A stretch of 64,000 nucleotides of DNA. Origin: Thermoplasmata archaeon. GTDB lineage: Archaea > Thermoplasmatota > Thermoplasmata > GCA-020350865. Both the position numbers and the translations under genes were made by a program. Below the pieces are notes generated by a model, which saw nothing but the letters and a program-made list of their open reading frames with translations, ran no database searches and was not told the origin of the DNA. Below are positions 1-64,000 of the stretch, piece after piece (position 1 is the stretch's first letter; the number at the start of each line of letters is the position of its first letter). The stretch covers positions 3,843,765 through 3,907,764 of the forward strand of contig CP070751.1 of assembly GCA_020348445.1 (NCBI GenBank), in the 5' to 3' direction.

Positions 1-921
1 CTGGGGCATGAAGTCACAATGTTCGAGGCACTTCATGTGGCAGGCGGCGTTCTGATGTATGGTATTCCTGAGTTTCGGTTGCCGAAGAAGATCGTCCAAA
101 GTGAGGTGGATTACGTCAAATCCTTGGGTGTGGATCTCAAACTTGATTCTGTGATTGGAAAGATCGCCTTGGTTGACGAGCTCTTTGAAGAAGGTTACGA
201 TGCCGTCTTTTTGGGAACGGGTGCTGGACTTCCCATTTTCATGAAACTTCCTGGGGAGAACCTCAATGGTATCTACTCTGCAAATGAATTTCTCACAAGA
301 ATCAACCTCATGAAGGCCTATCAGTTTCCAAAATATGATACACCTATTATGGTGGGGAAAAGGGTGGCTGTGATAGGAGGAGGTAATGTTGCCATGGACT
401 CTGCCCGATGCGCTCTTAGGCTGGGCGCCGACGAAGTATACATCGTGTACCGCAGATCAGAAGCCGAGCTTCCTGCAAGACGCGAAGAAGTGGAGAATGC
501 CATGGAAGAGGGAATTGTTTTCAAATTCCTAACTGCTCCTGTAAAGTATCATTCAGACAAAAGAGGTTGGGTTCGCTCAATGGAATGTATACAGATGGAG
601 CTGGGGGAGCCTGACGATTCAGGAAGAAGAAGACCCATTCCCATTGAAGGCAGCGAATTTACCTTGGATGTGGACGTGGTTGTGATAGCAATAGGCAACC
701 GCCCAAATCCACTTGTCCCTTCTACAACCGAGGGGCTTGATACCACGAAGTGGGGAACCCTGGTTGCTGATGAGGAGACTGGAAAGACAACAAAAGAGAT
801 GGTATGGGCAGGTGGTGACATAGTAACTGGTGCTGCCACCGTGATTTCGGCGATGGGAGCGGGAAAGAAAGCCGTGGATTCAATGCAAAAAAAACTTATG
901 CATATCGAAGGTGAAAAATAG
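1..921 (+). CDS. GltD-like NAD(P)H/FAD oxidoreductase (5' partial)
   Basis: This is the C-terminal ~306 residues of a glutamate-synthase-small-subunit-like (GltD/NfnB family) flavoprotein; the reading frame is open to base 1, so the start lies outside the window. The family moves electrons between NAD(P)H and FAD and, in NfnB and HdrA-linked forms, takes part in flavin-based bifurcation. Visible signatures are a GIPEFRLPK segment, a nucleotide-binding GGGNVAMDSARCALRLGA motif, YRRSEAELPAR, and the C-terminal WAGGDIVTGAATVISAMGAGKKA FAD segment. It ends with TAG directly abutting the GTG start of the HdrA fusion, which itself contains a second GltD module, so the two proteins probably work in one complex. 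Loss of the N-terminus prevents judging its FeS motifs. It could equally be called NfnB-like. Confidence 0.85.
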   Translation: MGHEVTMFEALHVAGGVLMYGIPEFRLPKKIVQSEVDYVKSLGVDLKLDSVIGKIALVDELFEEGYDAVFLGTGAGLPIFMKLPGENLNGIYSANEFLTRINLMKAYQFPKYDTPIMVGKRVAVIGGGNVAMDSARCALRLGADEVYIVYRRSEAELPARREEVENAMEEGIVFKFLTAPVKYHSDKRGWVRSMECIQMELGEPDDSGRRRPIPIEGSEFTLDVDVVVIAIGNRPNPLVPSTTEGLDTTKWGTLVADEETGKTTKEMVWAGGDIVTGAATVISAMGAGKKAVDSMQKKLMHIEGEK

Positions 922-3900
922 GTGAATGATAAAGCCGACAAAGTCATAGTGATAGGAGGAGGTATTGCAGGGGTTCAGGCTGCACTTGACCTTGCGGACT
1001 CTGGTATAAAGACTTACATCATAGAAAAATCCCCATCCATCGGAGGAAGGATGGCACAGCTTGATAAGACCTTTCCCACCAATGACTGCTCAATGTGCAT
1101 ACTCTCTCCAAAACTGGTTGCTGCAGGAAGGCATCCAAATATCACGATTATCACACATGCTGAATTGAAGGAGCTTTCTGGAGAGGAGGGCAACTTTAAA
1201 GCTAAAATATCTAGAAGGCCAAGATATGTGGATTTTGAAAAATGTACTGCCTGTGGATTGTGCGCCCAGGCATGTCCCGTTAAAATAGAGAGTGAATTTG
1301 ACCAGGGATTAGGATCGCGATCCGCAGCGTACATTCCCTTTCCCCAGGCTGTTCCTCTCAAATACTCAATACAAAGAAGGGGGACACCCCCCTGTCAGAC
1401 AACATGTCCAGCAGGTGTTCATTCCCAGGGTTATATTGCCCTGATTTCCCAAGGCAAATACAAAGAGGCCCTGGAATCACACAGGGAGTACAACCCTCTA
1501 CCCCTGATCTGCGGAAGGGTATGTCCCCATCCCTGCGAGGATGCATGCAACAGAGGGGAGGTGGATTCTCCCATTGCAATTTCAGCATTAAAACGGTTCA
1601 TGGCTGACTGGGAATTGGAACATAGGGATGAAGACTTTATCCCTTTTGAGAAAACAAGCGAGAAAAAGGTGGCTGTAATTGGGTCAGGGCCCGCAGGTCT
1701 TTCATGTGCATACTATGTTGCCAAGCAAGGACACACACCCACCATTTTCGAGTCACTTCCTGTGGCCGGGGGTATGCTTGCAGTTGGAATTCCCGAGTAT
1801 AGATTGCCCAAGGATATTCTAAATGCCGAAATCGATTACATAAAAAAGAAAGGCGTGGAAATAAGACTAAATACAGAATTTGGAAAGGATATCACGTTGG
1901 AAAGCCTAAAAACTGAAGGTTACGATGCCGTGTTCTTGGGAGTGGGAGCACACGGCTCAAAGAGGCTGGCAATATCAGGAGAGGACTTGGAAGGTGTGAT
2001 TCCAGGTGTGGAATTTCTAAGGAGCGTTAACCTGGGAAAAGAGGCGCCAATTGGCAAGCGCGTGGCCGTAATTGGTGGAGGGGATGTGGCAATAGATTCG
2101 GTGAGAGTTGCAACCCGAAAGGGTAGCGATGCTTTTATTTTATACAGAAGAACAAGAAATGAGATGCCCGCTCATAGCTCAGAAATAGCAGCCACTGAAA
2201 AGGAGGGAATTGAGATTCAATTCCTTACCCAACCAGTTGAGATCCTTGGTGAAAACGGCAAGGTAGTCGGTGTAAAATGCATTAAAATGGAACTTGGAGA
2301 ACCAGACGAATCAGGAAGAAGAAGACCTGTTCCCATCGAGGGCTCGGAGTTCACAATTGAAGTTGACACGATCATGCCGGCAATTGGCCAGGTTCCCGAT
2401 TTGAGTTTTGCTGAGGAACTGGATTTGAATTTATCCAAACAGGGCACCATTATTGTGGATGAGAAAACTTATTCCACAAATATCGATGGTGTCTTTTCGG
2501 CAGGTGATGTGCAGTCAGGACCCTCAACAGTTGTTTCTGCAGTTGGTGCTGCAAGAAGGGCGGCCTCTGCAATTGAAGCATATCTGGGGGGCGAGAAGTT
2601 CCAAGGTGAGGCCGAGATCGAGGATGTTGTTGCCTTTGAAGACCTTGAACTTGACGAAAAAATCGAAACCAAACAAAGGGTTATGGAACCCGAACTTCCC
2701 CCACAGAAAAGAAAAGGTAATTTCAAAGAGGTTGTATCTGGCCTTTCAGAAGAGGAGGCAAAATCCGAAGCTCTGCGGTGCCTCAATTGCGGAATATGCT
2801 CAGGATGCTATCAGTGTATAGCTGCATGCGAGCCAAAAGCAGTGGATTTCACACAAACTGAAGAAGAGATAAAGCTTGCAGTAAGCTCTGTTGTTGTCAT
2901 GCCTGGCTATGATGATCTGAACCCAATGACTAGACCGGAATATGGATATGATCGATATGATAATGTAATTACGGCCCTTGAGTTTGAACGAATTCTTTCC
3001 GCTTCTGGACCCTTTGTAGGTCATATAAAAAGAATTTCTGATTCCGAAGAACCAAAAACAATGGCATTTATTCAATGCGTTGGCTCTCGGGATAGAAACC
3101 GTGGAGTTGGTTACTGCTCGTCTGTATGTTGCATGTATGCTATTAAAGAGGCAATAATTGCAAAGGAGCATTCCCCGGGTCTTGATGTCACCATATTCCA
3201 TATGGACATTCGAGCCTTTGGAAAGGAATTTGATTATTATTATCAGAGAGCCCAGGACATTGGAATCAAATTTGTACGGTGTAGAGTCGCGAATATTACA
3301 GAGAATACTGATAGAAATCTCATTGTTAATTTTGTGGATGAGAAAAAGGAACCGAAACATAAAACTTTTGACATGGTGGTTCTTTCCAACGGAATCGGAA
3401 AACCCGAAAGTTATGAGAAATTGGGCAATGCCCTTGGAATTGATTTAAATGAATACGGATTCTGCAAAACATCCACATTCGAGCCCCTGGCAAGTAGCAG
3501 AAAGGGAGTTTATGTAGGGGGTGCATTTTCCGAGCCAAAGGACATTCCAGACAGTGTTGCCCAGGCTTCTGGTGCTGCAGGACAGGCCTCAGTCGCAATA
3601 TCGGTTGCGGGATTGAGAATTCCCCAATCTCGTGAGGAAATCCCAGAAAAAGATATATCATCTGAAGAACCAAGAGTCGGTGTGTTTATTTGCCACTGCG
3701 GGATAAATATTGGAAATACTGTTGATGTTCCTGGTGTTGTTGAATATGCCAAGACCCTCCCAAATGTTGTATACGCCGAAAACAATCTTTACACCTGTTC
3801 TGTTGATACCCAGGGAGCTATCAAAGAGAAAATTGCCGAGCACAACCTCAACAGAGTTGTTGTGGCTGCATGTTCGCCAAGAACCCATGAGCCGCTTTTT

Positions 3901-5334
3901 CAGAGCACGCTGTATGAAGCCGAATTAAACAGGTATCTCTTTGAGATGGCTAACATAAGAGATCAGTGCTCGTGGGTGCATCAGAAGGACCCAGAAAAAG
4001 CCACAGCCAAGGCCAAGGACCTTGTTAGAATGGCTGTTGCCAATGCCAAGTTACTTTCACCACTTTACAAAACCAAAATACCTGTTGTGCAATCAGCTCT
4101 TGTAATCGGGGGCGGACTATCCGGGATGAACGCCGCCTTGGGCCTTGCTGCACAGGGATATGAAACACATCTTGTGGAGAAAGAATCCCAGCTCGGAGGT
4201 AATCTGAACAATCTGTATTTCACAGTGGATGGTGAGGATGCCCAGAAACATCTTAATGATATTATATCAAAGGTAGAGGTAAATGATGGGATCCATGTTA
4301 ATATGGAATCTGAGGTTGTGAGTGTGGATGGACATATTGGAAATTTTAAAGTAACAATAAAATCAGGTGAAGAACAAAACACGATTTATGTGGGTGCAAT
4401 AATCGTATCCACGGGAGCAAAGGAGTACAAGCCAAAGGAGTATCTCTATGGTGAGCATGAAAATGTTATGACCCAACACGAGTTCGAAGAGAAACTTGCT
4501 AAAGGAGAGTCGGATTTTTCGAATGTGGTTATGATACAATGTGTGGGCTCCCGAAACGAGGAAAGACCGTACTGCAGCAGGGTGTGCTGCACCCATGCTG
4601 TAAAAAACGCCCTGAAGTTGAAGGAACTGCGACCCGATTCCGAAATTTTCGTTTTATACAAGGATATGAGAACTTACGGTTTTCGTGAGGATTACTATGC
4701 CAAAGCCTCTGATTTGGGTGTGAAATTCATAAGGTATGATGACGAGAAACTGCCAATTGTTGAAAAGGGTGAGAATGGGAACATTAAGATATCAGTTATG
4801 GACCGGGTTCTAGAAAAGCCCCTGATATTCACACCTGATGCACTTGTACTTTCTGCAGCAATCATTCCCAATGAGGACAACCTGAAACTATCACAGCTAC
4901 TAAAGGCCCAGCTTTCAAGAGATAAATTCTTTTTAGAGGCCCACATGAAACTGAGCCCAGTTGATTTTTCCACAGAAGGGATGTTCCTCTGCGGTCTTGC
5001 ACACTCCCCCAAATTCGTCAATGAATCCCTATATCAGGCCTCGGGTGCTGTGGCAAGGGCATGCACAATTCTTTCAAAGGATCACCTTGAGGTGGGTGGT
5101 GTAATCTCAGAGGTTGAGGAAGGAAAATGCGTAGCCTGCCTCACATGTGTTAGAACCTGCCCCTATTACGTTCCTTCTATTAATGAAAAAGGTGTGGCTA
5201 AAATCGATGTCGCAACTTGTCGTGGGTGCGGAATATGCGCAGCCGAGTGTCCCGTGAAAGCAATACAGCTTAAGCATTACACTGATTCCCAGATTCTACA
5301 GAAGGCTAAAGCACTGTTTGAGGAGGGAGGATAA
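922..5334 (+). CDS. hdrA: HdrA-GltD-HdrA fusion, triple-flavin electron-transfer protein
   Basis: A 1470-residue fusion, more than twice the length of ordinary HdrA (~650). Order seen: HdrA start with FAD motif GGGIAGVQAALDLADSG (~10) and PTNDCSMCILSPKLV; 4Fe-4S CTACGLCAQACPV (~107); an inserted GltD module (~150-570) with CPAG, CGRVCPHPCEDACNRGEV, FAD motif VIGSGPAGLSCAYYVA (~249) and NAD(P) motif VIGGGDVAIDSVRVA (~378); cysteine cluster CLNCGICSGCYQCIAAC (~619); HdrA body with FIQCVGSRDRNRG; a second HdrA unit starting FICHCG (~917) with a third FAD motif VIGGGLSGMNAALGLA (~1058); and two C-terminal 4Fe-4S motifs (~1401, ~1431). HdrA proteins are the bifurcating flavin subunits of heterodisulfide-reductase-type complexes. 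GTG start is fixed by abutment to the upstream stop. Context with MvhD and MetVF implies electron delivery to methylene-THF reductase, by analogy with acetogen MetFV-HdrA-MvhD. No HdrB or HdrC is adjacent. Confidence 0.9.
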   Translation: MNDKADKVIVIGGGIAGVQAALDLADSGIKTYIIEKSPSIGGRMAQLDKTFPTNDCSMCILSPKLVAAGRHPNITIITHAELKELSGEEGNFKAKISRRPRYVDFEKCTACGLCAQACPVKIESEFDQGLGSRSAAYIPFPQAVPLKYSIQRRGTPPCQTTCPAGVHSQGYIALISQGKYKEALESHREYNPLPLICGRVCPHPCEDACNRGEVDSPIAISALKRFMADWELEHRDEDFIPFEKTSEKKVAVIGSGPAGLSCAYYVAKQGHTPTIFESLPVAGGMLAVGIPEYRLPKDILNAEIDYIKKKGVEIRLNTEFGKDITLESLKTEGYDAVFLGVGAHGSKRLAISGEDLEGVIPGVEFLRSVNLGKEAPIGKRVAVIGGGDVAIDSVRVATRKGSDAFILYRRTRNEMPAHSSEIAATEKEGIEIQFLTQPVEILGENGKVVGVKCIKMELGEPDESGRRRPVPIEGSEFTIEVDTIMPAIGQVPDLSFAEELDLNLSKQGTIIVDEKTYSTNIDGVFSAGDVQSGPSTVVSAVGAARRAASAIEAYLGGEKFQGEAEIEDVVAFEDLELDEKIETKQRVMEPELPPQKRKGNFKEVVSGLSEEEAKSEALRCLNCGICSGCYQCIAACEPKAVDFTQTEEEIKLAVSSVVVMPGYDDLNPMTRPEYGYDRYDNVITALEFERILSASGPFVGHIKRISDSEEPKTMAFIQCVGSRDRNRGVGYCSSVCCMYAIKEAIIAKEHSPGLDVTIFHMDIRAFGKEFDYYYQRAQDIGIKFVRCRVANITENTDRNLIVNFVDEKKEPKHKTFDMVVLSNGIGKPESYEKLGNALGIDLNEYGFCKTSTFEPLASSRKGVYVGGAFSEPKDIPDSVAQASGAAGQASVAISVAGLRIPQSREEIPEKDISSEEPRVGVFICHCGINIGNTVDVPGVVEYAKTLPNVVYAENNLYTCSVDTQGAIKEKIAEHNLNRVVVAACSPRTHEPLFQSTLYEAELNRYLFEMANIRDQCSWVHQKDPEKATAKAKDLVRMAVANAKLLSPLYKTKIPVVQSALVIGGGLSGMNAALGLAAQGYETHLVEKESQLGGNLNNLYFTVDGEDAQKHLNDIISKVEVNDGIHVNMESEVVSVDGHIGNFKVTIKSGEEQNTIYVGAIIVSTGAKEYKPKEYLYGEHENVMTQHEFEEKLAKGESDFSNVVMIQCVGSRNEERPYCSRVCCTHAVKNALKLKELRPDSEIFVLYKDMRTYGFREDYYAKASDLGVKFIRYDDEKLPIVEKGENGNIKISVMDRVLEKPLIFTPDALVLSAAIIPNEDNLKLSQLLKAQLSRDKFFLEAHMKLSPVDFSTEGMFLCGLAHSPKFVNESLYQASGAVARACTILSKDHLEVGGVISEVEEGKCVACLTCVRTCPYYVPSINEKGVAKIDVATCRGCGICAAECPVKAIQLKHYTDSQILQKAKALFEEGG

Positions 5335-5787
5335 ATGACAGAAGCTCAGGAGAAAAATATCCCCGACGTTTCTTCAGATTTCGAGCCAAAGATCGTGGCC
5401 TTCTGCTGTCATTACTGTTCATATGCCGCAGCCGATTTGGCAGGCTCAATGCGCCTTGATTATCCAACTAATATCAAGATCCTCAAGATCCCTTGCACTG
5501 GCAAGGTGGATGTGCTTTACCTTCTTCGGGCTTTTGAAGATGGTGCCGATGGGGTAATTGTAGCAGGCTGCGAAGAGGGCACCTGCCACTTCATAAACGG
5601 GAACATCAAGGCTAAAAAGAAGGTGAAGTACACAAAAAAGATCCTTGATGATATCGGTCTTGGCGGTGACAGATTGGAGATGTACAATCTTTCAGCTGCA
5701 ATGGGACAGAAGTTTGCAGATTTGGCAAAGGAGATGACAGAAAGGATAAAGAAACTGGGTCCAAGCCCTGTTAATTCTGGAGCGTGA
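5335..5787 (+). CDS. mvhD: MvhD-like iron-sulfur subunit
   Basis: A 150-residue protein of the MvhD/FrhD delta-subunit family, a small 2Fe-2S protein that hands electrons to HdrA in hydrogenase-Hdr and MetFV-Hdr complexes. The hallmark cysteines are visible: CCHYCSYAAADLAG near residue 22, CTGKVDVLYLLRAFEDGADGV in the middle, and GCEEGTCHFINGN. It starts ATG one base after the HdrA stop and its own stop overlaps the metV start, so it is translationally coupled to both. Length matches the family (about 130-150). No hydrogenase large or small subunit is present here, so the electron source is probably the GltD/HdrA flavins or ferredoxin rather than H2. Confidence 0.9.
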   Translation: MTEAQEKNIPDVSSDFEPKIVAFCCHYCSYAAADLAGSMRLDYPTNIKILKIPCTGKVDVLYLLRAFEDGADGVIVAGCEEGTCHFINGNIKAKKKVKYTKKILDDIGLGGDRLEMYNLSAAMGQKFADLAKEMTERIKKLGPSPVNSGA

Positions 5788-6512
5788 AATTCATGATCGT
5801 AGGAGAGCAAAAACCTATTGAAGAGATAAGCAAGATGATAGCAGAATACAAAACTGTTTTGGTAATGGGGTGCAACACGTGCATTGCAGTATGCCATGCA
5901 GGGGGAGAGAAAGAGGTTGGTATCCTGGCCTCTGCACTTCGCATAAAGAACAAGGTGGAAGGAAGGGAACAGAACATCGAGGAAGCAAGCATGGAAAGGC
6001 AGTGCGAGCGAGAATTTGTGGACGAGCTTGCAGACAAGATCAAGGAAGCTGACTGTGTCCTTTCTTTAGCCTGCGGAGTGGGGCCTCAAACCATTGTGGA
6101 GTTTTATCCTGATACCATTGTCCTCCCAGGCATCAACACCACCTTCTACGGTATGCCAAAAGAACAGGGCTTCTTTGTTGAATTCTGTGGAGGATGCGGT
6201 AACTGCGTGCTGGATATGACAGCGGGAATATGCCCCATTGTTAGGTGCTCCAAGAGCATGCTCAACGGACCTTGTGGCGGCTCCCAGGAGGGTAGATGCG
6301 AGGTGAACAAGGATATTGATTGCGGCTGGCAGCTTATACATGACAGACTTAAAGCCCAGGGAAAGCTGGATTTCATGGACGAGATTCTACCCCCCAAGGA
6401 TTGGAGTCCTGCAAGGCACGGCGGGCCCAGGAAGATGGTAAGGGAGGATTTGAAAATCGATGAGAAACCAGAGGATGAAATTGAAGGGATTACCAAGGAG
6501 GGGGAGAAATGA
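5784..6512 (+). CDS. metV: MetV-like zinc protein, methylene-THF reductase partner
   Basis: A 242-residue MetV (methylene-tetrahydrofolate reductase C-terminal-like) protein. In acetogens MetV binds zinc and iron-sulfur and links MetF to its electron donor. N-terminal half has MGCNTCIAVCHAGG and LACGVGPQTI; the C-terminal half has the family block FCGGCGNCVLDMTAGICPIVRCSKSMLNGPCGG, followed by DCGWQLIHDRLKAQGKLD. The GTG at 5784 overlaps the mvhD stop as GTGA; an ATG three codons later (5793) is an alternative start. The 3' end overlaps metF by ATGA, so both proteins should be made in equal amounts. Role in a MetVF-MvhD-HdrA complex is established for acetogens and inferred here. Confidence 0.88.
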   Translation: MKFMIVGEQKPIEEISKMIAEYKTVLVMGCNTCIAVCHAGGEKEVGILASALRIKNKVEGREQNIEEASMERQCEREFVDELADKIKEADCVLSLACGVGPQTIVEFYPDTIVLPGINTTFYGMPKEQGFFVEFCGGCGNCVLDMTAGICPIVRCSKSMLNGPCGGSQEGRCEVNKDIDCGWQLIHDRLKAQGKLDFMDEILPPKDWSPARHGGPRKMVREDLKIDEKPEDEIEGITKEGEK

Positions 6513-7426
6513 AGGCGGGAAGCAATCTTGAAAAGGTTCTCGAAGCAGGTAAGTTTGCGGTGACGTCTGAGCTGGGACCACCTAAATCAGCTGATGCTGA
6601 GAACATAAAAAAGAAAGCCCAATATATGAAAGGAAATGCAGATGCCGTAAATTTGACAGATAACCAGACCTCCATTGTTCGACTTTCAAGCATTGCAGCT
6701 GCACAGCTCATCATGAACGAGGGGCTTGAGCCTGTGATGCAGATGGTGGTTCGGGACAGAAACAGAATAGCCCTGCAAAGCGATATTCTTGGAGCCTCAG
6801 CATTGGGTATTAAGAACATGCTCTGCCTCTCAGGGGATCACCAGACCTTTGGAAACCATCCTCAGGCAAAGAACGTGTTCGACATCGATTCCATGCAGCT
6901 TATTCAGATGGTCAAAAATATGAGAGACGAGAAGAAATTCCTAAACGGTGATGAGATCAAGGTGGAGCCCAGGATGTTCATTGGAGCCGCCGTAAATCCC
7001 TTTGCAGATCCCTTTGATTATAGAGTAAAGAGGCTTGCTAAGAAGATCAAGGCTGGCTGCGACTTCATCCAGACCCAGGTTATTTACGATATGGAGAAGT
7101 TCGAGAAGTTCATGGCCGAGGCAAGAAAGGAGGGGCTAACTGAGCAGGTGTACATCCTTGGGGGTATCACCCCCCTTAAATCTGCAAAGGCGGCAAAGGC
7201 CATAAACAAATTCGTTTCGGGAATCACCATTCCCCAGGCTATTATCGATAGAATGGCCAAAGCAGAGGATCAGAAGGCCGAGGGCATAAACCAGGCCGTG
7301 GAGACAATCGAGCATCTGAAAACCATAGAGGGAATAAAAGGCGTGCATGTCATGGCAATTGCCTGGGAGAGCAAGGTTCCAGAGATAGTCGACCGGGCAG
7401 GGCTTTTACCAAGACCAAAGATGTGA
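6509..7426 (+). CDS. metF: 5,10-methylenetetrahydrofolate reductase
   Basis: A 305-residue MetF-family TIM-barrel flavoprotein that reduces 5,10-methylene-THF to 5-methyl-THF. Motifs seen include TSELGPPKSADAENIKKKAQYMKG at the start, DAVNLTDNQTS, LCLSGDHQTFGNHPQAKNVFDIDS, GAAVNPFADP, and AGCDFIQTQVIYDMEKFEKF followed by YILGGITPLKSAKAAK. Start ATG overlaps the metV stop (ATGA). Absence of an NADH-binding extension and the presence of MetV, MvhD and HdrA indicate the short MetVF type that takes electrons from FeS partners. Most archaea use methanopterin-specific Mer instead, so a MetF here points to folate-based C1 chemistry. A short hairpin GTGAA-ATATA-TTCAC overlaps the stop and is followed by a T-run, a possible weak terminator. 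Confidence 0.93.
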   Translation: MKAGSNLEKVLEAGKFAVTSELGPPKSADAENIKKKAQYMKGNADAVNLTDNQTSIVRLSSIAAAQLIMNEGLEPVMQMVVRDRNRIALQSDILGASALGIKNMLCLSGDHQTFGNHPQAKNVFDIDSMQLIQMVKNMRDEKKFLNGDEIKVEPRMFIGAAVNPFADPFDYRVKRLAKKIKAGCDFIQTQVIYDMEKFEKFMAEARKEGLTEQVYILGGITPLKSAKAAKAINKFVSGITIPQAIIDRMAKAEDQKAEGINQAVETIEHLKTIEGIKGVHVMAIAWESKVPEIVDRAGLLPRPKM

Positions 7427-7567
7427 AATATATTCACTTTTCCAAAACTCACCCTATTTGCCTAATCCTTTTATATTGAGGGAGGGGAAGAGGGCTTGGT
7501 TGAAATCCAAGATTCCAACAACCCAAAAAGATTTATATCTATTAGGCTCTAAAGTGGCTGAGAGGCA

Positions 7568-8338
7568 ATGAAAGTCAAAGCTTTGGTGTTGGGTTTAATT
7601 CTGGTAATCCTTACGTTCCCAATTTCTGCTGATGCAGACGACTATGTGAGTCACCCGGGAAATATTCCACTTTTTGATGAATTTAAAACACCCCAGCTTT
7701 CACCAGGTGAGAGCGGAGCATTTGGATTTTCCATTGATAACAGGTATGATAATGAGATGACGAATGTCTTGTTAACTGCGGGCATTTATGCATGTGGCTC
7801 ACCTTACTTTTACAAACAAATAAGGGATGTAGATAATCCTCCAAAAATCGACAATGAAGGAGTGGAGAAAGTCTTCGATTTACAATCTATAGATAACGAA
7901 ACCCTGGTTTATGTCAATTTCACGATAAGCAGCTCCCATGACACCACCCAAGGTACGTATTTTGTAAGATTTCAATTGACCTTTAGGTACAACAACACAG
8001 ACTTTATCATGAGATCCAGGGGATATTTCACTAATTACCAATGGGATAATGCAACAGCAGGCGCAGATGACGCCGATCCTGGTAAAGTTGATATTGAATT
8101 CCTTGGAGTAGATGGCATCATCCCAGATTCATCATTTAAGGTGTGGGAGCCCATTCCAATTTGGCCTCTTTATGTTTGCATAATACCCATTACCGTGATG
8201 CTTTGCATATTGGCTGTTTTATTCTACTGCCAAGAGGAATACAACATGTTCCCATGGCTAGATCAGGGATTTAAGTACTGGTCCGGCAAACTTCATCAGT
8301 CTTGGCGCCTTTTTAAGCACCGCTTTCGTAAGGCCTGA
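7568..8338 (+). CDS. Secreted/membrane-anchored protein of unknown function
   Basis: A 256-residue protein I do not recognise. It has a clear signal peptide (MKVKALVLGLILVILTFPISADA), a ~170-residue extracytoplasmic beta-rich region, and one membrane helix near the C-terminus (WPLYVCIIPITVMLCILAVLFYC, ~197-219) followed by a ~37-residue basic cytoplasmic tail. The ectodomain has phrases such as LSPGESGAFGFSIDNRYDNEMTNV and STHDTTQGTYFVRFQLTF-like strands typical of NEW3/CARDB-type beta-sandwiches, which is only an impression. A TATA box (TTTATAT near 7532) and the purine-rich GAGAGG precede the ATG. Its last 81 bases overlap the 3' end of the convergent reductase gene. Confidence 0.8.
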   Translation: MKVKALVLGLILVILTFPISADADDYVSHPGNIPLFDEFKTPQLSPGESGAFGFSIDNRYDNEMTNVLLTAGIYACGSPYFYKQIRDVDNPPKIDNEGVEKVFDLQSIDNETLVYVNFTISSSHDTTQGTYFVRFQLTFRYNNTDFIMRSRGYFTNYQWDNATAGADDADPGKVDIEFLGVDGIIPDSSFKVWEPIPIWPLYVCIIPITVMLCILAVLFYCQEEYNMFPWLDQGFKYWSGKLHQSWRLFKHRFRKA

Positions 8339-9448
8339 GGGATAGTCGATATCACCCCTTTTACCTATTAAAGAAAGGACTTTTTTATCGGCTAGGATCT
8401 TAAAACCCTCTTCGATATGCTTGTCTTTTAGCCCCAAGTATATCTTCCTAAGCTGAAACGCTCTTTTTAGCTCCTTTCCAACATCAGCCTGAACCAGTTG
8501 GGGATATTTTCTCAAGCTCTTTTCAGATACATCCTCATATTCCAAAGCCCCGGCCGCCACATTGGCTGCATACCCCCCCGAAAGGAGCCCAAGATATATG
8601 CCCCCTCCCGAAAGTGGTTTTACCTGGCAGGCTGAATCACCCACCAGCATTACCCCATCTGAGACAATATTTTTTGTAGGTCCTATGGGGATTGCACCAG
8701 TAATATAGGTTTCGATTTTTACATCTTTCAACCTGGATCTGACTGCTTTATGTGTAAGAAGGTTTTCGAAGTAGTGACGTGTATTTTTTTTATCATGTGC
8801 CGTGCATAGACCAAGCCTTGCCCCACCTTCCCCTGTAGGTATGAGCCAGGCAAAGAATCCCGGAGCGATTTTATTGCCAACAAAAATATCAACGTATTCA
8901 ATATCAAAATCCGTATTTACGATGCATTCAGCCCCAAATCCCGAGAGCACCTCTTTGGGTTTTGGAAATCCAAATGATCGAGCAACAATGGAACCTAAAC
9001 CATCGCATCCTACTATCAAATTCGCTGTAAAATCCTCTTTTTTCCCTTTTTTACTCTCCTGAATGTGGATTTTACCATTCTTTCTTTTGACCTCCTTCAC
9101 CTTTGATCCCAAGTGAAGGTCACAACCAGAGTCCACGGCATTAATCACTATAGAATTGTCAAATTCCGCCCTGTCGATTACGCACGCTTTAGGTGAATTG
9201 CTGTGAATGTCCAGGATTTGGTCTGAGGGAGAGTGGACCTTTGCTCCTTTAATCTCGTTTAAGACGCCCTTTTTATTTCCTAGTATATCAAAAACCCTAA
9301 GGGAAACAAGGCCAGCACATTGAATTGGCCTTCCTATTTCGTTGTGCTCCTCAAAAAGACCCACGTCAAAGCCCTGACTTCCGAGGAGATGGGCCACATG
9401 ACCTCCTGCGGGACCCGCACCAACGACAATAACGTCATAATGTTTCAT
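8258..9448 (-). CDS. Geranylgeranyl reductase family flavoprotein
   Basis: A 396-residue FAD-dependent reductase that saturates isoprenoid double bonds, in archaea typically of digeranylgeranylglycerol phospholipids (membrane maturation) or of quinone side chains. Seen: Rossmann FAD motif VVGAGPAGGHVAHLL (8-22), GRPIQCAGLVS (39-49), GCDGLGSIVARSFG (147-160), and the second FAD motif LVGDSACQVKPLSGGGIYLGLLSGG (~268-292). Length is normal for the family. It is transcribed alone toward the preceding gene and overlaps it by 81 bases at the 3' ends. Substrate cannot be settled from sequence. Confidence 0.9.
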   Translation of the reverse strand: MKHYDVIVVGAGPAGGHVAHLLGSQGFDVGLFEEHNEIGRPIQCAGLVSLRVFDILGNKKGVLNEIKGAKVHSPSDQILDIHSNSPKACVIDRAEFDNSIVINAVDSGCDLHLGSKVKEVKRKNGKIHIQESKKGKKEDFTANLIVGCDGLGSIVARSFGFPKPKEVLSGFGAECIVNTDFDIEYVDIFVGNKIAPGFFAWLIPTGEGGARLGLCTAHDKKNTRHYFENLLTHKAVRSRLKDVKIETYITGAIPIGPTKNIVSDGVMLVGDSACQVKPLSGGGIYLGLLSGGYAANVAAGALEYEDVSEKSLRKYPQLVQADVGKELKRAFQLRKIYLGLKDKHIEEGFKILADKKVLSLIGKRGDIDYPSGLTKAVLKKAPRLMKFAGPVLKSLI

Positions 9449-9705
9449 AGCGAAAAGGCTGAACGAATTAAGCGTATTTTAGGGTATGGGTTGTTAGAAT
9501 CCTCGGTCTTTAAGTTTCGAGAATTATAAGAAATAAACATATAAATAAGAAATGATATGGTGCTGAGAGATTCTCAGGGAAATTCAAAATTGTTAAAATC
9601 AAAATAAGGCAAATAGGAAAAAATCATAGGGGGATCTTAGATTGGTATTTGAATTGGGCCAGGTGTAGCCAAAAATCAATGAGATCGAAAAAGGATTTGA
9701 ATGCT

Positions 9706-11661
9706 ATGAAATTGAAAAAGGAACTGGGATTGCTTGAGGTCTTCTGCATATCATCAGGCGCCATGATCAGCTCTGGTTTATTCGTGTTGCCAGCCATTGC
9801 TTATTCAAAGGCAGGACCCTATGTTATTTTTGCCTACATGTTGGCAGGTATCTTGGTTATTCCTACTATTTTATCAAAAGCTGAGCTTGTCACCGCCATG
9901 CCCAAAACAGGCGGAGTTTATTACTTTACCGACAGGAGCATGGGCCCCATGATGGGGACCTTGGGGGGACTTGCGGCATGGTTCTCACTTGCGTTCAAAT
10001 CTGCCTTTGCCTTGCTGGGAATAGGAATATTTGCCCTGTTGTTCAATCCTGGTCTTACGATATTGCAGATAAAGATAATCGCTGTCATATGCGTTTTAAT
10101 ATTCACTGTAGTCAATCTTTTGGGCGTGAAACTCGCAGGGAGAATCCAGACATTTATCGTTATCACACTCCTTGTTCTGCTTACACTGTATGTAATCACA
10201 GGTGTCTTTTTTATTGATTCATCGCGGTTCCGCCCTGAAACATCAATTGGCTTAGGCTCGGTATTTGCCACCGCAGGTCTTGTTTTTGTCTCCTATGCTG
10301 GGACCACGAAAATCGCGGCTGTGGCAGGGGAGGTCAAAGATCCTGGGCGAAACCTACCTCTAGGCATGTTCTTTTCCTGGGGTGTTGTGACGATGCTTTA
10401 CATCATGGTGATCTTCGTAACTGTGGGTACTGTTGCGCCAGGGGAACTCAGGGACACCCTAACACCCATTACATTGGGTGGAGAGGTTTCAATGGGCCTT
10501 TTCGGCATTATAATAATGAGCTTTGCTGCCATCTTGGCCTACATTTCCACTGGTAATGCGGGTATCTTGGCTGCATCCCGCGATCCAATGGCCATGGGGA
10601 AAGATGACCTATTACCCAGGACTTTTGGGAACGTATCTAAGCGGGGAACACCATGGGTTGCGATCCTTTTTACTTCTGCATTCATGATTGTTGTTGTGCT
10701 GTTTCTGGATCTCGAAGATTTTGTAAAGACAGCCTCCACATTGAAACTCATATTGTTTATCCTGGCGAACCTTGCCCTTATATTTATGAGGGAGAGTAAC
10801 ATAAGACACTATCGCCCCAAATATAAGGCACCTTTTTACCCTTATGTTCAGATATTTGGGATTATCGGATACGGATTTCTCATCTTTCAGATGGGGAGCG
10901 TTCCCCTCATGATAACTGGTATCTTTCTTGCCTGCGGATTGGGCTGGTATTTTATTTATGCACATGGGAAAATCAAACGCGAATACGCTCTTCTTCATGT
11001 GGTGGAAAGGGTAATAGGCATCAAATCCACGGATCACCTACTAGACGAGGAATTAAGAGAAGTACTGATAGAGAGAGACAATATCCTAGAATCCAGATTT
11101 GAACAGAACATAAAGAAGTGTACTGTTTTGGACCTCAAATATTTTGTTCCGCCAGAGGAGTTCGCTGAAAAGGTGGCAGAGCCCTTGGCTAAACACTTGA
11201 ATATGAGCGAGGATGAACTGTATTTTCGGTTAATTAACCGAGAAAAAAAATCCAATATAATGGTAAGACCAGGATTTGCGGTGATCTCCTTTCATATCAA
11301 AGGACGAAACAAGTTTGAAATTGAATTGGTGCGAACAAAAAGAGGTGCCCGCTTCTCAGACGAATTCCCAGCAGTTCGTGCAGCTTTTATAGTGGTTTCT
11401 TCCTCTGATGAGCAGAATTTCTATCTTCACTCCCTTATGTGGATGGTTCAAATCGCAGAAACAGTGGATTTTGAAAAAGAATGGATAAATGCAAAAGACA
11501 GCAATGAGTTACGGGAAATTATCTTAAAATCGTGGAGAAAGCGAGGAATTGAGTCGTTAGATATTAAGGAAATTGAAAAGGGGAGCCAGGAGATTATCAA
11601 AATAGAGGAAAAAAAAGAAAGCAAAGAAATCAAAGGAGATATTGATGAAGAAGACAGGTAA
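9706..11661 (+). CDS. APC-family amino acid permease with C-terminal PTS EIIA-like domain
   Basis: About 651 residues. The first ~430 are a twelve-helix amino acid/polyamine/organocation (APC) transporter; the substrate-site loop ISSGAMISSGLFVLPAIAYSKAGP and PKTGGVYYFTDRSMGP are characteristic. The following ~220 residues are cytoplasmic and resemble a PTS fructose/nitrogen EIIA domain (RPGFAVISFHIKGRNKFEIELVRTKRGARF, then SLMWMVQIAETVDFEKEWINAKDSNELREII), a regulatory fold. The canonical GIAIPH active histidine is replaced by an AVISFH arrangement, so phosphotransfer may be lost. I chose ATG 9706, preceded by AAGGA at ~9691; an upstream in-frame TTG at 9649 would add 19 residues. The acidic/lysine-rich tail runs into the next gene, which starts 17 bases before this stop. 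Confidence 0.85.
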   Translation: MKLKKELGLLEVFCISSGAMISSGLFVLPAIAYSKAGPYVIFAYMLAGILVIPTILSKAELVTAMPKTGGVYYFTDRSMGPMMGTLGGLAAWFSLAFKSAFALLGIGIFALLFNPGLTILQIKIIAVICVLIFTVVNLLGVKLAGRIQTFIVITLLVLLTLYVITGVFFIDSSRFRPETSIGLGSVFATAGLVFVSYAGTTKIAAVAGEVKDPGRNLPLGMFFSWGVVTMLYIMVIFVTVGTVAPGELRDTLTPITLGGEVSMGLFGIIIMSFAAILAYISTGNAGILAASRDPMAMGKDDLLPRTFGNVSKRGTPWVAILFTSAFMIVVVLFLDLEDFVKTASTLKLILFILANLALIFMRESNIRHYRPKYKAPFYPYVQIFGIIGYGFLIFQMGSVPLMITGIFLACGLGWYFIYAHGKIKREYALLHVVERVIGIKSTDHLLDEELREVLIERDNILESRFEQNIKKCTVLDLKYFVPPEEFAEKVAEPLAKHLNMSEDELYFRLINREKKSNIMVRPGFAVISFHIKGRNKFEIELVRTKRGARFSDEFPAVRAAFIVVSSSDEQNFYLHSLMWMVQIAETVDFEKEWINAKDSNELREIILKSWRKRGIESLDIKEIEKGSQEIIKIEEKKESKEIKGDIDEEDR

Positions 11662-12211
11662 GATATCAAAGGAAGAGCTGATATACAAAGCGCATAAGGA
11701 TAAGGAAAAGCATGTAATGGATTTGAAACTCCGGGAGCGGGGAATGTGGGTCCATTATCTTTTTCAGAGCCTTTTAGCCACATTTTCGATATTCCTGGTA
11801 TTGCTCGTTCTCCAACTTGCCACACCTGTCATTGTGGCAGCCTTGGGTGCAACGGCTTTTGTCTGTTTTGCCATGCCAAAGAATATAACAGCCCAACCAA
11901 GAAATGTAGTAGGAGGGCACATGGTGGGTGTTCTGTCAGGAGGTGTGTGTGCATTATTGTTCATCTCATTTGGGGGGGATTCAACGTTTATCCACATAAT
12001 TTTCGCAAGCCTTTCCGTTGGTGTTACCATCTTTATCATGGTGGTTACAGATACAGAGCATCCGCCGGGATGCAGCACTGCCCTGGGTTTGGTAGTTCAT
12101 CCCGCAGTGCCTTTGGATGTGGCCCTTTATGGAGGATTCATTTTAATCAGTGCCTCGATCATCGCTTTTGTAAAGCATGCACTTGACCCAAAGTTAAAGG
12201 ACCTGGTATGA
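11645..12211 (+). CDS. HPP family integral membrane protein
   Basis: A 188-residue membrane protein of the HPP family, some members of which carry nitrite or other small anions in plastids and bacteria. After a basic 35-residue N-terminus there are four to five hydrophobic helices; the signature TDTEHPPGCSTALGL carries the HPP motif and AALGATAFVCFAMPKN matches the family's first conserved block. The start ATG (11645, or TTG 11642) lies inside the end of the permease gene and the stop overlaps the Cgi121 start as ATGA, so the three genes form one operon. A transport or channel role coupled to the APC permease is an inference. Confidence 0.85.
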   Translation: MKKTGKISKEELIYKAHKDKEKHVMDLKLRERGMWVHYLFQSLLATFSIFLVLLVLQLATPVIVAALGATAFVCFAMPKNITAQPRNVVGGHMVGVLSGGVCALLFISFGGDSTFIHIIFASLSVGVTIFIMVVTDTEHPPGCSTALGLVVHPAVPLDVALYGGFILISASIIAFVKHALDPKLKDLV

Positions 12212-12711
12212 TGGAGAAAAAATTCAATATAATCGGCTGCAGGGGCAAAATCGATTCTGTTGAAGAATTCATAAAAAAGGCCCGAGATTTTGTGTCAAAT
12301 AACGATCTTTTGCTGCAATTTTTAGATGCTGATAAAATAATTGGCAAAGAGCATATCCTCTTGGCAATTGAGCATGCAATCCGGGCATTTGAAAGAAAGG
12401 ACAACATCTCGGAAACCCTGGCCATGGAAATCCTTATCTATGCTGCAGGCGAACCCCAGATAAACAACGCACTGGCCGCAATTGGATTAAAAGATGGATG
12501 TGAAAAAGTGGCGGTTATTGCCGATAGTTCCATGGATATTGGATCATTGTTGGCCCACTTGAACCTGAGCCGAGATGACGAGGTCTTGACATTCAACAAA
12601 TCAAAACTTCGAGAATTTGGAATAACAGATACAGAAATTTCCACAGTGGACGAAAGCAAAATCAAGGATTTGGTGCTGGAGAGGGTGGCCATGGTAGATG
12701 TTAAGAAATGA
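12208..12711 (+). CDS. cgi121: KEOPS complex subunit Cgi121
   Basis: A 167-residue Cgi121/TPRKB homologue. This KEOPS subunit binds the 3' CCA end of tRNA and helps the Kae1-Bud32 core make the universal t6A37 modification. Family features seen: LLQFLDADKIIGKEHILLAIEHAIRAFERKDNI followed by LAMEILIYAAGEPQINNALAAIGLKDG, and VAVI near the C-terminal half. It starts ATGATG, overlapping the HPP stop. Other KEOPS genes (Kae1-Bud32, Pcc1) are not in the window; placement in a transporter operon is unusual but archaeal Cgi121 genes are often scattered. Confidence 0.85.
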   Translation: MMEKKFNIIGCRGKIDSVEEFIKKARDFVSNNDLLLQFLDADKIIGKEHILLAIEHAIRAFERKDNISETLAMEILIYAAGEPQINNALAAIGLKDGCEKVAVIADSSMDIGSLLAHLNLSRDDEVLTFNKSKLREFGITDTEISTVDESKIKDLVLERVAMVDVKK

Positions 12712-12815
12712 TTTTTATCTAACTTTTCCTAAACGCTACCTCAATTTTCATTTGATTATAGCAAATATATAGATTTTTATCATGCATTTTGGATTTGTTG
12801 AGTATTGTTACTAAA

Positions 12816-15323
12816 TCAAGGAGGAACATCCCAAACCCGCTCATACTTTGAGTTAATATAGTATCCTCTTCCCACCTCGAAATAATCGAACTCCTCGATT
12901 TCATCCCAAGTTTGGGTGGAGGCATCGTAAGTCCAGATCGCATTTAGATCTTGCTCAAAAATTATGTTATTCAAAGCCATGGTTCTGGTTTTATTGCTAG
13001 AAGATGGATATCCCACAAGATTCCAACCAGGATATAGGGTAATTATCATGTTTTCGAAGGGTGGGATTCCAAAGTATTCGAATGAAATACCACCTTGCTC
13101 GGTGATATATATCCAAAAGCCAATGGTGTGGTCTATGTCATGAAAATCGTTCAAATGAGATGGTTTTAAGGAACAGTTATGCTTCCAATGGTCGTTATCA
13201 TCCATTGTATTATACCATTGGACTGCTTTGTATGAGCCGTTTATTGAAGATAAAACATCGCCTACGTTTGTGTTGGATTGAATATACGGGATTGAGATAA
13301 GATTCCAACCCTCATATAGAAAGATGTAATTTCCAATGGGGACAACTAACGGGTAGTTATCCCGGGAATCATCATCTATTGCATAAGGAGTATCCCCTAT
13401 TCCATCACCGCCTAAGATATCTTGATTAGGCCCTTTATAGTAATCAACACCATCATAATCAGACCAATAATTACCACCGCTCGGATAACCGTTATCCCAT
13501 TGATTACCGAAATTCGTATCATCGTAGGCTTGATTGAGGTTATTAATAATATTGTTGTGATAAATTTTATTGTTTGATGATGAGCTAAGATTGATGCCTT
13601 CTACATTGTTCGATGATATTTTGTTGCTTATTATCATATTATTATTCGATGATGAAAGAACTCGTATGCCGTATTTATTGTTCGAAACATTGTTATCGGC
13701 AATCGTGTTGTCATTGGATTGAAAATCAAGTTGGATGCCCTCTCCATTGTTCGATATATTGTTGTTTGTTATGGTGTGGTTTGACGACCATCTAAGATAG
13801 ATGCCTTCTTCAAGATTCGATGAAATATTGTTGTTTGTTATGCTGTTATATGATGAAGGGGGGCCATGAATAGTGATGCCGCGCATCTTATTCGAAGAGA
13901 TATTGTTATTTATTATGTCAACGCTTGAGCAAAACCAACTTTTGATACCATCATTAAGGTTCGATGAAATATCGTTGTTTGTTATGTCAATGTTAGATGA
14001 TGAATAAAGTATGATGCCTATCAATTCATTCGATGAGATATTATTGTTAGTTATTTTAGTGTTTGATGCTGAATCGAGATAGATGCCGAGAACATCGTTA
14101 TTTGATATATTGTTGCCTGTTATGTTTATATTCATGGAGTAAGCAAGCTCGATTCCCACATCTGTTTTATTTATTTGCAAATTTTTTACATTCACGTTTG
14201 TGCAATTGGCAAGAATTACCTGCCCAAGTGATATCCCATCGATATTTATGCCGTTGCTATCCTTATAATAGAACAAGGGTCTATCGTTTACTGTATTGTT
14301 GTCAGGAATTGTGTGGGTGTTATAGTGGGAGAGTTGGTTTCCTTTTATGAAAACACCATCATTGGTGATATTGTTGTTTGCTATGGAGTTGTTTGATGTG
14401 CGGTAAAGCCAGATGCCCCACTCGTTGTTCGATAAGACAGTGTTGTTTGTTATGATGTTGTTTGATGAATAGGCAAGATAAATGCCGCAATAACTGTTTG
14501 ATGAGACATTGTTGTTTGTTATGATATTGTTTGATGGAAACCACCAAAAATAGATGCCCGCTCCCTTGTTTAAAAATATATTGTTACCATTTATCATGTT
14601 GCTGTTTGAGGAGAATAGAAGATAGATGCCCTCATAGTTCGATGTAATATTGTTGTTTATTATATTGTTGTTTGATGATGAGTCAAGCAAGATACCAACG
14701 CCATTAGAATGGTTGTAGATTTGGTTTGAAGTTATGTTGTTGTTTGATGATGAGTAAAGATATATGCCATCACCACTACTGTCAGATTGGTTGTAGATTT
14801 GGTTTGAAGTAATATTGTTATTTGATGATGAGTCGAGATAGATGCCAGAATAGTCGTTCGAATGAACTTTATTATTTGTTATGTTGTTGTTTGACGATGA
14901 GTCAAGATAAATGCCGCAACTGCCGTAGGTTATATCACAGTATTTAATCTCCGCATGTCCCGTAGAATTTATCTGAATATTTCTCCAATCCGAAAGCAGG
15001 GGCGTTATTTTGTTCGATGTTATGTTAATTCCGCTAATTTTGTTACCAACAGCACTCAGGTTTCCATCAACATATATGCTGTAGTATCCATCGAATTTTA
15101 CCTCCACACCTGGCTCAATAGTTAATATCGCGCCGCTTAAAACAATCACATCGCCAACAACAATATAAGGGCTACCTGCTAGGTCCCAGATTTCACCAGG
15201 AGGTGATATAGGTCCTCCGACTAAAGTTCCATGTGCATTCTCGCTCTCAAAATTAAAAAAACCAACAAATCCTACGATCACCAAGAGGCATACGATACCA
15301 ATCGAGGGCAATCTATTGATCAT
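12816..15323 (-). CDS. Secreted NosD-type right-handed beta-helix protein (A)
   Basis: An 835-residue extracellular protein. A signal peptide/anchor (MINRLPSIGIVCLLVIVGFVGFF) precedes a start block GGPISPPGEIWDLAGSPYIVVGDVIV shared with the surface protein at 40.3 kb. Residues ~130-620 consist of some twenty ~22-24-residue turns of the type SSNNNITxNxIxxNxxGIYL, the parallel beta-helix repeat of NosD/CASH proteins, very rich in Asn and Ser and thus likely N-glycosylated. After a YPSGGNYWSDYDGVDYYKGPNQD segment typical of NosD ends, a C-terminal domain has two GWNLISIP/GWNLVGYP repeats and ends WDVPP. No C-terminal anchor is visible. Probable role in cell surface or polysaccharide binding or degradation; no catalytic residue assigned. 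Confidence 0.85.
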   Translation of the reverse strand: MINRLPSIGIVCLLVIVGFVGFFNFESENAHGTLVGGPISPPGEIWDLAGSPYIVVGDVIVLSGAILTIEPGVEVKFDGYYSIYVDGNLSAVGNKISGINITSNKITPLLSDWRNIQINSTGHAEIKYCDITYGSCGIYLDSSSNNNITNNKVHSNDYSGIYLDSSSNNNITSNQIYNQSDSSGDGIYLYSSSNNNITSNQIYNHSNGVGILLDSSSNNNIINNNITSNYEGIYLLFSSNSNMINGNNIFLNKGAGIYFWWFPSNNIITNNNVSSNSYCGIYLAYSSNNIITNNTVLSNNEWGIWLYRTSNNSIANNNITNDGVFIKGNQLSHYNTHTIPDNNTVNDRPLFYYKDSNGINIDGISLGQVILANCTNVNVKNLQINKTDVGIELAYSMNINITGNNISNNDVLGIYLDSASNTKITNNNISSNELIGIILYSSSNIDITNNDISSNLNDGIKSWFCSSVDIINNNISSNKMRGITIHGPPSSYNSITNNNISSNLEEGIYLRWSSNHTITNNNISNNGEGIQLDFQSNDNTIADNNVSNNKYGIRVLSSSNNNMIISNKISSNNVEGINLSSSSNNKIYHNNIINNLNQAYDDTNFGNQWDNGYPSGGNYWSDYDGVDYYKGPNQDILGGDGIGDTPYAIDDDSRDNYPLVVPIGNYIFLYEGWNLISIPYIQSNTNVGDVLSSINGSYKAVQWYNTMDDNDHWKHNCSLKPSHLNDFHDIDHTIGFWIYITEQGGISFEYFGIPPFENMIITLYPGWNLVGYPSSSNKTRTMALNNIIFEQDLNAIWTYDASTQTWDEIEEFDYFEVGRGYYINSKYERVWDVPP

Positions 15324-15480
15324 ATTGACCCTTCTCCGTCTTAAATTGCTGTTATTATCTATATTGGTGCTGTATATTATATATGTTTTGTAATCCCAAA
15401 TAAAAGGGAAAAAAATATGCGTAGGAACTTATCCGCTCCCGGCAATTAAGAACATAGTGCGTGAAATGTTTGGTTTGTCT

Positions 15481-15948
15481 CTACCAGCCAACAGCATCGA
15501 CTTCTGGTCCGTAGATTGAATCACCAAAACCAGTCTGACCCGTTGCACCAGTGATATAAACGTATTGCCACACCTCTCCTGGGTCCGACGGTGTTTCAAA
15601 GGTTAAATTCTCTGTATCCCAACCATTCCCCAAAACAGCCTCAGTCAAGTTAGCTGACTCTATCTGTATCCCATATGATTCATTTATAGTAGAACTGGCG
15701 TAAACCGTGAAAGTTGTGCTGGGGGGGATCCCATCGCCCTCATCAAAAGCGAGCCTCAGCATTCCGAGTCTTTTAGGATTATTTTGCCCTGCGGTAGCAT
15801 GGACACCGTCTGGGGCACCGATTGCTTCATTTGCATTTGTACAGTACATGGAACCAGTTGTAGATACTATCCAAGGAGCAACTGATGAACCGCTCATAAA
15901 GATGGTAACGGCTAGTACAATTCCAAATATTATGACAAACCTCTTCAT
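15481..15948 (-). CDS. Small secreted protein with F5/8C-like beta-sandwich (A)
   Basis: A 155-residue secreted protein. The signal peptide (VIIFGIVLAVTIFMSGSSV) is followed by a single domain with the order N-E-AIGAPDGVHAT...LRLAFDEG...TFTVYASSTINESYGIQIES...WQYVYITG...YGPEVDAVGW. This pattern, ending in a DAVGW strand, resembles discoidin/cell-surface jelly-roll domains that bind carbohydrate; that assignment is an impression. It is a clear paralogue of the gene at 19027-19527. Start ATG 15948 follows GGGAGGTG; the GTG at 15957 overlaps that Shine-Dalgarno and is rejected. It lies between two beta-helix genes of the same strand. Confidence 0.8.
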   Translation of the reverse strand: MKRFVIIFGIVLAVTIFMSGSSVAPWIVSTTGSMYCTNANEAIGAPDGVHATAGQNNPKRLGMLRLAFDEGDGIPPSTTFTVYASSTINESYGIQIESANLTEAVLGNGWDTENLTFETPSDPGEVWQYVYITGATGQTGFGDSIYGPEVDAVGW

Positions 15949-15970
15949 TTTTTTCACCTCCCTTCAACCT

Positions 15971-15996
15971 GGTATTTATTCCGCGCCCCACCTCGG
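15971..15996 (-). promoter_or_regulatory. Leader element shared by the two small secreted genes (copy 1)
   Basis: On the plus strand this reads GGTATTTATT then CCGCGCCCCACCTCGG. The same 26-base block recurs at 19562-19587 with only three internal differences. Both copies lie 20-35 bases upstream of a small secreted protein's start codon and neither is part of a shared coding frame. Function unknown; could be a 5' UTR protein-binding or structural element. Confidence 0.45.
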
Positions 15997-16191
15997 CGCG
16001 TTATCATCTCGCAGCCCAAAAATATCAAAGGGCCGGTTCTAGAAAGTTTCAACTGGAATATCGTATTATTATCCTTCCTCTCCCGCCTTTTTATCACCCC
16101 CGCCCTCTCCGTGTTTTTTGATGGAGTCGTCACATCTCAGGTGGTAACGTTTCCTACAATACATTCCTTTGCATAACAGTTGCTAAGTGGT

Positions 16192-16235
16192 GTATAAAAA
16201 CGTTTTGTGGAACGTTCCGCAAAAGATTTTTATAC
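16192..16235. promoter_or_regulatory. Palindromic operator between two divergent TATA boxes
   Basis: A 22-base near-perfect palindrome at 16203-16224 (TTTTGTGGAAC/GTTCCGCAAAA, one mismatched pair) is flanked symmetrically by TTTTTATAC boxes reading outward: on the minus strand at 16192-16200 and on the plus strand at 16227-16235. The left promoter would drive a ~200-base leader into the small secreted protein gene; the right one would make an antisense transcript against the end of the 875-residue beta-helix gene, as no plus-strand gene follows. The intergenic stretch 15958-16301 otherwise holds only the shared leader element and a short open frame of doubtful value. Confidence 0.5.
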
Positions 16236-16301
16236 TAGAAAATGTCCAGATAAAAAGAATATACCCAATAACGGAGTGGTGAGGAAACAATAAGTTTTAC
16301 A

Positions 16302-18929
16302 TCAAATCCCAATAAACATGAATTTCGTGGAGTTTGAAGTGGATATTTGGTATCCTTTCGTCATTTCTAAAACGGTATCAAAAGCACCCTCGGGCATTCT
16401 TATGGAATGCCAGCACCATCTCTGCCCAGTGTAATCAAAATAATTAATCCCAACTGTATCGGGGATGTTATCACAATACCAATCAGCAGTGTGGTTAACA
16501 TCCAATTTCAGCGGTATCCCCATTGTATCGTATCCCTCAGAATATTCCTCAGTCCAGATTCCCACGCTGTATGTGCTCGCACCCTGGGTACCGAGAGCAT
16601 TGAAAGGAACCACCATGTAATACAGCCTCGATCCGGGATTGTTAGCCCCTGCACCGAAATGGGTGGTGGTATTGGTTTCAAAATTAACAGGAGGTTCAAC
16701 CCGATAATAATTGAAATCAATGTCTCCAAAAAAACCATCCCTTGTATAAGAATAATAAATCTCGTAATAATCTCCGGGAGCCATAGTTGGAGGCTCCCAC
16801 CAGGTCAAGTTCACATCCCCGTTAGGCTCAACCCAAACCTCAAGGCTCTTCGCCTCGAACATCGGGTCAAATCCTAAAAAGGTAATATCATCTTCGAAAA
16901 TGATCATAGCACCTGGAAAACCGCAGAAGGTGTACTTGGTTGTGTTCTCGAATTTTATTTCATAAGCTTCACCGAGCTCTACGAGTGTATTATTATCAGG
17001 AAGTCCCCTGCTATGCTGCATCCAATTGTGCGTTGTCGGACTCATCCATTTGATAAAACTGGCGTTCATGTCTTGACAATAAAACTCGGTATCATGTTCA
17101 ACAAAAGGTTCCAAGGGCAAGGAGAATGTGGATACCCCGGGTTGAAAAGTCCTTGTCCAAATCCCTGCCGTGTTGGTTGTGGTGCTTATATCGGACTCAT
17201 CGAAATTAGCGGCGCGGACGGCGTAATAGAAATCATCATCGACTGCTGTCACAATGGGATCTGGATCAATCCAGTTCGTGCTCAATGGATTTGACCAAGT
17301 TATACTGCTGTTAAGTGGTGCGAAAAAATCGAATTCTGTGGCTGAATCAGCCCTATATATCAGATAATGGTCCACCTCAGATGAAGTAGAAGGGTCCCAT
17401 TCCAACTCCACATTCTCACCGTTATTAACGACCTTTGTTCTCAAGTTCTTGGGCGGCAATAGATAAGTTGGTGCCCCAAGCACGATGACCACAACCTTAC
17501 TAACATCCATAAAAGGGTCGGCAAAGCCCCAAAGCAGGCCATCGGTGGCTGAAACACTGTGAGGCGTGAAATATGCTCTATCGCCTATGTTATCGCCATT
17601 AATGTCCTGTGCTACATATTCGGTTACAGTAATCCATCTTGCCCATCCATTAAAATCAGCCAGGTCTCCAAATAATTCAAGATCGTAATAATCTCTTACC
17701 CAAATGTTTGCATAGCTCACAGGATCTCCGTTGAAGTAGATCACATTCACATGCATGAACCATTTAACAGTCAATGTTGAATCCATATCGCCAAAGAAGA
17801 CCTTGTTCTTGTTAAAACTCGTATTGAGTGCGATCGCATGGGAATCATCAGTCAAATTAAAATCATAATAAGTAGGATTTGATAGAGTGCAGTTAATGAA
17901 ATTATTGCCGCTGGACTGAGAGTCCATATACACGTTGTATTTGTTATTGAAGATTGAGTTGTCAATGAATGTGTTATTTATTGCGGCGATAAGTACAATC
18001 CCACTATCATCATTATTGTAAACTTTATTTCCACTGATATAATTCTTTGAGGTACTATAAAACTTATACCAGATGCTTTCGAAATAAATGCCATTATCGT
18101 TGTTGTACACTGTGTTCCCCATGACAACATTGTCATTAGACCGTATAATTCGGATACCTGCCCACGGGGTGATACTACCTAATCCATTATTGTAAACGAT
18201 ATTGTCAATAATAAAATTACTGCCCCCTTGGTCTATATAATTACCGGTCCCTTGCGCAATATGTATACCATCATTTGTATTATTATAAACTATATTGTTA
18301 ATAATGCTATTATTTGAAAAATATTCTTCGTCAACTGAGCTATCTTCTTCAAACTTTATTCCAACTTGATTACTATATACAATGTTTCCTATAATCTTGT
18401 TATTGAAATATGGGTCTCCTGTGAAATAGAAACCATGAAATGAGTTGTCGTGAACTATATTGTTTATAAAAGCATTGTTTGAACATTGGTTAGAATAAAT
18501 GCCAAAACTACCATTTGTAAGGGTAAAGCCAGTTATATTCACCCAATCTACAGATGAAAGCCATACCACTGTCTTACCTATACCATCTATAATTGTGGTA
18601 TTCTTATCTTCTCCAATCAGGTTTATTGTTTTATCTATCAAGAGGGCCTCTGTATAGACGCCGCCGTAAACAAAAACGGTATCCCCGGGGTTTGCTAGGG
18701 CTATGCCTCCACTTATAGAGGTTGAGTCGTTCCCAACACCTGAACCTACATAGATTATGGTACTTGCCCTCACAACTTTAGACTCAAAGGTGATCAATCC
18801 TAAGAATCCTGCGGTGACAATTAGGAACGCGATTCCAACCGAGATTAATCTATATTTCATACCAACCCTTCTTGGTTTTGAACTCCTACTATCACAAACA
18901 TTGGTATTGTTCCTCAAATACTTTTCCAT
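16302..18929 (-). CDS. Secreted NosD-type beta-helix protein with fibronectin-like domains (B)
   Basis: An 875-residue extracellular protein. Signal anchor MKYRLISVGIAFLIVTAGFLG begins at residue 24; the first 55 residues are nearly identical to those of the 751-residue protein at 19815-22070. Residues ~60-345 form a parallel beta-helix (NNIVYNNxxDGIHI-type turns). They are followed by a C-terminal half with two fibronectin-III/Ig-like segments (NGENVELEWDPSTSSEVDHYLIYRA; NGDVNLTWWEPPTMAPGDYYEIYYS) and GWNL-like IPL repeats (TFSLPLEPF, TMGIPLKLD). Start ATG 18929 has AAGGGGAAA before it; residue M24 (18860) with AAGGGTTGGT is the alternative that would begin directly at the signal peptide. 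Likely adhesin or glycan-active surface protein. Confidence 0.83.
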   Translation of the reverse strand: MEKYLRNNTNVCDSRSSKPRRVGMKYRLISVGIAFLIVTAGFLGLITFESKVVRASTIIYVGSGVGNDSTSISGGIALANPGDTVFVYGGVYTEALLIDKTINLIGEDKNTTIIDGIGKTVVWLSSVDWVNITGFTLTNGSFGIYSNQCSNNAFINNIVHDNSFHGFYFTGDPYFNNKIIGNIVYSNQVGIKFEEDSSVDEEYFSNNSIINNIVYNNTNDGIHIAQGTGNYIDQGGSNFIIDNIVYNNGLGSITPWAGIRIIRSNDNVVMGNTVYNNDNGIYFESIWYKFYSTSKNYISGNKVYNNDDSGIVLIAAINNTFIDNSIFNNKYNVYMDSQSSGNNFINCTLSNPTYYDFNLTDDSHAIALNTSFNKNKVFFGDMDSTLTVKWFMHVNVIYFNGDPVSYANIWVRDYYDLELFGDLADFNGWARWITVTEYVAQDINGDNIGDRAYFTPHSVSATDGLLWGFADPFMDVSKVVVIVLGAPTYLLPPKNLRTKVVNNGENVELEWDPSTSSEVDHYLIYRADSATEFDFFAPLNSSITWSNPLSTNWIDPDPIVTAVDDDFYYAVRAANFDESDISTTTNTAGIWTRTFQPGVSTFSLPLEPFVEHDTEFYCQDMNASFIKWMSPTTHNWMQHSRGLPDNNTLVELGEAYEIKFENTTKYTFCGFPGAMIIFEDDITFLGFDPMFEAKSLEVWVEPNGDVNLTWWEPPTMAPGDYYEIYYSYTRDGFFGDIDFNYYRVEPPVNFETNTTTHFGAGANNPGSRLYYMVVPFNALGTQGASTYSVGIWTEEYSEGYDTMGIPLKLDVNHTADWYCDNIPDTVGINYFDYTGQRWCWHSIRMPEGAFDTVLEMTKGYQISTSNSTKFMFIGI

Positions 18930-18955
18930 TTTCCCCTTAAAAAAAAGGGAAAAAA

Positions 18956-18983
18956 GAGAAGATGCTTAGAAGCAAATCTTCTC
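18956..18983 (-). promoter_or_regulatory. Conserved hairpin plus T-run before beta-helix gene B
   Basis: On the minus strand GAGAAGA-TT-TGCTT-CT-AAGCA-TCTTCTC folds into a long hairpin and is followed at once by TTTTTTCCC and a second T-run, then the Shine-Dalgarno of gene B. A homologous hairpin with altered but still pairing bases lies at 22096-22124 before the paralogous gene. It may terminate transcription from the upstream gene or act as an attenuator/leader. Confidence 0.45.
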
Positions 18984-19026
18984 CTAGCAATGACTAGTGA
19001 ATTTCAATGGAATATTTCGTTTGTCT

Positions 19027-19527
19027 CTATGGTTTATCCCAGCCGACTGCATCAATGTCTGGACCGTAGACGTAATCTCCTCCTTCAAAGGCAGTAAGGC
19101 CTGATGTAGCCTCGATATAGATATATCGCCATGAACCATTAAAAGGCTGTGATGGTGTTGTGAAAATTTCATCATCTAAGTCTGAACCATCACCTACATA
19201 TGACATAGTTGCTTTTTCTGTAGTTTCGCCTACCCACACAGAATAATTTTCCTCCATAGAAGAATCGGCGAACACCGTGAATTCCTGGCTGAATGGCATC
19301 TCATTGCCTGATCCTAGATCGAGTAATACCCATCCGAGAACGGGTGGAGGACCATCCTCCCCAAGACTCGCATAGTTATCATCCGGAGCACCATTTATAT
19401 TATCTGTATTACTAGTATTATCTTCATCAATCCATGTGACGTAGACCCATGTTGCAACTGCAGACCCACTAATAATGATCACCATGGCTATTAGTAATGT
19501 TCCTAATATTGCGATGAATCTTCTCAT
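19027..19527 (-). CDS. Small secreted protein with F5/8C-like beta-sandwich (B)
   Basis: A 166-residue secreted paralogue of the 15481-15948 protein. Signal peptide RFIAILGTLLIAMVIIISGSAVA, then DNINGAPDDNYASLGEDG, a LLDLGSGNE strand, EFTVFADSSMEENYSVWVG, SWRYIYIEATSGL and the terminal YGPDIDAVGW. The shared order with its paralogue, and the terminal DAVGW, suggest one carbohydrate-binding-like jelly-roll domain. GGAGGTGATTAAG precedes the ATG. It sits between beta-helix genes C (upstream) and B (downstream) and may be co-transcribed from the TATA box near 19750. Confidence 0.8.
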   Translation of the reverse strand: MRRFIAILGTLLIAMVIIISGSAVATWVYVTWIDEDNTSNTDNINGAPDDNYASLGEDGPPPVLGWVLLDLGSGNEMPFSQEFTVFADSSMEENYSVWVGETTEKATMSYVGDGSDLDDEIFTTPSQPFNGSWRYIYIEATSGLTAFEGGDYVYGPDIDAVGWDKP

Positions 19528-19549
19528 TCTTAATCACCTCCTCCCATTC

Positions 19550-19660
19550 TCAGGGTTTATTGGTATTTGACCCGCGCCCCACCTCGGTGTGACCCATTCT
19601 ACTTATTACACCATAACCTACGATAACAGCTAATATGACCTGAATCATGGTCATTACCAT
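19550..19660 (-). CDS. Possible 36-residue membrane peptide
   Basis: A short frame encoding about 36 residues with one hydrophobic helix (VMTMIQVILAVIVGYGVI) and a polar C-terminus. It has a well-placed GGTGA five bases before its ATG and ends 22 bases before the start of the small secreted protein gene, downstream of the TATA box at 19746-19758. It is below the size at which coding can be judged, and its last codons run through the shared leader element, so it may be a leader peptide or chance. Confidence 0.35.
   Translation of the reverse strand: MVMTMIQVILAVIVGYGVISRMGHTEVGRGSNTNKP
19562..19587 (-). promoter_or_regulatory. Leader element shared by the two small secreted genes (copy 2)
   Basis: Second copy of the 26-base block GGTATTT...CCGCGCCCCACCTCGG (23 of 26 identical to 15971-15996), again just upstream of a small secreted protein start. 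Here it overlaps the end of the 36-residue frame. Confidence 0.45.
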
Positions 19661-19745
19661 CTTTTCACCTTTGGACCTCTTAGGATGGCGCCCTCGCATA
19701 TGAAGAGTTGAACTTTCCCGCAACTCCCTTCCATTTACAAATAGG

Positions 19746-19758
19746 GATATATATAAGG
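19746..19758 (-). promoter_or_regulatory. TATA box for the small secreted protein unit
   Basis: The stretch GATATATATAAGG (plus strand) gives CCTTATATATATC on the minus strand, a strong archaeal TATA box. Initiation about 25 bases downstream would leave a ~60-base leader before the 36-residue frame and ~195 bases before the 166-residue gene. Confidence 0.45.
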
Positions 19759-19814
19759 TTTTCGACTTTGAAATGTAGAAAGGACATAGGTTACAATAAG
19801 AAGAGTAATATCTC

Positions 19815-22070
19815 CTAAATAGGGACATCCCAAACACAATCGGATGTTGCGTGAACATAGTATCCCTTACCAACCTCGAAATAATCAGATGGTCCCATCT
19901 TTTCCCATCTTTGCACCCGAGAATTATAGGTCAAGATAGCATCCACATCGTTAGGGAAATCGATATTGTTCAAGGCCGTGGTTCTGTCCCTATTGCTCAG
20001 TGAGGGATAGCCCACCATGTTCCAGCCTGGGTAAAGGGTGATGGTCTGATTCTCGGTGAATCTTTTCCCATTATAGAAGAATATCGTATCTCCAGGTTGA
20101 GTGATATGAATCCAAAAACCCATGGTCTCGTTTATCTCGAAAAGGTCGTTTCCATAGGGCTTACCAACTTTGTAATGCTTCCAGAGGTCGTTTTTATCAG
20201 TAATATTGTACCATTGGACAGCATCATACAGGCCATCAATGGATTCCAATACTTTTATGAGGTTTTGCTCTTCTTGAATCAAAGGTAGAGAAATAAGGTT
20301 CCAGCCCTGTTTTAAGATCATGAAATTCTTGGTGGGCTCGATAAGCGGGTAATTGTCCCGGGAATCTGAATCGATAATATAGGGATTCTTACCACCACCT
20401 CCAATAGTTCCTTTATCAACTTTGCCGTCGCCTCCCAGTACATCTTGATCCGGCCCATTATAATCATCATACGCGCCCTCGCTTGATTCATCAAAATCGG
20501 ACCAATAATTCCCACCTGAAGGGTAGCCATCATCCCAGAAATTATCATTTCGATTATCATAACTCTGATTTGAGTTGTTTATGATGTTGTTGTGGTAAAT
20601 GTGATTGTTTGGTGAATTCCTAACATAAATACCCCAAGTATTGTTCGAAACAAGGTTATCAAAGATGTAATTTTCACTGTTGGAACTCCAGAGACGGATA
20701 CCATAATCGTTATTCGAGACTTTATTACCGATAATGTTGTTCGAGTTGGCCGAAGTGAGAGTGATGGCGCGAAAAAAATGGAACGAGAATGTGTTGTATT
20801 TGACGGAATTACCAATGGAATAACCGAGCTTGAGGCCAACGTAGGAGTTTGAGAAAACATCATTGTTAATAATTGTATTATAGTTGCATATTTGATTACA
20901 GACGATGCCGTTGTCATTATAAGACATATTATTGTTTGTTAGGGTGTTGTTGCTGGAATGATATAAGAAGAAGCCATTGGCGCCGTTTGAAAAAGCGGTG
21001 TTATTGGTAAGGGTATTGTAATCCGAGAAATAGAGATTGATGCCGTACATGTTGTTTAAAAACGCAGTGTTGTTAGCGATGTAATTATTGTTAGAGAATC
21101 CCAGCTGGATGCCCACTGAGCCATTAGAGACATTCTGGTTCTCTATCTTTACATTGTTGCAGTTAGCAAGGATTACCTGTCCTGCACCTGGAGGAATCGT
21201 GCCGCTATTCTGGTTCTTCCAGTAGAAAACAGGCTTTCCGTTGACTGTGTTCGAAGTGTCAATAGAGTGAGTGTTCCACACATTGGGGTCTGCGCCACTT
21301 ATATGGATTCCACATTGTAGCATCGAGTTGTTGACGAGGGTGTTACCCTCTGAGTATTCGAGATGGATGCCGTAACGATTGTACGAGATATCATTGTTGA
21401 CAATGATATTATAACTGGAGTAAGAGAGCATGATTCCATCGCTGTTGTTCGATAATGTATTGTTGGTAATAATGTTAAAGTTGCAATCGATATCGAGAAG
21501 GATGCCATTCATACTGTTTGAGATTACCTTGTTATCAGTAATGGTGTTATTGTTACAAGATTGAGTGAGGTAGATGCCATTACTATTGTTAATCATATTG
21601 TTCCCAGAAATCGAATTATTATCTGAAATTATTCGTAGTCCTTCCCCATCTGTAAAAAGTCCGATATTGGTGATCGTGAATCCTGAGACATTGACCCAAT
21701 CTACTGTAATCTGAACAACATCCCCACTCCCACCACCATCAATTATTGTATTTTCCCTATCCTCTCCTGTTAAATTTATGGTCTTGTTCACCACCACATG
21801 TTCATAGTATGTGCCGCTGTAGACATAGACCGTATCCCCGTCTTTGCTCGCATTTATCGCATCCTGTATTTTGGGATAATCTGTGGGAACATAGATTGTA
21901 GTACCTGCCCTTACAACATTAGACTCAAAAGTGATGAACCCTAAGAATCCTGTGGTGACAATCAGGAACACGATTCCAATCGAGATTAATCTATATTTCA
22001 TACCAACCCTTCTTGGTATTGAACTCCTACTATCACAAACATTGGTATTGTTCCTCAAATACTTTTCCAT
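19815..22070 (-). CDS. Secreted NosD-type beta-helix protein (C)
   Basis: A 751-residue extracellular protein. The N-terminal 55 residues and even its leader are nearly identical to protein B (MEKYLRNNTNVCDSRSS, then signal anchor LISIGIVFLIVTTGFLGFI). The start of the helix, YPKIQDAINASKDGDTVYVYSGTYYEHVVV, is the classic pectin-lyase-like PbH1 opening. Residues ~90-520 are ~23-residue Asn-rich turns, then NYWSDFDESSEGAYDDYNGPDQD and a C-terminal domain with GWNLISLPL and GWNMVGYPS repeats ending WDVPI, closely matching protein A. Likely N-glycosylated surface/secreted protein; no C-terminal membrane helix. Start ATG 22070 has AAGGAGAAA before it. Confidence 0.85.
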   Translation of the reverse strand: MEKYLRNNTNVCDSRSSIPRRVGMKYRLISIGIVFLIVTTGFLGFITFESNVVRAGTTIYVPTDYPKIQDAINASKDGDTVYVYSGTYYEHVVVNKTINLTGEDRENTIIDGGGSGDVVQITVDWVNVSGFTITNIGLFTDGEGLRIISDNNSISGNNMINNSNGIYLTQSCNNNTITDNKVISNSMNGILLDIDCNFNIITNNTLSNNSDGIMLSYSSYNIIVNNDISYNRYGIHLEYSEGNTLVNNSMLQCGIHISGADPNVWNTHSIDTSNTVNGKPVFYWKNQNSGTIPPGAGQVILANCNNVKIENQNVSNGSVGIQLGFSNNNYIANNTAFLNNMYGINLYFSDYNTLTNNTAFSNGANGFFLYHSSNNTLTNNNMSYNDNGIVCNQICNYNTIINNDVFSNSYVGLKLGYSIGNSVKYNTFSFHFFRAITLTSANSNNIIGNKVSNNDYGIRLWSSNSENYIFDNLVSNNTWGIYVRNSPNNHIYHNNIINNSNQSYDNRNDNFWDDGYPSGGNYWSDFDESSEGAYDDYNGPDQDVLGGDGKVDKGTIGGGGKNPYIIDSDSRDNYPLIEPTKNFMILKQGWNLISLPLIQEEQNLIKVLESIDGLYDAVQWYNITDKNDLWKHYKVGKPYGNDLFEINETMGFWIHITQPGDTIFFYNGKRFTENQTITLYPGWNMVGYPSLSNRDRTTALNNIDFPNDVDAILTYNSRVQRWEKMGPSDYFEVGKGYYVHATSDCVWDVPI

Positions 22071-22095
22071 TTTCTCCTTAAAAAAAGGGAAAAAA

Positions 22096-22124
22096 GGAGA
22101 AGATGCTTTGAAGCATACATCCTC
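22096..22124 (-). promoter_or_regulatory. Conserved hairpin plus T-run before beta-helix gene C
   Basis: Minus strand: GAGGA-TGT-ATGCTT-CA-AAGCAT-C-TTCTC followed by TTTTTTCCC and a T-run. It is homologous to the hairpin at 18956-18983; the inner stems differ in sequence between copies but both pair. The remaining intergenic sequence to 22282 shows no gene. Confidence 0.45.
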
Positions 22125-22282
22125 TTAGCTATGACTTGTTAAAATCCATGGAATATTACCCTGTCTCGGGAAAATATAGCATCGACAACATATTTTTTAA
22201 TACTACTTTATTGGGGCTCGGCAATCCTATCTGAAAGAGGACCTTTTGCCTTTATTGAAAATAAGATGGTCTAGATAATGGA

Positions 22283-22753
22283 TTAAAACTCCTTCCGCAC
22301 CCAGGCACCTTGCCCTTTTCCCTCATCAATGCCGATCTCAATGGCATTCACGTTCTTGGGAACTTCCACTAAAGAGATAAGCCTTTTTAGTATAAAACCC
22401 GCCAGTTCCTCTGCTGAGGCCAGGGCGATATCCATAACCACAACATCGTCTAATGGAAACTGATAGTTTTTCTCCCCTACCTTTACCTTCAAGTCATCCC
22501 CAATATCTATTTCTATATCCTTGCACTCTCCGGGAATCAGGACACGATGGTCCAACTCCTCTGCCAGGCTCCTAAGGGCGTTTTTCAGGGTTATGAAATC
22601 CCATACCATGCCACTTTCGCTTTGCTCCCCAAATACCCGGGCATGAATTGCATAGATATGGCCGTGAAGGCGAGCGCACTTGTCATGACCGGGAATGAAA
22701 TGACAGGCCGAGAATTTAATGCCTGCGTCCCAACCATCGATTACGATATGCAT
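22283..22753 (-). CDS. queD: 6-pyruvoyl-tetrahydropterin synthase family protein (QueD-like)
   Basis: A 156-residue T-fold enzyme. QueD makes 6-carboxy-tetrahydropterin from dihydroneopterin triphosphate, the second step toward 7-deazaguanine (preQ0/archaeosine). Seen: FSACHFIPGHDKCARLHGHIY, which supplies the zinc histidines and the CxxxHGH signature with the active-site cysteine, and SAEELAGFILKRL with a C-terminal IEIGIDEGKGQGAWV carrying the pterin-anchoring glutamate region. TgtA, the archaeosine transglycosylase, lies 8 kb away on the same strand, which fits this role; a pterin-biosynthetic PTPS role cannot be excluded. It is an isolated gene with no clear Shine-Dalgarno. Confidence 0.85.
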   Translation of the reverse strand: MHIVIDGWDAGIKFSACHFIPGHDKCARLHGHIYAIHARVFGEQSESGMVWDFITLKNALRSLAEELDHRVLIPGECKDIEIDIGDDLKVKVGEKNYQFPLDDVVVMDIALASAEELAGFILKRLISLVEVPKNVNAIEIGIDEGKGQGAWVRKEF

Positions 22754-22929
22754 CTATACCAAAGGCTCTACACATTTATTAGGGTATTAAGTTTGCGATA
22801 AGAGAAGATTGTTGCCATTTATTAAACAAATCTTGTAGTTACCATCGAGAACAACGAAAACTATAAGTCTAACTAAATTCAATGAAGGTTAGATAGAGTA
22901 ATGTCTTAAAACAAAAATAGAGGTGAAGT

Positions 22930-23805
22930 ATGGGCTTTCCTAGGCTAAAACTGGCTATTATGTTCCTAGTACTATGGTTCATTCTCGTAGGAATAGCATT
23001 GGCGATAAGTGCAATCTTAGGTTATGGAAGTTACAGCTGGGTGTTTTTGGCTATTATCAGCATATTTGTGATTCTTCTCAATCTAATCACATATTTTTAC
23101 AGCGATAAGATGGTGCTTAAGGCTTACAAAGCAAAGATCGTTACTGAGAGGGAATCACCAAGACTCTATAAAACCGTGCAAAGGGTTGCCAATATGGCGG
23201 AGCTGCCCATGCCTAAGGTGGCCATCGTTCCAACCCAAACACCCAATGCTTTCGCAACTGGCAGGAATCCAAATAACGCCGTGGTTGCAGCCACAGAAGG
23301 CATACTAAAAACACTGGATGATGACGAGCTTGAAGGTGTTATCGCGCATGAGATGGCCCATATAAAGGACAGGGACATTTTGGTGATGACCATCGCAGCA
23401 TCTGTGGCCATGATCATTGCCTTTGCTGCTAGAATTATTCTCTTTCAGATGTTCTTCTCAAGAAACAGGAATGTAAATCCGTTGCTGATCATTGTGGTTG
23501 CCATCACAGCTCCAATTGCCGCTGCTCTAGTACAGTTCGCAATATCAAGAAGCAGGGAGTATAAAGCAGACAAGGTCGGTGCCATGACCATCTATAAACC
23601 ATTGGCACTTGCCAAGGCATTGGATAAACTGGATAAAGGTAACAGAAGAAAGCCCTTTAGAAAGGGTAACCCAGCCACATCCTCACTCTTCATAGTCAAC
23701 CCATTCAGCGGTGGATCATTTGTAAGTCTATTTTCTACGCATCCCCCAATGAAGGAGCGTATAAAACGGCTGGAAGGCATGGCAAGGGAGATGGGCCATT
23801 ACTGA
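22930..23805 (+). CDS. htpX: HtpX-like membrane zinc metalloprotease
   Basis: A 291-residue M48B peptidase that degrades misfolded membrane proteins. Two N-terminal helices (~10-30, ~37-56), a conserved MPKVAIVPTQTPNAFATGRNP segment, the zinc motif HEMAH (140-144), a helix pair (~152-172, ~183-205), and SREYKAD with the third zinc ligand. STHPPMKERIKRL marks the C-terminus. GAGGTG lies seven bases before the ATG. The length and domain order are standard for the family; neighbours on both sides are unrelated and on the opposite strand. Confidence 0.93.
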   Translation: MGFPRLKLAIMFLVLWFILVGIALAISAILGYGSYSWVFLAIISIFVILLNLITYFYSDKMVLKAYKAKIVTERESPRLYKTVQRVANMAELPMPKVAIVPTQTPNAFATGRNPNNAVVAATEGILKTLDDDELEGVIAHEMAHIKDRDILVMTIAASVAMIIAFAARIILFQMFFSRNRNVNPLLIIVVAITAPIAAALVQFAISRSREYKADKVGAMTIYKPLALAKALDKLDKGNRRKPFRKGNPATSSLFIVNPFSGGSFVSLFSTHPPMKERIKRLEGMAREMGHY

Positions 23806-23815
23806 TTTCATTTCC

Positions 23816-24787
23816 TTACTTTCTTTTTCTTGAGCGATAAACAATTATTCCAATGGCCACAAGTACAATAAGAATTCCCAAAGCTGCCAGGTAATTCCCA
23901 CTTTGATCCTCATCCTCAGATTTACTCTCAATATCATCGGTTTTATTGGTTAAATTTTCAGGGATTAAGATGGCCTCCTCTATACCTTTTGGGAAAAAGG
24001 TCAGCATCTCATGATCTGTTCTTAAAACAAAAACATCATCCTCTATCCTGACTCCGAACTTTTCTTCCAAGTAAATCCCTGGTTCTATTGTAAGAGCCAT
24101 ATCACCACTTTCAAACAATATATGATTGCTACTGGGATCTAAAAGAGGATACATATGAATGTAAAGTCCTATTCCATGGCCCAAACCATGAATAAAATTC
24201 TCACCATAACCATAGTCAGAGATGACATCCCTTGCTGCCTTATCTACCTCGCTTCCTATAGCTCCAGCAGAAACAGCTTCAAATGCCGCTTCCTGTGCCT
24301 CCATGGTAATATTGTATATTTCCATCATCTCCTCTGTGGCGTTTCCTATAAAGAAGGTCCTTGTCAGATCTGTGCAGTATCCTCTGTACCTGGCACCCAA
24401 ATCAACTACCACCACCTCACCCAGTAATATCTGATTGGTTTCGTCATCACTGGTATCTCCATGAGGTAAAGCGGACTGTTCTCCCGAGGCTACAATAACT
24501 CCAAATGCCTCGACGTATTCACTTGAGCCGTTTTCTGTCATGGCATCGTTTATAGCTCTGACAACATCCGCCTCGGTAATGTTCTCAAAAAAAGCCCTAA
24601 GCAGCGTGTCCTTTGCTGCCTGCATACCGATGTCCGATATCTCGGCAGATTGTAGCAGGAATTGATTCTTAACGATGTCGAGTTCAGAATCGTAATTACT
24701 ATCGGCACGGGCATAAATCTGAACCATATCCCCTAAAGACAATGTAATTAGTATAAACATAACAATGATCGGGACCATCTTCTTCAT
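23816..24787 (-). CDS. Exported, membrane-anchored M24 metallopeptidase (Xaa-Pro dipeptidase-like)
   Basis: A 323-residue protein with the pita-bread fold of methionine/proline aminopeptidases. Metal ligands are seen in VVVDLGARYRGYCTDLTRTF (two Asp), FIHGLGHGIGLYIH (His), LTIEPGIY (Glu) and VRIEDDVF (Glu). Unlike usual cytoplasmic enzymes it begins with a signal peptide (MVPIIVMFILITLSLGDMVQ) and ends with an acidic linker, one helix (YLAALGILIVLVAIGIIVYR) and SRKRK, so the catalytic domain should face outside. It lacks the N-terminal creatinase domain of longer prolidases. Likely cleaves Xaa-Pro peptides at the cell surface, consistent with peptide fermentation. Confidence 0.87.
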   Translation of the reverse strand: MKKMVPIIVMFILITLSLGDMVQIYARADSNYDSELDIVKNQFLLQSAEISDIGMQAAKDTLLRAFFENITEADVVRAINDAMTENGSSEYVEAFGVIVASGEQSALPHGDTSDDETNQILLGEVVVVDLGARYRGYCTDLTRTFFIGNATEEMMEIYNITMEAQEAAFEAVSAGAIGSEVDKAARDVISDYGYGENFIHGLGHGIGLYIHMYPLLDPSSNHILFESGDMALTIEPGIYLEEKFGVRIEDDVFVLRTDHEMLTFFPKGIEEAILIPENLTNKTDDIESKSEDEDQSGNYLAALGILIVLVAIGIIVYRSRKRK

Positions 24788-24923
24788 ATGATATCAACAG
24801 GGGTTTTCAAAAATATATATTTTTGGTGGATTATAGGCAGGGAATCCAAATCACAATTATTCTCAATGATAACCAATTCACAATAAATATTAAATACCTT
24901 CCCCATTACCCCCTGGGATTTGT

Positions 24924-25310
24924 ATGTCCAAGACAGTAGCAGAGGTTAGAACCTTAAAACCCAACAGATACATGATCATCGATGGAGAGCCTTGCAAGAT
25001 CGTGAACATCACAACATCCAAACCTGGGAAGCATGGAGAAGCCAAAGCCAGGATAGAGGCATTCGGTATTTTCGACGGGCAGAAAAGAAGCATAGTCCAC
25101 CCTGTGAAACACAAGGTTCAAGTTCCCCTCATTGACAAAAGGTCTGCACAGGTTATCGCCGTCATGGGCTCTGAGGTTCAACTCATGGATATGGAGACCT
25201 ATGATACCTTCAATCTTCCCATACCAGAGGAACTGGAAGGTGAGCTGGAGCCAGGAAAGGAAATTCAGTACCTGGAGGCCCTGGGTCGGAGGAAGATAAC
25301 CAGGACTTAG
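24924..25310 (+). CDS. eif5A: Translation factor aIF5A
   Basis: A 128-residue archaeal IF5A, which relieves ribosome stalling (for example on polyproline) when its lysine is modified to hypusine or deoxyhypusine. The modification loop [12 protein letters not shown] places the target lysine at residue 36. An N-terminal SH3-like and a C-terminal OB domain are present, and the length is standard. Agmatinase, which makes putrescine toward the spermidine needed for hypusination, follows 57 bases later on the same strand, a pairing also found in other archaea. Confidence 0.95.
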
Positions 25311-25367
25311 GATCCAATTTGAGTGGCATAATTGAATCCCAAAAAGTGTGAGGAGTACGTGGTTGAA

Positions 25368-26210
25368 ATGGAGTCAGATAAAATTCTTTTTGCTGATGCT
25401 GAGTCCTCATTCGATTATGCAGAATTCGCAATCTTGGGAGTGCCTTTTGAGGGTACCACCTCTTTTAGAAAGGGGACAAGGTTGGCGCCAACAAGCATAA
25501 GAAAGGAATCTTATAATTTTGAGACCTACCTTTTTGATCACGGAACAGATTTAGAGGACGTGGCATTCCACGATATGGGCAATATCAAATGTGAGGGTCT
25601 TGAAGAGATGATGGGGGGTGTTGGCGATGAAGTAGGACGCATTCTTCAGGAAAAAAAGTTCCCCATTATCGTTGGTGGAGAGCATTCCCTAACTCCACCT
25701 GCCGTAAGTAAGTTCGGGAAGGTTGGGGTCTTAATTCTTGACGCCCATCTTGATTTCAGAAATAAGTACCTGAATGAATCCAACAGTCACGCCTGTTCCG
25801 CAAGAAGGGTGGCCGAGCATGTAGGAGTGGGAAACGTCCTCATACTTGGAGTAAGATCCATGGAGAAACAGGAGAGGGAAGATGCACATGATTTGGGATT
25901 GAGGTACATACATGCCAATAGAGTGAGAGAGTTGGGAATAAAAAGGATCCTAAAAGACCTTCTTTGGAACAGGATATACCTAAGCCTCGATATGGACTTC
26001 TTAGATCCTGCCTATGCCCCTGGTGTGGGAAATCCCGAGCCTTTTGGCCTTTCTCCCTTGGATGTTAAGGACTGCATCAATGTCCTGGCTGGCAAACTTG
26101 TTGGATTCGATGTTTGCGAGGTGTCCCCGCCTTTTGATTCGGGCAACACTTCATCTTTGGCTGCGAGGTTTGTTAGGGAGTTGATTGCCTCGGTTTGGAA
26201 TACAAGGTAG
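25368..26210 (+). CDS. speB: Agmatinase
   Basis: About 280 residues of the ureohydrolase family; converts agmatine to putrescine and urea. Manganese-site motifs are visible: GGEHSLTPPAV, LDAHLDFRNKYLNESNSHACSARR and SLDMDFLDPAYAPGVGNPEP, with the family start ILFADAESSFDYAEFAILGVPFEGTTSFRKGTR. I chose ATG 25368 because it starts at the usual N-terminus. GTG 25359, nearer the AGGAG at 25351, and TTG 25332 are alternatives that add three or twelve residues. Probable operon with aIF5A, providing polyamine for hypusine. Confidence 0.92.
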   Translation: MESDKILFADAESSFDYAEFAILGVPFEGTTSFRKGTRLAPTSIRKESYNFETYLFDHGTDLEDVAFHDMGNIKCEGLEEMMGGVGDEVGRILQEKKFPIIVGGEHSLTPPAVSKFGKVGVLILDAHLDFRNKYLNESNSHACSARRVAEHVGVGNVLILGVRSMEKQEREDAHDLGLRYIHANRVRELGIKRILKDLLWNRIYLSLDMDFLDPAYAPGVGNPEPFGLSPLDVKDCINVLAGKLVGFDVCEVSPPFDSGNTSSLAARFVRELIASVWNTR

Positions 26211-26224
26211 GAACGTTTTTTGAA

Positions 26225-26980
26225 TTAAGGGAATTCCTTAACCCTAAAATATAAAATCCCAATTGCTAAAAAGAATATTGTAATTCCCACAAGCACCGAA
26301 GATGAGTATCCAATCCCAGAAGCGTTATATCCGGATATACTGCCGTGAGATATCCAATCTGAACCTATACTCCTTATGTAATGCTTTATTGCGACCTCCT
26401 GAATCCTGCCGCCAAGTGATCCAATAAAACCTTCCCATATGAATGCATAGAACAATCCTAAGTACAGCGGTCTTTTAAATGGAAGGCTTATGAGTAGGAA
26501 AAGAGAGGAATAGACCATCGAACCTATAATAGAAAGAATGCACACACTGAAATAGATGCCCAGGGCATCACTATCGATTCCAGTCTGCCCAAAGAAGGAC
26601 AGGAATCCTACAGTCACTATCAAAACCATGACTATGCTGAGGGAGATGACCAGGGAGATATAATACCCTAGGTAGGCAAAGGTCCTATCCAGAGGTGAGG
26701 TTAGAATCTGTGTGATGCTCTTGTCCTCTATCTCATCCCGGATTATTGAAGCACCGTAGATCATTGCAATTATGGGCATGAAGAAGAACAGGATTAGGGC
26801 ATCCATGAAATCTGCCCCGGCAGGCAACCTTTCGAGATCCTGTGTTGCCGCGTAACCCATTACCGCGGCGATAAATATGGCAATGAGAACACTGACGACG
26901 GCCTTCCTGGAAAACAGTATCTTTTTTGTGGAGTACCTGATTATCGCCATCATTCCGATCATGTTCGCCCTTATGTCCAC
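26225..26980 (-). CDS. ABC-2 type transporter permease (second pair)
   Basis: About 252 residues with six predicted helices (for example AVVSVLIAIFIAAVMGYAA, DALILFFFMPIIAMIYGASII, LVISLSIVMVLIVTVGFLSFF, VLVGITIFFLAIGILYF). DEIEDKSITQILTSPLDRTFAYLGYYIS is the cytoplasmic coupling loop seen in ABC-2 permeases of the NosY/GldF kind. I place the start at GTG 26980, one base after the ATPase stop. A longer frame beginning at 27028 would overlap the ATPase, and ATG 26962 is an alternative. Last gene of a four-gene export operon; substrate unknown. Confidence 0.82.
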   Translation of the reverse strand: MDIRANMIGMMAIIRYSTKKILFSRKAVVSVLIAIFIAAVMGYAATQDLERLPAGADFMDALILFFFMPIIAMIYGASIIRDEIEDKSITQILTSPLDRTFAYLGYYISLVISLSIVMVLIVTVGFLSFFGQTGIDSDALGIYFSVCILSIIGSMVYSSLFLLISLPFKRPLYLGLFYAFIWEGFIGSLGGRIQEVAIKHYIRSIGSDWISHGSISGYNASGIGYSSSVLVGITIFFLAIGILYFRVKEFP

Positions 26981-26981
26981 C

Positions 26982-27914
26982 CTACCACCCCACCAGGTAT
27001 CTGAACACGGCCTCGAGATTATCGTCAAGGCTATGCAGTCTTGTTATATCGCAGTCCATGTCTGCCACTATCTGGGGAAGGTCATTGAAGAACGAATCGG
27101 GTTTGAGGACCTGTACATGAATCGAGCTCTTGTCCTGGGAAAAACCAACAGACACAATATAGTCCATATCCAGAAATCTCTTTGCCAGTTCCAAAAGGCC
27201 TTCTCCCTCGATCACTATGTTATGAGGGTGCTTGTCAATTAGTCCCCGAATTTCGGAAATGTGACCAGAAGCTACTGCCCTTCCCTTGTAAACAAGTGCC
27301 ACGTTCTTGGTCATTCTCTCCACTTCGAAAAGCACATGGGAACTTACAATTATGTCGTGACCGTGCTCCCTGTGCAGGGAGAAAATGAGGTCAATTATTT
27401 CCTTGCGCGCAAGGGGATCCGTACCTGCCAAAGGTTCATCCAAGAGGAGAAGGCTGGGATCGTGCAAAATTGTTACTGCAATCTTTATCCTCTGTCTCAT
27501 ACCCTTGCTGTAACCCCCGATCTTTCTACCTATAGCATCTGTCATGCCCACTATTTCAGATACCTCGGAGATCCGCTTATCTAGGCCTGCACCGCTCATG
27601 GCGTGAAGCCCTCCAGAAAGTTTCAGGAATTCCCTACCTGTCATGTCATCTGAGAGATTGTCATAATCAGGACACAATCCGAACTTCGCGTGGATGGCTG
27701 TGTTCATCCATGGTTTCTGATCCAGAACCTGAAGTTCACCCACATTGGCCTTGATCATTCCCGTGATAAGCTTGAAGAACGTGGTCTTTCCTGCTCCGTT
27801 GGGACCAACGATTCCCGTTATCCCAGGCATAATATCCAGATTGAAATTGTTCAGCCCTATGACCTGACCGTACCATTTGGAAAGGTTCTTTGCGGAAATA
27901 ATGGGGGCTTTCAT
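26982..27914 (-). CDS. ABC transporter ATP-binding protein (second pair)
   Basis: A 310-residue ATPase with Walker A GPNGAGKTTF, signature GGYSKGMRQRIKIA, Walker B LLLLDEPLAGTDP and the switch histidine in DIIVSSHVLFEVERM. The ~90-residue C-terminal extension after residue ~215 is a regulatory region of the kind found in DrrA/CcmA-like exporters. It starts within the end of the preceding permease (ATGA overlap) and is followed by its own partner permease. Likely energises the downstream ABC-2 permease. Confidence 0.9.
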   Translation of the reverse strand: MKAPIISAKNLSKWYGQVIGLNNFNLDIMPGITGIVGPNGAGKTTFFKLITGMIKANVGELQVLDQKPWMNTAIHAKFGLCPDYDNLSDDMTGREFLKLSGGLHAMSGAGLDKRISEVSEIVGMTDAIGRKIGGYSKGMRQRIKIAVTILHDPSLLLLDEPLAGTDPLARKEIIDLIFSLHREHGHDIIVSSHVLFEVERMTKNVALVYKGRAVASGHISEIRGLIDKHPHNIVIEGEGLLELAKRFLDMDYIVSVGFSQDKSSIHVQVLKPDSFFNDLPQIVADMDCDITRLHSLDDNLEAVFRYLVGW

Positions 27915-29104
27915 TTGCCCACCGCCTTGCGATATATCCTAATATACACCACGATCAGAGGGATTATTATAATACTGACCAGGATCGCACCTAAAAGACC
28001 TGCATTGATTCCTTCAGGAACAGAAAAACCGTATATTATATCATACGAATAAAAAAGAATCCGAGTGGGGTCAATAAGCGCCCAGTTCTTGTCGAAATTC
28101 TGGAAGATGCCGCCAATTATTATGAGCACGAAAAATGACATGAAGATTCCTATAGTGGCATATGACTTTCTTTTGGTCATGGAGGATATGAGTATCCCGT
28201 AGGGGATGAAGAAAAAGGTGGTTAGAAGTCCTGCCCCAATTGTTGCACCAAGGACCCTAAGACTGGTTCCGTAATCACCACCGCTTTGAGTTCCCATGGC
28301 AGCGAGGCAGTATATGATTAGAGGTAAAAAACAGAAGATGCCCATTATCCAAAGAGCCCCGATTATCTTTCCTGCAAGGTAATCCCTGGGTTTTATTGGT
28401 CTAGAAAAGAAGAGAATAAAGGAATTATCACCTAGGTCCTCGGCAATCAGATCTGCACATACCAGGGATGCGAGTAGTAAAGTGAAGATTACAAAGAAAA
28501 AATTCTTCAGATATCCTCCCTGCCTCTCGCTAATATATGGGCCCTCCTCGCCCACTTCAGCCCTCTCTTCAATTCTTCCAAATCCGACTATTGTGCAGTT
28601 GCCTTTAAGATATCCAGTTCCCCCCAGACTTCCTATTATTTCCATTTCACCATATATTATGACTGTGCCATTTACATAGACTGCACCATCATCCGTTATA
28701 GTGAGAGGTGGAAGGGGTGTTCCGTCGCCTACAATGGTTCCTAACCCGATAAGGTCCCCATCCACATCCATTCGACCTTCCAAACTAATGGAGCCGTTTA
28801 GATCAAATGCACCCCCCATATCCATGGAACCTTCGACAAAGATTTCCCCATTTATGTCATAATTACCCTCTTCTGGAGGATCATCTCCCACCATCATCTC
28901 AGGAGTGAGTTTTTCATGGGGTACAGTGACTGCGAAAATTATAAAAAACACATGGGCTAAAATAAAACCTATGATAAGTATGGCAAGAACCCATTTCGAT
29001 TTCAGTTTTTGCCTGAAAACAGTTAATGAAATCACGAGGAAGCGGAGGTAGTTTTCAGTCCTTTTTCCTTCCCAGGGCCTATATTCAATAGGGGTCACAC
29101 CCAT
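27911..29104 (-). CDS. ABC-2 permease with an extracytoplasmic glycine-rich repeat insert
   Basis: A 397-residue permease. Helix 1 is WVLAILIIGFILAHVFFIIFAVTV (~38-61); then comes an unusual ~115-residue outside loop (~70-185) of short repeats such as GSMDMGGAFDLNGSISLEGRMDVDGDLIGLGTIVGDG that looks like a small beta-solenoid. The remaining five helices follow, with DLGDNSFILFFSRPIKPRDYLAGKIIGALW as the cytoplasmic coupling segment typical of NosY-like ABC-2 permeases. Start ATG abuts the upstream ATPase stop. The insert may act as a periplasmic-side sensor or docking domain; that is inference. Confidence 0.85.
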   Translation of the reverse strand: MGVTPIEYRPWEGKRTENYLRFLVISLTVFRQKLKSKWVLAILIIGFILAHVFFIIFAVTVPHEKLTPEMMVGDDPPEEGNYDINGEIFVEGSMDMGGAFDLNGSISLEGRMDVDGDLIGLGTIVGDGTPLPPLTITDDGAVYVNGTVIIYGEMEIIGSLGGTGYLKGNCTIVGFGRIEERAEVGEEGPYISERQGGYLKNFFFVIFTLLLASLVCADLIAEDLGDNSFILFFSRPIKPRDYLAGKIIGALWIMGIFCFLPLIIYCLAAMGTQSGGDYGTSLRVLGATIGAGLLTTFFFIPYGILISSMTKRKSYATIGIFMSFFVLIIIGGIFQNFDKNWALIDPTRILFYSYDIIYGFSVPEGINAGLLGAILVSIIIIPLIVVYIRIYRKAVGK

Positions 29105-30082
29105 CTAGTCACCCTCCTTGAATGCCCCAATGAATATGTCCTCAAGTGATAGGGTTGCAGGTCCGAATTCCCTGATCTGAATACCTGCTTCAGATGCCAG
29201 TTTAAAGAGCTTCTTTCCGCTTTCTGTTCCTTTGATGACCAAGGACTGCTGACCTTCTTCATCTTCAGTAGATACGATATTGAAAAGCTTTTCAAGCTCC
29301 TTTCCAAAATTCTCAATTCCTTGTTGTGAACCCCTAACCCTCAACTTGAAGACGTTCTTCTCACCCACCATGAGGGTTTTAATTTGCCCCTCCTTTACCA
29401 GAGCACCTTCATTGATAATAATTACATATTGACTTACCTTTTCAACTTCCTGTAAGATATGGGAGGATACAAGTATGGTCTTACCTGAGGCTCCAATCTT
29501 TGTTATCAGCTCCAGCATCTCCTCCCTTCCCTGGGGGTCCATGCCGTTTGTGGGTTCGTCGAGAAACAGTATCTTAGGATCATGCACTATGGCCTGGGCA
29601 AGTTTTACCTTCTGCTTCATTCCTGTTGAATAGGATGAAATTATCCGATACCTCTCCTCCCCCACCCCAACAAAATCTAAAACCTCGTGGGTTCTCTGTA
29701 TGGCATCCTTTGAGGACATGCCCGAGATCTGCCCCATATATGATACAAGCTCCACTGCATTCATGTAATTTATTAGACAGTCGTGCTCGGGAAGATACCC
29801 CACCATGTCCCTTACCTGGGTAGTATCCTTTCTTGGATCAAGACCATCGATTTTTATGGTTCCCTCGTCAGCTTCCACGAGCCCTAAAACAGCTTTTATG
29901 AACGTGCTTTTTCCTGCACCGTTTGGACCTAAAAGACCCACGATGCCTTTGGGAACACCCACTGAAAATGAGTTAAGTGCCACGATTGGCCCAAATCTGA
30001 CTACCAATCCATGAGTATCTATCCGAATATGGCGCTCAGCAAGTTTTTCTTCGCCATCCTGTTCATTTGGTTTTGACTCCAT
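29105..30082 (-). CDS. ABC transporter ATP-binding protein (first pair)
   Basis: A 325-residue ATPase: Walker A GPNGAGKSTFIKAVLG, signature SSYSTGMKQKVKLAQAI, Walker B ILFLDEPTNGMDPQGREEM, switch histidine in ILVSSHILQEVEKV, and a ~100-residue C-terminal domain. A strong TATA box (ATATATATTTATATGG on the minus strand near 30105-30122) lies ~30 bases upstream, marking the start of the four-gene operon ATPase-permease-ATPase-permease. Probably exports lipid, peptide or drug-like compounds; the substrate is not evident. Confidence 0.9.
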   Translation of the reverse strand: MESKPNEQDGEEKLAERHIRIDTHGLVVRFGPIVALNSFSVGVPKGIVGLLGPNGAGKSTFIKAVLGLVEADEGTIKIDGLDPRKDTTQVRDMVGYLPEHDCLINYMNAVELVSYMGQISGMSSKDAIQRTHEVLDFVGVGEERYRIISSYSTGMKQKVKLAQAIVHDPKILFLDEPTNGMDPQGREEMLELITKIGASGKTILVSSHILQEVEKVSQYVIIINEGALVKEGQIKTLMVGEKNVFKLRVRGSQQGIENFGKELEKLFNIVSTEDEEGQQSLVIKGTESGKKLFKLASEAGIQIREFGPATLSLEDIFIGAFKEGD

Positions 30083-30147
30083 ATCAAGGCACCGAAAAGG
30101 TCGTCTCCATATAAATATATATATTTCCCGCGATTATGATTTTCATT

Positions 30148-32103
30148 TCATTCTTTTTTGTCAAATCCCTCTCTTATCTTGACTGCGATTCCGCGATTGA
30201 AAGCCAGCATCTCTTCCCTGTTCATCATGAGCCTTCCAAATGCGATCAATTCGTCATTTTTATCCACCACAAGGGCCTCATCCATTGGTCTTAGCTCTTT
30301 ATCACAATCCAAAACAAATTTTGCAAAGACATTCTTACCTTCCCTGTTGAACTGTACAGAATCCTCCTCTACTACCACCCTCAAACCAGGGGCAGAAAAT
30401 CCTCTATGAAGTCGTCTTGCACCTTCTTCCTTCAATGTGAATAAGCCATCTGAGGCGCGCATGGATAACACATGTTTTCCCTCACTTATCACATTTCTTA
30501 TCTTACCTGTTCTTTTGGATTTGACTAATTCCACCTCTCCCTTAATAAGAACATCAGCAGCACCTGATCCGAACTGCATGTCAGCTACACTTTTTACCCT
30601 CTGCATATCTATATCAAATGTACCGCCTTTCCCCATCCCAGTTAAAAATTGCAATGTCTCATCACCGTCGTACATTACAGCCAACTCAAATAGACCCCTG
30701 TGTGAATGCCTTTCCATTAGCCTTCTCATCCGATCCAATGTTTCAGGCTCCAGTTCATCAGGAATTATGGATTGTGCAATTGGATACATCTCATCAAGCT
30801 CAATGGGTACAGGTCCAAAAACCGAATTCACAATAAAGTGAGCATCACAAACGTCTAAGATTTTATCAATCTCCTTTTTGTAGAACCTCGAATAGGGCCG
30901 ATTCCCTTCATCAAAGCCCACTTGAACCCTGGTTTTAGGATGCTGGTACCTATCAAAAAATCTCTTTTCATAGCGATAAACAATGGGTCTGTGCATTGAT
31001 TCGGGTCCAGTATAAAAAAACGCGCTGCTTTTGCTGATGGTCTCAAATCTTTCTAGATATTTCTTGTGGTGTCTGAGAGCTTTTAATGCCGATAAAAGAT
31101 TTGGATGGGCTCTGCATCCTTTCTCAACGTATTCCCAAAGGTTTCCCTCGTAAATTGCCTGTTTGATCCTATTGATTTCGGCAAAGGTCACATAAAGGTT
31201 GTGCATTGCAATGGCCTTATAATCCCCGTTTTTGTGCATCTCAGTTAGAATATCAACACAATGTTTACTGCAGATGGGACAAGAGCACGGCAATTCCACA
31301 ATCTCTTCAAGCTTTCTTGTTCCATCCGAAAATAACATTCTCCCATCCTTGGCAAATTTCGCATATGAGGCTGAATCAAATAAATCGCAGCCCAAGAGCA
31401 CAGCCAGACCAAGGAACATGGGATGACCTGCCCCAAATAGATGAACTGGTCTGGAAGGTAAAAGTCCCCTTTTAGAGGCGATTATTATATTCACTACCTC
31501 TTTGTATCTGTAGTCTTCCATCAGTGGGACCACACCACCAATTGGATGAATTTCACAATCTAGGCTCGATAACTCCTTTGAACAATCCAATCTGAGCTTG
31601 GGGAAATTTCCTCCTTGAACTGTGCAGGCCAGAGCCATATCGCCTTTGATTTCTGTTGCCTTTGAAGCTCTTTGTATTGTCTTTTTCATGTCCTCCTGAA
31701 CCTTTTCAATATCATCATCCACTTCTGAAAAAATGTCTAAAATGGTGCCCATGTCAGATCCGATTTTCCTTTGAAACTCCACAATCTCTTGGGGATCAAC
31801 ATCAACATCACCATATACATGGCTTTGAAAAGTGCCAGAGTCCGTCATTATTGCTCCTTGGAAATTCAGTAGGTCATGGACTCCGCTTTCCAATGCTTTT
31901 TTTTTCAATTCCTCATTCTTGTAAATGATATAGGCATTTGTAATCACCATCTTAGCCTTAAAATATTCTTTCATCTCTTGGGGTGATATTATCATCTGAT
32001 TTGGATTGATAACAGGCAAAAGCACAGGAGTTTCCACATCCCCATGTTTTGTATGAAGCAAGCCTATTCTTCCCAATCCATCCCTTGCCTTGAGCTCGAA
32101 CAT
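30148..32103 (-). CDS. tgtA: Archaeosine tRNA-guanine transglycosylase with PUA domain
   Basis: A 651-residue TgtA/ArcTGT, which swaps guanine-15 in the D-loop of archaeal tRNAs for preQ0 on the way to archaeosine. The TIM-barrel part has MTDSGTFQSHVYG with the catalytic Asp88, VQGGNFPKLR, HPIGGVVPLMEDYRY, LFGAGHPMFLGLAVLLGCDLFDSASYAKFAKDGRM with the nucleophilic aspartate, and the zinc motif CSCPICSKHC. Middle C1/C2 domains follow, then a C-terminal PUA domain (~575-650; HRGFSAPGLRVVVEED, RPMDEALVVDKNDELIAFGRLMM). Full-length architecture is the archaeal form. QueD in this window supplies an earlier step. Confidence 0.95.
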   Translation of the reverse strand: MFELKARDGLGRIGLLHTKHGDVETPVLLPVINPNQMIISPQEMKEYFKAKMVITNAYIIYKNEELKKKALESGVHDLLNFQGAIMTDSGTFQSHVYGDVDVDPQEIVEFQRKIGSDMGTILDIFSEVDDDIEKVQEDMKKTIQRASKATEIKGDMALACTVQGGNFPKLRLDCSKELSSLDCEIHPIGGVVPLMEDYRYKEVVNIIIASKRGLLPSRPVHLFGAGHPMFLGLAVLLGCDLFDSASYAKFAKDGRMLFSDGTRKLEEIVELPCSCPICSKHCVDILTEMHKNGDYKAIAMHNLYVTFAEINRIKQAIYEGNLWEYVEKGCRAHPNLLSALKALRHHKKYLERFETISKSSAFFYTGPESMHRPIVYRYEKRFFDRYQHPKTRVQVGFDEGNRPYSRFYKKEIDKILDVCDAHFIVNSVFGPVPIELDEMYPIAQSIIPDELEPETLDRMRRLMERHSHRGLFELAVMYDGDETLQFLTGMGKGGTFDIDMQRVKSVADMQFGSGAADVLIKGEVELVKSKRTGKIRNVISEGKHVLSMRASDGLFTLKEEGARRLHRGFSAPGLRVVVEEDSVQFNREGKNVFAKFVLDCDKELRPMDEALVVDKNDELIAFGRLMMNREEMLAFNRGIAVKIREGFDKKE

Positions 32104-32273
32104 GCTTTGAGAATGGAAGTGGAGGATATTATATTTGTTGTGAAGGAACTTAACTTGCTATGTACTGTTTTAAGAAATATATTTCATCATGGGGGGGCCC
32201 CTGAGAAAAGAATAATTACATATTATCACTTTGTAATCGATAAGGACAGCGTAAAATATAACATCAGTTCATA

Positions 32274-34214
32274 TCATTTCTTTATAGCAAAAAAATATAC
32301 CAATAGAAACACTACAACTATTATCACAATCACAATGAGGATGATAATCGGTGTTTCAATTCCAGATTCTTCACCCTTATCACCGCTTTCACTTGACGCA
32401 CTTGAGGTTGTGAATGTGAATGTATAATCAGAGGCGATGTTGTTTCCGGCTGCATCCCTAGCATTTGTGGATATCTTTACAGTGTAGGTGGTTTCTGGTT
32501 GCAGATTAACTGAAAGTGTAACCCGGGTTCCACCATCTCCCCATGTTCGTTTTGTAATTGAACCAGGTGATATGGATATCGCAGTCTGTGTTAGGGTCAG
32601 GTCCATGGATTCGCTGAAGGTGATTGTGATTTCTGAATCCAGTGCCACGCTATTTGCATTGCTAGCAGGATTTGTACTGGAAACAGTAGGAGGAGTTGTA
32701 TCCACCGTAGATCCTGTAGTAAAAGAGAACTCATAAGATAATTCAAGGTTCAAATCATCTGTACTTACCGCTGTCGTATCTAATGTGATTGTATACTCAG
32801 TTTCAATATCCAGGTTCTCTGAGGGGGTGAGCGTAACTGAGGTATCACCTGGACTCCAAGTGGCACCCCATACAAAATCTGGTGATATTGAAATTGCGCC
32901 CTCGGTTGCGGTCCTATTCATGGCCTCACTGAAAGTAATGGAAATTCCGGTATTTAGTGCAACATTTGTTGCATCGTCAGCAGGAGATGTTGTACTGATG
33001 ACAGGAGGTATAGGCTCGCCGCCCAGGTTTTTCCAGACTTCAAGGCCGCCTCCATTGTACCTGCCAAAAAGAAGATCTATTGCACCATCACCATTTAGAT
33101 CGCCCACATCATTACCTATATATTGGTTTCCTGTTGGTAAGTTCTCAGAATTTTCGGTCCATGCTCCTATCCCATCCCCATAGAAAATGTGGATGCCATA
33201 TGTTGATCCATAGCTTCCTCCTGTAGCAATATCGGTGTTCCCGTCGTCATTGAAATCTCCTGTTGAGACTTCTATATAATCTCCCGATGTGGGAAGTCCT
33301 GATGATATGCTTGTCCAAGATGCAGCATTGTTCTCATTCTTATACACACGCACACCCACTCCTGAGCCTACATCATATGCCGACAGAACAATATCCAATG
33401 AATCATCATTGTCAACATCCGCGGCTGCAACTCCTGAGAATCTATTTGAGGGCAATCCCGAGGAGGAGTCTGTCCAGGACATAGAGCCTCCACTTCCCCC
33501 ATCACCAAGATAAACTGATACACCTGCACCGCCACCGGCTGCAACATCCAAATTACTGTCGCCATTAAAATCTGCCAACACTGCATTGCTGTCCCGGCTC
33601 TGACTCGTGGGAAGGCCGTTGGAGTTGTCTGTGAATGTCCCTGTACCGTCCCCCGTATACACATGTATTCCATCTGAAGAACCGTATCCGCTTGTTGCGG
33701 CCAAATCGAGGTTGCCATCTTTGTTGACATCGCCTACATCCACACCTCTCCATTTACCTGATGTAGGGAGTCCCGAAGAGGCAGTAACCTCTGTGAATCC
33801 TCCGGCCCCATCACCCTTAAAAACATGAAGACCAGTTGGTGAGCCTGCGCTGTTGCCAGGGGATCCCGCAAATATGTCCAGGTTCCCGTCCTTATCATAA
33901 TCTCCCAAAGCCACGTCACCGTAACCACCGCTTGTGGCAGGATGTGATGCAACTGCTGTCCAGGATCCTGCTCCATTACCCAAAAACACACGAAGGCCAT
34001 TTCCATCCGAGGCCGCCACTATATCTAGATTATCGTCATTGTCCACATCACCAAAGGCAACACCAAAATACGTTCCAGAGGTGGGCAGGCCGGTTATTGC
34101 CTCGGCCCAAGATACAATATCCCCCTTTGCATTGGAATGAAGAAAAGTCCCAGAAACCATTGTAAAAATCATGATTATTATCATAAAAAGCACATAATGC
34201 GGTCTTTGTCTCAT
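32274..34214 (-). CDS. Surface FG-GAP/VCBS beta-propeller protein with two Big_5 domains
   Basis: A 646-residue exported protein. A signal peptide (VLFMIIIMIFTMVSGTFLHS) is followed by seven FG-GAP/VCBS repeats, each with a calcium-loop signature of the GDxDNDDNLDIV type (GDVDNDDNLDI, GDYDKDGNLDI, GDVNKDGNLDL, ADFNGDSNLDV, ADVDNDDSLDI, GDFNDDGNTDI, GDLNGDGAIDL), enough for a seven-bladed propeller. Then come two Ig-like Big_5 domains (PADDATNVALNTGISITFSEAM; PASNANSVALDSEITITFSESM), a Ser/Glu-rich linker and a C-terminal helix (IIILIVIVIIVVVFLLVYFF) ending AIKK. Likely a membrane-anchored adhesin or sensor on the outer face. Confidence 0.88.
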   Translation of the reverse strand: MRQRPHYVLFMIIIMIFTMVSGTFLHSNAKGDIVSWAEAITGLPTSGTYFGVAFGDVDNDDNLDIVAASDGNGLRVFLGNGAGSWTAVASHPATSGGYGDVALGDYDKDGNLDIFAGSPGNSAGSPTGLHVFKGDGAGGFTEVTASSGLPTSGKWRGVDVGDVNKDGNLDLAATSGYGSSDGIHVYTGDGTGTFTDNSNGLPTSQSRDSNAVLADFNGDSNLDVAAGGGAGVSVYLGDGGSGGSMSWTDSSSGLPSNRFSGVAAADVDNDDSLDIVLSAYDVGSGVGVRVYKNENNAASWTSISSGLPTSGDYIEVSTGDFNDDGNTDIATGGSYGSTYGIHIFYGDGIGAWTENSENLPTGNQYIGNDVGDLNGDGAIDLLFGRYNGGGLEVWKNLGGEPIPPVISTTSPADDATNVALNTGISITFSEAMNRTATEGAISISPDFVWGATWSPGDTSVTLTPSENLDIETEYTITLDTTAVSTDDLNLELSYEFSFTTGSTVDTTPPTVSSTNPASNANSVALDSEITITFSESMDLTLTQTAISISPGSITKRTWGDGGTRVTLSVNLQPETTYTVKISTNARDAAGNNIASDYTFTFTTSSASSESGDKGEESGIETPIIILIVIVIIVVVFLLVYFFAIKK

Positions 34215-34388
34215 TTATATGACCCCCGTCTATTTCAAATAGCAATGATATTTTTAGAAATCCACCAGGATATAGATATGATTTTTCATAAGAATGTATT
34301 ATTTGATAATAATGTATAGAAACTCTAAACAACAAAACTGTTTTTTCTGAGTTCGAAATAACCTTTGAAATGGACAGGAATCCGCGAT

Positions 34389-35108
34389 TTAGAGCCGAAA
34401 AGTACGATCTTTTTCAGGAAGCATCATATCGATTTTCATTTGAAGTAAATCCTGATAATCCTCAGATGATATGTAGAAGTTAGGGAGGGCATCCGGATCT
34501 CTATGATAGTGCATAGGGATGCATTTACATCCAGTTCCTAGCTCTAAAAATTCTTTTTTCTTAGCTTCTTCACCCAATACTGCCCACATGGGAAACAAAA
34601 CCACATTTGGTTTTTCCATAATCATTTCTTTTGTTGCCACTGAGTCTCCCATAAAAAGTAATTTCTTGTCGCCATAATTGAATAAAAAGGATACTCCTTC
34701 AGAGGCTGCCAAACATTTGACACTTATCCTTTCTATTTCAAATACCTCATCATTTTTTATAGGAATTACCGATTCTTTGAGAGCCTCTAGCTCCGTTTGA
34801 TTTTGGGCCTCAAATGTCATTCTATGAGCCAATGAATTTGCAACAGAATATGGGCAATATACATCAGTTGTGGGGGATAGAAGTGCCATTATGGTCTCAA
34901 CATTAAAATGGTCCCAATGATCGTGGGAGATGAAAATTGCTTTAGTATTTTTCTCATTAAAAGGATCCAATGTTGTGCCCAACATTTTGTTTTTTCTAAC
35001 AGGGTCAAGAAAGAAAGATAAGTCTTTGATGTTGATTCTGAAACATGAGTGCCCAAACCACTCCAAAACCAGTTCATTTTTATTTTTTTCCTGATTCAAT
35101 ATTTTCAC
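34389..35108 (-). CDS. MBL-fold metal-dependent hydrolase (UlaG-like)
   Basis: A 239-residue metallo-beta-lactamase-fold protein. LEWFGHSCFRI opens the domain; metal ligands include ISHDHWDHFN (HxHxDH), LFMGDSVATKEMI and PMHYHRD. This combination fits the UlaG/YtnP-like branch of metal-dependent hydrolases whose substrates range from lactones to phosphodiesters; the substrate here is unknown. It is a single gene with ATG start, flanked by a surface protein gene downstream and a divergent small gene. Confidence 0.82.
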   Translation of the reverse strand: MKILNQEKNKNELVLEWFGHSCFRINIKDLSFFLDPVRKNKMLGTTLDPFNEKNTKAIFISHDHWDHFNVETIMALLSPTTDVYCPYSVANSLAHRMTFEAQNQTELEALKESVIPIKNDEVFEIERISVKCLAASEGVSFLFNYGDKKLLFMGDSVATKEMIMEKPNVVLFPMWAVLGEEAKKKEFLELGTGCKCIPMHYHRDPDALPNFYISSEDYQDLLQMKIDMMLPEKDRTFRL

Positions 35109-35273
35109 ACCCGAAGAAGAGGGATACTTTTTTCGTATTAAATCCTATCCCTTAGATATGGATTTGCATCTTTTTTTAATGTCCTCTTTATTGTTGGGCA
35201 CTATTATCAGAATGCTTGTTTTTTTAAGTAATTATTATATACCTGCGCCAGAATCTTCCTTTTGGCTGTTATT

Positions 35274-35486
35274 ATGAAAGAAAAGGTTTGCTGGACCTTG
35301 TCAGGACGCAAGAAGGTTTTTCTCGTGGACGATAATAATCAGGTCATTAAGGAATTGCGTGATTTGGGGCCGCTTTCCAAAATGGAGATGAAGTGGGTAA
35401 AATCCAATTCCGGAATGCCATACGAGCAGTGGCTCAAAACTCAAAAGGAAATACCTGAGGAACAAGCTGAAGAAGAGGCTAATTAA
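35274..35486 (+). CDS. Small conserved-looking hypothetical protein
   Basis: A 70-residue protein I do not recognise. It starts MKEKVCWTLSGRKKVFLVDDNN, two short beta strands, then a Lys/Glu-rich helix (SKMEMKWVKSNSGMPYEQWLKTQKEIPEEQAEEEAN). ATG 35274 follows a TATA-like TTATTATATACC around 35231-35243 at a spacing that would give a short leader; TTG 35262 is an in-frame alternative. Amino acid composition is protein-like and no overlapping gene competes with it. Confidence 0.6.
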   Translation: MKEKVCWTLSGRKKVFLVDDNNQVIKELRDLGPLSKMEMKWVKSNSGMPYEQWLKTQKEIPEEQAEEEAN

Positions 35487-35507
35487 ATATGGCTTGGAAT
35501 TGATATA

Positions 35508-36734
35508 TCATTTTTCTGCCACGAGCTTTGATATCTCTATAATCACTTCCACAGCTTTTTCCATGGATGGAATTGGTATAAATTCTTTTTTACCGTGAAA
35601 GTTCAACCCCCCAGCAAAGATGTTGGGTGTGGGAAGGCCCATAAAACACAATCTGGCCCCATCGGTCCCACCTCTGATGTTTTTTAGTTTTGGTTCGATA
35701 CCCGCCCTCTTTACGGCCTCAAGGGCTGTTTCTAAGACATGAGGATGTTTATCCAATACGACCTTCATATTCTTGTACGATTCCTTGATATTCACCTCGA
35801 TTTCTATATCAGGATATTTTTCAGCCGCCTTTTTCTTGATATCAGAAAGCATTTGCTTTTTTTCCACCATCCCTTGATCCTTGAAATCACGGATTAGAAT
35901 CTTAATTTTCGTCTTCTCCACCTCGCCAGAAAAACTATTTGGGTGAAGGTATCCCTCCCATCCCTCTGTTGTCTCCGGAGCCATATCCTTGGGCAATAGG
36001 GTTATAAAATATCCAGCGGCTCTTAAAGAGTTTTTCATTTTATTCTTTGCATAGCCTGGATGTACGTTATAGCCCTTTACGATCACAGTGGCAGTGGCTG
36101 CATTGAAGGTCTCGTTTTCAACCTCCCCGATCTCACCTCCATCTATTGTATAAGCAAAATCACAGGCGAACTTATCAACATCAAAGAATTCTGTTCCTTT
36201 GCCCACCTCCTCATCTGGAGTGAAAGCCACCCGGATTTTTCCATGTTTGATTGATGGATCATTTACCATTTTTTCCAACGCAGTCATGATCTCGGCCACG
36301 CCTGCCTTGTCATCGGCACCCAGAAGGGATTCCCCATTGGAAGTGATGATATCCTGTCCAATGTAATCCTTTAGTTCAGGGTTCTCATTTGGAGATATTA
36401 TCACATTCCCCCCAGGAAGCTTTATTTCCTGGCCATCATAATCCTTCCATATCTTTGGATCTGTTGCACCAGAAACGTCTGGAGATGTATCCATGTGAGC
36501 CATGAAACCCACGGTGGGTTTATCCTCGTATCCAGGACTGGCAGAAAGAGTTGCCATGACATAGCAATGCTCATCTACTTGTACATCCTCAAGGCCAATT
36601 GCTTTTAATTCATCTGCCAATAACCTTGCAAGGTCGAGCTGCTTCTTTGTGGATGGAACATCATCCTTCTCGTACTGAGATTGTGTATCGATTTTAACGT
36701 ATCTCAGAAACCTATCAACTACCGATTTTGCCAT
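35508..36734 (-). CDS. pepT: Peptidase T (tripeptide aminopeptidase)
   Basis: A 408-residue M20B zinc aminopeptidase that releases the N-terminal residue from tripeptides. Seen: RFLRYVKIDTQS, VGFMAHMDTSPDVSG (metal His and catalytic Asp), LLGADDKAGVAEIMTAL (bridging Asp), FTPDEEVGKGTEFFDVDKF (catalytic and metal Glu), YTIDGGEIGE (Asp), GYNVHPGYAKNKM and NIRGGTDGARLCFMGLPTPNIFAGGLNFHGKKEF (terminal His). I chose ATG 36734, which has GGTGAT four bases upstream; the in-frame GTG at 36743 overlaps that site. Length equals the family norm. Fits a peptide-using lifestyle together with the exported M24 peptidase. Confidence 0.95.
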   Translation of the reverse strand: MAKSVVDRFLRYVKIDTQSQYEKDDVPSTKKQLDLARLLADELKAIGLEDVQVDEHCYVMATLSASPGYEDKPTVGFMAHMDTSPDVSGATDPKIWKDYDGQEIKLPGGNVIISPNENPELKDYIGQDIITSNGESLLGADDKAGVAEIMTALEKMVNDPSIKHGKIRVAFTPDEEVGKGTEFFDVDKFACDFAYTIDGGEIGEVENETFNAATATVIVKGYNVHPGYAKNKMKNSLRAAGYFITLLPKDMAPETTEGWEGYLHPNSFSGEVEKTKIKILIRDFKDQGMVEKKQMLSDIKKKAAEKYPDIEIEVNIKESYKNMKVVLDKHPHVLETALEAVKRAGIEPKLKNIRGGTDGARLCFMGLPTPNIFAGGLNFHGKKEFIPIPSMEKAVEVIIEISKLVAEK

Positions 36735-36872
36735 TGATATCACCGTTCATTTTGTGCTGTGGGTAAAACATGGTTTTGTCTTTTATAATTTACCTTGTCA
36801 TTTTGTAAAAAAAAATAAAAGGGAAACTCCCCTCCCTTAATATTGAATTTTCCTACGAGCAGACATTCTCTT

Positions 36873-36924
36873 CCACAGACGATATCCATGGATAATAGTC
36901 TGGGGCCTGAAATCATAGGCCCCG
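36873..36924. other. Overlapping inverted repeats, possible structured transcript
   Basis: CCACAGAC...GTCTGGGG (36873-36905, enclosing the palindrome ATCCATGGAT) and GGGGCCT...AGGCCCC (36902-36923) are adjacent stems sharing four bases. They lie in the 243-base gap between pepT and the small basic protein gene, downstream of the latter. No T-run follows, so a plain terminator is not obvious; the rest of the gap holds no convincing gene. Confidence 0.35.
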
Positions 36925-36977
36925 TGGACGTTTTATGTTTGCTTTTAAGAAAATGGCCCAATTAGATTGTATATTGT

Positions 36978-37193
36978 TTATTTCCTGGCCATCTTCGCTT
37001 CAGCTACATATCCAGCTTTGTCCAGGTAGTACATGTAGCCTTTCTTCTTCTTGACTTTCTCGGTTCCGACTTTCTTCTTTCTGCCGCGCTTATTTGATTT
37101 CATTGGTGCGCGCCAAACATACCCATCTTTACCTATGTAATATAAGTAACCGGGTTCACGCTTGACTTTTTCTTTACCTATTCGCTTTCCCAT
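36978..37193 (-). CDS. Small basic protein with internally duplicated motif
   Basis: A 71-residue, strongly basic protein made of two copies of one ~25-residue unit: KEKVKREPGYLYYIGKDGYV and TEKVKKKKGYMYYLDKAGYV, joined by a Lys/Arg stretch (SNKRGRKKKVG). Each unit has the pattern EKVK-x3-GY-[LM]-YY-x2-K-x-GYV. I do not know the family for certain; the charge suggests nucleic acid binding, perhaps chromatin or ribosome-associated. Perfect AGGAGG lies 8 bases before the ATG and the promoter region carries a large inverted repeat, suggesting high and possibly self-regulated expression. Confidence 0.8.
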   Translation of the reverse strand: MGKRIGKEKVKREPGYLYYIGKDGYVWRAPMKSNKRGRKKKVGTEKVKKKKGYMYYLDKAGYVAEAKMARK

Positions 37194-37205
37194 TGGAAAA
37201 CCTCC

Positions 37206-37242
37206 TTAATATACACCCCATAACGCGTTCGGGGTATATTAA
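37206..37242 (-). promoter_or_regulatory. Inverted-repeat promoter of the small basic protein
   Basis: On the plus strand TTAATATACACCCC (37206-37219) and GGGGTATATTAA (37231-37242) form an inverted repeat around an 11-base centre that contains ACGCGT. The distal arm can serve as the TATA box for the leftward gene; initiation ~25 bases on falls in the other arm, just before AGGAGG. A repressor binding this site would block transcription directly. The rest of 37194-37384 shows nothing else. Confidence 0.45.
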
Positions 37243-37384
37243 CTTTTTACCGACGGTGAAATAGAGGGAAACCATAAGAAAAGCCGCGATTCACCCACTT
37301 AGAGCCACTTTTTACCTTAATTCATCGGTAGAAAATCAATTCTTCGAACCGTAAGTTTTTTCCCGTAAGAAATGGATATATGAA

Positions 37385-37552
37385 ATGATGTATACCTGCT
37401 ATGACTGCGACCATTTCGGCACAGACTGCGAGGGAATAATTCCACCTGATAAATACAGAAATAATGTTGAGAGTTATTGTAAAAAATTCGTTATCGTCAG
37501 TTGGAGAAGGGATATGTTCAAAGACGGAGGAACCGGAAGATTAAGTAAGTAA
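37385..37552 (+). CDS. Small cysteine-rich protein, likely zinc-binding
   Basis: A 55-residue frame starting MMYTCYDCDHFGTDCEG and continuing IIPPDKYRNNVESYCKKF before ending GGTGRLSK. Four cysteines in CxxC, C and C positions with the phrase YxxxVESYCKKF look like a small treble-clef or rubredoxin-like metal site and occur in similar short archaeal proteins as far as I can judge. It starts with two consecutive ATGs and ends 11 bases before the 3' end of the convergent gene. Too short for codon statistics by eye, but the composition is clearly protein-like. Confidence 0.6.
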   Translation: MMYTCYDCDHFGTDCEGIIPPDKYRNNVESYCKKFVIVSWRRDMFKDGGTGRLSK

Positions 37553-37563
37553 ACATCGACAAT

Positions 37564-38118
37564 TCAATAAAGTATATCCTCGATAGGCAGGTGTTTTTTG
37601 ATATAGCCTTGGAACCTGTGAAGGTTCTCCTGGTCGATCTTACCAATGATTTTTATGGTGATAGGAGGTTTTTTTCGAAGATGTACCTTTTTTATCTCGA
37701 TTTTAGCACTACAGTTTCCTTTATGTTCAGCCGAAATCTTCACCAATCCAAATAATGCGCCTTCGAATTCCTCATCATTTAGAAGATTCATTATATCCTT
37801 GAAAGCTCTTTTTTCTGAGTCTAAATCGTAAATCACTTCGCGATCAGCAGAGATTCTTGTAATTCTTTTGAATTTGGCGTGATGAAGAGCCCTCAGTAGC
37901 GTTTCTGCAACGATAACCGGATTGAAATCCTCCTCTATTTTACCCCCTGAGAGCTTTGTAAAGATACTACCTTTCACAGTTTTTTTCTTGACCTTCATAT
38001 CAATGTTCAAAACAATATTTTCTAATTTCTTAGGTTTCTGTCTTCTGCCCTTATCCTTCCTTTTCCCCTTGCCAGCCACCGATACCTGCCATTCATAAGA
38101 AGCGCGAGGATCTCCCAT
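37564..38118 (-). CDS. Uncharacterised basic protein
   Basis: About 184 residues, no family recognised. It begins MGDPRASYEWQVSVAGKG, has a basic patch KGKRKDKGRRQKPKK at ~20-34, and then an alternating strand/helix domain (ENIVLNIDMKVKKKTVKGSIF, VIVAETLLRALHHAKFKRITRISAD, FKDIMNLLNDEEFEGALFGLVKIS, ITIKIIGKI) ending LPIEDILY. GAGGTG nine bases before ATG 38118 supports this start over the upstream in-frame ATGs at 38181. The KH-like alternation and basic tail could mean RNA binding, which is only a guess. Confidence 0.65.
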   Translation of the reverse strand: MGDPRASYEWQVSVAGKGKRKDKGRRQKPKKLENIVLNIDMKVKKKTVKGSIFTKLSGGKIEEDFNPVIVAETLLRALHHAKFKRITRISADREVIYDLDSEKRAFKDIMNLLNDEEFEGALFGLVKISAEHKGNCSAKIEIKKVHLRKKPPITIKIIGKIDQENLHRFQGYIKKHLPIEDILY

Positions 38119-38320
38119 TACCCAAGGCACCTCTGGTAGGGATTTATTACGTGAAGACAGAGCAGAGCGACATATCATCAAACAAAAGAGGGAATTGGAT
38201 TATTTAATCTTTCTTGATAAAATGATAAAACGAGATGAATGCATGATAATATCTGAAAACGACGAGAACCATCAAATATACGATGAGATGCGGCTACATA
38301 TTCTCAGCAAATGACGATAA

Positions 38321-38368
38321 TTTTTATATATCCATAATTGTATGCCCCGCAATACAGGGGAGGTAATA
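38321..38368 (+). promoter_or_regulatory. Promoter and ribosome site of fhs
   Basis: TATA box TTTTTATATA at 38321-38330, then after a short leader GGGGAGGT at 38357-38364 before ATG 38369. A small CCCC-N8-GGGG stem (38345-38360) would include part of the ribosome site. The region 38119-38320 holds only a doubtful 39-residue frame. Confidence 0.5.
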
Positions 38369-40087
38369 ATGAAATCAGACCTTGAAATAGCACAAGAAGC
38401 TAAGCTAAAACCAATTGTAGAAATCGCAAAATCCATAGGACTTGAAGAGGACGATATTGAATTCTACGGCAAGTACAAGGCGAAAATCAAACTGGAAGTT
38501 ATGGAAAAGTTTAAGGACAGACCAGACGGCAAACTCATTGATGTGACAGCGATTACACCAACGCCCCTCGGAGAAGGGAAGACCGTCACACTGATTGGCG
38601 TCTCAATGGCTCTTGCGAAACTAGGCAAGAAGGTAATAACGACCATCCGAGAACCTTCAATGGGTCCCACATTTGGCATAAAAGGAGGGGCAGCAGGTGG
38701 AGGATACTCTCAGGTCGTACCGATGGAGGACATAAACCTCCACTTCACTGGAGACATCCACGCTGTTGGAGCAGCGAACAACCTTCTTGCATCAATGATA
38801 GATAATCAGATGTTCCACCCGACTTTCAAAAGGAAGAATCCGCTGAATATCGATGCGTCCACAATTTCATGGAACAGGGTGGTAGACCTGAATGATTCGG
38901 CTCTGACCAATATCAACGTTGGCAAGGTATCCAAACACCAACCTGAAGGTTATCCCAGAGATTCAGGCTACGACATAACAGTGGCATCCGAAATCATGGC
39001 CATCCTTGCGCTGGCATCGGATTTGAAGGACCTCAGAAAGCGCCTTGGAAGAATCGTCGTAGCACAGACAAAGGATGGAAAACCTGTAACAGCTGAGGAC
39101 TTGAAAGCCGCTGGTGCAATGACCGTAATCCTGAAAGATGCCCTGAAACCCAATCTCATCCAAACGTTGGAAAACACACCAGCAATAATGCACTGCGGCC
39201 CTTTTGCAAACATCGCTCAGGGGAACAACTCAATCATAGCTGACAAGATGGCCCTAAAGCTCGCTGATTACGTTGTGACAGAGAGCGGTTTTGGAGCTGA
39301 CTGCGGTGCAGAGAAGTTCTTGAATATCAAATGTCGAGTTGCTGGCTACGAGCCCAACTGCGTGATTTTGGTCGCAACCATCAGAGCCCTGAAGCTGCAC
39401 GGTGGTGCCTTTGAGTTCCCACCAGGTAAAACCCCACCCAAGGAGGTTCTTCAGGCGGAGAATGTAGAAGCTGTAGAAAAGGGATGCGAGAACTTGGCAA
39501 AGCACATAGAAAATATGAAGAAATTCGGTGTTCCGGTTGTGGTGGCAATTAACAAGTTTGCCTCGGATACAGACGCTGAGGTAGAAGCGGTAAGAAAGAA
39601 AGCCTTGGAGGCGGGTGCAGATTCTGCGGTACCTGGCGATTTCCATGCACGAGGCGGTGATGGCGCAATTGAGATCGCAAAGGCCGTAGTTGAGGCATGT
39701 GAAAAGCCCAGCGAGTTCAAGCTGCTCTATCCGGATGACATGCCCATTGCAGAAAAGATAGAGACCATCGCAAAGGAAATTTACGGCGCCGATGGCGTGG
39801 AGTTCTCAGAAGAAGCGAAGAAAAAGATAAAGATGTTCACAGAATTCGGGTATGACAAGCTGCCCCTCTGTATGGCAAAAACACATCTTTCCATTTCGCA
39901 CGACCCCGCTCTGAAAGGACGGCCCACAGGATTCACACTGCCCATCAGAGATATAAGACCCTCCATTGGGGCTGGTTTCCTCTATCCTCTCTGCGGTGCG
40001 ATGAGAACCATGCCAGGGTTACCATCAGTACCTGCAGCTGAGGCGGTGGACATCGACGAAACAGGTAAGACAGTTGGATTGTTCTAA
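38369..40087 (+). CDS. fhs: Formate--tetrahydrofolate ligase
   Basis: A 572-residue Fhs (10-formyl-THF synthetase), which joins formate and THF at the cost of ATP or, in reverse, makes ATP from formyl-THF. Family motifs: ITPTPLGEGKTVTLIGVSMAL (P-loop), REPSMGPTFGIKGGAAGGGYSQVVPMEDINLHFTGDIHAV, FGADCGAEKFLNIKCR and HGGAFEFPPGK. The C-terminal PLCMAKTHLSISHDPALKGRPTGFTLPIRDIRPSIGAGFLYPLCG carries a folate-binding region. ATG 38369 has an ideal GGGAGGT six bases upstream; an in-frame ATG at 38342 overlaps the probable transcription start. First step of the folate methyl branch whose later steps (MetVF, AcsE) are also in the window. Uncommon in archaea; probable ancient transfer. Confidence 0.97.
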   Translation: MKSDLEIAQEAKLKPIVEIAKSIGLEEDDIEFYGKYKAKIKLEVMEKFKDRPDGKLIDVTAITPTPLGEGKTVTLIGVSMALAKLGKKVITTIREPSMGPTFGIKGGAAGGGYSQVVPMEDINLHFTGDIHAVGAANNLLASMIDNQMFHPTFKRKNPLNIDASTISWNRVVDLNDSALTNINVGKVSKHQPEGYPRDSGYDITVASEIMAILALASDLKDLRKRLGRIVVAQTKDGKPVTAEDLKAAGAMTVILKDALKPNLIQTLENTPAIMHCGPFANIAQGNNSIIADKMALKLADYVVTESGFGADCGAEKFLNIKCRVAGYEPNCVILVATIRALKLHGGAFEFPPGKTPPKEVLQAENVEAVEKGCENLAKHIENMKKFGVPVVVAINKFASDTDAEVEAVRKKALEAGADSAVPGDFHARGGDGAIEIAKAVVEACEKPSEFKLLYPDDMPIAEKIETIAKEIYGADGVEFSEEAKKKIKMFTEFGYDKLPLCMAKTHLSISHDPALKGRPTGFTLPIRDIRPSIGAGFLYPLCGAMRTMPGLPSVPAAEAVDIDETGKTVGLF

Positions 40088-40107
40088 GGGATATTTCAAA
40101 GGAATCT

Positions 40108-40180
40108 ATGGGTCCCCGCAATTCATAACTTGTGTCTTATGGGGGCCATTTCTTTTCTTTATTTTTATTTTTTAACTGAA
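40108..40180 (+). terminator. Hairpin and T-rich terminator after fhs
   Basis: ATGGGTCCCC (40108-40117) pairs with GGGGGCCAT (40141-40149) and is followed by a pyrimidine-rich run with several T4-T6 tracts to 40173. It fits a transcription end for fhs. Confidence 0.5.
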
Positions 40181-40273
40181 AAACCAAAAAAATACAGTGA
40201 TTTATAGAAATTTTTAAGCCTTCCTTACACAATAGGGTAAGTAAGAGAATATTTCCTATCTGGGAGGAGAACT

Positions 40274-43021
40274 GTGAGACAACAAAAAGGTTTGACTTTT
40301 GTATTGGCTTCTTTACTTGTTACCGTGATAATCTGTTTGATACCCACAGCCCAGGCAAAGGTCACAGTACACAGCGTCACTGTTTCCACAGACAAAACCA
40401 CCTATACCATAGGTTCAGAGGCAATCGCCATGGGTGTTTTGGATTATACAGGCTCCAAAAAGGACCTACTTGGTGTAAATTTTACATGGTACTATCCCAA
40501 CGGAACCCTGGCGAAATTTGATCCTAATATCATGCCATATGGAAGTGGTACAGCTTACAGTTCCTTCTGGCCTGATACCCTTGGTAATAATTACATTGTC
40601 AATGCCACATATTCTGGTGATGTAACGATATTCGACGAAACAAGTTTTGATGTTGTGGAATCATCTCCGGGTAACGAGGTTGGTGGTCCCATTAATTCCG
40701 ACGAAACTTGGACCCTGGCGGGAAGTCCTTATATTGTCGTGGAGGATGTGTTCGTGGAGCAAGGTGTTACTTTAACTATCGAACCAGGTGTTGTAGTGGA
40801 ATTCAAGAGCCACAAATGTTTGAGGGTCAATGGTACCCTCATTGCAATTGGTGATGAAATGAATATGATCACCTTCACCTCCAACAACTCAAATCCCCAA
40901 CCAGGGGATTGGGAGGGTATAGATTTCATTGATGCAGGGGCCGATTCTGTGCTGAGTTATTGCAGGATAGAGTATTCCTTTCTCCATGCAATTTATATAT
41001 TCAATTCCTCCCCTGAAATCACGTACAACTTGATCAGAGATGTGAATCGCACAGGGATTATAGCCGAGAAGAGCTCGTCCTACATAGCCTATAACACAAT
41101 AACCGAGATCTCACATGACCTAGCTAGCAATAAGGGCATTTATTTGCAAGGGGATTGCGATACAACAATATACGGAAATGCCATATCTGATGTGCAGGAA
41201 TACGGCATAAAAATCACAAACTCGAATCCAATGATTTCTGAGAATTATATCTCAGGCAGTTATTATAACATCGATTGCCAAGATTCTGAGGCAACCATTA
41301 CAAATAATACACTTTTTGATGCCTCAATTGCTGGAATAAGATTGATGGACTGTAATAACGTGATGATTGTAAATAACAGCATTTTTGACAACGCCCGAAA
41401 AGGTATCGAATGTATAAGATCATCGCCAAAAATATTTAATAATCATATCTCACACAACGGAGATTCTGGAATCGATGAAGCGGGCATATATTTCTTTATG
41501 TCTGAAAATGTAGAGATTTTAAACAATATATTAGAGGGGAATAGATATGGGCTTTATGCAAAAGATCTGAGTGACTCCATAATATCCCAAAATAAGTTCT
41601 ACAACTGCACAAAAGACGGAATTTATGTAAAGGATTCATATAAACTCGATATTTTAGAAAACATAATAATGTGGGGTGAAAACGGAGTTCATTTAATCGA
41701 TTCCAGAGATTTCATCCTTATAGCCAATACCGTCTCCGATAGCACTGAAAAAGCTCTATTCATTTACAACATAACAGACTTTTCAATTGTGCAGAATATT
41801 TTGACTTCAAATAAATATGGAACCTATATGCACTCCTCAACAGGTACCATGACGAACAGCACGATTTTGAATGGTATTGAAAGAGATATATATCTGATTC
41901 AAAATTCCAAACTATTAAGTATAAACTCAACGTTCGGAAAAGAAAAAGTCCAAGTTTCAGGTGGTTGCGAGTTTATAGTTATGAACTATCTGCATGTGTT
42001 CGTACAAAATGAGAGTTACATGCCCTTTCAAGAAACAGATGTGACCATAAAGGACAACGAAAAAGTTGTATATTCAACCCAAACTGATAGCGAGGGTTTA
42101 TGCAGGTTTCTGCTTTTGACTGATAGAATTTACCATGGCAGTAATACACCCACAGAAAATATTACTAATGTTGAGGTTGAAAACGGCAGTGTCTATTTAC
42201 TTAACAACCCAAGGGAAGTGGACATGTCGTACTCTCATACAGAGGTGTTCTGTCCAGGCAATCCATTGTCTATCTCTATTAACAATCCCAGACATGCCTC
42301 CTTAGTTTTTGATAGCCTCAACATCACGGGCACTGCTTTTAGCATGGGTGGCGAGATAGTCAAGGTGGAGGTGAATGTGGATACAGGAGAATGGTTATCT
42401 GCAACTCAGATAAATGGACAATGGTCACAATGGAAATTTGAACTGGATACTCGAGGGCTTTTTGATGGCCCCCATATCATCTCAGCTAGGGTTTCTACAC
42501 TTTATCATAAAAAAGAAGTTTACGTTCAGGTTTTGGTGGACAATATAGGAAACAAACCCCCTTTGGTTAATATAACCTCCCATAATTCCAGTGATGCTGT
42601 CAAGAATACCACCACCTTGGAAGGCACGAGCTTTGATTATGATGGCGATGTTGTCTCTGTAGAAGTCAGAATAGACAACGGAAGTTGGATTACAGCCAAT
42701 AATCCCGAAGGCGATTGGTCCAAATGGAGTATTGAGATAAATACAAGAAACTATACCAACGGAGAACACAACATAACAGTTATGGTGATCGATAATGCAA
42801 CCGAAGCCACGGCTATAGATATTGTACTTATCTTCGATAATGAAGACACTGATGAAATAGATGATGGAGAAGATGGGGGTGAGGGAGATGGTGCTGATAG
42901 CGGATTTGGTTTGGAGAGGATACCTTGGAAAATATGTATAATTTGGATTGTTGTAATATTTATAATTTTGATGGCATTCTTTAAAAATGTACGAGATAAA
43001 AAGAAAAGAAAGAAGAAATAG
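40274..43021 (+). CDS. Membrane-anchored NosD-type beta-helix surface protein (D)
   Basis: A 915-residue surface protein. GTG start after GGGAGGAGAACT; signal peptide GLTFVLASLLVTVIICLIPTAQA. An N-terminal Ig-like domain (~30-130) is followed by GGPINSDETWTLAGSPYIVVEDVFVEQGVTLTIEPGV, shared with protein A, and a parallel beta-helix (~190-560) of NTLFDASIAGIRLMDCNNV-type turns. Two homologous Ig/Big_9-like domains come next (HASLVFDSLNITGTAFSMGGEIVKVEVNVDTGEW and NTTTLEGTSFDYDGDVVSVEVRIDNGSW). The protein ends with an acidic Asp/Glu/Gly linker, one helix (WKICIIWIVVIFIILMAFF) and KKKRKKK. Unlike proteins A-C it is clearly anchored in the membrane. Likely cell-surface adhesin or glycan-binding protein. 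Confidence 0.87.
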   Translation: MRQQKGLTFVLASLLVTVIICLIPTAQAKVTVHSVTVSTDKTTYTIGSEAIAMGVLDYTGSKKDLLGVNFTWYYPNGTLAKFDPNIMPYGSGTAYSSFWPDTLGNNYIVNATYSGDVTIFDETSFDVVESSPGNEVGGPINSDETWTLAGSPYIVVEDVFVEQGVTLTIEPGVVVEFKSHKCLRVNGTLIAIGDEMNMITFTSNNSNPQPGDWEGIDFIDAGADSVLSYCRIEYSFLHAIYIFNSSPEITYNLIRDVNRTGIIAEKSSSYIAYNTITEISHDLASNKGIYLQGDCDTTIYGNAISDVQEYGIKITNSNPMISENYISGSYYNIDCQDSEATITNNTLFDASIAGIRLMDCNNVMIVNNSIFDNARKGIECIRSSPKIFNNHISHNGDSGIDEAGIYFFMSENVEILNNILEGNRYGLYAKDLSDSIISQNKFYNCTKDGIYVKDSYKLDILENIIMWGENGVHLIDSRDFILIANTVSDSTEKALFIYNITDFSIVQNILTSNKYGTYMHSSTGTMTNSTILNGIERDIYLIQNSKLLSINSTFGKEKVQVSGGCEFIVMNYLHVFVQNESYMPFQETDVTIKDNEKVVYSTQTDSEGLCRFLLLTDRIYHGSNTPTENITNVEVENGSVYLLNNPREVDMSYSHTEVFCPGNPLSISINNPRHASLVFDSLNITGTAFSMGGEIVKVEVNVDTGEWLSATQINGQWSQWKFELDTRGLFDGPHIISARVSTLYHKKEVYVQVLVDNIGNKPPLVNITSHNSSDAVKNTTTLEGTSFDYDGDVVSVEVRIDNGSWITANNPEGDWSKWSIEINTRNYTNGEHNITVMVIDNATEATAIDIVLIFDNEDTDEIDDGEDGGEGDGADSGFGLERIPWKICIIWIVVIFIILMAFFKNVRDKKKRKKK

Positions 43022-43112
43022 TTTTATGCTTGGTATTTCACCATAACCATTACTCGTTAGCCCCCATATCAAAATATCCCAGGTCTAAACATTACATTAT
43101 GCTGCCCAAAAT

Positions 43113-45047
43113 CTATACCCCATTTTTTATGGATCCAAAAAATTCGTTACAATCATTGATTATATTCAAGCTCAGCTTTAGGTCTGGAATATAATCCTTA
43201 AAATGGCTGGCTCTTTTATCAAGAATTACAGCAACACCCCTATCCTCTTGATCCCTGATGAGCCTCCCTATGGTTTGCAAAAGCCTTCTTGTGGTTGGGG
43301 CCTTCACTGCGTATTCCCAACCCTTGCCAAACTTTCTATCATAGAATATCTCCTGCGCCCTTTGCTTGGCCGAGGGTTTGGGATAGGGTATACCCACCAC
43401 TACCAAAATTTCCATCTGCTCTGCTGGATAATCCATTCCCTCGCTGAGTCTGCCCCCTACAACAGATAAAAGAGTCGCCCCATAATCAGAACCTGATTTG
43501 AAACCCTCCGCTACATCCATTACCTCGGCCTGGGTCATACCCTGCTGCTCCACGTAACATCTTTTATCAAGGCAAAACTGTAATCCATTGGCAAGAAATA
43601 GGTTCATCAATCGAAAACTAGGAAAAAAGAACGCTGTGTTTCTTTTGAATTCCTTGCTTAAATCGACGAGGTAATCACCCATTCTCGGAATAAGGGATGA
43701 ATCCTTTGTCATATCCTCGAATCTTGTTGTGACATCATCTAAGTACAATACTATCCTATTTTCCTTTGGAAAAGGTGAGGGGAAAGTGGCTAGAAGGGAA
43801 TTTGAAGGAAGCCCTATTGTATCCCTGAACTCCTCCAAAGGTGAAAGTGTTCCTGACATATGAACAGAAGAATGACATAAAAGTAGGGCTTCTGTGGCTA
43901 CAGCGGGCTCTAGGCAGTATATCTCAAGCTTCGTTTTTTCGTGGTTATGAATCAACTTCACAAAGTTCTCGTCCTGCTGATCCATCCAGAATAATAAAAA
44001 ATTCCCAACTGAATTGATGTAGGATCGTGGTAGAACACCATCTTTTAACCTCACATCCTTTATGATTTCACCATGGATAACAAGGTCGCTTGCCATGGCC
44101 TTTATCTTCCTGCTGGTGGTATTGTAGGCCTGCATCAACTCGGAAAGAAACTCTCCTGGGGGAATGAAGGCATCTGCATCTTCTTCTTGTAGGTATTCCC
44201 TTTTAAGTTCCAATATGACCTCCTCTATCTTTCCCATCAAATCTGCTATAAAAATGCCGTTAGAGGTGCGCAAATTTCCAAACTCGTGAGCCTCCTTTTT
44301 TGCATTCTCAAGGGTTTGAATCCCCAGTTCCATTGATTCCAGCTCCCTTGCATAATCAGGGAGGTTGTGCGCCTCGTCAACTATCAGTATCATATCAGAA
44401 AGCCCGCAGCCCATCCATTCCAGAATACGCTGTCTTATAAAATGATTGAAAAAATAGATATATGGAGCCGTAACCAAAGTCGCATCACTGAGCATAGATT
44501 TATTAGCCTCGTAGGGGCAGAACCCGAGCTCTTTGCATCTGATGGTGAACTCTTCCACAGTTGGAAGCTCCTTTTTGGCCCAGTCTCTTATAGTTGATAT
44601 ATCCCCAGTGCATACCTTTGCATAATATCTGCAGGATTTTGGGGGCGAACCTTGGGAAATGGATTTTAAAACCTCCATCTTCTTCTTACCACAAACCTTT
44701 GAGAGCTCGTCCGAAGAGCCCTTCGCGAACTTAGAATCCTGTGCAAGCAACGGGCACATCTGATGTCTTCCCTGAACGCCCAGACCAATAATTTCCTTCT
44801 TGGAATTGATCTTCCTGAGCTCGATGATGACCTGTTGCTGTTGGGAATTTGTCCTGGTGAGATAAAGCACCTTCTTGTCATGCTCCAATGCGTATTCCAA
44901 TGTTGGTGTTAGGGCACAAATGGTCTTGCCTGTGCCAGTGCCTGATTCAAGTACAAGATGCAATTTCCCTTCCACAGCCTGATCTATGAGCTTTAGGATC
45001 TCAGGCTGGTTCTTTCTGAACTCGTATGGAAATAAAGAATGGGCCAT
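43113..45047 (-). CDS. xpd: XPD/Rad3-family DNA helicase
   Basis: A 644-residue superfamily 2 FeS helicase. Motif I ESGTGTGKTICALTP (34-48), Ia LYLTRTNSQQQQV, a cysteine-bearing segment between residues ~98 and 177 (C98, C119, C139, C146, C171, C177) that houses the 4Fe-4S cluster, motif II DEAHNLPD (224-231), HMSGTLSPL (motif III), SVVGGRLSEGMDYP (motif V) and QTIGRLIRDQEDRGVAVILDKR (motif VI). Archaeal XPD unwinds DNA 5'-3' and is linked to repair and transcription-coupled processes. It is 32 bases downstream of the small conserved gene at 45080-45508, likely one transcription unit. Confidence 0.92.
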   Translation of the reverse strand: MAHSLFPYEFRKNQPEILKLIDQAVEGKLHLVLESGTGTGKTICALTPTLEYALEHDKKVLYLTRTNSQQQQVIIELRKINSKKEIIGLGVQGRHQMCPLLAQDSKFAKGSSDELSKVCGKKKMEVLKSISQGSPPKSCRYYAKVCTGDISTIRDWAKKELPTVEEFTIRCKELGFCPYEANKSMLSDATLVTAPYIYFFNHFIRQRILEWMGCGLSDMILIVDEAHNLPDYARELESMELGIQTLENAKKEAHEFGNLRTSNGIFIADLMGKIEEVILELKREYLQEEDADAFIPPGEFLSELMQAYNTTSRKIKAMASDLVIHGEIIKDVRLKDGVLPRSYINSVGNFLLFWMDQQDENFVKLIHNHEKTKLEIYCLEPAVATEALLLCHSSVHMSGTLSPLEEFRDTIGLPSNSLLATFPSPFPKENRIVLYLDDVTTRFEDMTKDSSLIPRMGDYLVDLSKEFKRNTAFFFPSFRLMNLFLANGLQFCLDKRCYVEQQGMTQAEVMDVAEGFKSGSDYGATLLSVVGGRLSEGMDYPAEQMEILVVVGIPYPKPSAKQRAQEIFYDRKFGKGWEYAVKAPTTRRLLQTIGRLIRDQEDRGVAVILDKRASHFKDYIPDLKLSLNIINDCNEFFGSIKNGV

Positions 45048-45079
45048 ATGGGTGAATCAGAAGATGTGGATAAAAAAGT

Positions 45080-45508
45080 TTACTCTTCCTCTTCATTATT
45101 CCTTTTCCATATATCCTCAGGTATCTCAGAGTACACGAGGCTCTCTTCTGCCGCCTCTCTGCGCTCCTTCTCCTCCGCAGCTTCCACAAGCTCCCTGATC
45201 TTCTCCTTTCTAAACAGCCAGTAATGTATTCTCCATTCCCTTCCATCATAGAGAGTGGTCTCTTCCCTTTCCGTGGTGAGAAGACCTGAGTCCTCAAGCA
45301 TGTAGAAAGCGTCCCTATCCTCAGGTTCCAACACATTGTCTATGATCCTGTCACTGTAACCAAAGAAGTTCAAAACGTGGTTTGCCATGGCCCTCGCAGC
45401 CTTGGTCTCCATGCCGCTCTTGTCTATGCTGTTCTTTATCGCCTTGGTCAGGTCGTCCACTGTCAAAGTGTCGCCTGGTTCTTTCTTGAGTTTTGTCATA
45501 TATGCCAT
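45080..45508 (-). CDS. Uncharacterised archaeal protein (DUF6015-like), probably winged-helix
   Basis: A 142-residue protein: an N-terminal helical part (TVDDLTKAIKNSIDKSGMETKAARAMANHVLNFFGYSDRIIDNVL) and then a strand-turn pattern (DAFYMLEDSGLLTTEREETTLYDGREWRIHYWLFRKEKI) typical of winged-helix domains, ending in an acidic coiled tail. It resembles a family I remember as DUF6015 from Thermoplasmata, but I cannot confirm that. GGAG nine bases before the ATG supports the start. Its position directly before xpd suggests a DNA-related role. Confidence 0.75.
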   Translation of the reverse strand: MAYMTKLKKEPGDTLTVDDLTKAIKNSIDKSGMETKAARAMANHVLNFFGYSDRIIDNVLEPEDRDAFYMLEDSGLLTTEREETTLYDGREWRIHYWLFRKEKIRELVEAAEEKERREAAEESLVYSEIPEDIWKRNNEEEE

Positions 45509-45633
45509 TTCAACAGCTCCTTACCCCACATATCAAACGTCGGTTATTTATATCACGCAACAGATATTACTAACTAGGTGTATTTATAGTTTTCGCGATG
45601 GGACTCACGGTTTTCGAAATATGAAATCTGTAT

Positions 45634-46374
45634 TTATCCTTTTTTTCCCATCCTATTTAGGATTTTCTCCAAATTATCGCTATTATTAAAGTCTGCGATC
45701 CCACTCTTCATCATATCTTCGCTTTCTTCTTTTTTTCTTATTTCTTCTATATATGATATCATCTTCGGCAGGGCTCTGACAACATCATCCACTACTGTAA
45801 CATCTGCAGCCTTGGAAGTCCTTGAGAGGGGATTTAGGTCCACAGCGATTATCGTTTTTCCCATTTTCTTAAGAGCAGAAGCCCTGTCTCCATCCTCCAA
45901 GGGTATTATAATCACATCGGCCTCTATGGTGCCTTCCTTGGTGCACAACGCCCTCTTATGGTCCAAACCCGGGATCTCGGCATCGGGATTTTCTCCCAGA
46001 ATCTCTTTTGCACCATGATCTCTAAGAAGGTCAGCTATTTTCTTTACCCGCTCTTCATTCCTGTAAAAGAGGTTTATTTCCAGTTTTGCAGGAATGATTT
46101 CTGATAGTTTTATCATATCATCAGGAACTAAAACAGCAGTGTTACCATTAACAGATACCACGGGATTTTTTGCTAAAAGCAGATGGTATGCCGCGATTTT
46201 TTCCGCTAAATCCGCCTCTAAAACCGTTTTTTCACCTAAAAGGTAATCAAAGGCCTCACCACGGCCGTGGGCAATCAAACCTGCTTCTGCCACAATACCC
46301 ATCTTCATGCCTTCTATGATCTTTTCCCTCTTCATAAGGGACTCGTATCTTGGATGGGTTTTTGGAATTTGCAT
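45634..46374 (-). CDS. 4-phosphopantoate--beta-alanine ligase (archaeal PPS)
   Basis: A 246-residue archaeal phosphopantothenate synthetase, which with pantoate kinase replaces bacterial PanC/CoaA in coenzyme A synthesis. Typical phrases are IPKTHPRYESLMKREKIIEGMKMGIVAEAGLIAHGRGEAFDYLLGE at the start, VSVNGNTAVLVPDDMIKL, INLFYRNEERVKKI, IPGLDHKRALCTKEGTIEADVIIIPLEDGDRASALKKMGK and IAVDLNPLSRTSK. Length matches the family (~250). No other CoA gene is adjacent. ATG start without an evident Shine-Dalgarno, so perhaps leaderless. Confidence 0.92.
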   Translation of the reverse strand: MQIPKTHPRYESLMKREKIIEGMKMGIVAEAGLIAHGRGEAFDYLLGEKTVLEADLAEKIAAYHLLLAKNPVVSVNGNTAVLVPDDMIKLSEIIPAKLEINLFYRNEERVKKIADLLRDHGAKEILGENPDAEIPGLDHKRALCTKEGTIEADVIIIPLEDGDRASALKKMGKTIIAVDLNPLSRTSKAADVTVVDDVVRALPKMISYIEEIRKKEESEDMMKSGIADFNNSDNLEKILNRMGKKG

Positions 46375-46435
46375 AATAAGGTGATTGTCATAGCATAAAT
46401 TAATGCTTTTTTATCAGGAATTATTCTAGAAACAC

Positions 46436-47431
46436 CTATACATTCCAAACGTACTCGATTCCACCTGCGATCCGGAGGTGCATATATGCCTCACCGTAAA
46501 GTGTTATAGTTAAACTCAATTCATCGGAATTACAGGCAATTATACCAAGAGAGCTTTCATACGTATTTGAACTAAAGGACCGCTCTGTACCTCCCTGGGG
46601 TGTTATGGGGTCTCTTATTATCAGTGCTCCTCCTGAGTTATCTTCAGTTTTTATTTCAAAATGGTAGATCCAAGAGTCGAAAGCTCCCCATTCAGGGTGG
46701 CCTTCTATGTGGCTTTTATAAGTTTCAGAATAAGGTGAATTATAGAGTTGACCAATAATATCATAGCCACGAACAAAGTACACATTACCTGCAAACCCTT
46801 TGTTATGCGTAACTAAGGTCATCTCAAGCTGCGGAATTCCAGAGGAATCTTCAAAGACAAGAGAGTTTATCCATTTAGCAGAGTCGTCATATGAATAAAT
46901 GAGTTTCTCACCAGTTGGAGCAGTGGCTTTGATATTCACCAGGATTGTATTCCCACTTTCAGGTAAATCGACATTTTTAATGGAGGTGACCTTGGCGCTA
47001 AATCCCTCAATTTTAAACAATGAGAAGCTCCATTCCTTGTTTTTCTTTAACGGAAATGAGAATAATGGTTGTGGTATCCCCTGCTCGTATATTGATAAAT
47101 CCTCGATCGTAATTCTTCCCAGCATGGGATTGTAATTCAAAACTGCATGGCGTTGTGCATCTTGCAGAGTTGCTACACCCACCAAGTAATTATCTTCCTC
47201 CTCGGAAGCCACCACCATCTGAGATATGGCATCCTCAATATCTGGAGTTTTAAAAGAATATTTCCAGTATTTCCCTGGTATCCAGGTAGGGGCAGAGATT
47301 TCATCGGGAATGGAGGATTGTTCAGAGAGCTCCACATATCCTGCAAGTAGGGCAGCCCCGAGAACGAATCCTATAATAAATATACCTATAAGGGTTAATA
47401 TTGAGACTGACATCTTCTCTTTTAAGTTCAT
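46436..47431 (-). CDS. Exported membrane-anchored protein of unknown function
   Basis: About 331 residues with one N-terminal helix (SILTLIGIFIIGFVLGAALLAGYVEL) and a long extracytoplasmic beta-rich domain. Phrases such as WIPGKYWKYSFKTPDIEDAISQMVV, VLNYNPMLGRITIEDLSIYEQGIPQPLFSFPLKKNKEWSF and IEYVWNV at the end resemble DUF-type archaeal lipoprotein-like substrates but I recognise no family. ATG 47431 follows GGTTGAGG; an in-frame TTG at 47446 is less likely. Single gene divergent from purP. Confidence 0.75.
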   Translation of the reverse strand: MNLKEKMSVSILTLIGIFIIGFVLGAALLAGYVELSEQSSIPDEISAPTWIPGKYWKYSFKTPDIEDAISQMVVASEEEDNYLVGVATLQDAQRHAVLNYNPMLGRITIEDLSIYEQGIPQPLFSFPLKKNKEWSFSLFKIEGFSAKVTSIKNVDLPESGNTILVNIKATAPTGEKLIYSYDDSAKWINSLVFEDSSGIPQLEMTLVTHNKGFAGNVYFVRGYDIIGQLYNSPYSETYKSHIEGHPEWGAFDSWIYHFEIKTEDNSGGALIIRDPITPQGGTERSFSSNTYESSLGIIACNSDELSLTITLYGEAYMHLRIAGGIEYVWNV

Positions 47432-47547
47432 TGCCCTCAACCGCAAAACACCTATTTGTTGTGCTTAATTATAAATGTTTCCATTTCCTGGTAAACCCCC
47501 CGCTTTCTCGCATAAATTACATAAACTAGAAAGCTATTATCCCAATA

Positions 47548-48615
47548 ATGGTTGCGGAGAACGAGGTTTCAAATTGGCTTACGGAATATGACAGAGATGA
47601 GCTGGTAATCGCCACGTTGTGTTCCCATACAAGCCTTCAGATTTTTGATGGTGCTAAAAAAGAGGGTTTCAAGACCCTTGGCATTTCCGTGGGCCCACCT
47701 GCTAAATTCTACGATGCCTTTCCAAAGGGAAAACCTGATGAATTTTTTGTTGTGGATAATCATTCGGACATCCCGGAAAAAGCCGAAGACTTGCGCCAAA
47801 GAAATGTGATATTAATTCCCCATGGCTCCTTTGTTGAGTACCTTGGCCCAGACAACTTTGAGAAACTCCAAGTACCGACCTTCGGGAACAGAAAAGTCCT
47901 GCGATGGGAATCCTCAAGGATCAAGGAAAGGGAGTGGCTAGAAAGTGCGGGAATAGAAATGCCTCAATTGTTCAAAGAACCAGAACAAATCGACAGGCCT
48001 GTTGTGGTTAAGTTCGATGGAGCAAAGGGAGGCAGGGGTTTTTTCATAGTAAAGAATTATAGGGAATTTGAAAAGGTGAATCCCACACAAAGATACACCA
48101 TACAGGAGTACGTCCTTGGCACCAGATATTATCTTCATTATTTTTACTCTCCAATAAAAGAGGATGGCTACAAGCTCTCAAAAGGTATATTGGAGCTATT
48201 GAGTATCGACAGACGTGACGAGACCAACATCGATGAAATGTATAAATTGGGTTCACAAGAGGAATTAAAAAAACTGAGTATTTATCCAAGTTTTGTCGTT
48301 ACTGGGAATGTTCCATTGACAATACGGGAATCACTTTTGGCTGAAGTCTTCGACATGGGGGAAAAGGTCGTTGAAAAATCCTTTGAGCTTTTTGGAGGCA
48401 TAATTGGACCTTTTTGTCTCGAAACAATTGTGAACGATGAGCTTCAGTTCAAGGTTTTCGAGGTCTCGGCCAGAATAGTCGCAGGTACGAATCCTTTTAT
48501 CTCCGGCTCACCATACTCCGAGTTTTTAGAGTCAAATCTCTCCACAGGCAGAAGAATTGCCCAGGAGATAAATATGGCCAATGAAATGGACAGGCTCGAT
48601 GAAATACTTAGCTGA
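47548..48615 (+). CDS. purP: PurP: formate-dependent FAICAR synthetase
   Basis: A 355-residue ATP-grasp enzyme that formylates AICAR with free formate and ATP, the archaeal route for the ninth purine step. Typical motifs: IATLCSHTSLQIFDGAKKEGFKTLGISVG at the start, PHGSFVEYLG, FGNRKVLRWES, VVVKFDGAKGGRGFFIVKNYREF, TIQEYVLGTRYYLHYFYSPI and FEVSARIVAGTNPFISGSPYS. Start ATG 47548 has little leader and is probably leaderless. Its 3' end lies 14 bases from that of purH, which does the same step with formyl-THF. Confidence 0.95.
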   Translation: MVAENEVSNWLTEYDRDELVIATLCSHTSLQIFDGAKKEGFKTLGISVGPPAKFYDAFPKGKPDEFFVVDNHSDIPEKAEDLRQRNVILIPHGSFVEYLGPDNFEKLQVPTFGNRKVLRWESSRIKEREWLESAGIEMPQLFKEPEQIDRPVVVKFDGAKGGRGFFIVKNYREFEKVNPTQRYTIQEYVLGTRYYLHYFYSPIKEDGYKLSKGILELLSIDRRDETNIDEMYKLGSQEELKKLSIYPSFVVTGNVPLTIRESLLAEVFDMGEKVVEKSFELFGGIIGPFCLETIVNDELQFKVFEVSARIVAGTNPFISGSPYSEFLESNLSTGRRIAQEINMANEMDRLDEILS

Positions 48616-48629
48616 TTTTTATTTTGGTA

Positions 48630-50195
48630 TCAATGTTTAAAGAGCCTTATTCCCGAAAACACCATGGACATACCGTGCTCGTTGGCTGCCGCAATAACCT
48701 CATCGTCCCGAACAGATCCTCCTGGCTGGATTATTGCAGCTACTCCGAACTTCGCTGCTGCGTCCACACCATCCCTGAACGGGAAAAATGCATCCGAGGC
48801 CATAACACTACCCTTGGCCTTCTCTCCTGCCTTGCGGGCAGCTATCATTGAAGCATCCACTCTACTCATTTGGCCTGCACCAATTCCCACTGTCTGCTCA
48901 CCTTGAGCTAGTAAAATGGAGTTTGACTTCACATGCTTCAGAACCTTGCAGGCGAAAACCATGGTTTTCAGCTCCGCCTCCGTGGGTTTCTTATCTGTAA
49001 CTACCTTCAAGCTCCTTGGATTGATTTCGGGGAAATCCCCTGTCTGAATCAAAAGACCGCCCTTGACCTTCATCATCTTGTGTTCTACAGGTGATTCTCT
49101 TTTAATAGGAACACCGGTTTTTAGCAGTCTTATGCTTTTTTTCTTAGATAGCAGATCCAGTGCATCTTTGTCAAATTCAGGGGCAATTACAGCTTCTACA
49201 AAGTGTTTCTTGATCTCTTCTGCCGTGGCCAAATCACAATCTCTGTTCAGACCTACTACACTGCCGAAAGCAGAAAGAGAATCTGCAGCTTCACCAATAC
49301 TATAAGCCTCAGAAATTGTATCAGCACTGGCGACACCACAAGGATTCGTGTGCTTTATTACAGATGCAGTGGGTCTATCAAAGTCCATAACGATATCTAA
49401 TGCTGAATCCAAATCGATGATATTGTTGAAGGATAGATCCTTTCCATGGAGCTTGATGGCGTTGCCAACACAAACTCCCGAAAATCTCGTGTTCATATAA
49501 AACGCAGCCTGTTGATGCGGATTTTCTCCATATCTAAGGTCCAACGCCTTTTCATATCCCAAACCTATTACATCTGGGAAGGGCTTTGAAGGTGTGAATT
49601 TCTTGTGGAGAAAGTCAGAAATCACACTGTCGTATTTTGCAGTGTGTTCAAAGGCTTCCAATGCCAGCTTGGAGGAGAAATCAGATGATATCCCTCCACC
49701 GTTAGTTTTCAGTTCCTGTAGTATATCATCATATCTTTCTGGATTTACAACAACAGCCACACCGTTGTGGTTTTTTGCAGCAGAGCGTATCATGGTGGGG
49801 CCACCGATATCTATGTTCTCAATGGCCTCATCTATGCTTACATCTTTTTTCTTAATGGTAGCCTCGAAAGGATAGAGATTAACGATCACCATGTCAATTG
49901 GCGTTATGCCATGCTCCTTTAATTGGGTCATATGTCTCTCAGAATCTCTAATGGCAAGTATACCCCCGTGGACTTTGGGGTGGAGCGTTTTTACCCTTCC
50001 ATTCAGCATCTCTGGGAACTTGGTATACTCTGATACAAGTTTAACGGGAACTCCATTTTCCTTAAGCAGTTTTGCTGTTCCACCTGTTGAAAGAATTTCC
50101 ACTTTAAGATCTGCAAGACCTCTTGCGAATTCCACAATACCCTGCTTGTCCGATACGCTAATTAATGCTCGATTTATCTTGATCAAGTTTCTCAC
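48630..50195 (-). CDS. purH: PurH: AICAR transformylase/IMP cyclohydrolase
   Basis: A 521-residue bifunctional enzyme. The N-terminal IMP cyclohydrolase domain (ALISVSDKQGIVEFARGLADLKVEILSTGGTAKLL, RVKTLHPKVHGGILA, NIDIGGPTMIRSAAKNH) is followed by the AICAR formyltransferase domain with RYGENPHQQAAFY, the catalytic KHTNPCGVA and SDAFFPFRDGVDAAAKFGVAAIIQPGGSVRDDEVI. It uses 10-formyl-THF, the product of Fhs. GTG start at 50195 behind AAAGGGAA. Full-length, standard bacterial architecture, found in only part of the Archaea; here convergent with purP, giving two routes for one step. Confidence 0.97.
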   Translation of the reverse strand: MRNLIKINRALISVSDKQGIVEFARGLADLKVEILSTGGTAKLLKENGVPVKLVSEYTKFPEMLNGRVKTLHPKVHGGILAIRDSERHMTQLKEHGITPIDMVIVNLYPFEATIKKKDVSIDEAIENIDIGGPTMIRSAAKNHNGVAVVVNPERYDDILQELKTNGGGISSDFSSKLALEAFEHTAKYDSVISDFLHKKFTPSKPFPDVIGLGYEKALDLRYGENPHQQAAFYMNTRFSGVCVGNAIKLHGKDLSFNNIIDLDSALDIVMDFDRPTASVIKHTNPCGVASADTISEAYSIGEAADSLSAFGSVVGLNRDCDLATAEEIKKHFVEAVIAPEFDKDALDLLSKKKSIRLLKTGVPIKRESPVEHKMMKVKGGLLIQTGDFPEINPRSLKVVTDKKPTEAELKTMVFACKVLKHVKSNSILLAQGEQTVGIGAGQMSRVDASMIAARKAGEKAKGSVMASDAFFPFRDGVDAAAKFGVAAIIQPGGSVRDDEVIAAANEHGMSMVFSGIRLFKH

Positions 50196-50312
50196 TTCCC
50201 TTTGATTTTACCCCCCTTATCTGGGCGTGTAGGGTAATGATTTGTAATTAAAAAAACTTGTCGTTGATTTAATATATATATTCAGATTAAACTAAGCATC
50301 CTCGCCGAAGCC

Positions 50313-50359
50313 TATTTAAATATAAAAGCCATTAGCGTGACCCAAGGAGAGGAGAAAAA
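50313..50359 (+). promoter_or_regulatory. Promoter and ribosome site of the AcsE-like gene
   Basis: TATA box TATTTAAATATAAA (50313-50326) precedes GGAGAGG (50346-50352) and ATG 50360, giving a ~10-base leader if initiation is at the usual distance. Confidence 0.5.
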
Positions 50360-51136
50360 ATGATCGTGATAAGCGAACGCATCAACGGATTGTTCAAGTC
50401 CGTTGGCAAAGCCATTGATGGTAGAGATGCAAACGCCATACAACAACTGGCATTGGACCAGGTAAAGAAAGGAGCCGATATATTAGATTTGAATACCGGA
50501 CCAGGCATGGATAATGAGCCTGAGGTTATGGAATGGCTCGTGAAAACTATTCAGGATGTAACGGATGTCCAGCTTTCCATTGATACCCCAAAACCCGAAG
50601 CCATGGAGGCTGGACTTAAGGCCGTGAACAAGAAAGCCATGCTGAATTCTACTACAGCGGAGCAGAAAAGGATGGAGGCCCTTTTTCCGCTTGCCAAGGA
50701 GTATGATGCCGAGATAGTATGCCTGACATTGGATGAGAAGGGCATTCCCAACGATGCAATGAGGAGAAACGAGCTTGCCATGCTCATGATTACCCAGGCC
50801 ATGGAATACGACATTTCAGTTGAGAATATCTACCTCGATCCGTTGATTCTTCCTGTGGGTGCGGCACAGAATCAGGGTCCTGCTGTAATCGAGGCAATAA
50901 ACATGTTCAAGATGCTATCTGATCCCACACCCAAAACAGTTGTAGGATTGAGCAATATTTCCAATGGAGCAAAGCAAAGATCTCTTTTAAATAGGACTTA
51001 TTTGGCCATGTTAATGGGTGCCGGTCTTACCGCTGCAATCATGGATCCAAATGACCTGGATTTGATGCATATAGCAAAAACTGGAGATATATTACTAAAC
51101 AAGAAACTTTATGCCCATGATTATCTCCAGGTTTAG
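50360..51136 (+). CDS. acsE: Methyl-THF:corrinoid protein methyltransferase (AcsE-like)
   Basis: A 258-residue pterin-binding TIM-barrel. AcsE moves the methyl of 5-methyl-THF to the corrinoid iron-sulfur protein in the Wood-Ljungdahl pathway; related MtrH and MetH domains do similar chemistry. Seen: ISERINGLFKSVGKAIDGRD, GADILDLNTGPG, QLSIDTPKPEAMEAGLK, MLNSTTAEQKRM, IYLDPLILPVGAAQNQG, TVVGLSNISNGAKQRSLLNRTYLAMLMGAGLTAAIMDPND. Length and the Asn that stabilises N5 protonation (NGAKQRSLLN region) fit AcsE. With MetVF and Fhs it completes most of a folate methyl branch; the corrinoid acceptor and CODH/ACS are not in the window, so a different corrinoid acceptor is possible. Confidence 0.9.
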   Translation: MIVISERINGLFKSVGKAIDGRDANAIQQLALDQVKKGADILDLNTGPGMDNEPEVMEWLVKTIQDVTDVQLSIDTPKPEAMEAGLKAVNKKAMLNSTTAEQKRMEALFPLAKEYDAEIVCLTLDEKGIPNDAMRRNELAMLMITQAMEYDISVENIYLDPLILPVGAAQNQGPAVIEAINMFKMLSDPTPKTVVGLSNISNGAKQRSLLNRTYLAMLMGAGLTAAIMDPNDLDLMHIAKTGDILLNKKLYAHDYLQV

Positions 51137-51151
51137 TGGGAAGGCCAAATC

Positions 51152-51187
51152 TCCCTTTCTTTGTTTTTCTTTTTATATTTTTTTCAG
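51152..51187 (+). terminator. T-rich terminator after acsE
   Basis: A pyrimidine run with T3, T5, T5 and T7 tracts 15-50 bases after the stop codon fits archaeal intrinsic termination. Confidence 0.45.
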
Positions 51188-51206
51188 AGCAGTTGAACCT
51201 TTACAA

Positions 51207-51644
51207 TTATTTCTCTCCTAGAATGTTTGCGGCAAATTCGTCTAGTTTTTCCTCGAAACCATCTTCAAGAGGGCCTTTCATGCCTGTTACTTTGATTTTA
51301 AGGCCATCAGATGCCTTTGTCAATCCCTTGGGTTCGAGGAGCGCCTCCATTTTTTCGATTGTTTTGGTATTGGGGTCCATATGGGTTGTAATTAGAGCGT
51401 ACTTTGCTTCCTTTTTACCTATCTCCATCTTTTTCAGGAATTTCTTCATTTTTCCAGGAGGGCCTCCAACATGGGTTGGAGAACTAAAGACATAGATATC
51501 TGCTTGCGGCAGCGAATTTGGCTTAACATCTCGAATAGAAAATACCTCTGTCTCATGTCCTATCTTTGTAATTGCTCCACTTAAATAATGTGCACATTTT
51601 TCTCCATTTCCGAATTTGGATTCATAAGCAATACATACCTTCAT
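51207..51644 (-). CDS. Flavodoxin
   Basis: A 145-residue flavodoxin-like electron carrier. FMN phosphate loop YESKFGNGEKCA (8-19), second loop FSSPTHVGGPPGKMKKFLKKM, third loop region ITTHMDPNTKTIEKM. It may serve as a low-potential one-electron donor; being next to acsE it could help reactivate corrinoid proteins or serve HdrA-type enzymes, an inference only. Single gene with ATG start and no strong Shine-Dalgarno, transcribed toward acsE. Confidence 0.88.
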   Translation of the reverse strand: MKVCIAYESKFGNGEKCAHYLSGAITKIGHETEVFSIRDVKPNSLPQADIYVFSSPTHVGGPPGKMKKFLKKMEIGKKEAKYALITTHMDPNTKTIEKMEALLEPKGLTKASDGLKIKVTGMKGPLEDGFEEKLDEFAANILGEK

Positions 51645-51712
51645 ACCAACACCCAGACACTGTATATGATATAACTAAATAAATTTTTCATAAACAGGGA
51701 TTTTCCCAACAG

Positions 51713-52600
51713 TCATTTTATTTGGATATCCCCTTTATTATGTTTCTTTTTCCAGGCCCCATAGGCCTCATAAGCCGAAAAGAAGAACAATGAATTAGCG
51801 ATAAAAAGTTCTCTAATCTCGAATGCTCTGTTACCATTTAAGCGATATGCGGTGTCCAAATTGATATTTATTGCAATAACGAGCAAACCCATTATCATAA
51901 CCAAAGAGAACTGAAAAAAGGGATACTCGAAGTTACTGAAGAAAAGCCGAAATTTCCCTGAGAGTATGATTATTGTTGGGAGAGATACCGCTATTATCAT
52001 TAAGGAAATATACCAATGAAAACCAGGGTTGGAGTAGAAGACAAGTGCCATATAAAAGCATGCAATAAGATCAGGATTCACAATAGGGAGCTTGAGCCTA
52101 TCAAAAAACAAATCAGCCTTTTTCCATCCCAGTTTAAGAATTGGTAATATGATTCCTACAGAGATAACAAAAAGAGCCATGAGAATATGAATCCACATCA
52201 TTGAGTTCTCGATTCCGATGTTATGAACATTGGCCTCATCCTGCACATTTACATCTCGGAGGGTTTCTGGTGTTGAGTAACCAAAGAATCTCTGCCCCCA
52301 GCTGATCTCCTCAAAGAAAAAGAATAGAAATAGACCCAGAAATAGAATGTAAAAGAGGAACTGTCGCTTCTGACTTCCTTTGACTTTCGAAGTCATAAAG
52401 ATTGCGAAACCCCACACAGCAGCCCCTATTAGATAAAATACCGCCTGCATATTCTCTATTGCCCCGTCCTCTTTTACTAGGTCCTTTACTGCGTCTAAAT
52501 CCAAAAAGGCATATATGATCATAAAAAGACCGAATAAGAAAAATATGATGATGATAATACTTGCAGGAAATTTTCCTATGAATCTTTTTGTTTCGTTCAT
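51713..52600 (-). CDS. Polytopic membrane protein of unknown function
   Basis: About 295 residues with seven or eight helices (for example ASIIIIIFFLFGLFMIIYAFL, NMQAVFYLIGAAVWGFAIFM, FLFYILFLGLFLFFFF, MMWIHILMALFVISVGIILPIL, FSLVMIMGLLVIAININL). After the third helix is the phrase FFEEISWGQRFFGYSTPE, which I recall as a conserved patch in bacterial and archaeal membrane proteins of unknown role; E and R facing a membrane interface suggest a functional site. ATG 52600 begins MNETKRFIGK; ATG 52630 would add ten polar residues. It is the first gene downstream of the tRNA-Gln hairpins on the same strand. Confidence 0.78.
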   Translation of the reverse strand: MNETKRFIGKFPASIIIIIFFLFGLFMIIYAFLDLDAVKDLVKEDGAIENMQAVFYLIGAAVWGFAIFMTSKVKGSQKRQFLFYILFLGLFLFFFFEEISWGQRFFGYSTPETLRDVNVQDEANVHNIGIENSMMWIHILMALFVISVGIILPILKLGWKKADLFFDRLKLPIVNPDLIACFYMALVFYSNPGFHWYISLMIIAVSLPTIIILSGKFRLFFSNFEYPFFQFSLVMIMGLLVIAININLDTAYRLNGNRAFEIRELFIANSLFFFSAYEAYGAWKKKHNKGDIQIK

Positions 52601-52661
52601 CTTCAATCGTCTTTGAGAATGAAGATTCATATAAATCTAATTTGCTATCCATAATAAACAA

Positions 52662-52724
52662 TAGCTCCGGGCCGAAGAAATACGATATAATTGATATGTC
52701 ATTATATTTCTAGGCAAGGGGCTA
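52662..52724 (-). repeat. tRNA-Gln acceptor-mimic hairpin W2
   Basis: Minus strand begins TAGCCCCTTGCCTAGAAATA and ends TATTTCTTCGGCCCGGAGCTA. The ends pair (TAGCCCC with GGAGCTA, one G-T pair) and so do AGAAATA and TATTTCT. The last nine bases, CCGGAGCTA, equal the 3' end plus discriminator A of the nearby tRNA-Gln. Nearly identical to W1, 91 bases away, including the downstream spacer. Confidence 0.6.
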
Positions 52725-52752
52725 CTCTGGATGACGACTAGAAAAAGATAAA

Positions 52753-52821
52753 GAGTAGCTCCGGGCCGAAGAAATAAGACCTAATTGATGTTCTATTATA
52801 TTTCTAGGCAAGGGGCTACTC
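52753..52821 (-). repeat. tRNA-Gln acceptor-mimic hairpin W1
   Basis: Minus strand GAGTAGCCCC...GGAGCTACTC gives a ten-pair outer stem with one G-T pair, with AGAAATA/TATTTCT inside. Same family as W2; each copy is followed by CTCTTTATCTTTTTCTAGTC-like T-rich spacer or its relic. No protein frame. Confidence 0.6.
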
Positions 52822-52849
52822 TGGGGGAAGACTAGAAAAAGATAAAGAG

Positions 52850-52951
52850 TAGCCCCGGGTGGATTCGAACCACCGCCTAAACCTTTTGGCATCTCCCTCC
52901 GCTGGGCAACCCCTCACAAAAGGTTTTAGGGTCATCCCAAAACTCGGGGTC
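52850..52951 (-). ncRNA. tRNA-like element with intact T-arm and replaced centre
   Basis: The minus strand ends GGTGGTTCGAATCCACC plus CGGGGCT and discriminator A, the same T-arm as the neighbouring tRNA-Gln(CUG). Its 5' end GACCCCG pairs with CGGGGCT over the inner five positions plus one wobble. In place of normal D and anticodon arms there is a long stem (CCTAAAACCTTTTG with CAAAAGGTTTAGG, one base bulged) closing on a G-rich loop. It is followed by CTCTTTATCTTTTTC. I read it as a degenerate tRNA-Gln or a processed tRNA mimic; an intron-bearing tRNA could not be reconstructed by eye. Confidence 0.45.
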
Positions 52952-52980
52952 GTCCTGCTCACTCGATGATAAATAAAGAG

Positions 52981-53054
52981 TAGCTCCGGGTGGATTCGAA
53001 CCACCGTCACGGGATCCAGAATCCCGCATGATTGACCACCTACAATACGGAGCT
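52981..53054 (-). tRNA. tRNA-Gln (CUG), discriminator A73
   Basis: 74 bases with seven-pair acceptor AGCTCCG/CGGAGCT, D-arm TTGTAGGTGGTCAA, anticodon arm CGGGA-TTCTGGA-TCCCG (anticodon CTG at positions 34-36), T-arm GGTGG-TTCGAAT-CCACC, discriminator A and no encoded CCA. It starts with A1-U72 as archaeal tRNA-Gln do and resembles halophilic archaeal tRNA-Gln through the D-arm. A TATA-like AAAATAAATAATAT lies ~55-70 bases upstream. Downstream of it come the tRNA-like element and hairpins W1 and W2. Confidence 0.93.
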
Positions 53055-53233
53055 ATGTTTGTAACTTCTATGGACGAAATAGGTCCGTATTAAAGTGGAA
53101 AAACGATATTATTTATTTTTGCACATTTTTCCACGGGAATACGAAGCTTTTACTATTAATTTTGATATATTTCAATTAAGGTTTGTAAAAGCAAAACATG
53201 AACATAAAGTTTTATCGTATAAAAAGGGCGAAT

Positions 53234-54925
53234 TTAAGTTGTTTTTTGTTGCTGCTGTTTTTGAATCTTGGCCCATGTGTCCCTCAATCCGACGGTTCTG
53301 TTGAAAATCAGCTTCTCTGAGTTGGAATCTGGGTCCACACAGAAATAACCAAGTCGCTCGAATTGGATTCGATCCAACGGTTTAAGGTTCTTTACTGCAG
53401 GTTCTATCTTACATGATGTTAGAACTTCGAGGGAATTAGGATTAATGAAATCCTTAAAGTCCGCATCCTTATGTCCCGCGGGGTCCTTCTCTGTAAAAAG
53501 CTTGTCGTACAACCTAACCTCGGCATCCATTGCGTGGCGAGCTGAAACCCAATGCAATGTGGATTTTACTTTACGACCATCAGGTGCATTGCCCCCTCGC
53601 GTATCGGGATCCACGGTACATCTGAGCTCAACGACCTTCCCATTCTGTTTAATAGCCTCCTTGCACTTAACAAAGTACGCATATCTGAACCGCACCTCAC
53701 GACCTGGTGCTAAGCGGTAGAACTTCTTGGGAGGTTCCTCCATAAAATCCTCTTCCTCGATGCAAAGCTCCCTGGAAAAGGGTACCTTTCGAGTCCCTGC
53801 TGATGGGTCCTCTGGATTGTTTACAGCCTCCATCTCCTCCACCTTATCATCGGGGTAATTTTCAATAACCACCTTGAGCGGTTGAAGTACACCCATGAAC
53901 CTTGGGGCTGTTTTATTCAAATCTTCCCTTATACAATATTCAAGAAATTCGAAGTCAACCATACTGTTTACCTTGGCCACGCCGATTCGCTTGCAGAAAT
54001 TTCTAATTGCAGCTGGAGAATAACCTCGTCTTCTCATTCCGCTTATCGTGGGTAACCTGGGATCATCCCACCCATTGACGTGACCCTCATCCACCAATTG
54101 TTTGAGCATACGCTTGCTCATTACAGTATAGGTAATATTCAACCTGGCGAATTCAATTTGTTGTGGATGATAGACCTCTATTTGATCCAAGAACCAATCG
54201 TATAAAGGTCTGTGATTCTCGAACTCTAAAGTGCAGATGGAATGCGTGATGTTCTCGATTGAATCTTCAAGCCCGTGTGCCCAGTCGTACATGGGATAGA
54301 TGCACCATTTTTCACCTGTGTTGTGATGACTCGCATGTAGGATTCGATATACAATTGGGTCCCGCATATTCATATTTGGGTGCGACATGTCTATCTTGGC
54401 CCTAAGAACCTTTTCACCATCTCCAAACTCACCAGCCCTCATTCTTGTGAACACATCAAGGTTTTCTTCTATTGACCTATCACGATAGGGACTTTTCTGT
54501 CCGGGACTTGTAAGGGTTCCTCTTGTTCTGCTGATTTCATCTGCAGTTGAATCATCTACGTATGCCTTACCTCTTTTAACCAACTCAACAGCATAATCAT
54601 ACATTTGATCAAAGTAATCCGAAGCAAAAAAGAGCCTATCCTCCCAGTCAAATCCAAGCCATCTTACATCCTCGATTATAGATCTAACATATTCCTCTTC
54701 CTCTTTTGCTGGATTGGTATCATCGAATCTGAGATTGCACTTGCCCTTGTAATCCTCTGCTATGCCAAAGTTCAGGCAGATAGACTTTGCATGCCCAATG
54801 TGCAGATAGCCGTTGGGTTCGGGTGGGAACCTTGTATGAACTCGACCACCGTATTTATTCGTCCTTAGGTCTTCATTGATTATATCGCGAATGAAATCGT
54901 GAGCCTCTGCCTCTTCACTGGGCAT
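53234..54925 (-). CDS. glnS: Glutaminyl-tRNA synthetase (bacterial/eukaryal type)
   Basis: A 563-residue class I aaRS that charges tRNA-Gln directly. [23 protein letters not shown] holds the HIGH motif (~42), [16 protein letters not shown] follows, then [55 protein letters not shown], and [11 protein letters not shown] is the KMSKS loop as in E. coli VMSKRKL. A complete beta-barrel anticodon-binding half is present ([57 protein letters not shown]). I chose ATG 54925 with AAGGTG six bases upstream. Archaea usually lack GlnRS and use GluRS plus GatDE, so this gene is probably of transferred origin. It lies between three tRNA-Gln genes. Confidence 0.95.
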
Positions 54926-55075
54926 ATCTTTCACCTTAATGAGTTTGGGTTAGTAACATTTACTATTATAATTATTTTGTTAAAAGTTTTGATCTATGAA
55001 ATAAATATATTCACTCTCCCCTTACACACAAATATATATATAAAAAACAAATTCTGTTTTTATGGAGGTTAATAA

Positions 55076-55435
55076 ATGGCAAGAGTAGTACATTTCGATA
55101 TTAGTGCAGAAAATCCACAAGAATTGAGAAAATTTTATGAAACTGTTTTTGGATGGAGGTTTGAGAAATGGGAAGGCCCCATGGAGTACTGGATGATCAT
55201 GACAGGGGAGGGACCTGGAATCGATGGAGGAATGTCAAAGAGGGGAGAGCAGAACATGGACATAAATACCATCGACGTCCCAAATCTGGATGAGTTTATT
55301 CAAAAGGTTCAGGAAAAAAGAGCCACCATTGTTGCGCCTAAGATAGCTATTCCGGGAATTGGCTGGTATGCGGTTTTCAAGGATTCCGAGGGTAACATAT
55401 TCGGCATGATGCAGGACGACAAAGAAGCGAAATGA
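55076..55435 (+). CDS. VOC family (glyoxalase/bleomycin-resistance-like) protein
   Basis: A 119-residue vicinal-oxygen-chelate domain: VHFDISAENPQELRKFYETVFGWRFEKWEGPMEYWMIMTGEG opens with the metal histidine, and IDVPNLDEFIQKVQEKRATIVAPKIAIPGIGWYAVFKDSEGNIFGMMQDD forms the second beta-alpha-beta-beta-beta unit. Small stand-alone VOC proteins act in isomerisation, glyoxalase-like or resistance reactions; substrate unknown. TATA-rich ATATATATATAAAA (~55030-55044) and GGAGG before the ATG. It divides GlnRS from the tRNA-Gln array and is divergent from GlnRS. Confidence 0.88.
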   Translation: MARVVHFDISAENPQELRKFYETVFGWRFEKWEGPMEYWMIMTGEGPGIDGGMSKRGEQNMDINTIDVPNLDEFIQKVQEKRATIVAPKIAIPGIGWYAVFKDSEGNIFGMMQDDKEAK

Positions 55436-55469
55436 GTAAAAAGCCCCGGCCCCGAGAAACAGATTCTAT

Positions 55470-55734
55470 CAGCCCCGGCCTCTTCGTGCTTAAGAACCCA
55501 ACATATCCAAGCATAACACGAAGAGAAAGGGGCTGTTTCGTTTCTCTACAATTTAAATTAGAGAAACAGCCCCGGCCAGAATCGAACTGGCGCCAAGAGA
55601 TCCAAAGTCTCTGATGCTACCTCTACACCACGGGGCTATTTGGTTGGAACATTAATTCAGTCAAATAGCCCCTTCGTAGTAAGAAAAGCTTTGGGTTCTT
55701 GCTAGGTTTTCTTTTCTTCCTACCACGGGGCTAT
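55470..55734 (-). repeat. tRNA-Gln module 1: hairpin-tRNA-hairpin unit
   Basis: A 265-base unit repeated at exactly +406 bases (55876-56140). In minus-strand order: hairpin Z1 (55734-55665, opens with ATAGCCCCGTGGTA, the tRNA 5' end, and closes with GGGGCTAT); a stem linking CAAATAGCCCC and GGGGCTATTTG across the tRNA 5' end (55632-55672); tRNA-Gln(UUG); a stem GGGGCTGTTTC/GAAACAGCCCC (55529-55573); and hairpin X1 (55535-55470, 66 bases, closing with GGCCGGGGCTG, the tRNA 3' end with its G73). A further stub of AGCCCCGGCC lies at 55442-55451. Confidence 0.8.
55567..55637 (-). tRNA. tRNA-Gln (UUG), discriminator G73
   Basis: 71 bases: acceptor AGCCCCG/CGGGGCT, D-arm GTGT-AGAGGTA-GCAT, anticodon arm AGAGA-CTTTGGA-TCTCT (anticodon TTG), variable TGGC, T-arm GCCAG-TTCGATT-CTGGC, discriminator G (complement of C55567), no encoded CCA. 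Body and A1-U72 pair are archaeal tRNA-Gln-like, but G73 is the discriminator favoured by bacterial GlnRS. It differs from the copy at 55973-56043 in the anticodon wobble base and one T-loop base only. Confidence 0.92.
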
Positions 55735-55757
55735 TTTACCACCACGGGGCTTCTTAG

Positions 55758-55773
55758 TTTTATTTATACTTTG
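55758..55773 (-). promoter_or_regulatory. TATA box before tRNA-Gln module 1
   Basis: Minus strand CAAAGTATAAATAAAA. Initiation ~25 bases on would fall at the AAGCCCCGTGGTGG stub (55752-55739), just before hairpin Z1. Confidence 0.45.
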
Positions 55774-55779
55774 ATACGA

Positions 55780-55846
55780 ATCCCCTTAGCATTAAGAAAA
55801 GCGTTCAAATTCTAATGGGAATTCTTTTCTTAATACCACGGGACTA
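55780..55846 (-). repeat. Degenerate Z-type hairpin between the modules
   Basis: Minus strand opens AGTCCCGTGGTATTAAGAAAAG and closes CTTTTCTTAATGCTAAGGGGATT: an eleven-pair ATTAAGAAAAG/CTTTTCTTAAT stem inside weakened acceptor-like ends. It is a third, more diverged member of the Z hairpin family within the 141-base spacer. Confidence 0.6.
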
Positions 55847-55875
55847 CTTTACTTTTATTTATTCAATTCTACTTT

Positions 55876-56140
55876 CAGCCCCGGCCTCCTCGTGCTTAAG
55901 ATCCAAGCGTTTTTAAGCATAACGCGAGGGGGAAGGGGCTGTTTCGTTTCTCTACAATTTAAATTAGAGAAACAGCCCCGGCCAGATTCGAACTGGCGCC
56001 AAGAGATCCAGAGTCTCTGATGCTACCTCTACACCACGGGGCTATTTGGTTGGAACATTAATTCATTCAAATAGCCCCTTTGCAGTAAAAAAAGCGTTGG
56101 GATAGTGTTGTGTTTTCTTTTTTTACTACCACGGGGCTAC
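55876..56140 (-). repeat. tRNA-Gln module 2: hairpin-tRNA-hairpin unit
   Basis: Second copy of the 265-base unit, offset by exactly 406 bases at every element: X2 55876-55941, stem 55935-55979, tRNA 55973-56043, stem 56038-56078, Z2 56071-56140. Loops and outer hairpins have diverged while stems still pair: in X the pair T14-A becomes C14-G, and in Z the pair G19-C becomes A19-T. That pattern indicates selection on structure. A stub AAGCCCCGAGG lies at 56155-56165. Confidence 0.8.
55973..56043 (-). tRNA. tRNA-Gln (CUG), discriminator G73
   Basis: 71 bases, same body as the UUG copy 406 bases away but with anticodon arm AGAGA-CTCTGGA-TCTCT (anticodon CTG) and T-loop TTCGAAT. Acceptor AGCCCCG/CGGGGCT, discriminator G, no CCA encoded. 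Differs widely from the A73 tRNA-Gln(CUG) at 52981-53054, so the genome has two distinct CUG decoders. Confidence 0.92.
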
Positions 56141-56192
56141 TGCACTCTTAAACAACCTCGGGGCTTATTTGATGCAAGAGAATGCATAAACA

Positions 56193-56203
56193 ATTATAAA
56201 AAT
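56193..56203 (-). promoter_or_regulatory. TATA box of the tRNA-Gln array
   Basis: Minus strand ATTTTTATAAT between the LysRS stop and the array. Initiation ~25 bases downstream falls at ~56168, immediately before the first AAGCCCCG stub, so the whole array can be one minus-strand transcript. Confidence 0.5.
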
Positions 56204-56229
56204 CATTGGTTGTGAAAAATATGTTTTAG

Positions 56230-57792
56230 CTATTTGGCTACTTCCCCGATTCTTCCCACAACAAATCCCTTGTCCAAGGTGGATAAAAAATAACCTAGCC
56301 TAGGCCCATGCTTCTGATCGAGTATTGCCTGATATACCAGTTGAAAGGCCGTTTTAGACTTGATATTCTGGATCTGAGCCAATTCATAAATCGCATTATG
56401 GATGGCATCAGGTGCCCATTCCTCTTGGGTGAGCTTGATTGATAGGTCTTCAAGGTATTTCTTATGGTCGGATTCCAAGGTTATCTTAGGAGTTTCCTTT
56501 GCGATTGAGAACTTAACCTTTTCAGGTGCAAAATTGTCAAGCCAGAACTTCACACATCCTATTCTCTGCTTTAGGTGATTCTCATCCTCTTTGCTGAGAC
56601 TTTCAAAATGCTCTGCCCTCTTCAAGATATCTAGGATTCCTTCAAAGTCCTCATTGATCTGAACAACACTTACAAGATGTCTATAAGGTATTTGCAAAGG
56701 AAGTTTAGAGGGAAGGGAAAAAGGCTGAGAGAGTTCATAGGTTCTCGCCAATTCCTCCTCAATCTTCTCGATTCGTTTGGACTTGTCATCTGCGCTACCT
56801 TCGAAATATCTTTTCTCTGTTGAGTCGTATTCGTCCACGAGGTTTAGAATTCCAAGGCCTGGATCAAAATCAAGATGCTTAATTGGATTGTTTCTAAGAA
56901 CAAAGTACCTGAAAACCTCGGGAGGGGTCATCTTAAGCATTTTGGCTGCGCTGATCACAACACCAGTCGAGGATGACATGGCACCCTTACCCTTTAACTG
57001 AATCCATTCGTAGACAACATATTGTGGAGCCTTCCTATCAAAGACCTCCTCTGAAATCCTCTTTGCTGTGTCGTACGATCCTCCAGCTGCTGCATGATCT
57101 TTACCAAAAGGTTCGAATGTAACCCCTAAAAACCACCACCTTGCAGGCCAATCAACCCTCCACGGTAGCTTGCCATCGTCTTTTCGCAAATCCGCTTTAC
57201 CTTCATGACCACAAGAGCAAGTATAATTGACATATGGAAATTCATAGCCAATGACCTTGGTTGTGGTAAGCCGCCCACATTCACTGCACTTCGGATTGTA
57301 AGGAAACCAGTCATCGGGAAGATCACGTTTTGAAATATCCTGGAGTATCTCCTTTATCCTATCTTTATTGTCCAGCACCTTTCTAGATGCCTCTGTGTAC
57401 ATTCCCTGAGCGTACATTTCATGGGAGAGAAGGACATTGGCCTCTATCCCAAGAGTTTTTGCAGCATCGAGAAATGGAGTAAGAAAATGCTCGGCATAGG
57501 ACTTGTGGCTACTGCATGGACAGGGAATTTCGGAGAGAGGTTTACCCACGTGCTCCTTATAGCTTTCATCTAAAAAAGGATAAACCTTACGAAGGGGGTC
57601 GATGGTATCGCCAATGTATATCAATTGGGCTTCAACATTCTTCTGTTTAAGACCCCGAGTTATTACCTCACCTGTAAGAATCTCCCGCATATTGCCAACA
57701 TGGATGTCTCCAGAAGGGGTAATCCCTGTAGCTATCACATGCCTTTCAGAAAAACTTTGGAGCCTCTTACTCTCAACGTCAACCCAGTGCAT
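56230..57792 (-). CDS. lysK: Lysyl-tRNA synthetase, class I
   Basis: A 520-residue class I LysRS, the archaeal form. HVIATGITPSGDIHVGNMREILTGEV bears the HIGH-like motif (~28-36); CPCSSHKSYAEHF and CSECGRLTTTKV...CSCGHEGKADLR are its zinc cysteines; KGAMSSSTGVVISAAKML is the KMSKS-like loop; the C-terminal alpha-helical cage binds the anticodon. I start it at ATG 57792 (MHWVDVESKRLQ), four bases after the upstream stop; an earlier in-frame ATG at 57843 would overlap that gene. Operon with the GfcR-like regulator. It is the gene upstream of the tRNA-Gln array on the same strand. Confidence 0.95.
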   Translation of the reverse strand: MHWVDVESKRLQSFSERHVIATGITPSGDIHVGNMREILTGEVITRGLKQKNVEAQLIYIGDTIDPLRKVYPFLDESYKEHVGKPLSEIPCPCSSHKSYAEHFLTPFLDAAKTLGIEANVLLSHEMYAQGMYTEASRKVLDNKDRIKEILQDISKRDLPDDWFPYNPKCSECGRLTTTKVIGYEFPYVNYTCSCGHEGKADLRKDDGKLPWRVDWPARWWFLGVTFEPFGKDHAAAGGSYDTAKRISEEVFDRKAPQYVVYEWIQLKGKGAMSSSTGVVISAAKMLKMTPPEVFRYFVLRNNPIKHLDFDPGLGILNLVDEYDSTEKRYFEGSADDKSKRIEKIEEELARTYELSQPFSLPSKLPLQIPYRHLVSVVQINEDFEGILDILKRAEHFESLSKEDENHLKQRIGCVKFWLDNFAPEKVKFSIAKETPKITLESDHKKYLEDLSIKLTQEEWAPDAIHNAIYELAQIQNIKSKTAFQLVYQAILDQKHGPRLGYFLSTLDKGFVVGRIGEVAK

Positions 57793-57796
57793 TCTC

Positions 57797-58393
57797 TCAC
57801 GCAATCGTACGGGCTCTAATAAGCGATCTAGTGGGCACACCATCCATTTCGTACATAGGTGTCTTGTTCACAATAACCACGGACAACAAAGGATTGGCTC
57901 CCTGCTCCTTCAAATCGGCAATGGCACACTTCATAACATGTCCGGTGCTTATCACGTCATCCACAATTACTACATCCTTGCCCTCCAAGGTAGCATAATT
58001 CGAACTAAAGGTACCCTTGCCTTCATCGGTAACTGGTGGCCTGTAAATACCAAGCTCCAGTCCCAGATCCTCGGCAACCATTGTAGCAAAAGGTATTCCA
58101 TTAATTGCTATACCCACCACGCAATCCACCTTTTCTATCTCCTGCTTTTCCATCTCCTCGAGGATGACATCGGAAAACAAACCCGCTATTAAACCGATGC
58201 GACCTCCGTATACACCGATTGATCTCCAACCAACCTTCACATCTATGGGAGGCTTCTCAACCTTCACATTCCTTGTCAAAAGCCAAGATACAGTATCAAC
58301 AGAAAGGTGCAGTTCATGAGATATTTCACTCTCACTGAGACCGTTTCTCTTGAACTCTAGAGCCTTTTCTACGAGAGCATCGATACTTTTCAT
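57797..58393 (-). CDS. gfcR: GfcR/PyrE-like transcriptional regulator
   Basis: About 198 residues: an N-terminal helix-turn-helix (KALEFKRNGLSESEISHELHLSVDTVSWLLTRN, ~7-40) joined to a type I phosphoribosyltransferase-like domain (DCVVGIAINGIPFATMVAEDLGLELGIYRP; PRPP loop DVVIVDDVISTGHVMKCAI). This archaeal family, annotated orotate phosphoribosyltransferase-like, includes the halophile sugar-catabolism regulator GfcR. GGGAGG eight bases before ATG 58393 fixes the start; the in-frame ATG at 58408 is less likely. Coupled to LysRS by a four-base gap. Whether it still has PRTase activity is unclear. Confidence 0.87.
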   Translation of the reverse strand: MKSIDALVEKALEFKRNGLSESEISHELHLSVDTVSWLLTRNVKVEKPPIDVKVGWRSIGVYGGRIGLIAGLFSDVILEEMEKQEIEKVDCVVGIAINGIPFATMVAEDLGLELGIYRPPVTDEGKGTFSSNYATLEGKDVVIVDDVISTGHVMKCAIADLKEQGANPLLSVVIVNKTPMYEMDGVPTRSLIRARTIA

Positions 58394-58460
58394 AATCAAC
58401 CCTCCCAACCTAATCGGCTAATGTCTATATTAGATTTTGCTTATAATTATTTCGAGGATA

Positions 58461-59315
58461 TCATTTGCCAAATTCTTTTTTAGAATCCATTGTTGCGGAT
58501 CGAATGTCCTTTTCTAGAAGCCTTTGAAGTTCTGAAAAAAGTTCCATTCTCGTATCCCTTATAGTAGGGCGAAATTCCCTTGCAGTGGAAAGCTCCTTCA
58601 GATCTATATCACATTTTACGACATCTTCCTTGAAATATTCACCTTTTGCTTTAACATCCCCCCTTGGGCCGATTGCGGTATTACCGCCCCAGTATACCAT
58701 ATTCAACTCGGTTCCCACCAGATTAGTGTAAGTGAAGAAAATCGTGTTCTCAATGGCTCTGGAAACGATCACCTTTTCAAAAAATGGTCTCGTAGTCGAG
58801 GGGGAGGCAGAAATACACACCAAGATGTCTGCTCCTTTCAGAGCATATATCTTGGACACCTCTGGGAAGAAACAGTCAAAGCATATCAACATTCCAATTT
58901 TCCCGATCTTGGTTTCAAAAACGGGTAGCTCATTACCATAACCAAAGTATTGGTGTTCCTCAAATGGCCCAAAATTGGCAAGGTGCAATTTTCTGTAACA
59001 GCCTACCTCTTCATTTGGATAGACCAAAACAGAGCTGTTGTAATATAGGCCCTCTGGCTCCATTGCCTTCTCAGGCATGCCGAAGACGATGTGCGTGTCA
59101 TATTCTTTCGCAATCCTTGCAACCTGCATAGCTGAGGGGCCATCAAGAGGTTCGGCAAGCTTCGTGAGGTTGTCACGGCACATATAGCCAGAAAGGAACA
59201 ATTCCCCAAATACAACGATATCTGAATCCGAAGTTTTTACTACATTCTCTATTTTATCCAGATTTGTTTTTTTATCCCCTAAAGCGCAAAATTGCTGTGC
59301 AAGAGTTAATTTCAT
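58461..59315 (-). CDS. Carbon-nitrogen hydrolase (nitrilase superfamily)
   Basis: A 284-residue nitrilase-fold enzyme. Catalytic Glu in VFGELFLSGY, Lys in YRKLHLANFGPFEE, and Cys in IGMLICFDCFFPEVSKIYAL are all present. Members hydrolyse amides such as N-carbamoylputrescine or omega-amides; the phrase HQYFGYGNELPVFETK resembles the aliphatic amidase/NAD synthase-like branches but does not settle the substrate. ATG 59315 follows GGTGGTGACGGTA; TTG 59330 is less likely. The 205-base gap upstream to 59520 shows only AT-rich promoter-like sequence. Confidence 0.88.
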   Translation of the reverse strand: MKLTLAQQFCALGDKKTNLDKIENVVKTSDSDIVVFGELFLSGYMCRDNLTKLAEPLDGPSAMQVARIAKEYDTHIVFGMPEKAMEPEGLYYNSSVLVYPNEEVGCYRKLHLANFGPFEEHQYFGYGNELPVFETKIGKIGMLICFDCFFPEVSKIYALKGADILVCISASPSTTRPFFEKVIVSRAIENTIFFTYTNLVGTELNMVYWGGNTAIGPRGDVKAKGEYFKEDVVKCDIDLKELSTAREFRPTIRDTRMELFSELQRLLEKDIRSATMDSKKEFGK

Positions 59316-59520
59316 TACCGTCACCACCAATAACTTTAGATAGGAATTGCGTTAATATATAATATCTATTATGTTGTATATGCTTGAATAAAATGAGATA
59401 TAGTATTGAGGAATAAAGGAGATTGAATCTGAAAATCAAAATATTACATCCACAAAGAAAATTCTAAATACCAACGATAAATTGTAGATAGGGAATAATT
59501 CGCAAAAGAGGTTTAAAGCC

Positions 59521-60522
59521 ATGGTAATCGCTTTGGAAAGCAAGGAATTGAGGGAAAAGATACTGGCCAATCCAAAAAGGATCCTGAATATTGCGAAGAA
59601 CATGGGTGCCAATGTAAGGCATTCCGAAAAGCTCTTCGACGCTTTAATGAACGATTTTTTAAGTGCAGATGAGTGGCATAGCAAGTTAGAGGAAATGATC
59701 GACCTCACTTCCCTGGCGATAATTGAATCCCTCAGAGCCGAGTTCAAAAAGCAGGGTCTTGGAGAGTTCGATGTAGAGAAATATTTTCTTAGAGCGATGC
59801 TGCAACTGAAGCAGTCCACCCCAGATAGTATAAAAAAGGCTCAGGAATCGATAAAGAGGGCAAAGACCGAGGCGAAAAGGCTTCAAAGTGCAAAAAAGGA
59901 GACTTTGAAAATTACCCTTGAAATAGAGGCTATGCTAAAGGAAGCAAAAGAGCAAAATAAAGCTAGATCACCCAGAAATGAATATCAAAAAATAGCGGGG
60001 GGCCTCAAAGAGACCTTGAAAGTTTTGGATAGTGGTAACTATGAACTTGCGCTTTACATGGCCAAGAGACTTTCAAAAGAGGCTGAAAATCTCAAAGATA
60101 TCAAGCTCATAGCTCTGAGAAACGCGGCGAAAGCAGGACATGTGGTTTCAAAGGTGAAGGGGGAGGATCCTGGGTCTTTACCTTCAAATGCCCTTACAAA
60201 ATTAAACACCTTTTTAAGCACGATAAAATATCTTCTGGAAGAGGAGGACTATCAAACCGCTACACTTCTTGCAAGAGAGGTGAAGTGCGAGGCCGAGAAG
60301 TTTCTGCCTCCCGATAAGGTGGGCATTTCCAAATATGTCTGTCCCATATGTTTTGACTTAAATTGTCCCAATGTACTTTGCAATCTCAGTATTTCACCAT
60401 CGCCACTGGCAAGGGAAACCTGCAGAACTTACTGCACTTGTGGAATGCTCTATCATATCTGTTGCGTTCAAAAGGGAGCCCATTTAACTTGCGTTTCGTG
60501 TTTGAGGCCTTTGAAGGGATAA
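59521..60522 (+). CDS. Coiled-coil protein with C-terminal RING/treble-clef-like zinc domain
   Basis: A 333-residue protein of unknown function. Residues ~1-250 are nearly all helical, with long Lys/Glu-rich coiled coils (KKAQESIKRAKTEAKRLQSAKKETLKITLEIEAMLKEAKEQ) and a TPR-like middle. The last ~60 residues hold a cysteine/histidine cluster: CPIC, then NC and LC, CRTYCTCGMLYHICC, and AHLTCVSC, which could bind two zincs in a RING- or treble-clef-like fold. GAGG eight bases before the ATG. Single gene, strong codon-like composition. An E3-like or scaffolding role is only a possibility. Confidence 0.8.
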   Translation: MVIALESKELREKILANPKRILNIAKNMGANVRHSEKLFDALMNDFLSADEWHSKLEEMIDLTSLAIIESLRAEFKKQGLGEFDVEKYFLRAMLQLKQSTPDSIKKAQESIKRAKTEAKRLQSAKKETLKITLEIEAMLKEAKEQNKARSPRNEYQKIAGGLKETLKVLDSGNYELALYMAKRLSKEAENLKDIKLIALRNAAKAGHVVSKVKGEDPGSLPSNALTKLNTFLSTIKYLLEEEDYQTATLLAREVKCEAEKFLPPDKVGISKYVCPICFDLNCPNVLCNLSISPSPLARETCRTYCTCGMLYHICCVQKGAHLTCVSCLRPLKG

Positions 60523-60608
60523 GGATCTAATTATATACACAAATTTTATTTTTCTTTAAACCACAAATCACATAATACCAAAATACAAGTGATTTAAATG
60601 AGTATAAA

Positions 60609-61220
60609 TCAGGAAAAAAACCGTTCTATTTCATTAATAATGGTTACTTTAATGCTCTCTGCCTTCTTTTGAAGATTATCCATGTCATTTTTCGTTTTGC
60701 TTACGAAATCCTCATCTTCAATATATTTCAGGTTCACCTTCACATTCAAGATAGCCCCCGAAAAACCTGAATATGCTAAAAGAGCTCCTACACCAGAGTC
60801 TGTTATGGCATTTTGGTTACCCTTTGCTGTAGTAAATTGCCCTAATTCTATGACCCTAAGGCATTTTTTCGCCACTAAATAAGGTACACTAGCTGCCCTC
60901 TTGTAGGCACTTTGTAGTTTCTCATTTCTTATGGCCTCATCCTTGATTTTGAAGGCTTCCATAACTTCACAGAAAGCCTCCATATCCTTTTTGGAAAGGC
61001 CAAATAGTTCCTCTCTTAGGGCCTCGGCTTCTTCCAAAATCCTTTTCATTTCGTCCTCAACAACCCCATACTTTTTCTTTCCAATGGTGAGATTGCATAC
61101 CATCGAGATCAGGGCAGCGCCAAAGCTGCCTGCAAGGGCGGCCACACTTCCTCCCCCTGGGGCAGGGGAGTCGGAAGATATTTCCTTTAGTAAATCTTCG
61201 ATGTCGGATTCGATATCCAA
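60609..61220 (-). CDS. fchA: Formimidoyl-THF cyclodeaminase
   Basis: A ~203-residue FchA/FTCD-C domain, which converts 5-formimino-THF to 5,10-methenyl-THF and ammonia. Signatures are EISSDSPAPGGGSVAALAGSFGAALISMVCNLTIGKKKY at the start and VPYLVAKKCLRVIELGQFTTAKGNQNAITDSGVGALLAYSGFSGAILNVKVNL. The frame is open further upstream, but a TTG at 61220, four bases after the preceding stop and behind GGGAGTGAG, gives the standard N-terminus and length. Operon with the formimidoyltransferase, whose product is its substrate; in animals and some bacteria both are one fused protein. Confidence 0.92.
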   Translation of the reverse strand: MDIESDIEDLLKEISSDSPAPGGGSVAALAGSFGAALISMVCNLTIGKKKYGVVEDEMKRILEEAEALREELFGLSKKDMEAFCEVMEAFKIKDEAIRNEKLQSAYKRAASVPYLVAKKCLRVIELGQFTTAKGNQNAITDSGVGALLAYSGFSGAILNVKVNLKYIEDEDFVSKTKNDMDNLQKKAESIKVTIINEIERFFS

Positions 61221-61224
61221 AAAC

Positions 61225-62124
61225 TCACTCCCACAACCTGTTCTCAAGAATCTGGGATTTATCAAAATTCTCAATTCTGAGGTAATAATCTGCAGCATCC
61301 ACAAGGGCGTTCATTGGGATTAAACCCACAATCTCACTACCCAAGATTTCAACACCATATCTTTCAGCTTCCTTCTTAATCATCTCAAAAACCCTGAAGA
61401 TCGGGGTTTGTTGATAATTTGTCAGGTTCATGGAGACCTGAACAATTCCTCGCTCCTTGATCTCCAGCCCAAGGGCCTTGACATATCTGAGACCCCCGCT
61501 GGAGTGCCTTATTGCTTTTGCAATAGATTTTGCTACATTTATATCATTGGTGCTTAGATTGACATTGTACGCCACAAGGGGCATTCTTGCCCCGATTACA
61601 GTTGCACCGGCAGTTGGATGCAGACTACTTGGTCCAAAATCGGGTTTTCTATCAGGATCCTTTGAGATAGCTTCCTTTAGGCCTTCATATTGCCCTTTCC
61701 TGATATTAGCAAGGTTCTGTCTTGTCGGTTTTATGGCCGCGTGTTCATAGAGGTATATAGGTATCTTCAATTTATCTGCTACCTCTTGTCCCAGTTCTTT
61801 TGCCATATTCACACAGTCGTCAATAGTAACTCCTGAAATGGGTATAAAAGGCACAACATCTGTGGCCCCGATTCTGGGATGTTCACCAGAATGCTCGTTC
61901 ATATCAATTAGTTCTGCTGCCTTGGATATGGCGGAAAATGCGGCTTTTTTTACACCTTCAGGTTCTCCCACAAACGTGAAAACACTTCTGTTGTGGTCCT
62001 TGTCAGATTCGTAAGCCAGGAGTCTTACTTTTTCGGTATTCTTGATCTGCTGTGCAATGGCCTCTAAAACTTCTTTATTCCGCCCTTCACTGAAGTTCGG
62101 AACGCACTCCACTATTTTTATCAT
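61225..62124 (-). CDS. ftcD: Glutamate formimidoyltransferase
   Basis: A 299-residue formiminotransferase (N and C subdomains) that moves the formimino group of formiminoglutamate, from histidine breakdown, to THF. Seen: IVECVPNFSEGRNKEVLEAI, LLAYESDKDHNRSVFTFVGEPEGV with the catalytic His region, IDMNEHSGEHPRIGATDVVPFIPISGV, YLYEHAA, DFGPSSLHPTAGATVIGARMPLVAYNVNLST and SMNLTNYQQTPIFRVFEMI. Length is the single-domain bacterial type. Its stop lies just before the cyclodeaminase start. This pair feeds C1 units into the folate pool used by Fhs, PurH and MetF. Confidence 0.95.
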   Translation of the reverse strand: MIKIVECVPNFSEGRNKEVLEAIAQQIKNTEKVRLLAYESDKDHNRSVFTFVGEPEGVKKAAFSAISKAAELIDMNEHSGEHPRIGATDVVPFIPISGVTIDDCVNMAKELGQEVADKLKIPIYLYEHAAIKPTRQNLANIRKGQYEGLKEAISKDPDRKPDFGPSSLHPTAGATVIGARMPLVAYNVNLSTNDINVAKSIAKAIRHSSGGLRYVKALGLEIKERGIVQVSMNLTNYQQTPIFRVFEMIKKEAERYGVEILGSEIVGLIPMNALVDAADYYLRIENFDKSQILENRLWE

Positions 62125-62222
62125 GATATTCGGCCCTCCAAGGGAATGGATAAAAGGGAGAGTTGATATATACGTTTTGGTGTTCTATTAAAAATATACA
62201 ATTTGATAAGGAGTCGGCTGAA

Positions 62223-62828
62223 GTGAAGAAAAAAGCACTGGAGATGACTTTACAAAAAATACCATCTCATCCTGAGCCAAAACCTCGTTTGGAACAGTAT
62301 GCAACACCTGCCAATATCGCAGCAGATGTGCTTTTTCTTGCCCACTCCTTTGGGGATATTGAAAATAAAGTGGTATTTGACCTAGGATGCGGAACCGGGA
62401 CCTTTGCTATAGGTGCTAAGCTACTTGGAGCAAGGGAGGTAATGGGAATAGATATTGATTCCAAAGCCATTGAAATAGCGACTGAAACGGTAGAGAATTT
62501 CGGTTTGGAGGTGGATTTTCGCATATCTGAGATAAAAGATTTTAATATGAAGTGCGATACTGTGCTACAAAATCCGCCTTTTGGGGCGCAGAAAAAGCAT
62601 GCAGATAGACCCTTTATAAAAGTGGCATTAGACATTGCTAAGGTTGTCTATTCGCTTCATCTTGAAAAAACCCGAGAATTCATCGAAGAAGAAGCAAAAA
62701 AACAAAAAGCAAGGGTAACACATACAAAAAGTTACGAATTCGAAATTAGACATACATTCAAATTTCACAGCAAGGAAAAAAAATTCTTTGATGTGATGAT
62801 GTTCAGAATGGAAAAATTGAGGGAATGA
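62223..62828 (+). CDS. METTL5-like RNA N6-adenine methyltransferase
   Basis: A ~201-residue SAM-dependent methyltransferase: LEQYATPANIAADVLFLAHSFGDIENKVVFDLGCGTGTFAIGAKLLGA (SAM site), GIDIDSKAIEIATE, and the catalytic NPPFGAQKKHADRPFI motif of N6-adenine enzymes. It is most like METTL5, the small-subunit rRNA m6A enzyme, and its archaeal relatives. GTG 62223 behind AAGGAG (KKKALEMTLQKIPSHPEPKP) matches the family N-terminus; the upstream TTG at 62163 would add 20 unrelated residues. It is one base from csl4. Confidence 0.87.
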   Translation: MKKKALEMTLQKIPSHPEPKPRLEQYATPANIAADVLFLAHSFGDIENKVVFDLGCGTGTFAIGAKLLGAREVMGIDIDSKAIEIATETVENFGLEVDFRISEIKDFNMKCDTVLQNPPFGAQKKHADRPFIKVALDIAKVVYSLHLEKTREFIEEEAKKQKARVTHTKSYEFEIRHTFKFHSKEKKFFDVMMFRMEKLRE

Positions 62829-62829
62829 G

Positions 62830-63393
62830 ATGAACAAGGAGAAGAAAATCGTAATACCAGGGGAGGAGATCGCCACAACTGAGGAATTCCTTGCGGGTGA
62901 GGGAACCTACGAGCAAAAGGGCAGCATTTTCTCGTCCTATTTGGGAAGGTTGAATCTCGATGCTGAGGAGATGGTGGCTAAGGTAGAACCCATAAATCCC
63001 CTGGTGAGGTTAAATGTTGGGGACATGGTCTTGGCCCGTGTGGGTGATGTAAAAAGTAGCATGGTCATCGCAGATGTGGTGCGCGTGGAGGGTAATACCA
63101 GAGCAGTAAGTGGTGAGACTTTAGGTTCTATCCATATTTCCAAGATATCAGAGGGGTATACCGCTGACGTATGGAAGGAGTTCAGAATAGGTGATATTAT
63201 CAGGGCAAAAGTGGTGCAGGTAAAACCCTCTCTTCAACTATCCACGGACAGGCCAAATCTTGGTGTGTTACTTGCATTGTGTACACGGTGTAGAATGCCT
63301 TTGGAAAAAAAGGACAAAACCTTGTTCTGCGAAAACTGTCAACGCTCCGAGTTGAGAAATATAGCCCCTGATTATGGGAGATACGGGCATTAG
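62830..63393 (+). CDS. csl4: Exosome subunit Csl4
   Basis: A 187-residue archaeal Csl4, an RNA-binding cap protein of the RNA exosome that recruits DnaG. N-terminal domain IVIPGEEIATTEEFLAGEGTYEQKGSIFSSYLGRLNLD, central S1 domain (VGDMVLARVGDVKSSMVIADVV...IHISKISEGYTADVWKEFRIGDIIRAKVVQVKPSLQLST), and C-terminal zinc ribbon CTRCRMPLEKKDKTLFCENC. ATG start one base after the methyltransferase stop, an RNA-metabolism pair also adjacent in other archaea as far as I recall. Confidence 0.95.
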   Translation: MNKEKKIVIPGEEIATTEEFLAGEGTYEQKGSIFSSYLGRLNLDAEEMVAKVEPINPLVRLNVGDMVLARVGDVKSSMVIADVVRVEGNTRAVSGETLGSIHISKISEGYTADVWKEFRIGDIIRAKVVQVKPSLQLSTDRPNLGVLLALCTRCRMPLEKKDKTLFCENCQRSELRNIAPDYGRYGH

Positions 63394-63481
63394 AAAACAT
63401 CCAGTATTTCTAATATTTGAACCAAGGAAAAGCATAATAATAACCTAAGATATTAACGTAATAACGCAGGGTGAATATGAT

Positions 63482-63667
63482 ATGAGTGCAAGCACAGAGG
63501 AACTTATTAAGGCTGTCAATGAGCTGAAAGTGGAGATTCAACGCATACGGGAAGTTGTGGATATCCTGCTCAATGTGGTGATAGAAGGGGAGTTGGAGGA
63601 GGACGTTCGATTGGAACTCCAGATGAGTTACCTAAAAGACATGGACCCCTTCGGAATGTATAATTAA
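63482..63667 (+). CDS. Small coiled-coil protein
   Basis: A 61-residue, mostly helical protein with a heptad-like stretch (STEELIKAVNELKVEIQRIREVVDILLNVVIEG) and a second short helix ending MSYLKDMDPFGMYN. No family recognised. The ATG follows AGGGTGAATATGAT closely and composition is protein-like. It may be an adaptor or part of a small complex; nothing in the context decides. Confidence 0.6.
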   Translation: MSASTEELIKAVNELKVEIQRIREVVDILLNVVIEGELEEDVRLELQMSYLKDMDPFGMYN

Positions 63668-63971
63668 AAGGATACAAACATTTACTCTGCCACATCCCTT
63701 TTATAAATAGGATATAGGTCTCCTGCAGGATAGCTGATATCACGTGATTTCTGGTATGTAGCGCGGATATAATGTCTAAACAAAAATACCGTGATTCAAT
63801 TATTCATCTTATTACTGATTTGATTCTACAACAGAAAAAACCTTATTTAACCCCTACCTTATCCGTAACTCCAATGAGTATTTCGAGTAACCTCTGAAAA
63901 AGGAGAGTGGAACCGAGGTATCCTTATAATGAACACTTATACCATACAGTTGGTATCTAGCGGGAGGAAAG
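63668..63971. other. Intergenic region with palindromes and promoter signals
   Basis: No gene seen. It contains two perfect ten-base palindromes eight bases apart, TCCTGCAGGA (63721-63730) and ATCACGTGAT (63739-63748), TATA-like sequences (TTTTATAAATA ~63700, TTATTTAAC ~63844), and an inverted repeat ATACCA/TGGTAT at 63939-63956 just before the next gene's ribosome site. Confidence 0.4.
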
Positions 63972-64000
63972 TTGATTGATATGGACCTTGAAGAAGCCGC
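63972..64000 (+). CDS. Start of a gene cut by the window end
   Basis: GGGAGG at 63962-63967 is followed in frame by TTG 63972 and ATG 63981; from the ATG it reads MDLEEAA. Spacing fits TTG slightly better for the ribosome site, while ATG is the commoner codon. Too short to identify. Confidence 0.4.

What the first reader, a model, noticed from the sequence alone, without database searches (positions are those of the whole stretch)
55470..56140. Exact 406-bp-period tRNA-Gln array with acceptor-mimicking hairpins
Two 265-base modules, each hairpin Z - tRNA-Gln - hairpin X on the minus strand, sit exactly 406 bases apart at every element. Z hairpins begin with the tRNA's own 5' end (AGCCCCGTGGT) and X hairpins end with its own 3' end (GGCCGGGGCTG), so each tRNA is framed by imitations of its acceptor stem. 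Linking stems also pair the tRNA ends with the hairpins. Between copies, stems show compensatory changes (X: T-A to C-G plus two T-A to T-G; Z: G-C to A-T) while loops diverge. A third, diverged Z hairpin lies in the spacer, and TATA boxes precede each stub/Z unit. This looks like a maintained structured RNA: processing elements for RNase P/tRNase Z, GlnRS decoys or sensors, or a tRNA-derived mobile palindrome.
Basis: partly seen in the sequence, partly recalled or inferred. Interest (0 to 1): 0.88.

Follow-up and report, generated by a model that had tools for sequence, protein, structure and literature searches.

The report
Palindromic tRNA-end copies flanking tRNA genes
In this uncultured archaeon many tRNA genes, not only the two in the finding, are flanked by small DNA palindromes built from copies of the tRNA's own ends around a shared hairpin core; they look like tRNA-targeted mobile repeats rather than RNA mimics of tRNA.

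Summary
In detail: two 268-nt Z-tRNA(Gln)-X modules, 90% identical, lie exactly 406 nt apart. But it is one instance of a genome-wide pattern. In the window's genome, its genus-mate and a genome of another family of the same order, 64-71% of tRNA genes tested carry 5'-end copies upstream or 3'-end copies downstream, against under 1 gene expected per set. Copies stop in the D arm (nt 10-23) or start in the T arm (11-21 nt from the 3' end). They frame shared cores: X is an 8-bp stem with loop TTATG...TCTTAAG (50 hits in this genome, 31 in the genus-mate); Z is CGTGG...CCAC. X stems covary strongly, but G.U and A.C exceptions are equally common (35:38, versus 25:7 in tRNA acceptors), and the arms almost never reproduce the G3.U70 wobble of Ala/Arg acceptors. 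Complementarity is therefore kept at the DNA level; acceptor-mimic, decoy or sensor RNAs are disfavoured. A recent gain is visible: tRNA-Phe has a new Z between perfect 65-nt repeats and the genus-mate has the empty site. X cores also occur in dispersed repeats away from tRNAs, and some are inverted. Best reading: tRNA-targeted miniature palindromic repeats, homogenised by template switching. The mobilising enzyme is unknown.

The parts
56191..56202 (-). TATA-like promoter element upstream of the whole first array (inferred)
   Evidence: sequence TTTTTATAATTG about 26-37 nt before the first tRNA-5' copy; functional status not tested
56155..56165 (-). stub: truncated copy of the tRNA-Gln 5' end (AGCCCCGAGGT)
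   Evidence: (family D3)
56073..56138 (-). Z1 hairpin (5' element): tRNA 5' copy - stem - 22-nt loop - reverse complement of tRNA 5' end
   Evidence: z -5.3
55973..56043 (-). tRNA-Gln (CTG)
55876..55941 (-). X1 hairpin (3' element): reverse complement of tRNA 3' end - core - copy of tRNA 3' end; core 55887-55930
   Evidence: model R1 hit G000:3899651-3899694, E 1.2e-7
55779..55845 (-). Zmid, diverged third Z hairpin
   Evidence: z -5.4
55741..55751 (-). second stub, truncated copy of tRNA 5' end
55667..55732 (-). Z2 hairpin
   Evidence: z -6.2
55567..55637 (-). tRNA-Gln (TTG)
55470..55535 (-). X2 hairpin; core 55481-55524
   Evidence: R1 hit G000:3899245-3899288, E 8.7e-9
55442..55451 (-). terminal stub: extra copy of tRNA 3' end GGCCGGGGCT
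53078..53145 (-). Z-like hairpin upstream of the third tRNA-Gln
   Evidence: fold of 53060-53175, z -4.1
52981..53054 (-). third tRNA-Gln (CTG), different acceptor (AGCTCCG/CGGAGCT)
52654..52859 (-). tandem array (period 94, 2.2 copies) of X-like hairpins carrying this tRNA's 3' end (GGAGCTA)

Best explanation
The array is one local instance of a lineage-wide family of miniature DNA palindromic repeats specialised on the two ends of tRNA genes in a Thermoplasmatota order. A new unit arises when a short hairpin core enters the first 10-23 nt (D arm, giving Z) or the last 11-21 nt (T arm, giving X) of a tRNA gene, together with a direct duplication that leaves a truncated tRNA end on the far side and restores a complete tRNA gene. 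Units then multiply by tandem duplication and decay into stubs. The reverse-complement arms that make each unit a hairpin matching its own tRNA are created and kept perfect by DNA-level templating (template switching between inverted-repeat arms), which also inverts cores now and then. The 406-nt period is a later duplication of one whole Z-tRNA-X module followed by divergence, including of the anticodon (CTG/TTG). Shown: anatomy, genome-wide occurrence, shared covarying core, strand-symmetric pairing, one empty/filled site pair, inverted cores, dispersed non-tRNA copies. Inferred: the order of events, template switching as the homogeniser, and that copies move. Unknown: the enzyme.
For: Genome-wide: G000 29/41, G001 11/16, G002 9/14 tRNAs have a 5' copy upstream or a 3' copy downstream, against shuffle expectations below 0.3 per set and few wrong-side copies; a bacterial-type tRNA array in the same assembly 0/19; tRNAs on bacterial GlnRS contigs 1/18. 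Shared X core: 35 aligned copies, stem 94.6% paired, 66 double-changed cells vs 15.1 shuffled; searched by loop only, 34 of 37 hits have at least 6/8 stem pairs. R1 model: 50 hits own genome, 31 in genus-mate, 1 in another order, at tRNA-Val. DNA-level pairing: G.U:A.C 35:38 in hairpins vs 25:7 in tRNA acceptors, Fisher p 0.005; arms complement the copied strand at G3.U70. Turnover: tRNA-Phe in G000 has a Z core between perfect duplicates (21 nt of tRNA plus 44 nt of leader) while G001, with the same neighbours, has the empty site. Breakpoints confined to D arm and T arm. Inverted cores at Ala-GGC, Leu-GAG, Ser and Pro, as expected of spacer inversion by template switching (PMC8604942); template switching can create and maintain perfect stems with compensatory changes (PMC8794818). 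Eight dispersed repeats not belonging to a tRNA end carry the X core. The RNase P RNA gene shows no such flanks by eye.
Against: Only one clean empty/filled pair was examined, and loss in the other species is not formally excluded. No mobilising enzyme was tied to the elements: Y1 transposases exist in all three genomes but no X core was found in the Y1 loci examined, and Cas1 was not found. Roughly 90% of X cores beside tRNAs have one orientation and many lie at nearly constant distance (3' copy often at +84 to +91), which a random inserter would not give. The young Phe unit lacks the reverse-complement arm, so how arms are acquired is inferred. The X loop is conserved for some reason.
Confidence: 0.6

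Rival explanations
1. Structured RNA: Z and X are transcribed with the tRNA and act as processing elements for RNase P/tRNase Z, as aminoacyl-tRNA synthetase decoys, or as sensors.
For: Strong folds, strong stem covariation with conserved loops, Z lies between the apparent promoter and the tRNA, mostly constant orientation and distance; RNase P RNA is present in all three genomes.
Against: No G.U bias in stems; arms almost never copy the G3.U70 wobble; not Gln-specific; about a third of tRNAs show none; gain or loss between sister species; inverted cores; RNase P is not missing, so no compensating need is visible.
Confidence: 0.15
2. A functional DNA-level element (for example a terminator/insulator or replication-fork element at tRNA genes) maintained by selection, with the palindromes serving as protein-binding cruciforms or single-strand hairpins.
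For: DNA-level pairing, loop conservation, order-wide persistence with a different conserved loop in the other family (G002: CTCARTGCARTCTCTCCG), sporadic occurrence in other orders, X core also in dispersed intergenic repeats and in another class.
Against: Patchy presence, stubs, decayed copies, gain/loss; no binding protein known.
Confidence: 0.15
3. Remnants of integrated elements: successive integrations of tyrosine-recombinase elements or casposons at tRNA genes left duplicated tRNA ends (att/TSD remnants).
For: tRNA-end duplications are the hallmark of such elements; tRNA fragments from integration are widespread in archaea (PMC9897764); the casposase of Aciduliprofundum boonei integrates at a tRNA 3' end with a 14-15 bp duplication (PMC6614799).
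Against: Both ends of the same tRNA are used; inserts are short hairpins with shared cores, not decayed islands; Cas1 not found in the three genomes.
Confidence: 0.08
4. Relatives of transposing tRNA introns: the Z core is a mobile intron-like hairpin and the flanking units are by-products of its insertion plus tRNA-gene duplication.
For: A Z-like core (CGTGG..CCAC) lies inside the T loop of a tRNA-Ser (L246) and, by eye, of a tRNA-Gly (L251), while the G001 tRNA-Gly(CCC) lacks the insert; large-scale tRNA intron transposition is known in Thermoproteales (Fujishima 2010, cited in PMC4090602).
Against: No X core found inside a tRNA; flanking units lie outside the mature tRNA; BHB splice motifs were not tested.
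Confidence: 0.12

Closest known systems
REP/BIME, MITE-like and other palindromic repeats such as yeast mitochondrial GC clusters (PMC4478555)
   Same: Short palindromic intergenic repeats, copy-number variation, target duplication, diversification.
   Different: Units are confined mainly to tRNA ends, and their outer arms are copies and reverse complements of the particular tRNA next to them; no transposase linked.
E. coli tyrT downstream repeats (rtT RNA, Rfam RF00391; from memory)
   Same: Tandem units downstream of a tRNA that repeat the tRNA 3' end.
   Different: Single locus in E. coli, no genome-wide family, no 5' counterpart, no shared hairpin core; no RF00391 match here.
Casposon and integrase insertion at tRNA 3' ends (PMC6614799, PMC9897764)
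   Same: tRNA end duplicated as target-site duplication or att site.
   Different: No element genes or terminal inverted repeats seen, no Cas1; 5' ends used as well.
tRNA intron transposition in Thermoproteales (Fujishima et al. 2010, via PMC4090602)
   Same: Related inserts spread among different tRNA genes of one archaeal lineage.
   Different: Here most units flank the gene and duplicate its ends instead of interrupting the mature tRNA.
Template-switch (quasipalindrome) mutation (PMC8604942, PMC8794818)
   Same: Homogenises inverted-repeat arms, creates compensatory double changes, inverts spacers.
   Different: A general mutation process; it does not explain the shared cores or the tRNA targeting.

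Membership tests
Miniature mobile palindromic repeat (MITE/REP-like) | Multiple copies of a shared palindromic core in one genome | tested here: met
   50 X cores in G000, 31 in G001
Miniature mobile palindromic repeat (MITE/REP-like) | Presence/absence between close relatives with target duplication | tested here: met
   tRNA-Phe: Z with perfect 21+44 nt duplication in G000, absent in G001; one locus only
Miniature mobile palindromic repeat (MITE/REP-like) | Cognate transposase (Y1/RAYT or other) | tested here: inconclusive
   Y1_Tnp 5/5/1 copies, no X core found in the eight Y1 loci examined
Casposon | Cas1-type casposase in the genome | tested here: not met
   PF01867 absent in G000, G001, G002; assemblies are 81-89% complete
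Casposon | 14-15 bp target duplication at tRNA 3' end | tested here: inconclusive
   3' copies are mostly 11-21 nt long, but 5' ends are duplicated too
rtT RNA (RF00391) | Match to the Rfam model | tested here: not met
   Only tRNA (RF00005) reaches gathering score in the window
Structured regulatory RNA / acceptor mimic | Covarying stems with G.U favoured over A.C on the transcribed strand | tested here: not met
   35:38 vs 25:7 in tRNA acceptors
Structured regulatory RNA / acceptor mimic | Reproduces acceptor identity such as G3.U70 of tRNA-Ala | tested here: not met
   Z arm has C in all cases listed, X arm nearly always A
Structured regulatory RNA / acceptor mimic | Discrete transcripts of hairpin size | not testable with these tools
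   no transcriptome available
tRNA intron transposition | Related inserts within several tRNA genes with BHB splice motif | tested here: inconclusive
   Z-like core in the T loop of tRNA-Ser and tRNA-Gly; BHB not tested

The most novel reading that the evidence does not exclude
Thermoplasmatota harbour a dedicated tRNA-end palindrome system in which an unknown recombinase or replication-linked activity recognises the conserved core hairpin and writes reverse-complement copies of each tRNA terminus beside its gene, a templated tRNA-terminus-copying activity kept across orders because it does something for tRNA genes (protection against integrating elements, termination, or fork control).
Probability: 0.2. 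Interest if true: 0.88.

Novelty: new variant of a known kind. Interest (0 to 1): 0.68.

Why it matters
tRNA genes are well-known targets of large integrating elements, but a genome-wide family of tiny palindromes that copies and inverts the ends of many different tRNAs, on both sides, was not found in the literature searched. It warns that strong stem covariation with conserved loops can be DNA palindrome homogenisation rather than RNA function, and gives a simple test (G.U versus A.C asymmetry, and G3.U70). It also offers a natural system in which shared cores, breakpoints in D and T arms, spacer inversion and tRNA intron gain can be studied together.

Tried and rejected
GlnRS-specific function: rejected, elements flank tRNAs of many specificities. 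Missing RNase P as a reason for odd leaders: rejected, RNase P RNA found in all three genomes. Known RNA families: none besides tRNA at gathering score; a permissive scan of nine loci gave only tRNA hits and matches below each family's cut-off. Casposon: Cas1 absent. Link to Y1 transposase loci: no X core found there. Viral or phage origin: no exact X-core pattern in viral contigs, no similar phage DNA. Orthology versus mobility by core-loop similarity: only weakly higher between orthologous tRNAs (0.78 vs 0.69), inconclusive with few pairs. Kink-turn and BHB-type motifs in the internal loops were looked for by eye without a convincing match.

Full report
WHAT IS IN THE WINDOW. The reported structure exists. 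On the minus strand two modules of 268 nt, 90% identical, are spaced by exactly 406 nt and each holds hairpin Z, a tRNA-Gln (CTG 56044-55972, TTG 55638-55566) and hairpin X. Z1, Zmid, Z2, X1 and X2 fold with z-scores between -4.2 and -6.2 and the whole strand with z -9.2. Truncated stubs of the tRNA 5' end (56165-56155, 55751-55741) and of the 3' end (55451-55442) accompany them. The neighbours are a class I lysyl-tRNA synthetase upstream and a bacterial-type glutaminyl-tRNA synthetase downstream (TIGR00440, 755 bits), then a third tRNA-Gln with a different acceptor that has its own upstream Z-like hairpin and a 94-nt-period array of X-like hairpins ending in that tRNA's own 3' end.

THE ORGANISM. 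The genome (5.16 Mb) is unnamed; the closest named hit by GlnRS is CP070739.1, 'Methanomassiliicoccales archaeon isolate bin396' (83% GlnRS identity), which matches genome G001 of the same genus in size and coordinates. I place the lineage in Thermoplasmatota by inference from these hits.

IT IS GENOME-WIDE. Searching the rest of the genome showed the same architecture at tRNA-Ala (three isoacceptors), Ile, Thr, Arg, Tyr, Phe, Gly, Ser, Leu, Asp, Lys, SeC and others: upstream units [copy of tRNA 5' end - core - usually a reverse complement], downstream units [reverse complement of tRNA 3' end - core - copy of tRNA 3' end]. The arms follow the sequence of the tRNA they adjoin. A fixed statistic (10-mer copy, at most one mismatch, within 300 nt) gives 29/41 tRNAs in the own genome, 11/16 in G001 and 9/14 in G002 (same order, other family), with shuffle expectations below 0.3 per set and wrong-side copies 4, 0 and 0. 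A bacterial-type tRNA array in the same assembly gives 0/19; tRNAs on bacterial GlnRS contigs 1/18. In other orders of the class 10/52 tRNAs are positive, among them clear cases at tRNA-Gln, Thr and Asn, plus a tRNA-Val with the same X core, so the habit is wider than the order but patchy.

THE X CORE. Downstream units of this genus share a core: an 8-bp stem closing a 27-29 nt loop that begins TTATG (or TTATA) and ends TCTTAAG. In 35 aligned copies the stem is 94.6% paired, with 66 double-changed cells against 15 in shuffles. Searching by the loop alone, without any demand on the stem, 34 of 37 hits have at least 6 of 8 pairs. A covariance model finds 50 copies in the own genome, 31 in G001, one at a tRNA-Val of another order (G041) and none in 57 other relatives. 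In the own genome 39 copies adjoin complete tRNA genes (several with large introns: His, Trp, Gly, Ser), 2 adjoin tRNA-Val 3' remnants, 8 belong to one dispersed intergenic repeat and 1 is solitary (assignment of some intron-bearing tRNAs was by eye). A phylum-wide scan adds dispersed repeats with the same loop signature in one family (f39) of another class. G002 has a different conserved loop (CTCARTGCARTCTCTCCG) with covarying stems in the equivalent position (read by eye).

DNA OR RNA? Three observations speak for DNA. First, exceptions to Watson-Crick pairing are strand-symmetric: G.U 35, A.C 38 over arms and X cores, against 25:7 in the tRNA acceptors of the same loci (Fisher p 0.005). 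The X-core copies were chosen by a rule that counted G.U as paired and A.C as unpaired, so the excess of A.C (9) over G.U (2) there is conservative. Second, where the acceptor stem has the G3.U70 wobble (Ala, Arg), Z units carry C and X units nearly always A at the partner position: the arms are reverse complements of the copied strand, not imitations of the acceptor stem. Third, several cores are inverted between otherwise intact arms (Ala-GGC, Leu-GAG, Ser, Pro). Arm homogenisation and spacer inversion are known products of template switching between inverted repeats (PMC8604942), and template switching can create and maintain perfect stems with compensatory changes (PMC8794818). So the covariation here is not by itself evidence of RNA function.

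HOW UNITS ARISE. At tRNA-Phe of the own genome a Z core of about 49 nt sits between two perfect copies of a segment made of 44 nt of leader and 21 nt of tRNA; G001, with the same neighbouring genes and promoter, has no such unit. The unit is therefore recent, and it brings a core (CTCGTGGCGC..GCGCCACTGACT) of the same kind as cores at other tRNAs. Across units the 5' copies end at tRNA nt 10-23 and the 3' copies start 11-21 nt from the tRNA end, that is in the D arm and T arm. Tandem units and stubs show later duplication and decay. A Z-like core also interrupts the T loop of a tRNA-Ser (L246) and, by eye, a tRNA-Gly (L251), linking the family to tRNA intron gain, for which intron transposition is known in Thermoproteales (Fujishima 2010, via PMC4090602).

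WHAT IT IS NOT. It is not Gln-specific. It does not compensate for a missing RNase P. It is not a known Rfam family. Casposase integration at tRNA 3' ends is known in Aciduliprofundum (PMC6614799), but no Cas1 was found in the three genomes and 5' ends are used too. Y1 transposases are present but no X core was found in the loci examined. No viral or phage match. Literature searches found no description of such flanking palindromes; the library is partial.

VERDICT. A real and striking pattern, best read as tRNA-targeted miniature palindromic repeats with template-switch homogenisation (confidence 0.6). The enzyme, the reason for loop conservation and the largely fixed orientation remain open, and a functional DNA or RNA role is not excluded.

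Noticed in passing
window 53234-54934 (-): Bacterial-type GlnRS in an archaeon, next to tRNA-Gln genes; closest non-archaeal relatives are Sedimentisphaerales/Phycisphaerae (71-74% identity), and in other Thermoplasmata the GlnRS gene is flanked on both sides by tRNA-Gln genes.
   Followed up: partly
G000:C1:4639800-4644400 (L203): Dense array of about 19 tRNA genes with bacterial-type or divergent tRNAs and none of the flanking palindromes; possibly contamination or a viral/plasmid region in this single-contig assembly.
   Followed up: no
L246, L251: T-loop inserts (introns) in tRNA-Ser and tRNA-Gly that contain the Z-like core CGTGG..CCAC; tRNA-Gly(CCC) of the genus-mate (L188) lacks the insert.
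   Followed up: partly
L253, L255, L258, L259, L260, L261, L248, L204: Dispersed intergenic repeat (eight copies) CATCGTGGCCTAT..ATAGTCCACTTTG + X core CCCTTAGGTTATG..CTTAAGCCTAAGGG, mostly not beside tRNAs.
   Followed up: partly
L307-L318 (family f39, another class): Dispersed palindromic repeats with the same TTA..TCTTAA loop signature, e.g. ATTTCCTG-TTATGCTGAAATATTGCTCATCTCTTAAG-CAGGAAAA.
   Followed up: partly
L254, L256: Two loci where a tRNA-Val 3' end plus linker and X-type unit persist without the tRNA body, with the same upstream sequence: apparent dispersal of a broken unit.
   Followed up: no
L047 vs L171: tRNA-Phe of the own genome also has a 30-nt intron after the anticodon that the genus-mate lacks.
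   Followed up: no
L022, L163, L164: Solitary X cores preceded by a hairpin GATGTTCT..AGAACATC and partly conserved flanks, shared between the two genus members, away from annotated tRNAs.
   Followed up: partly
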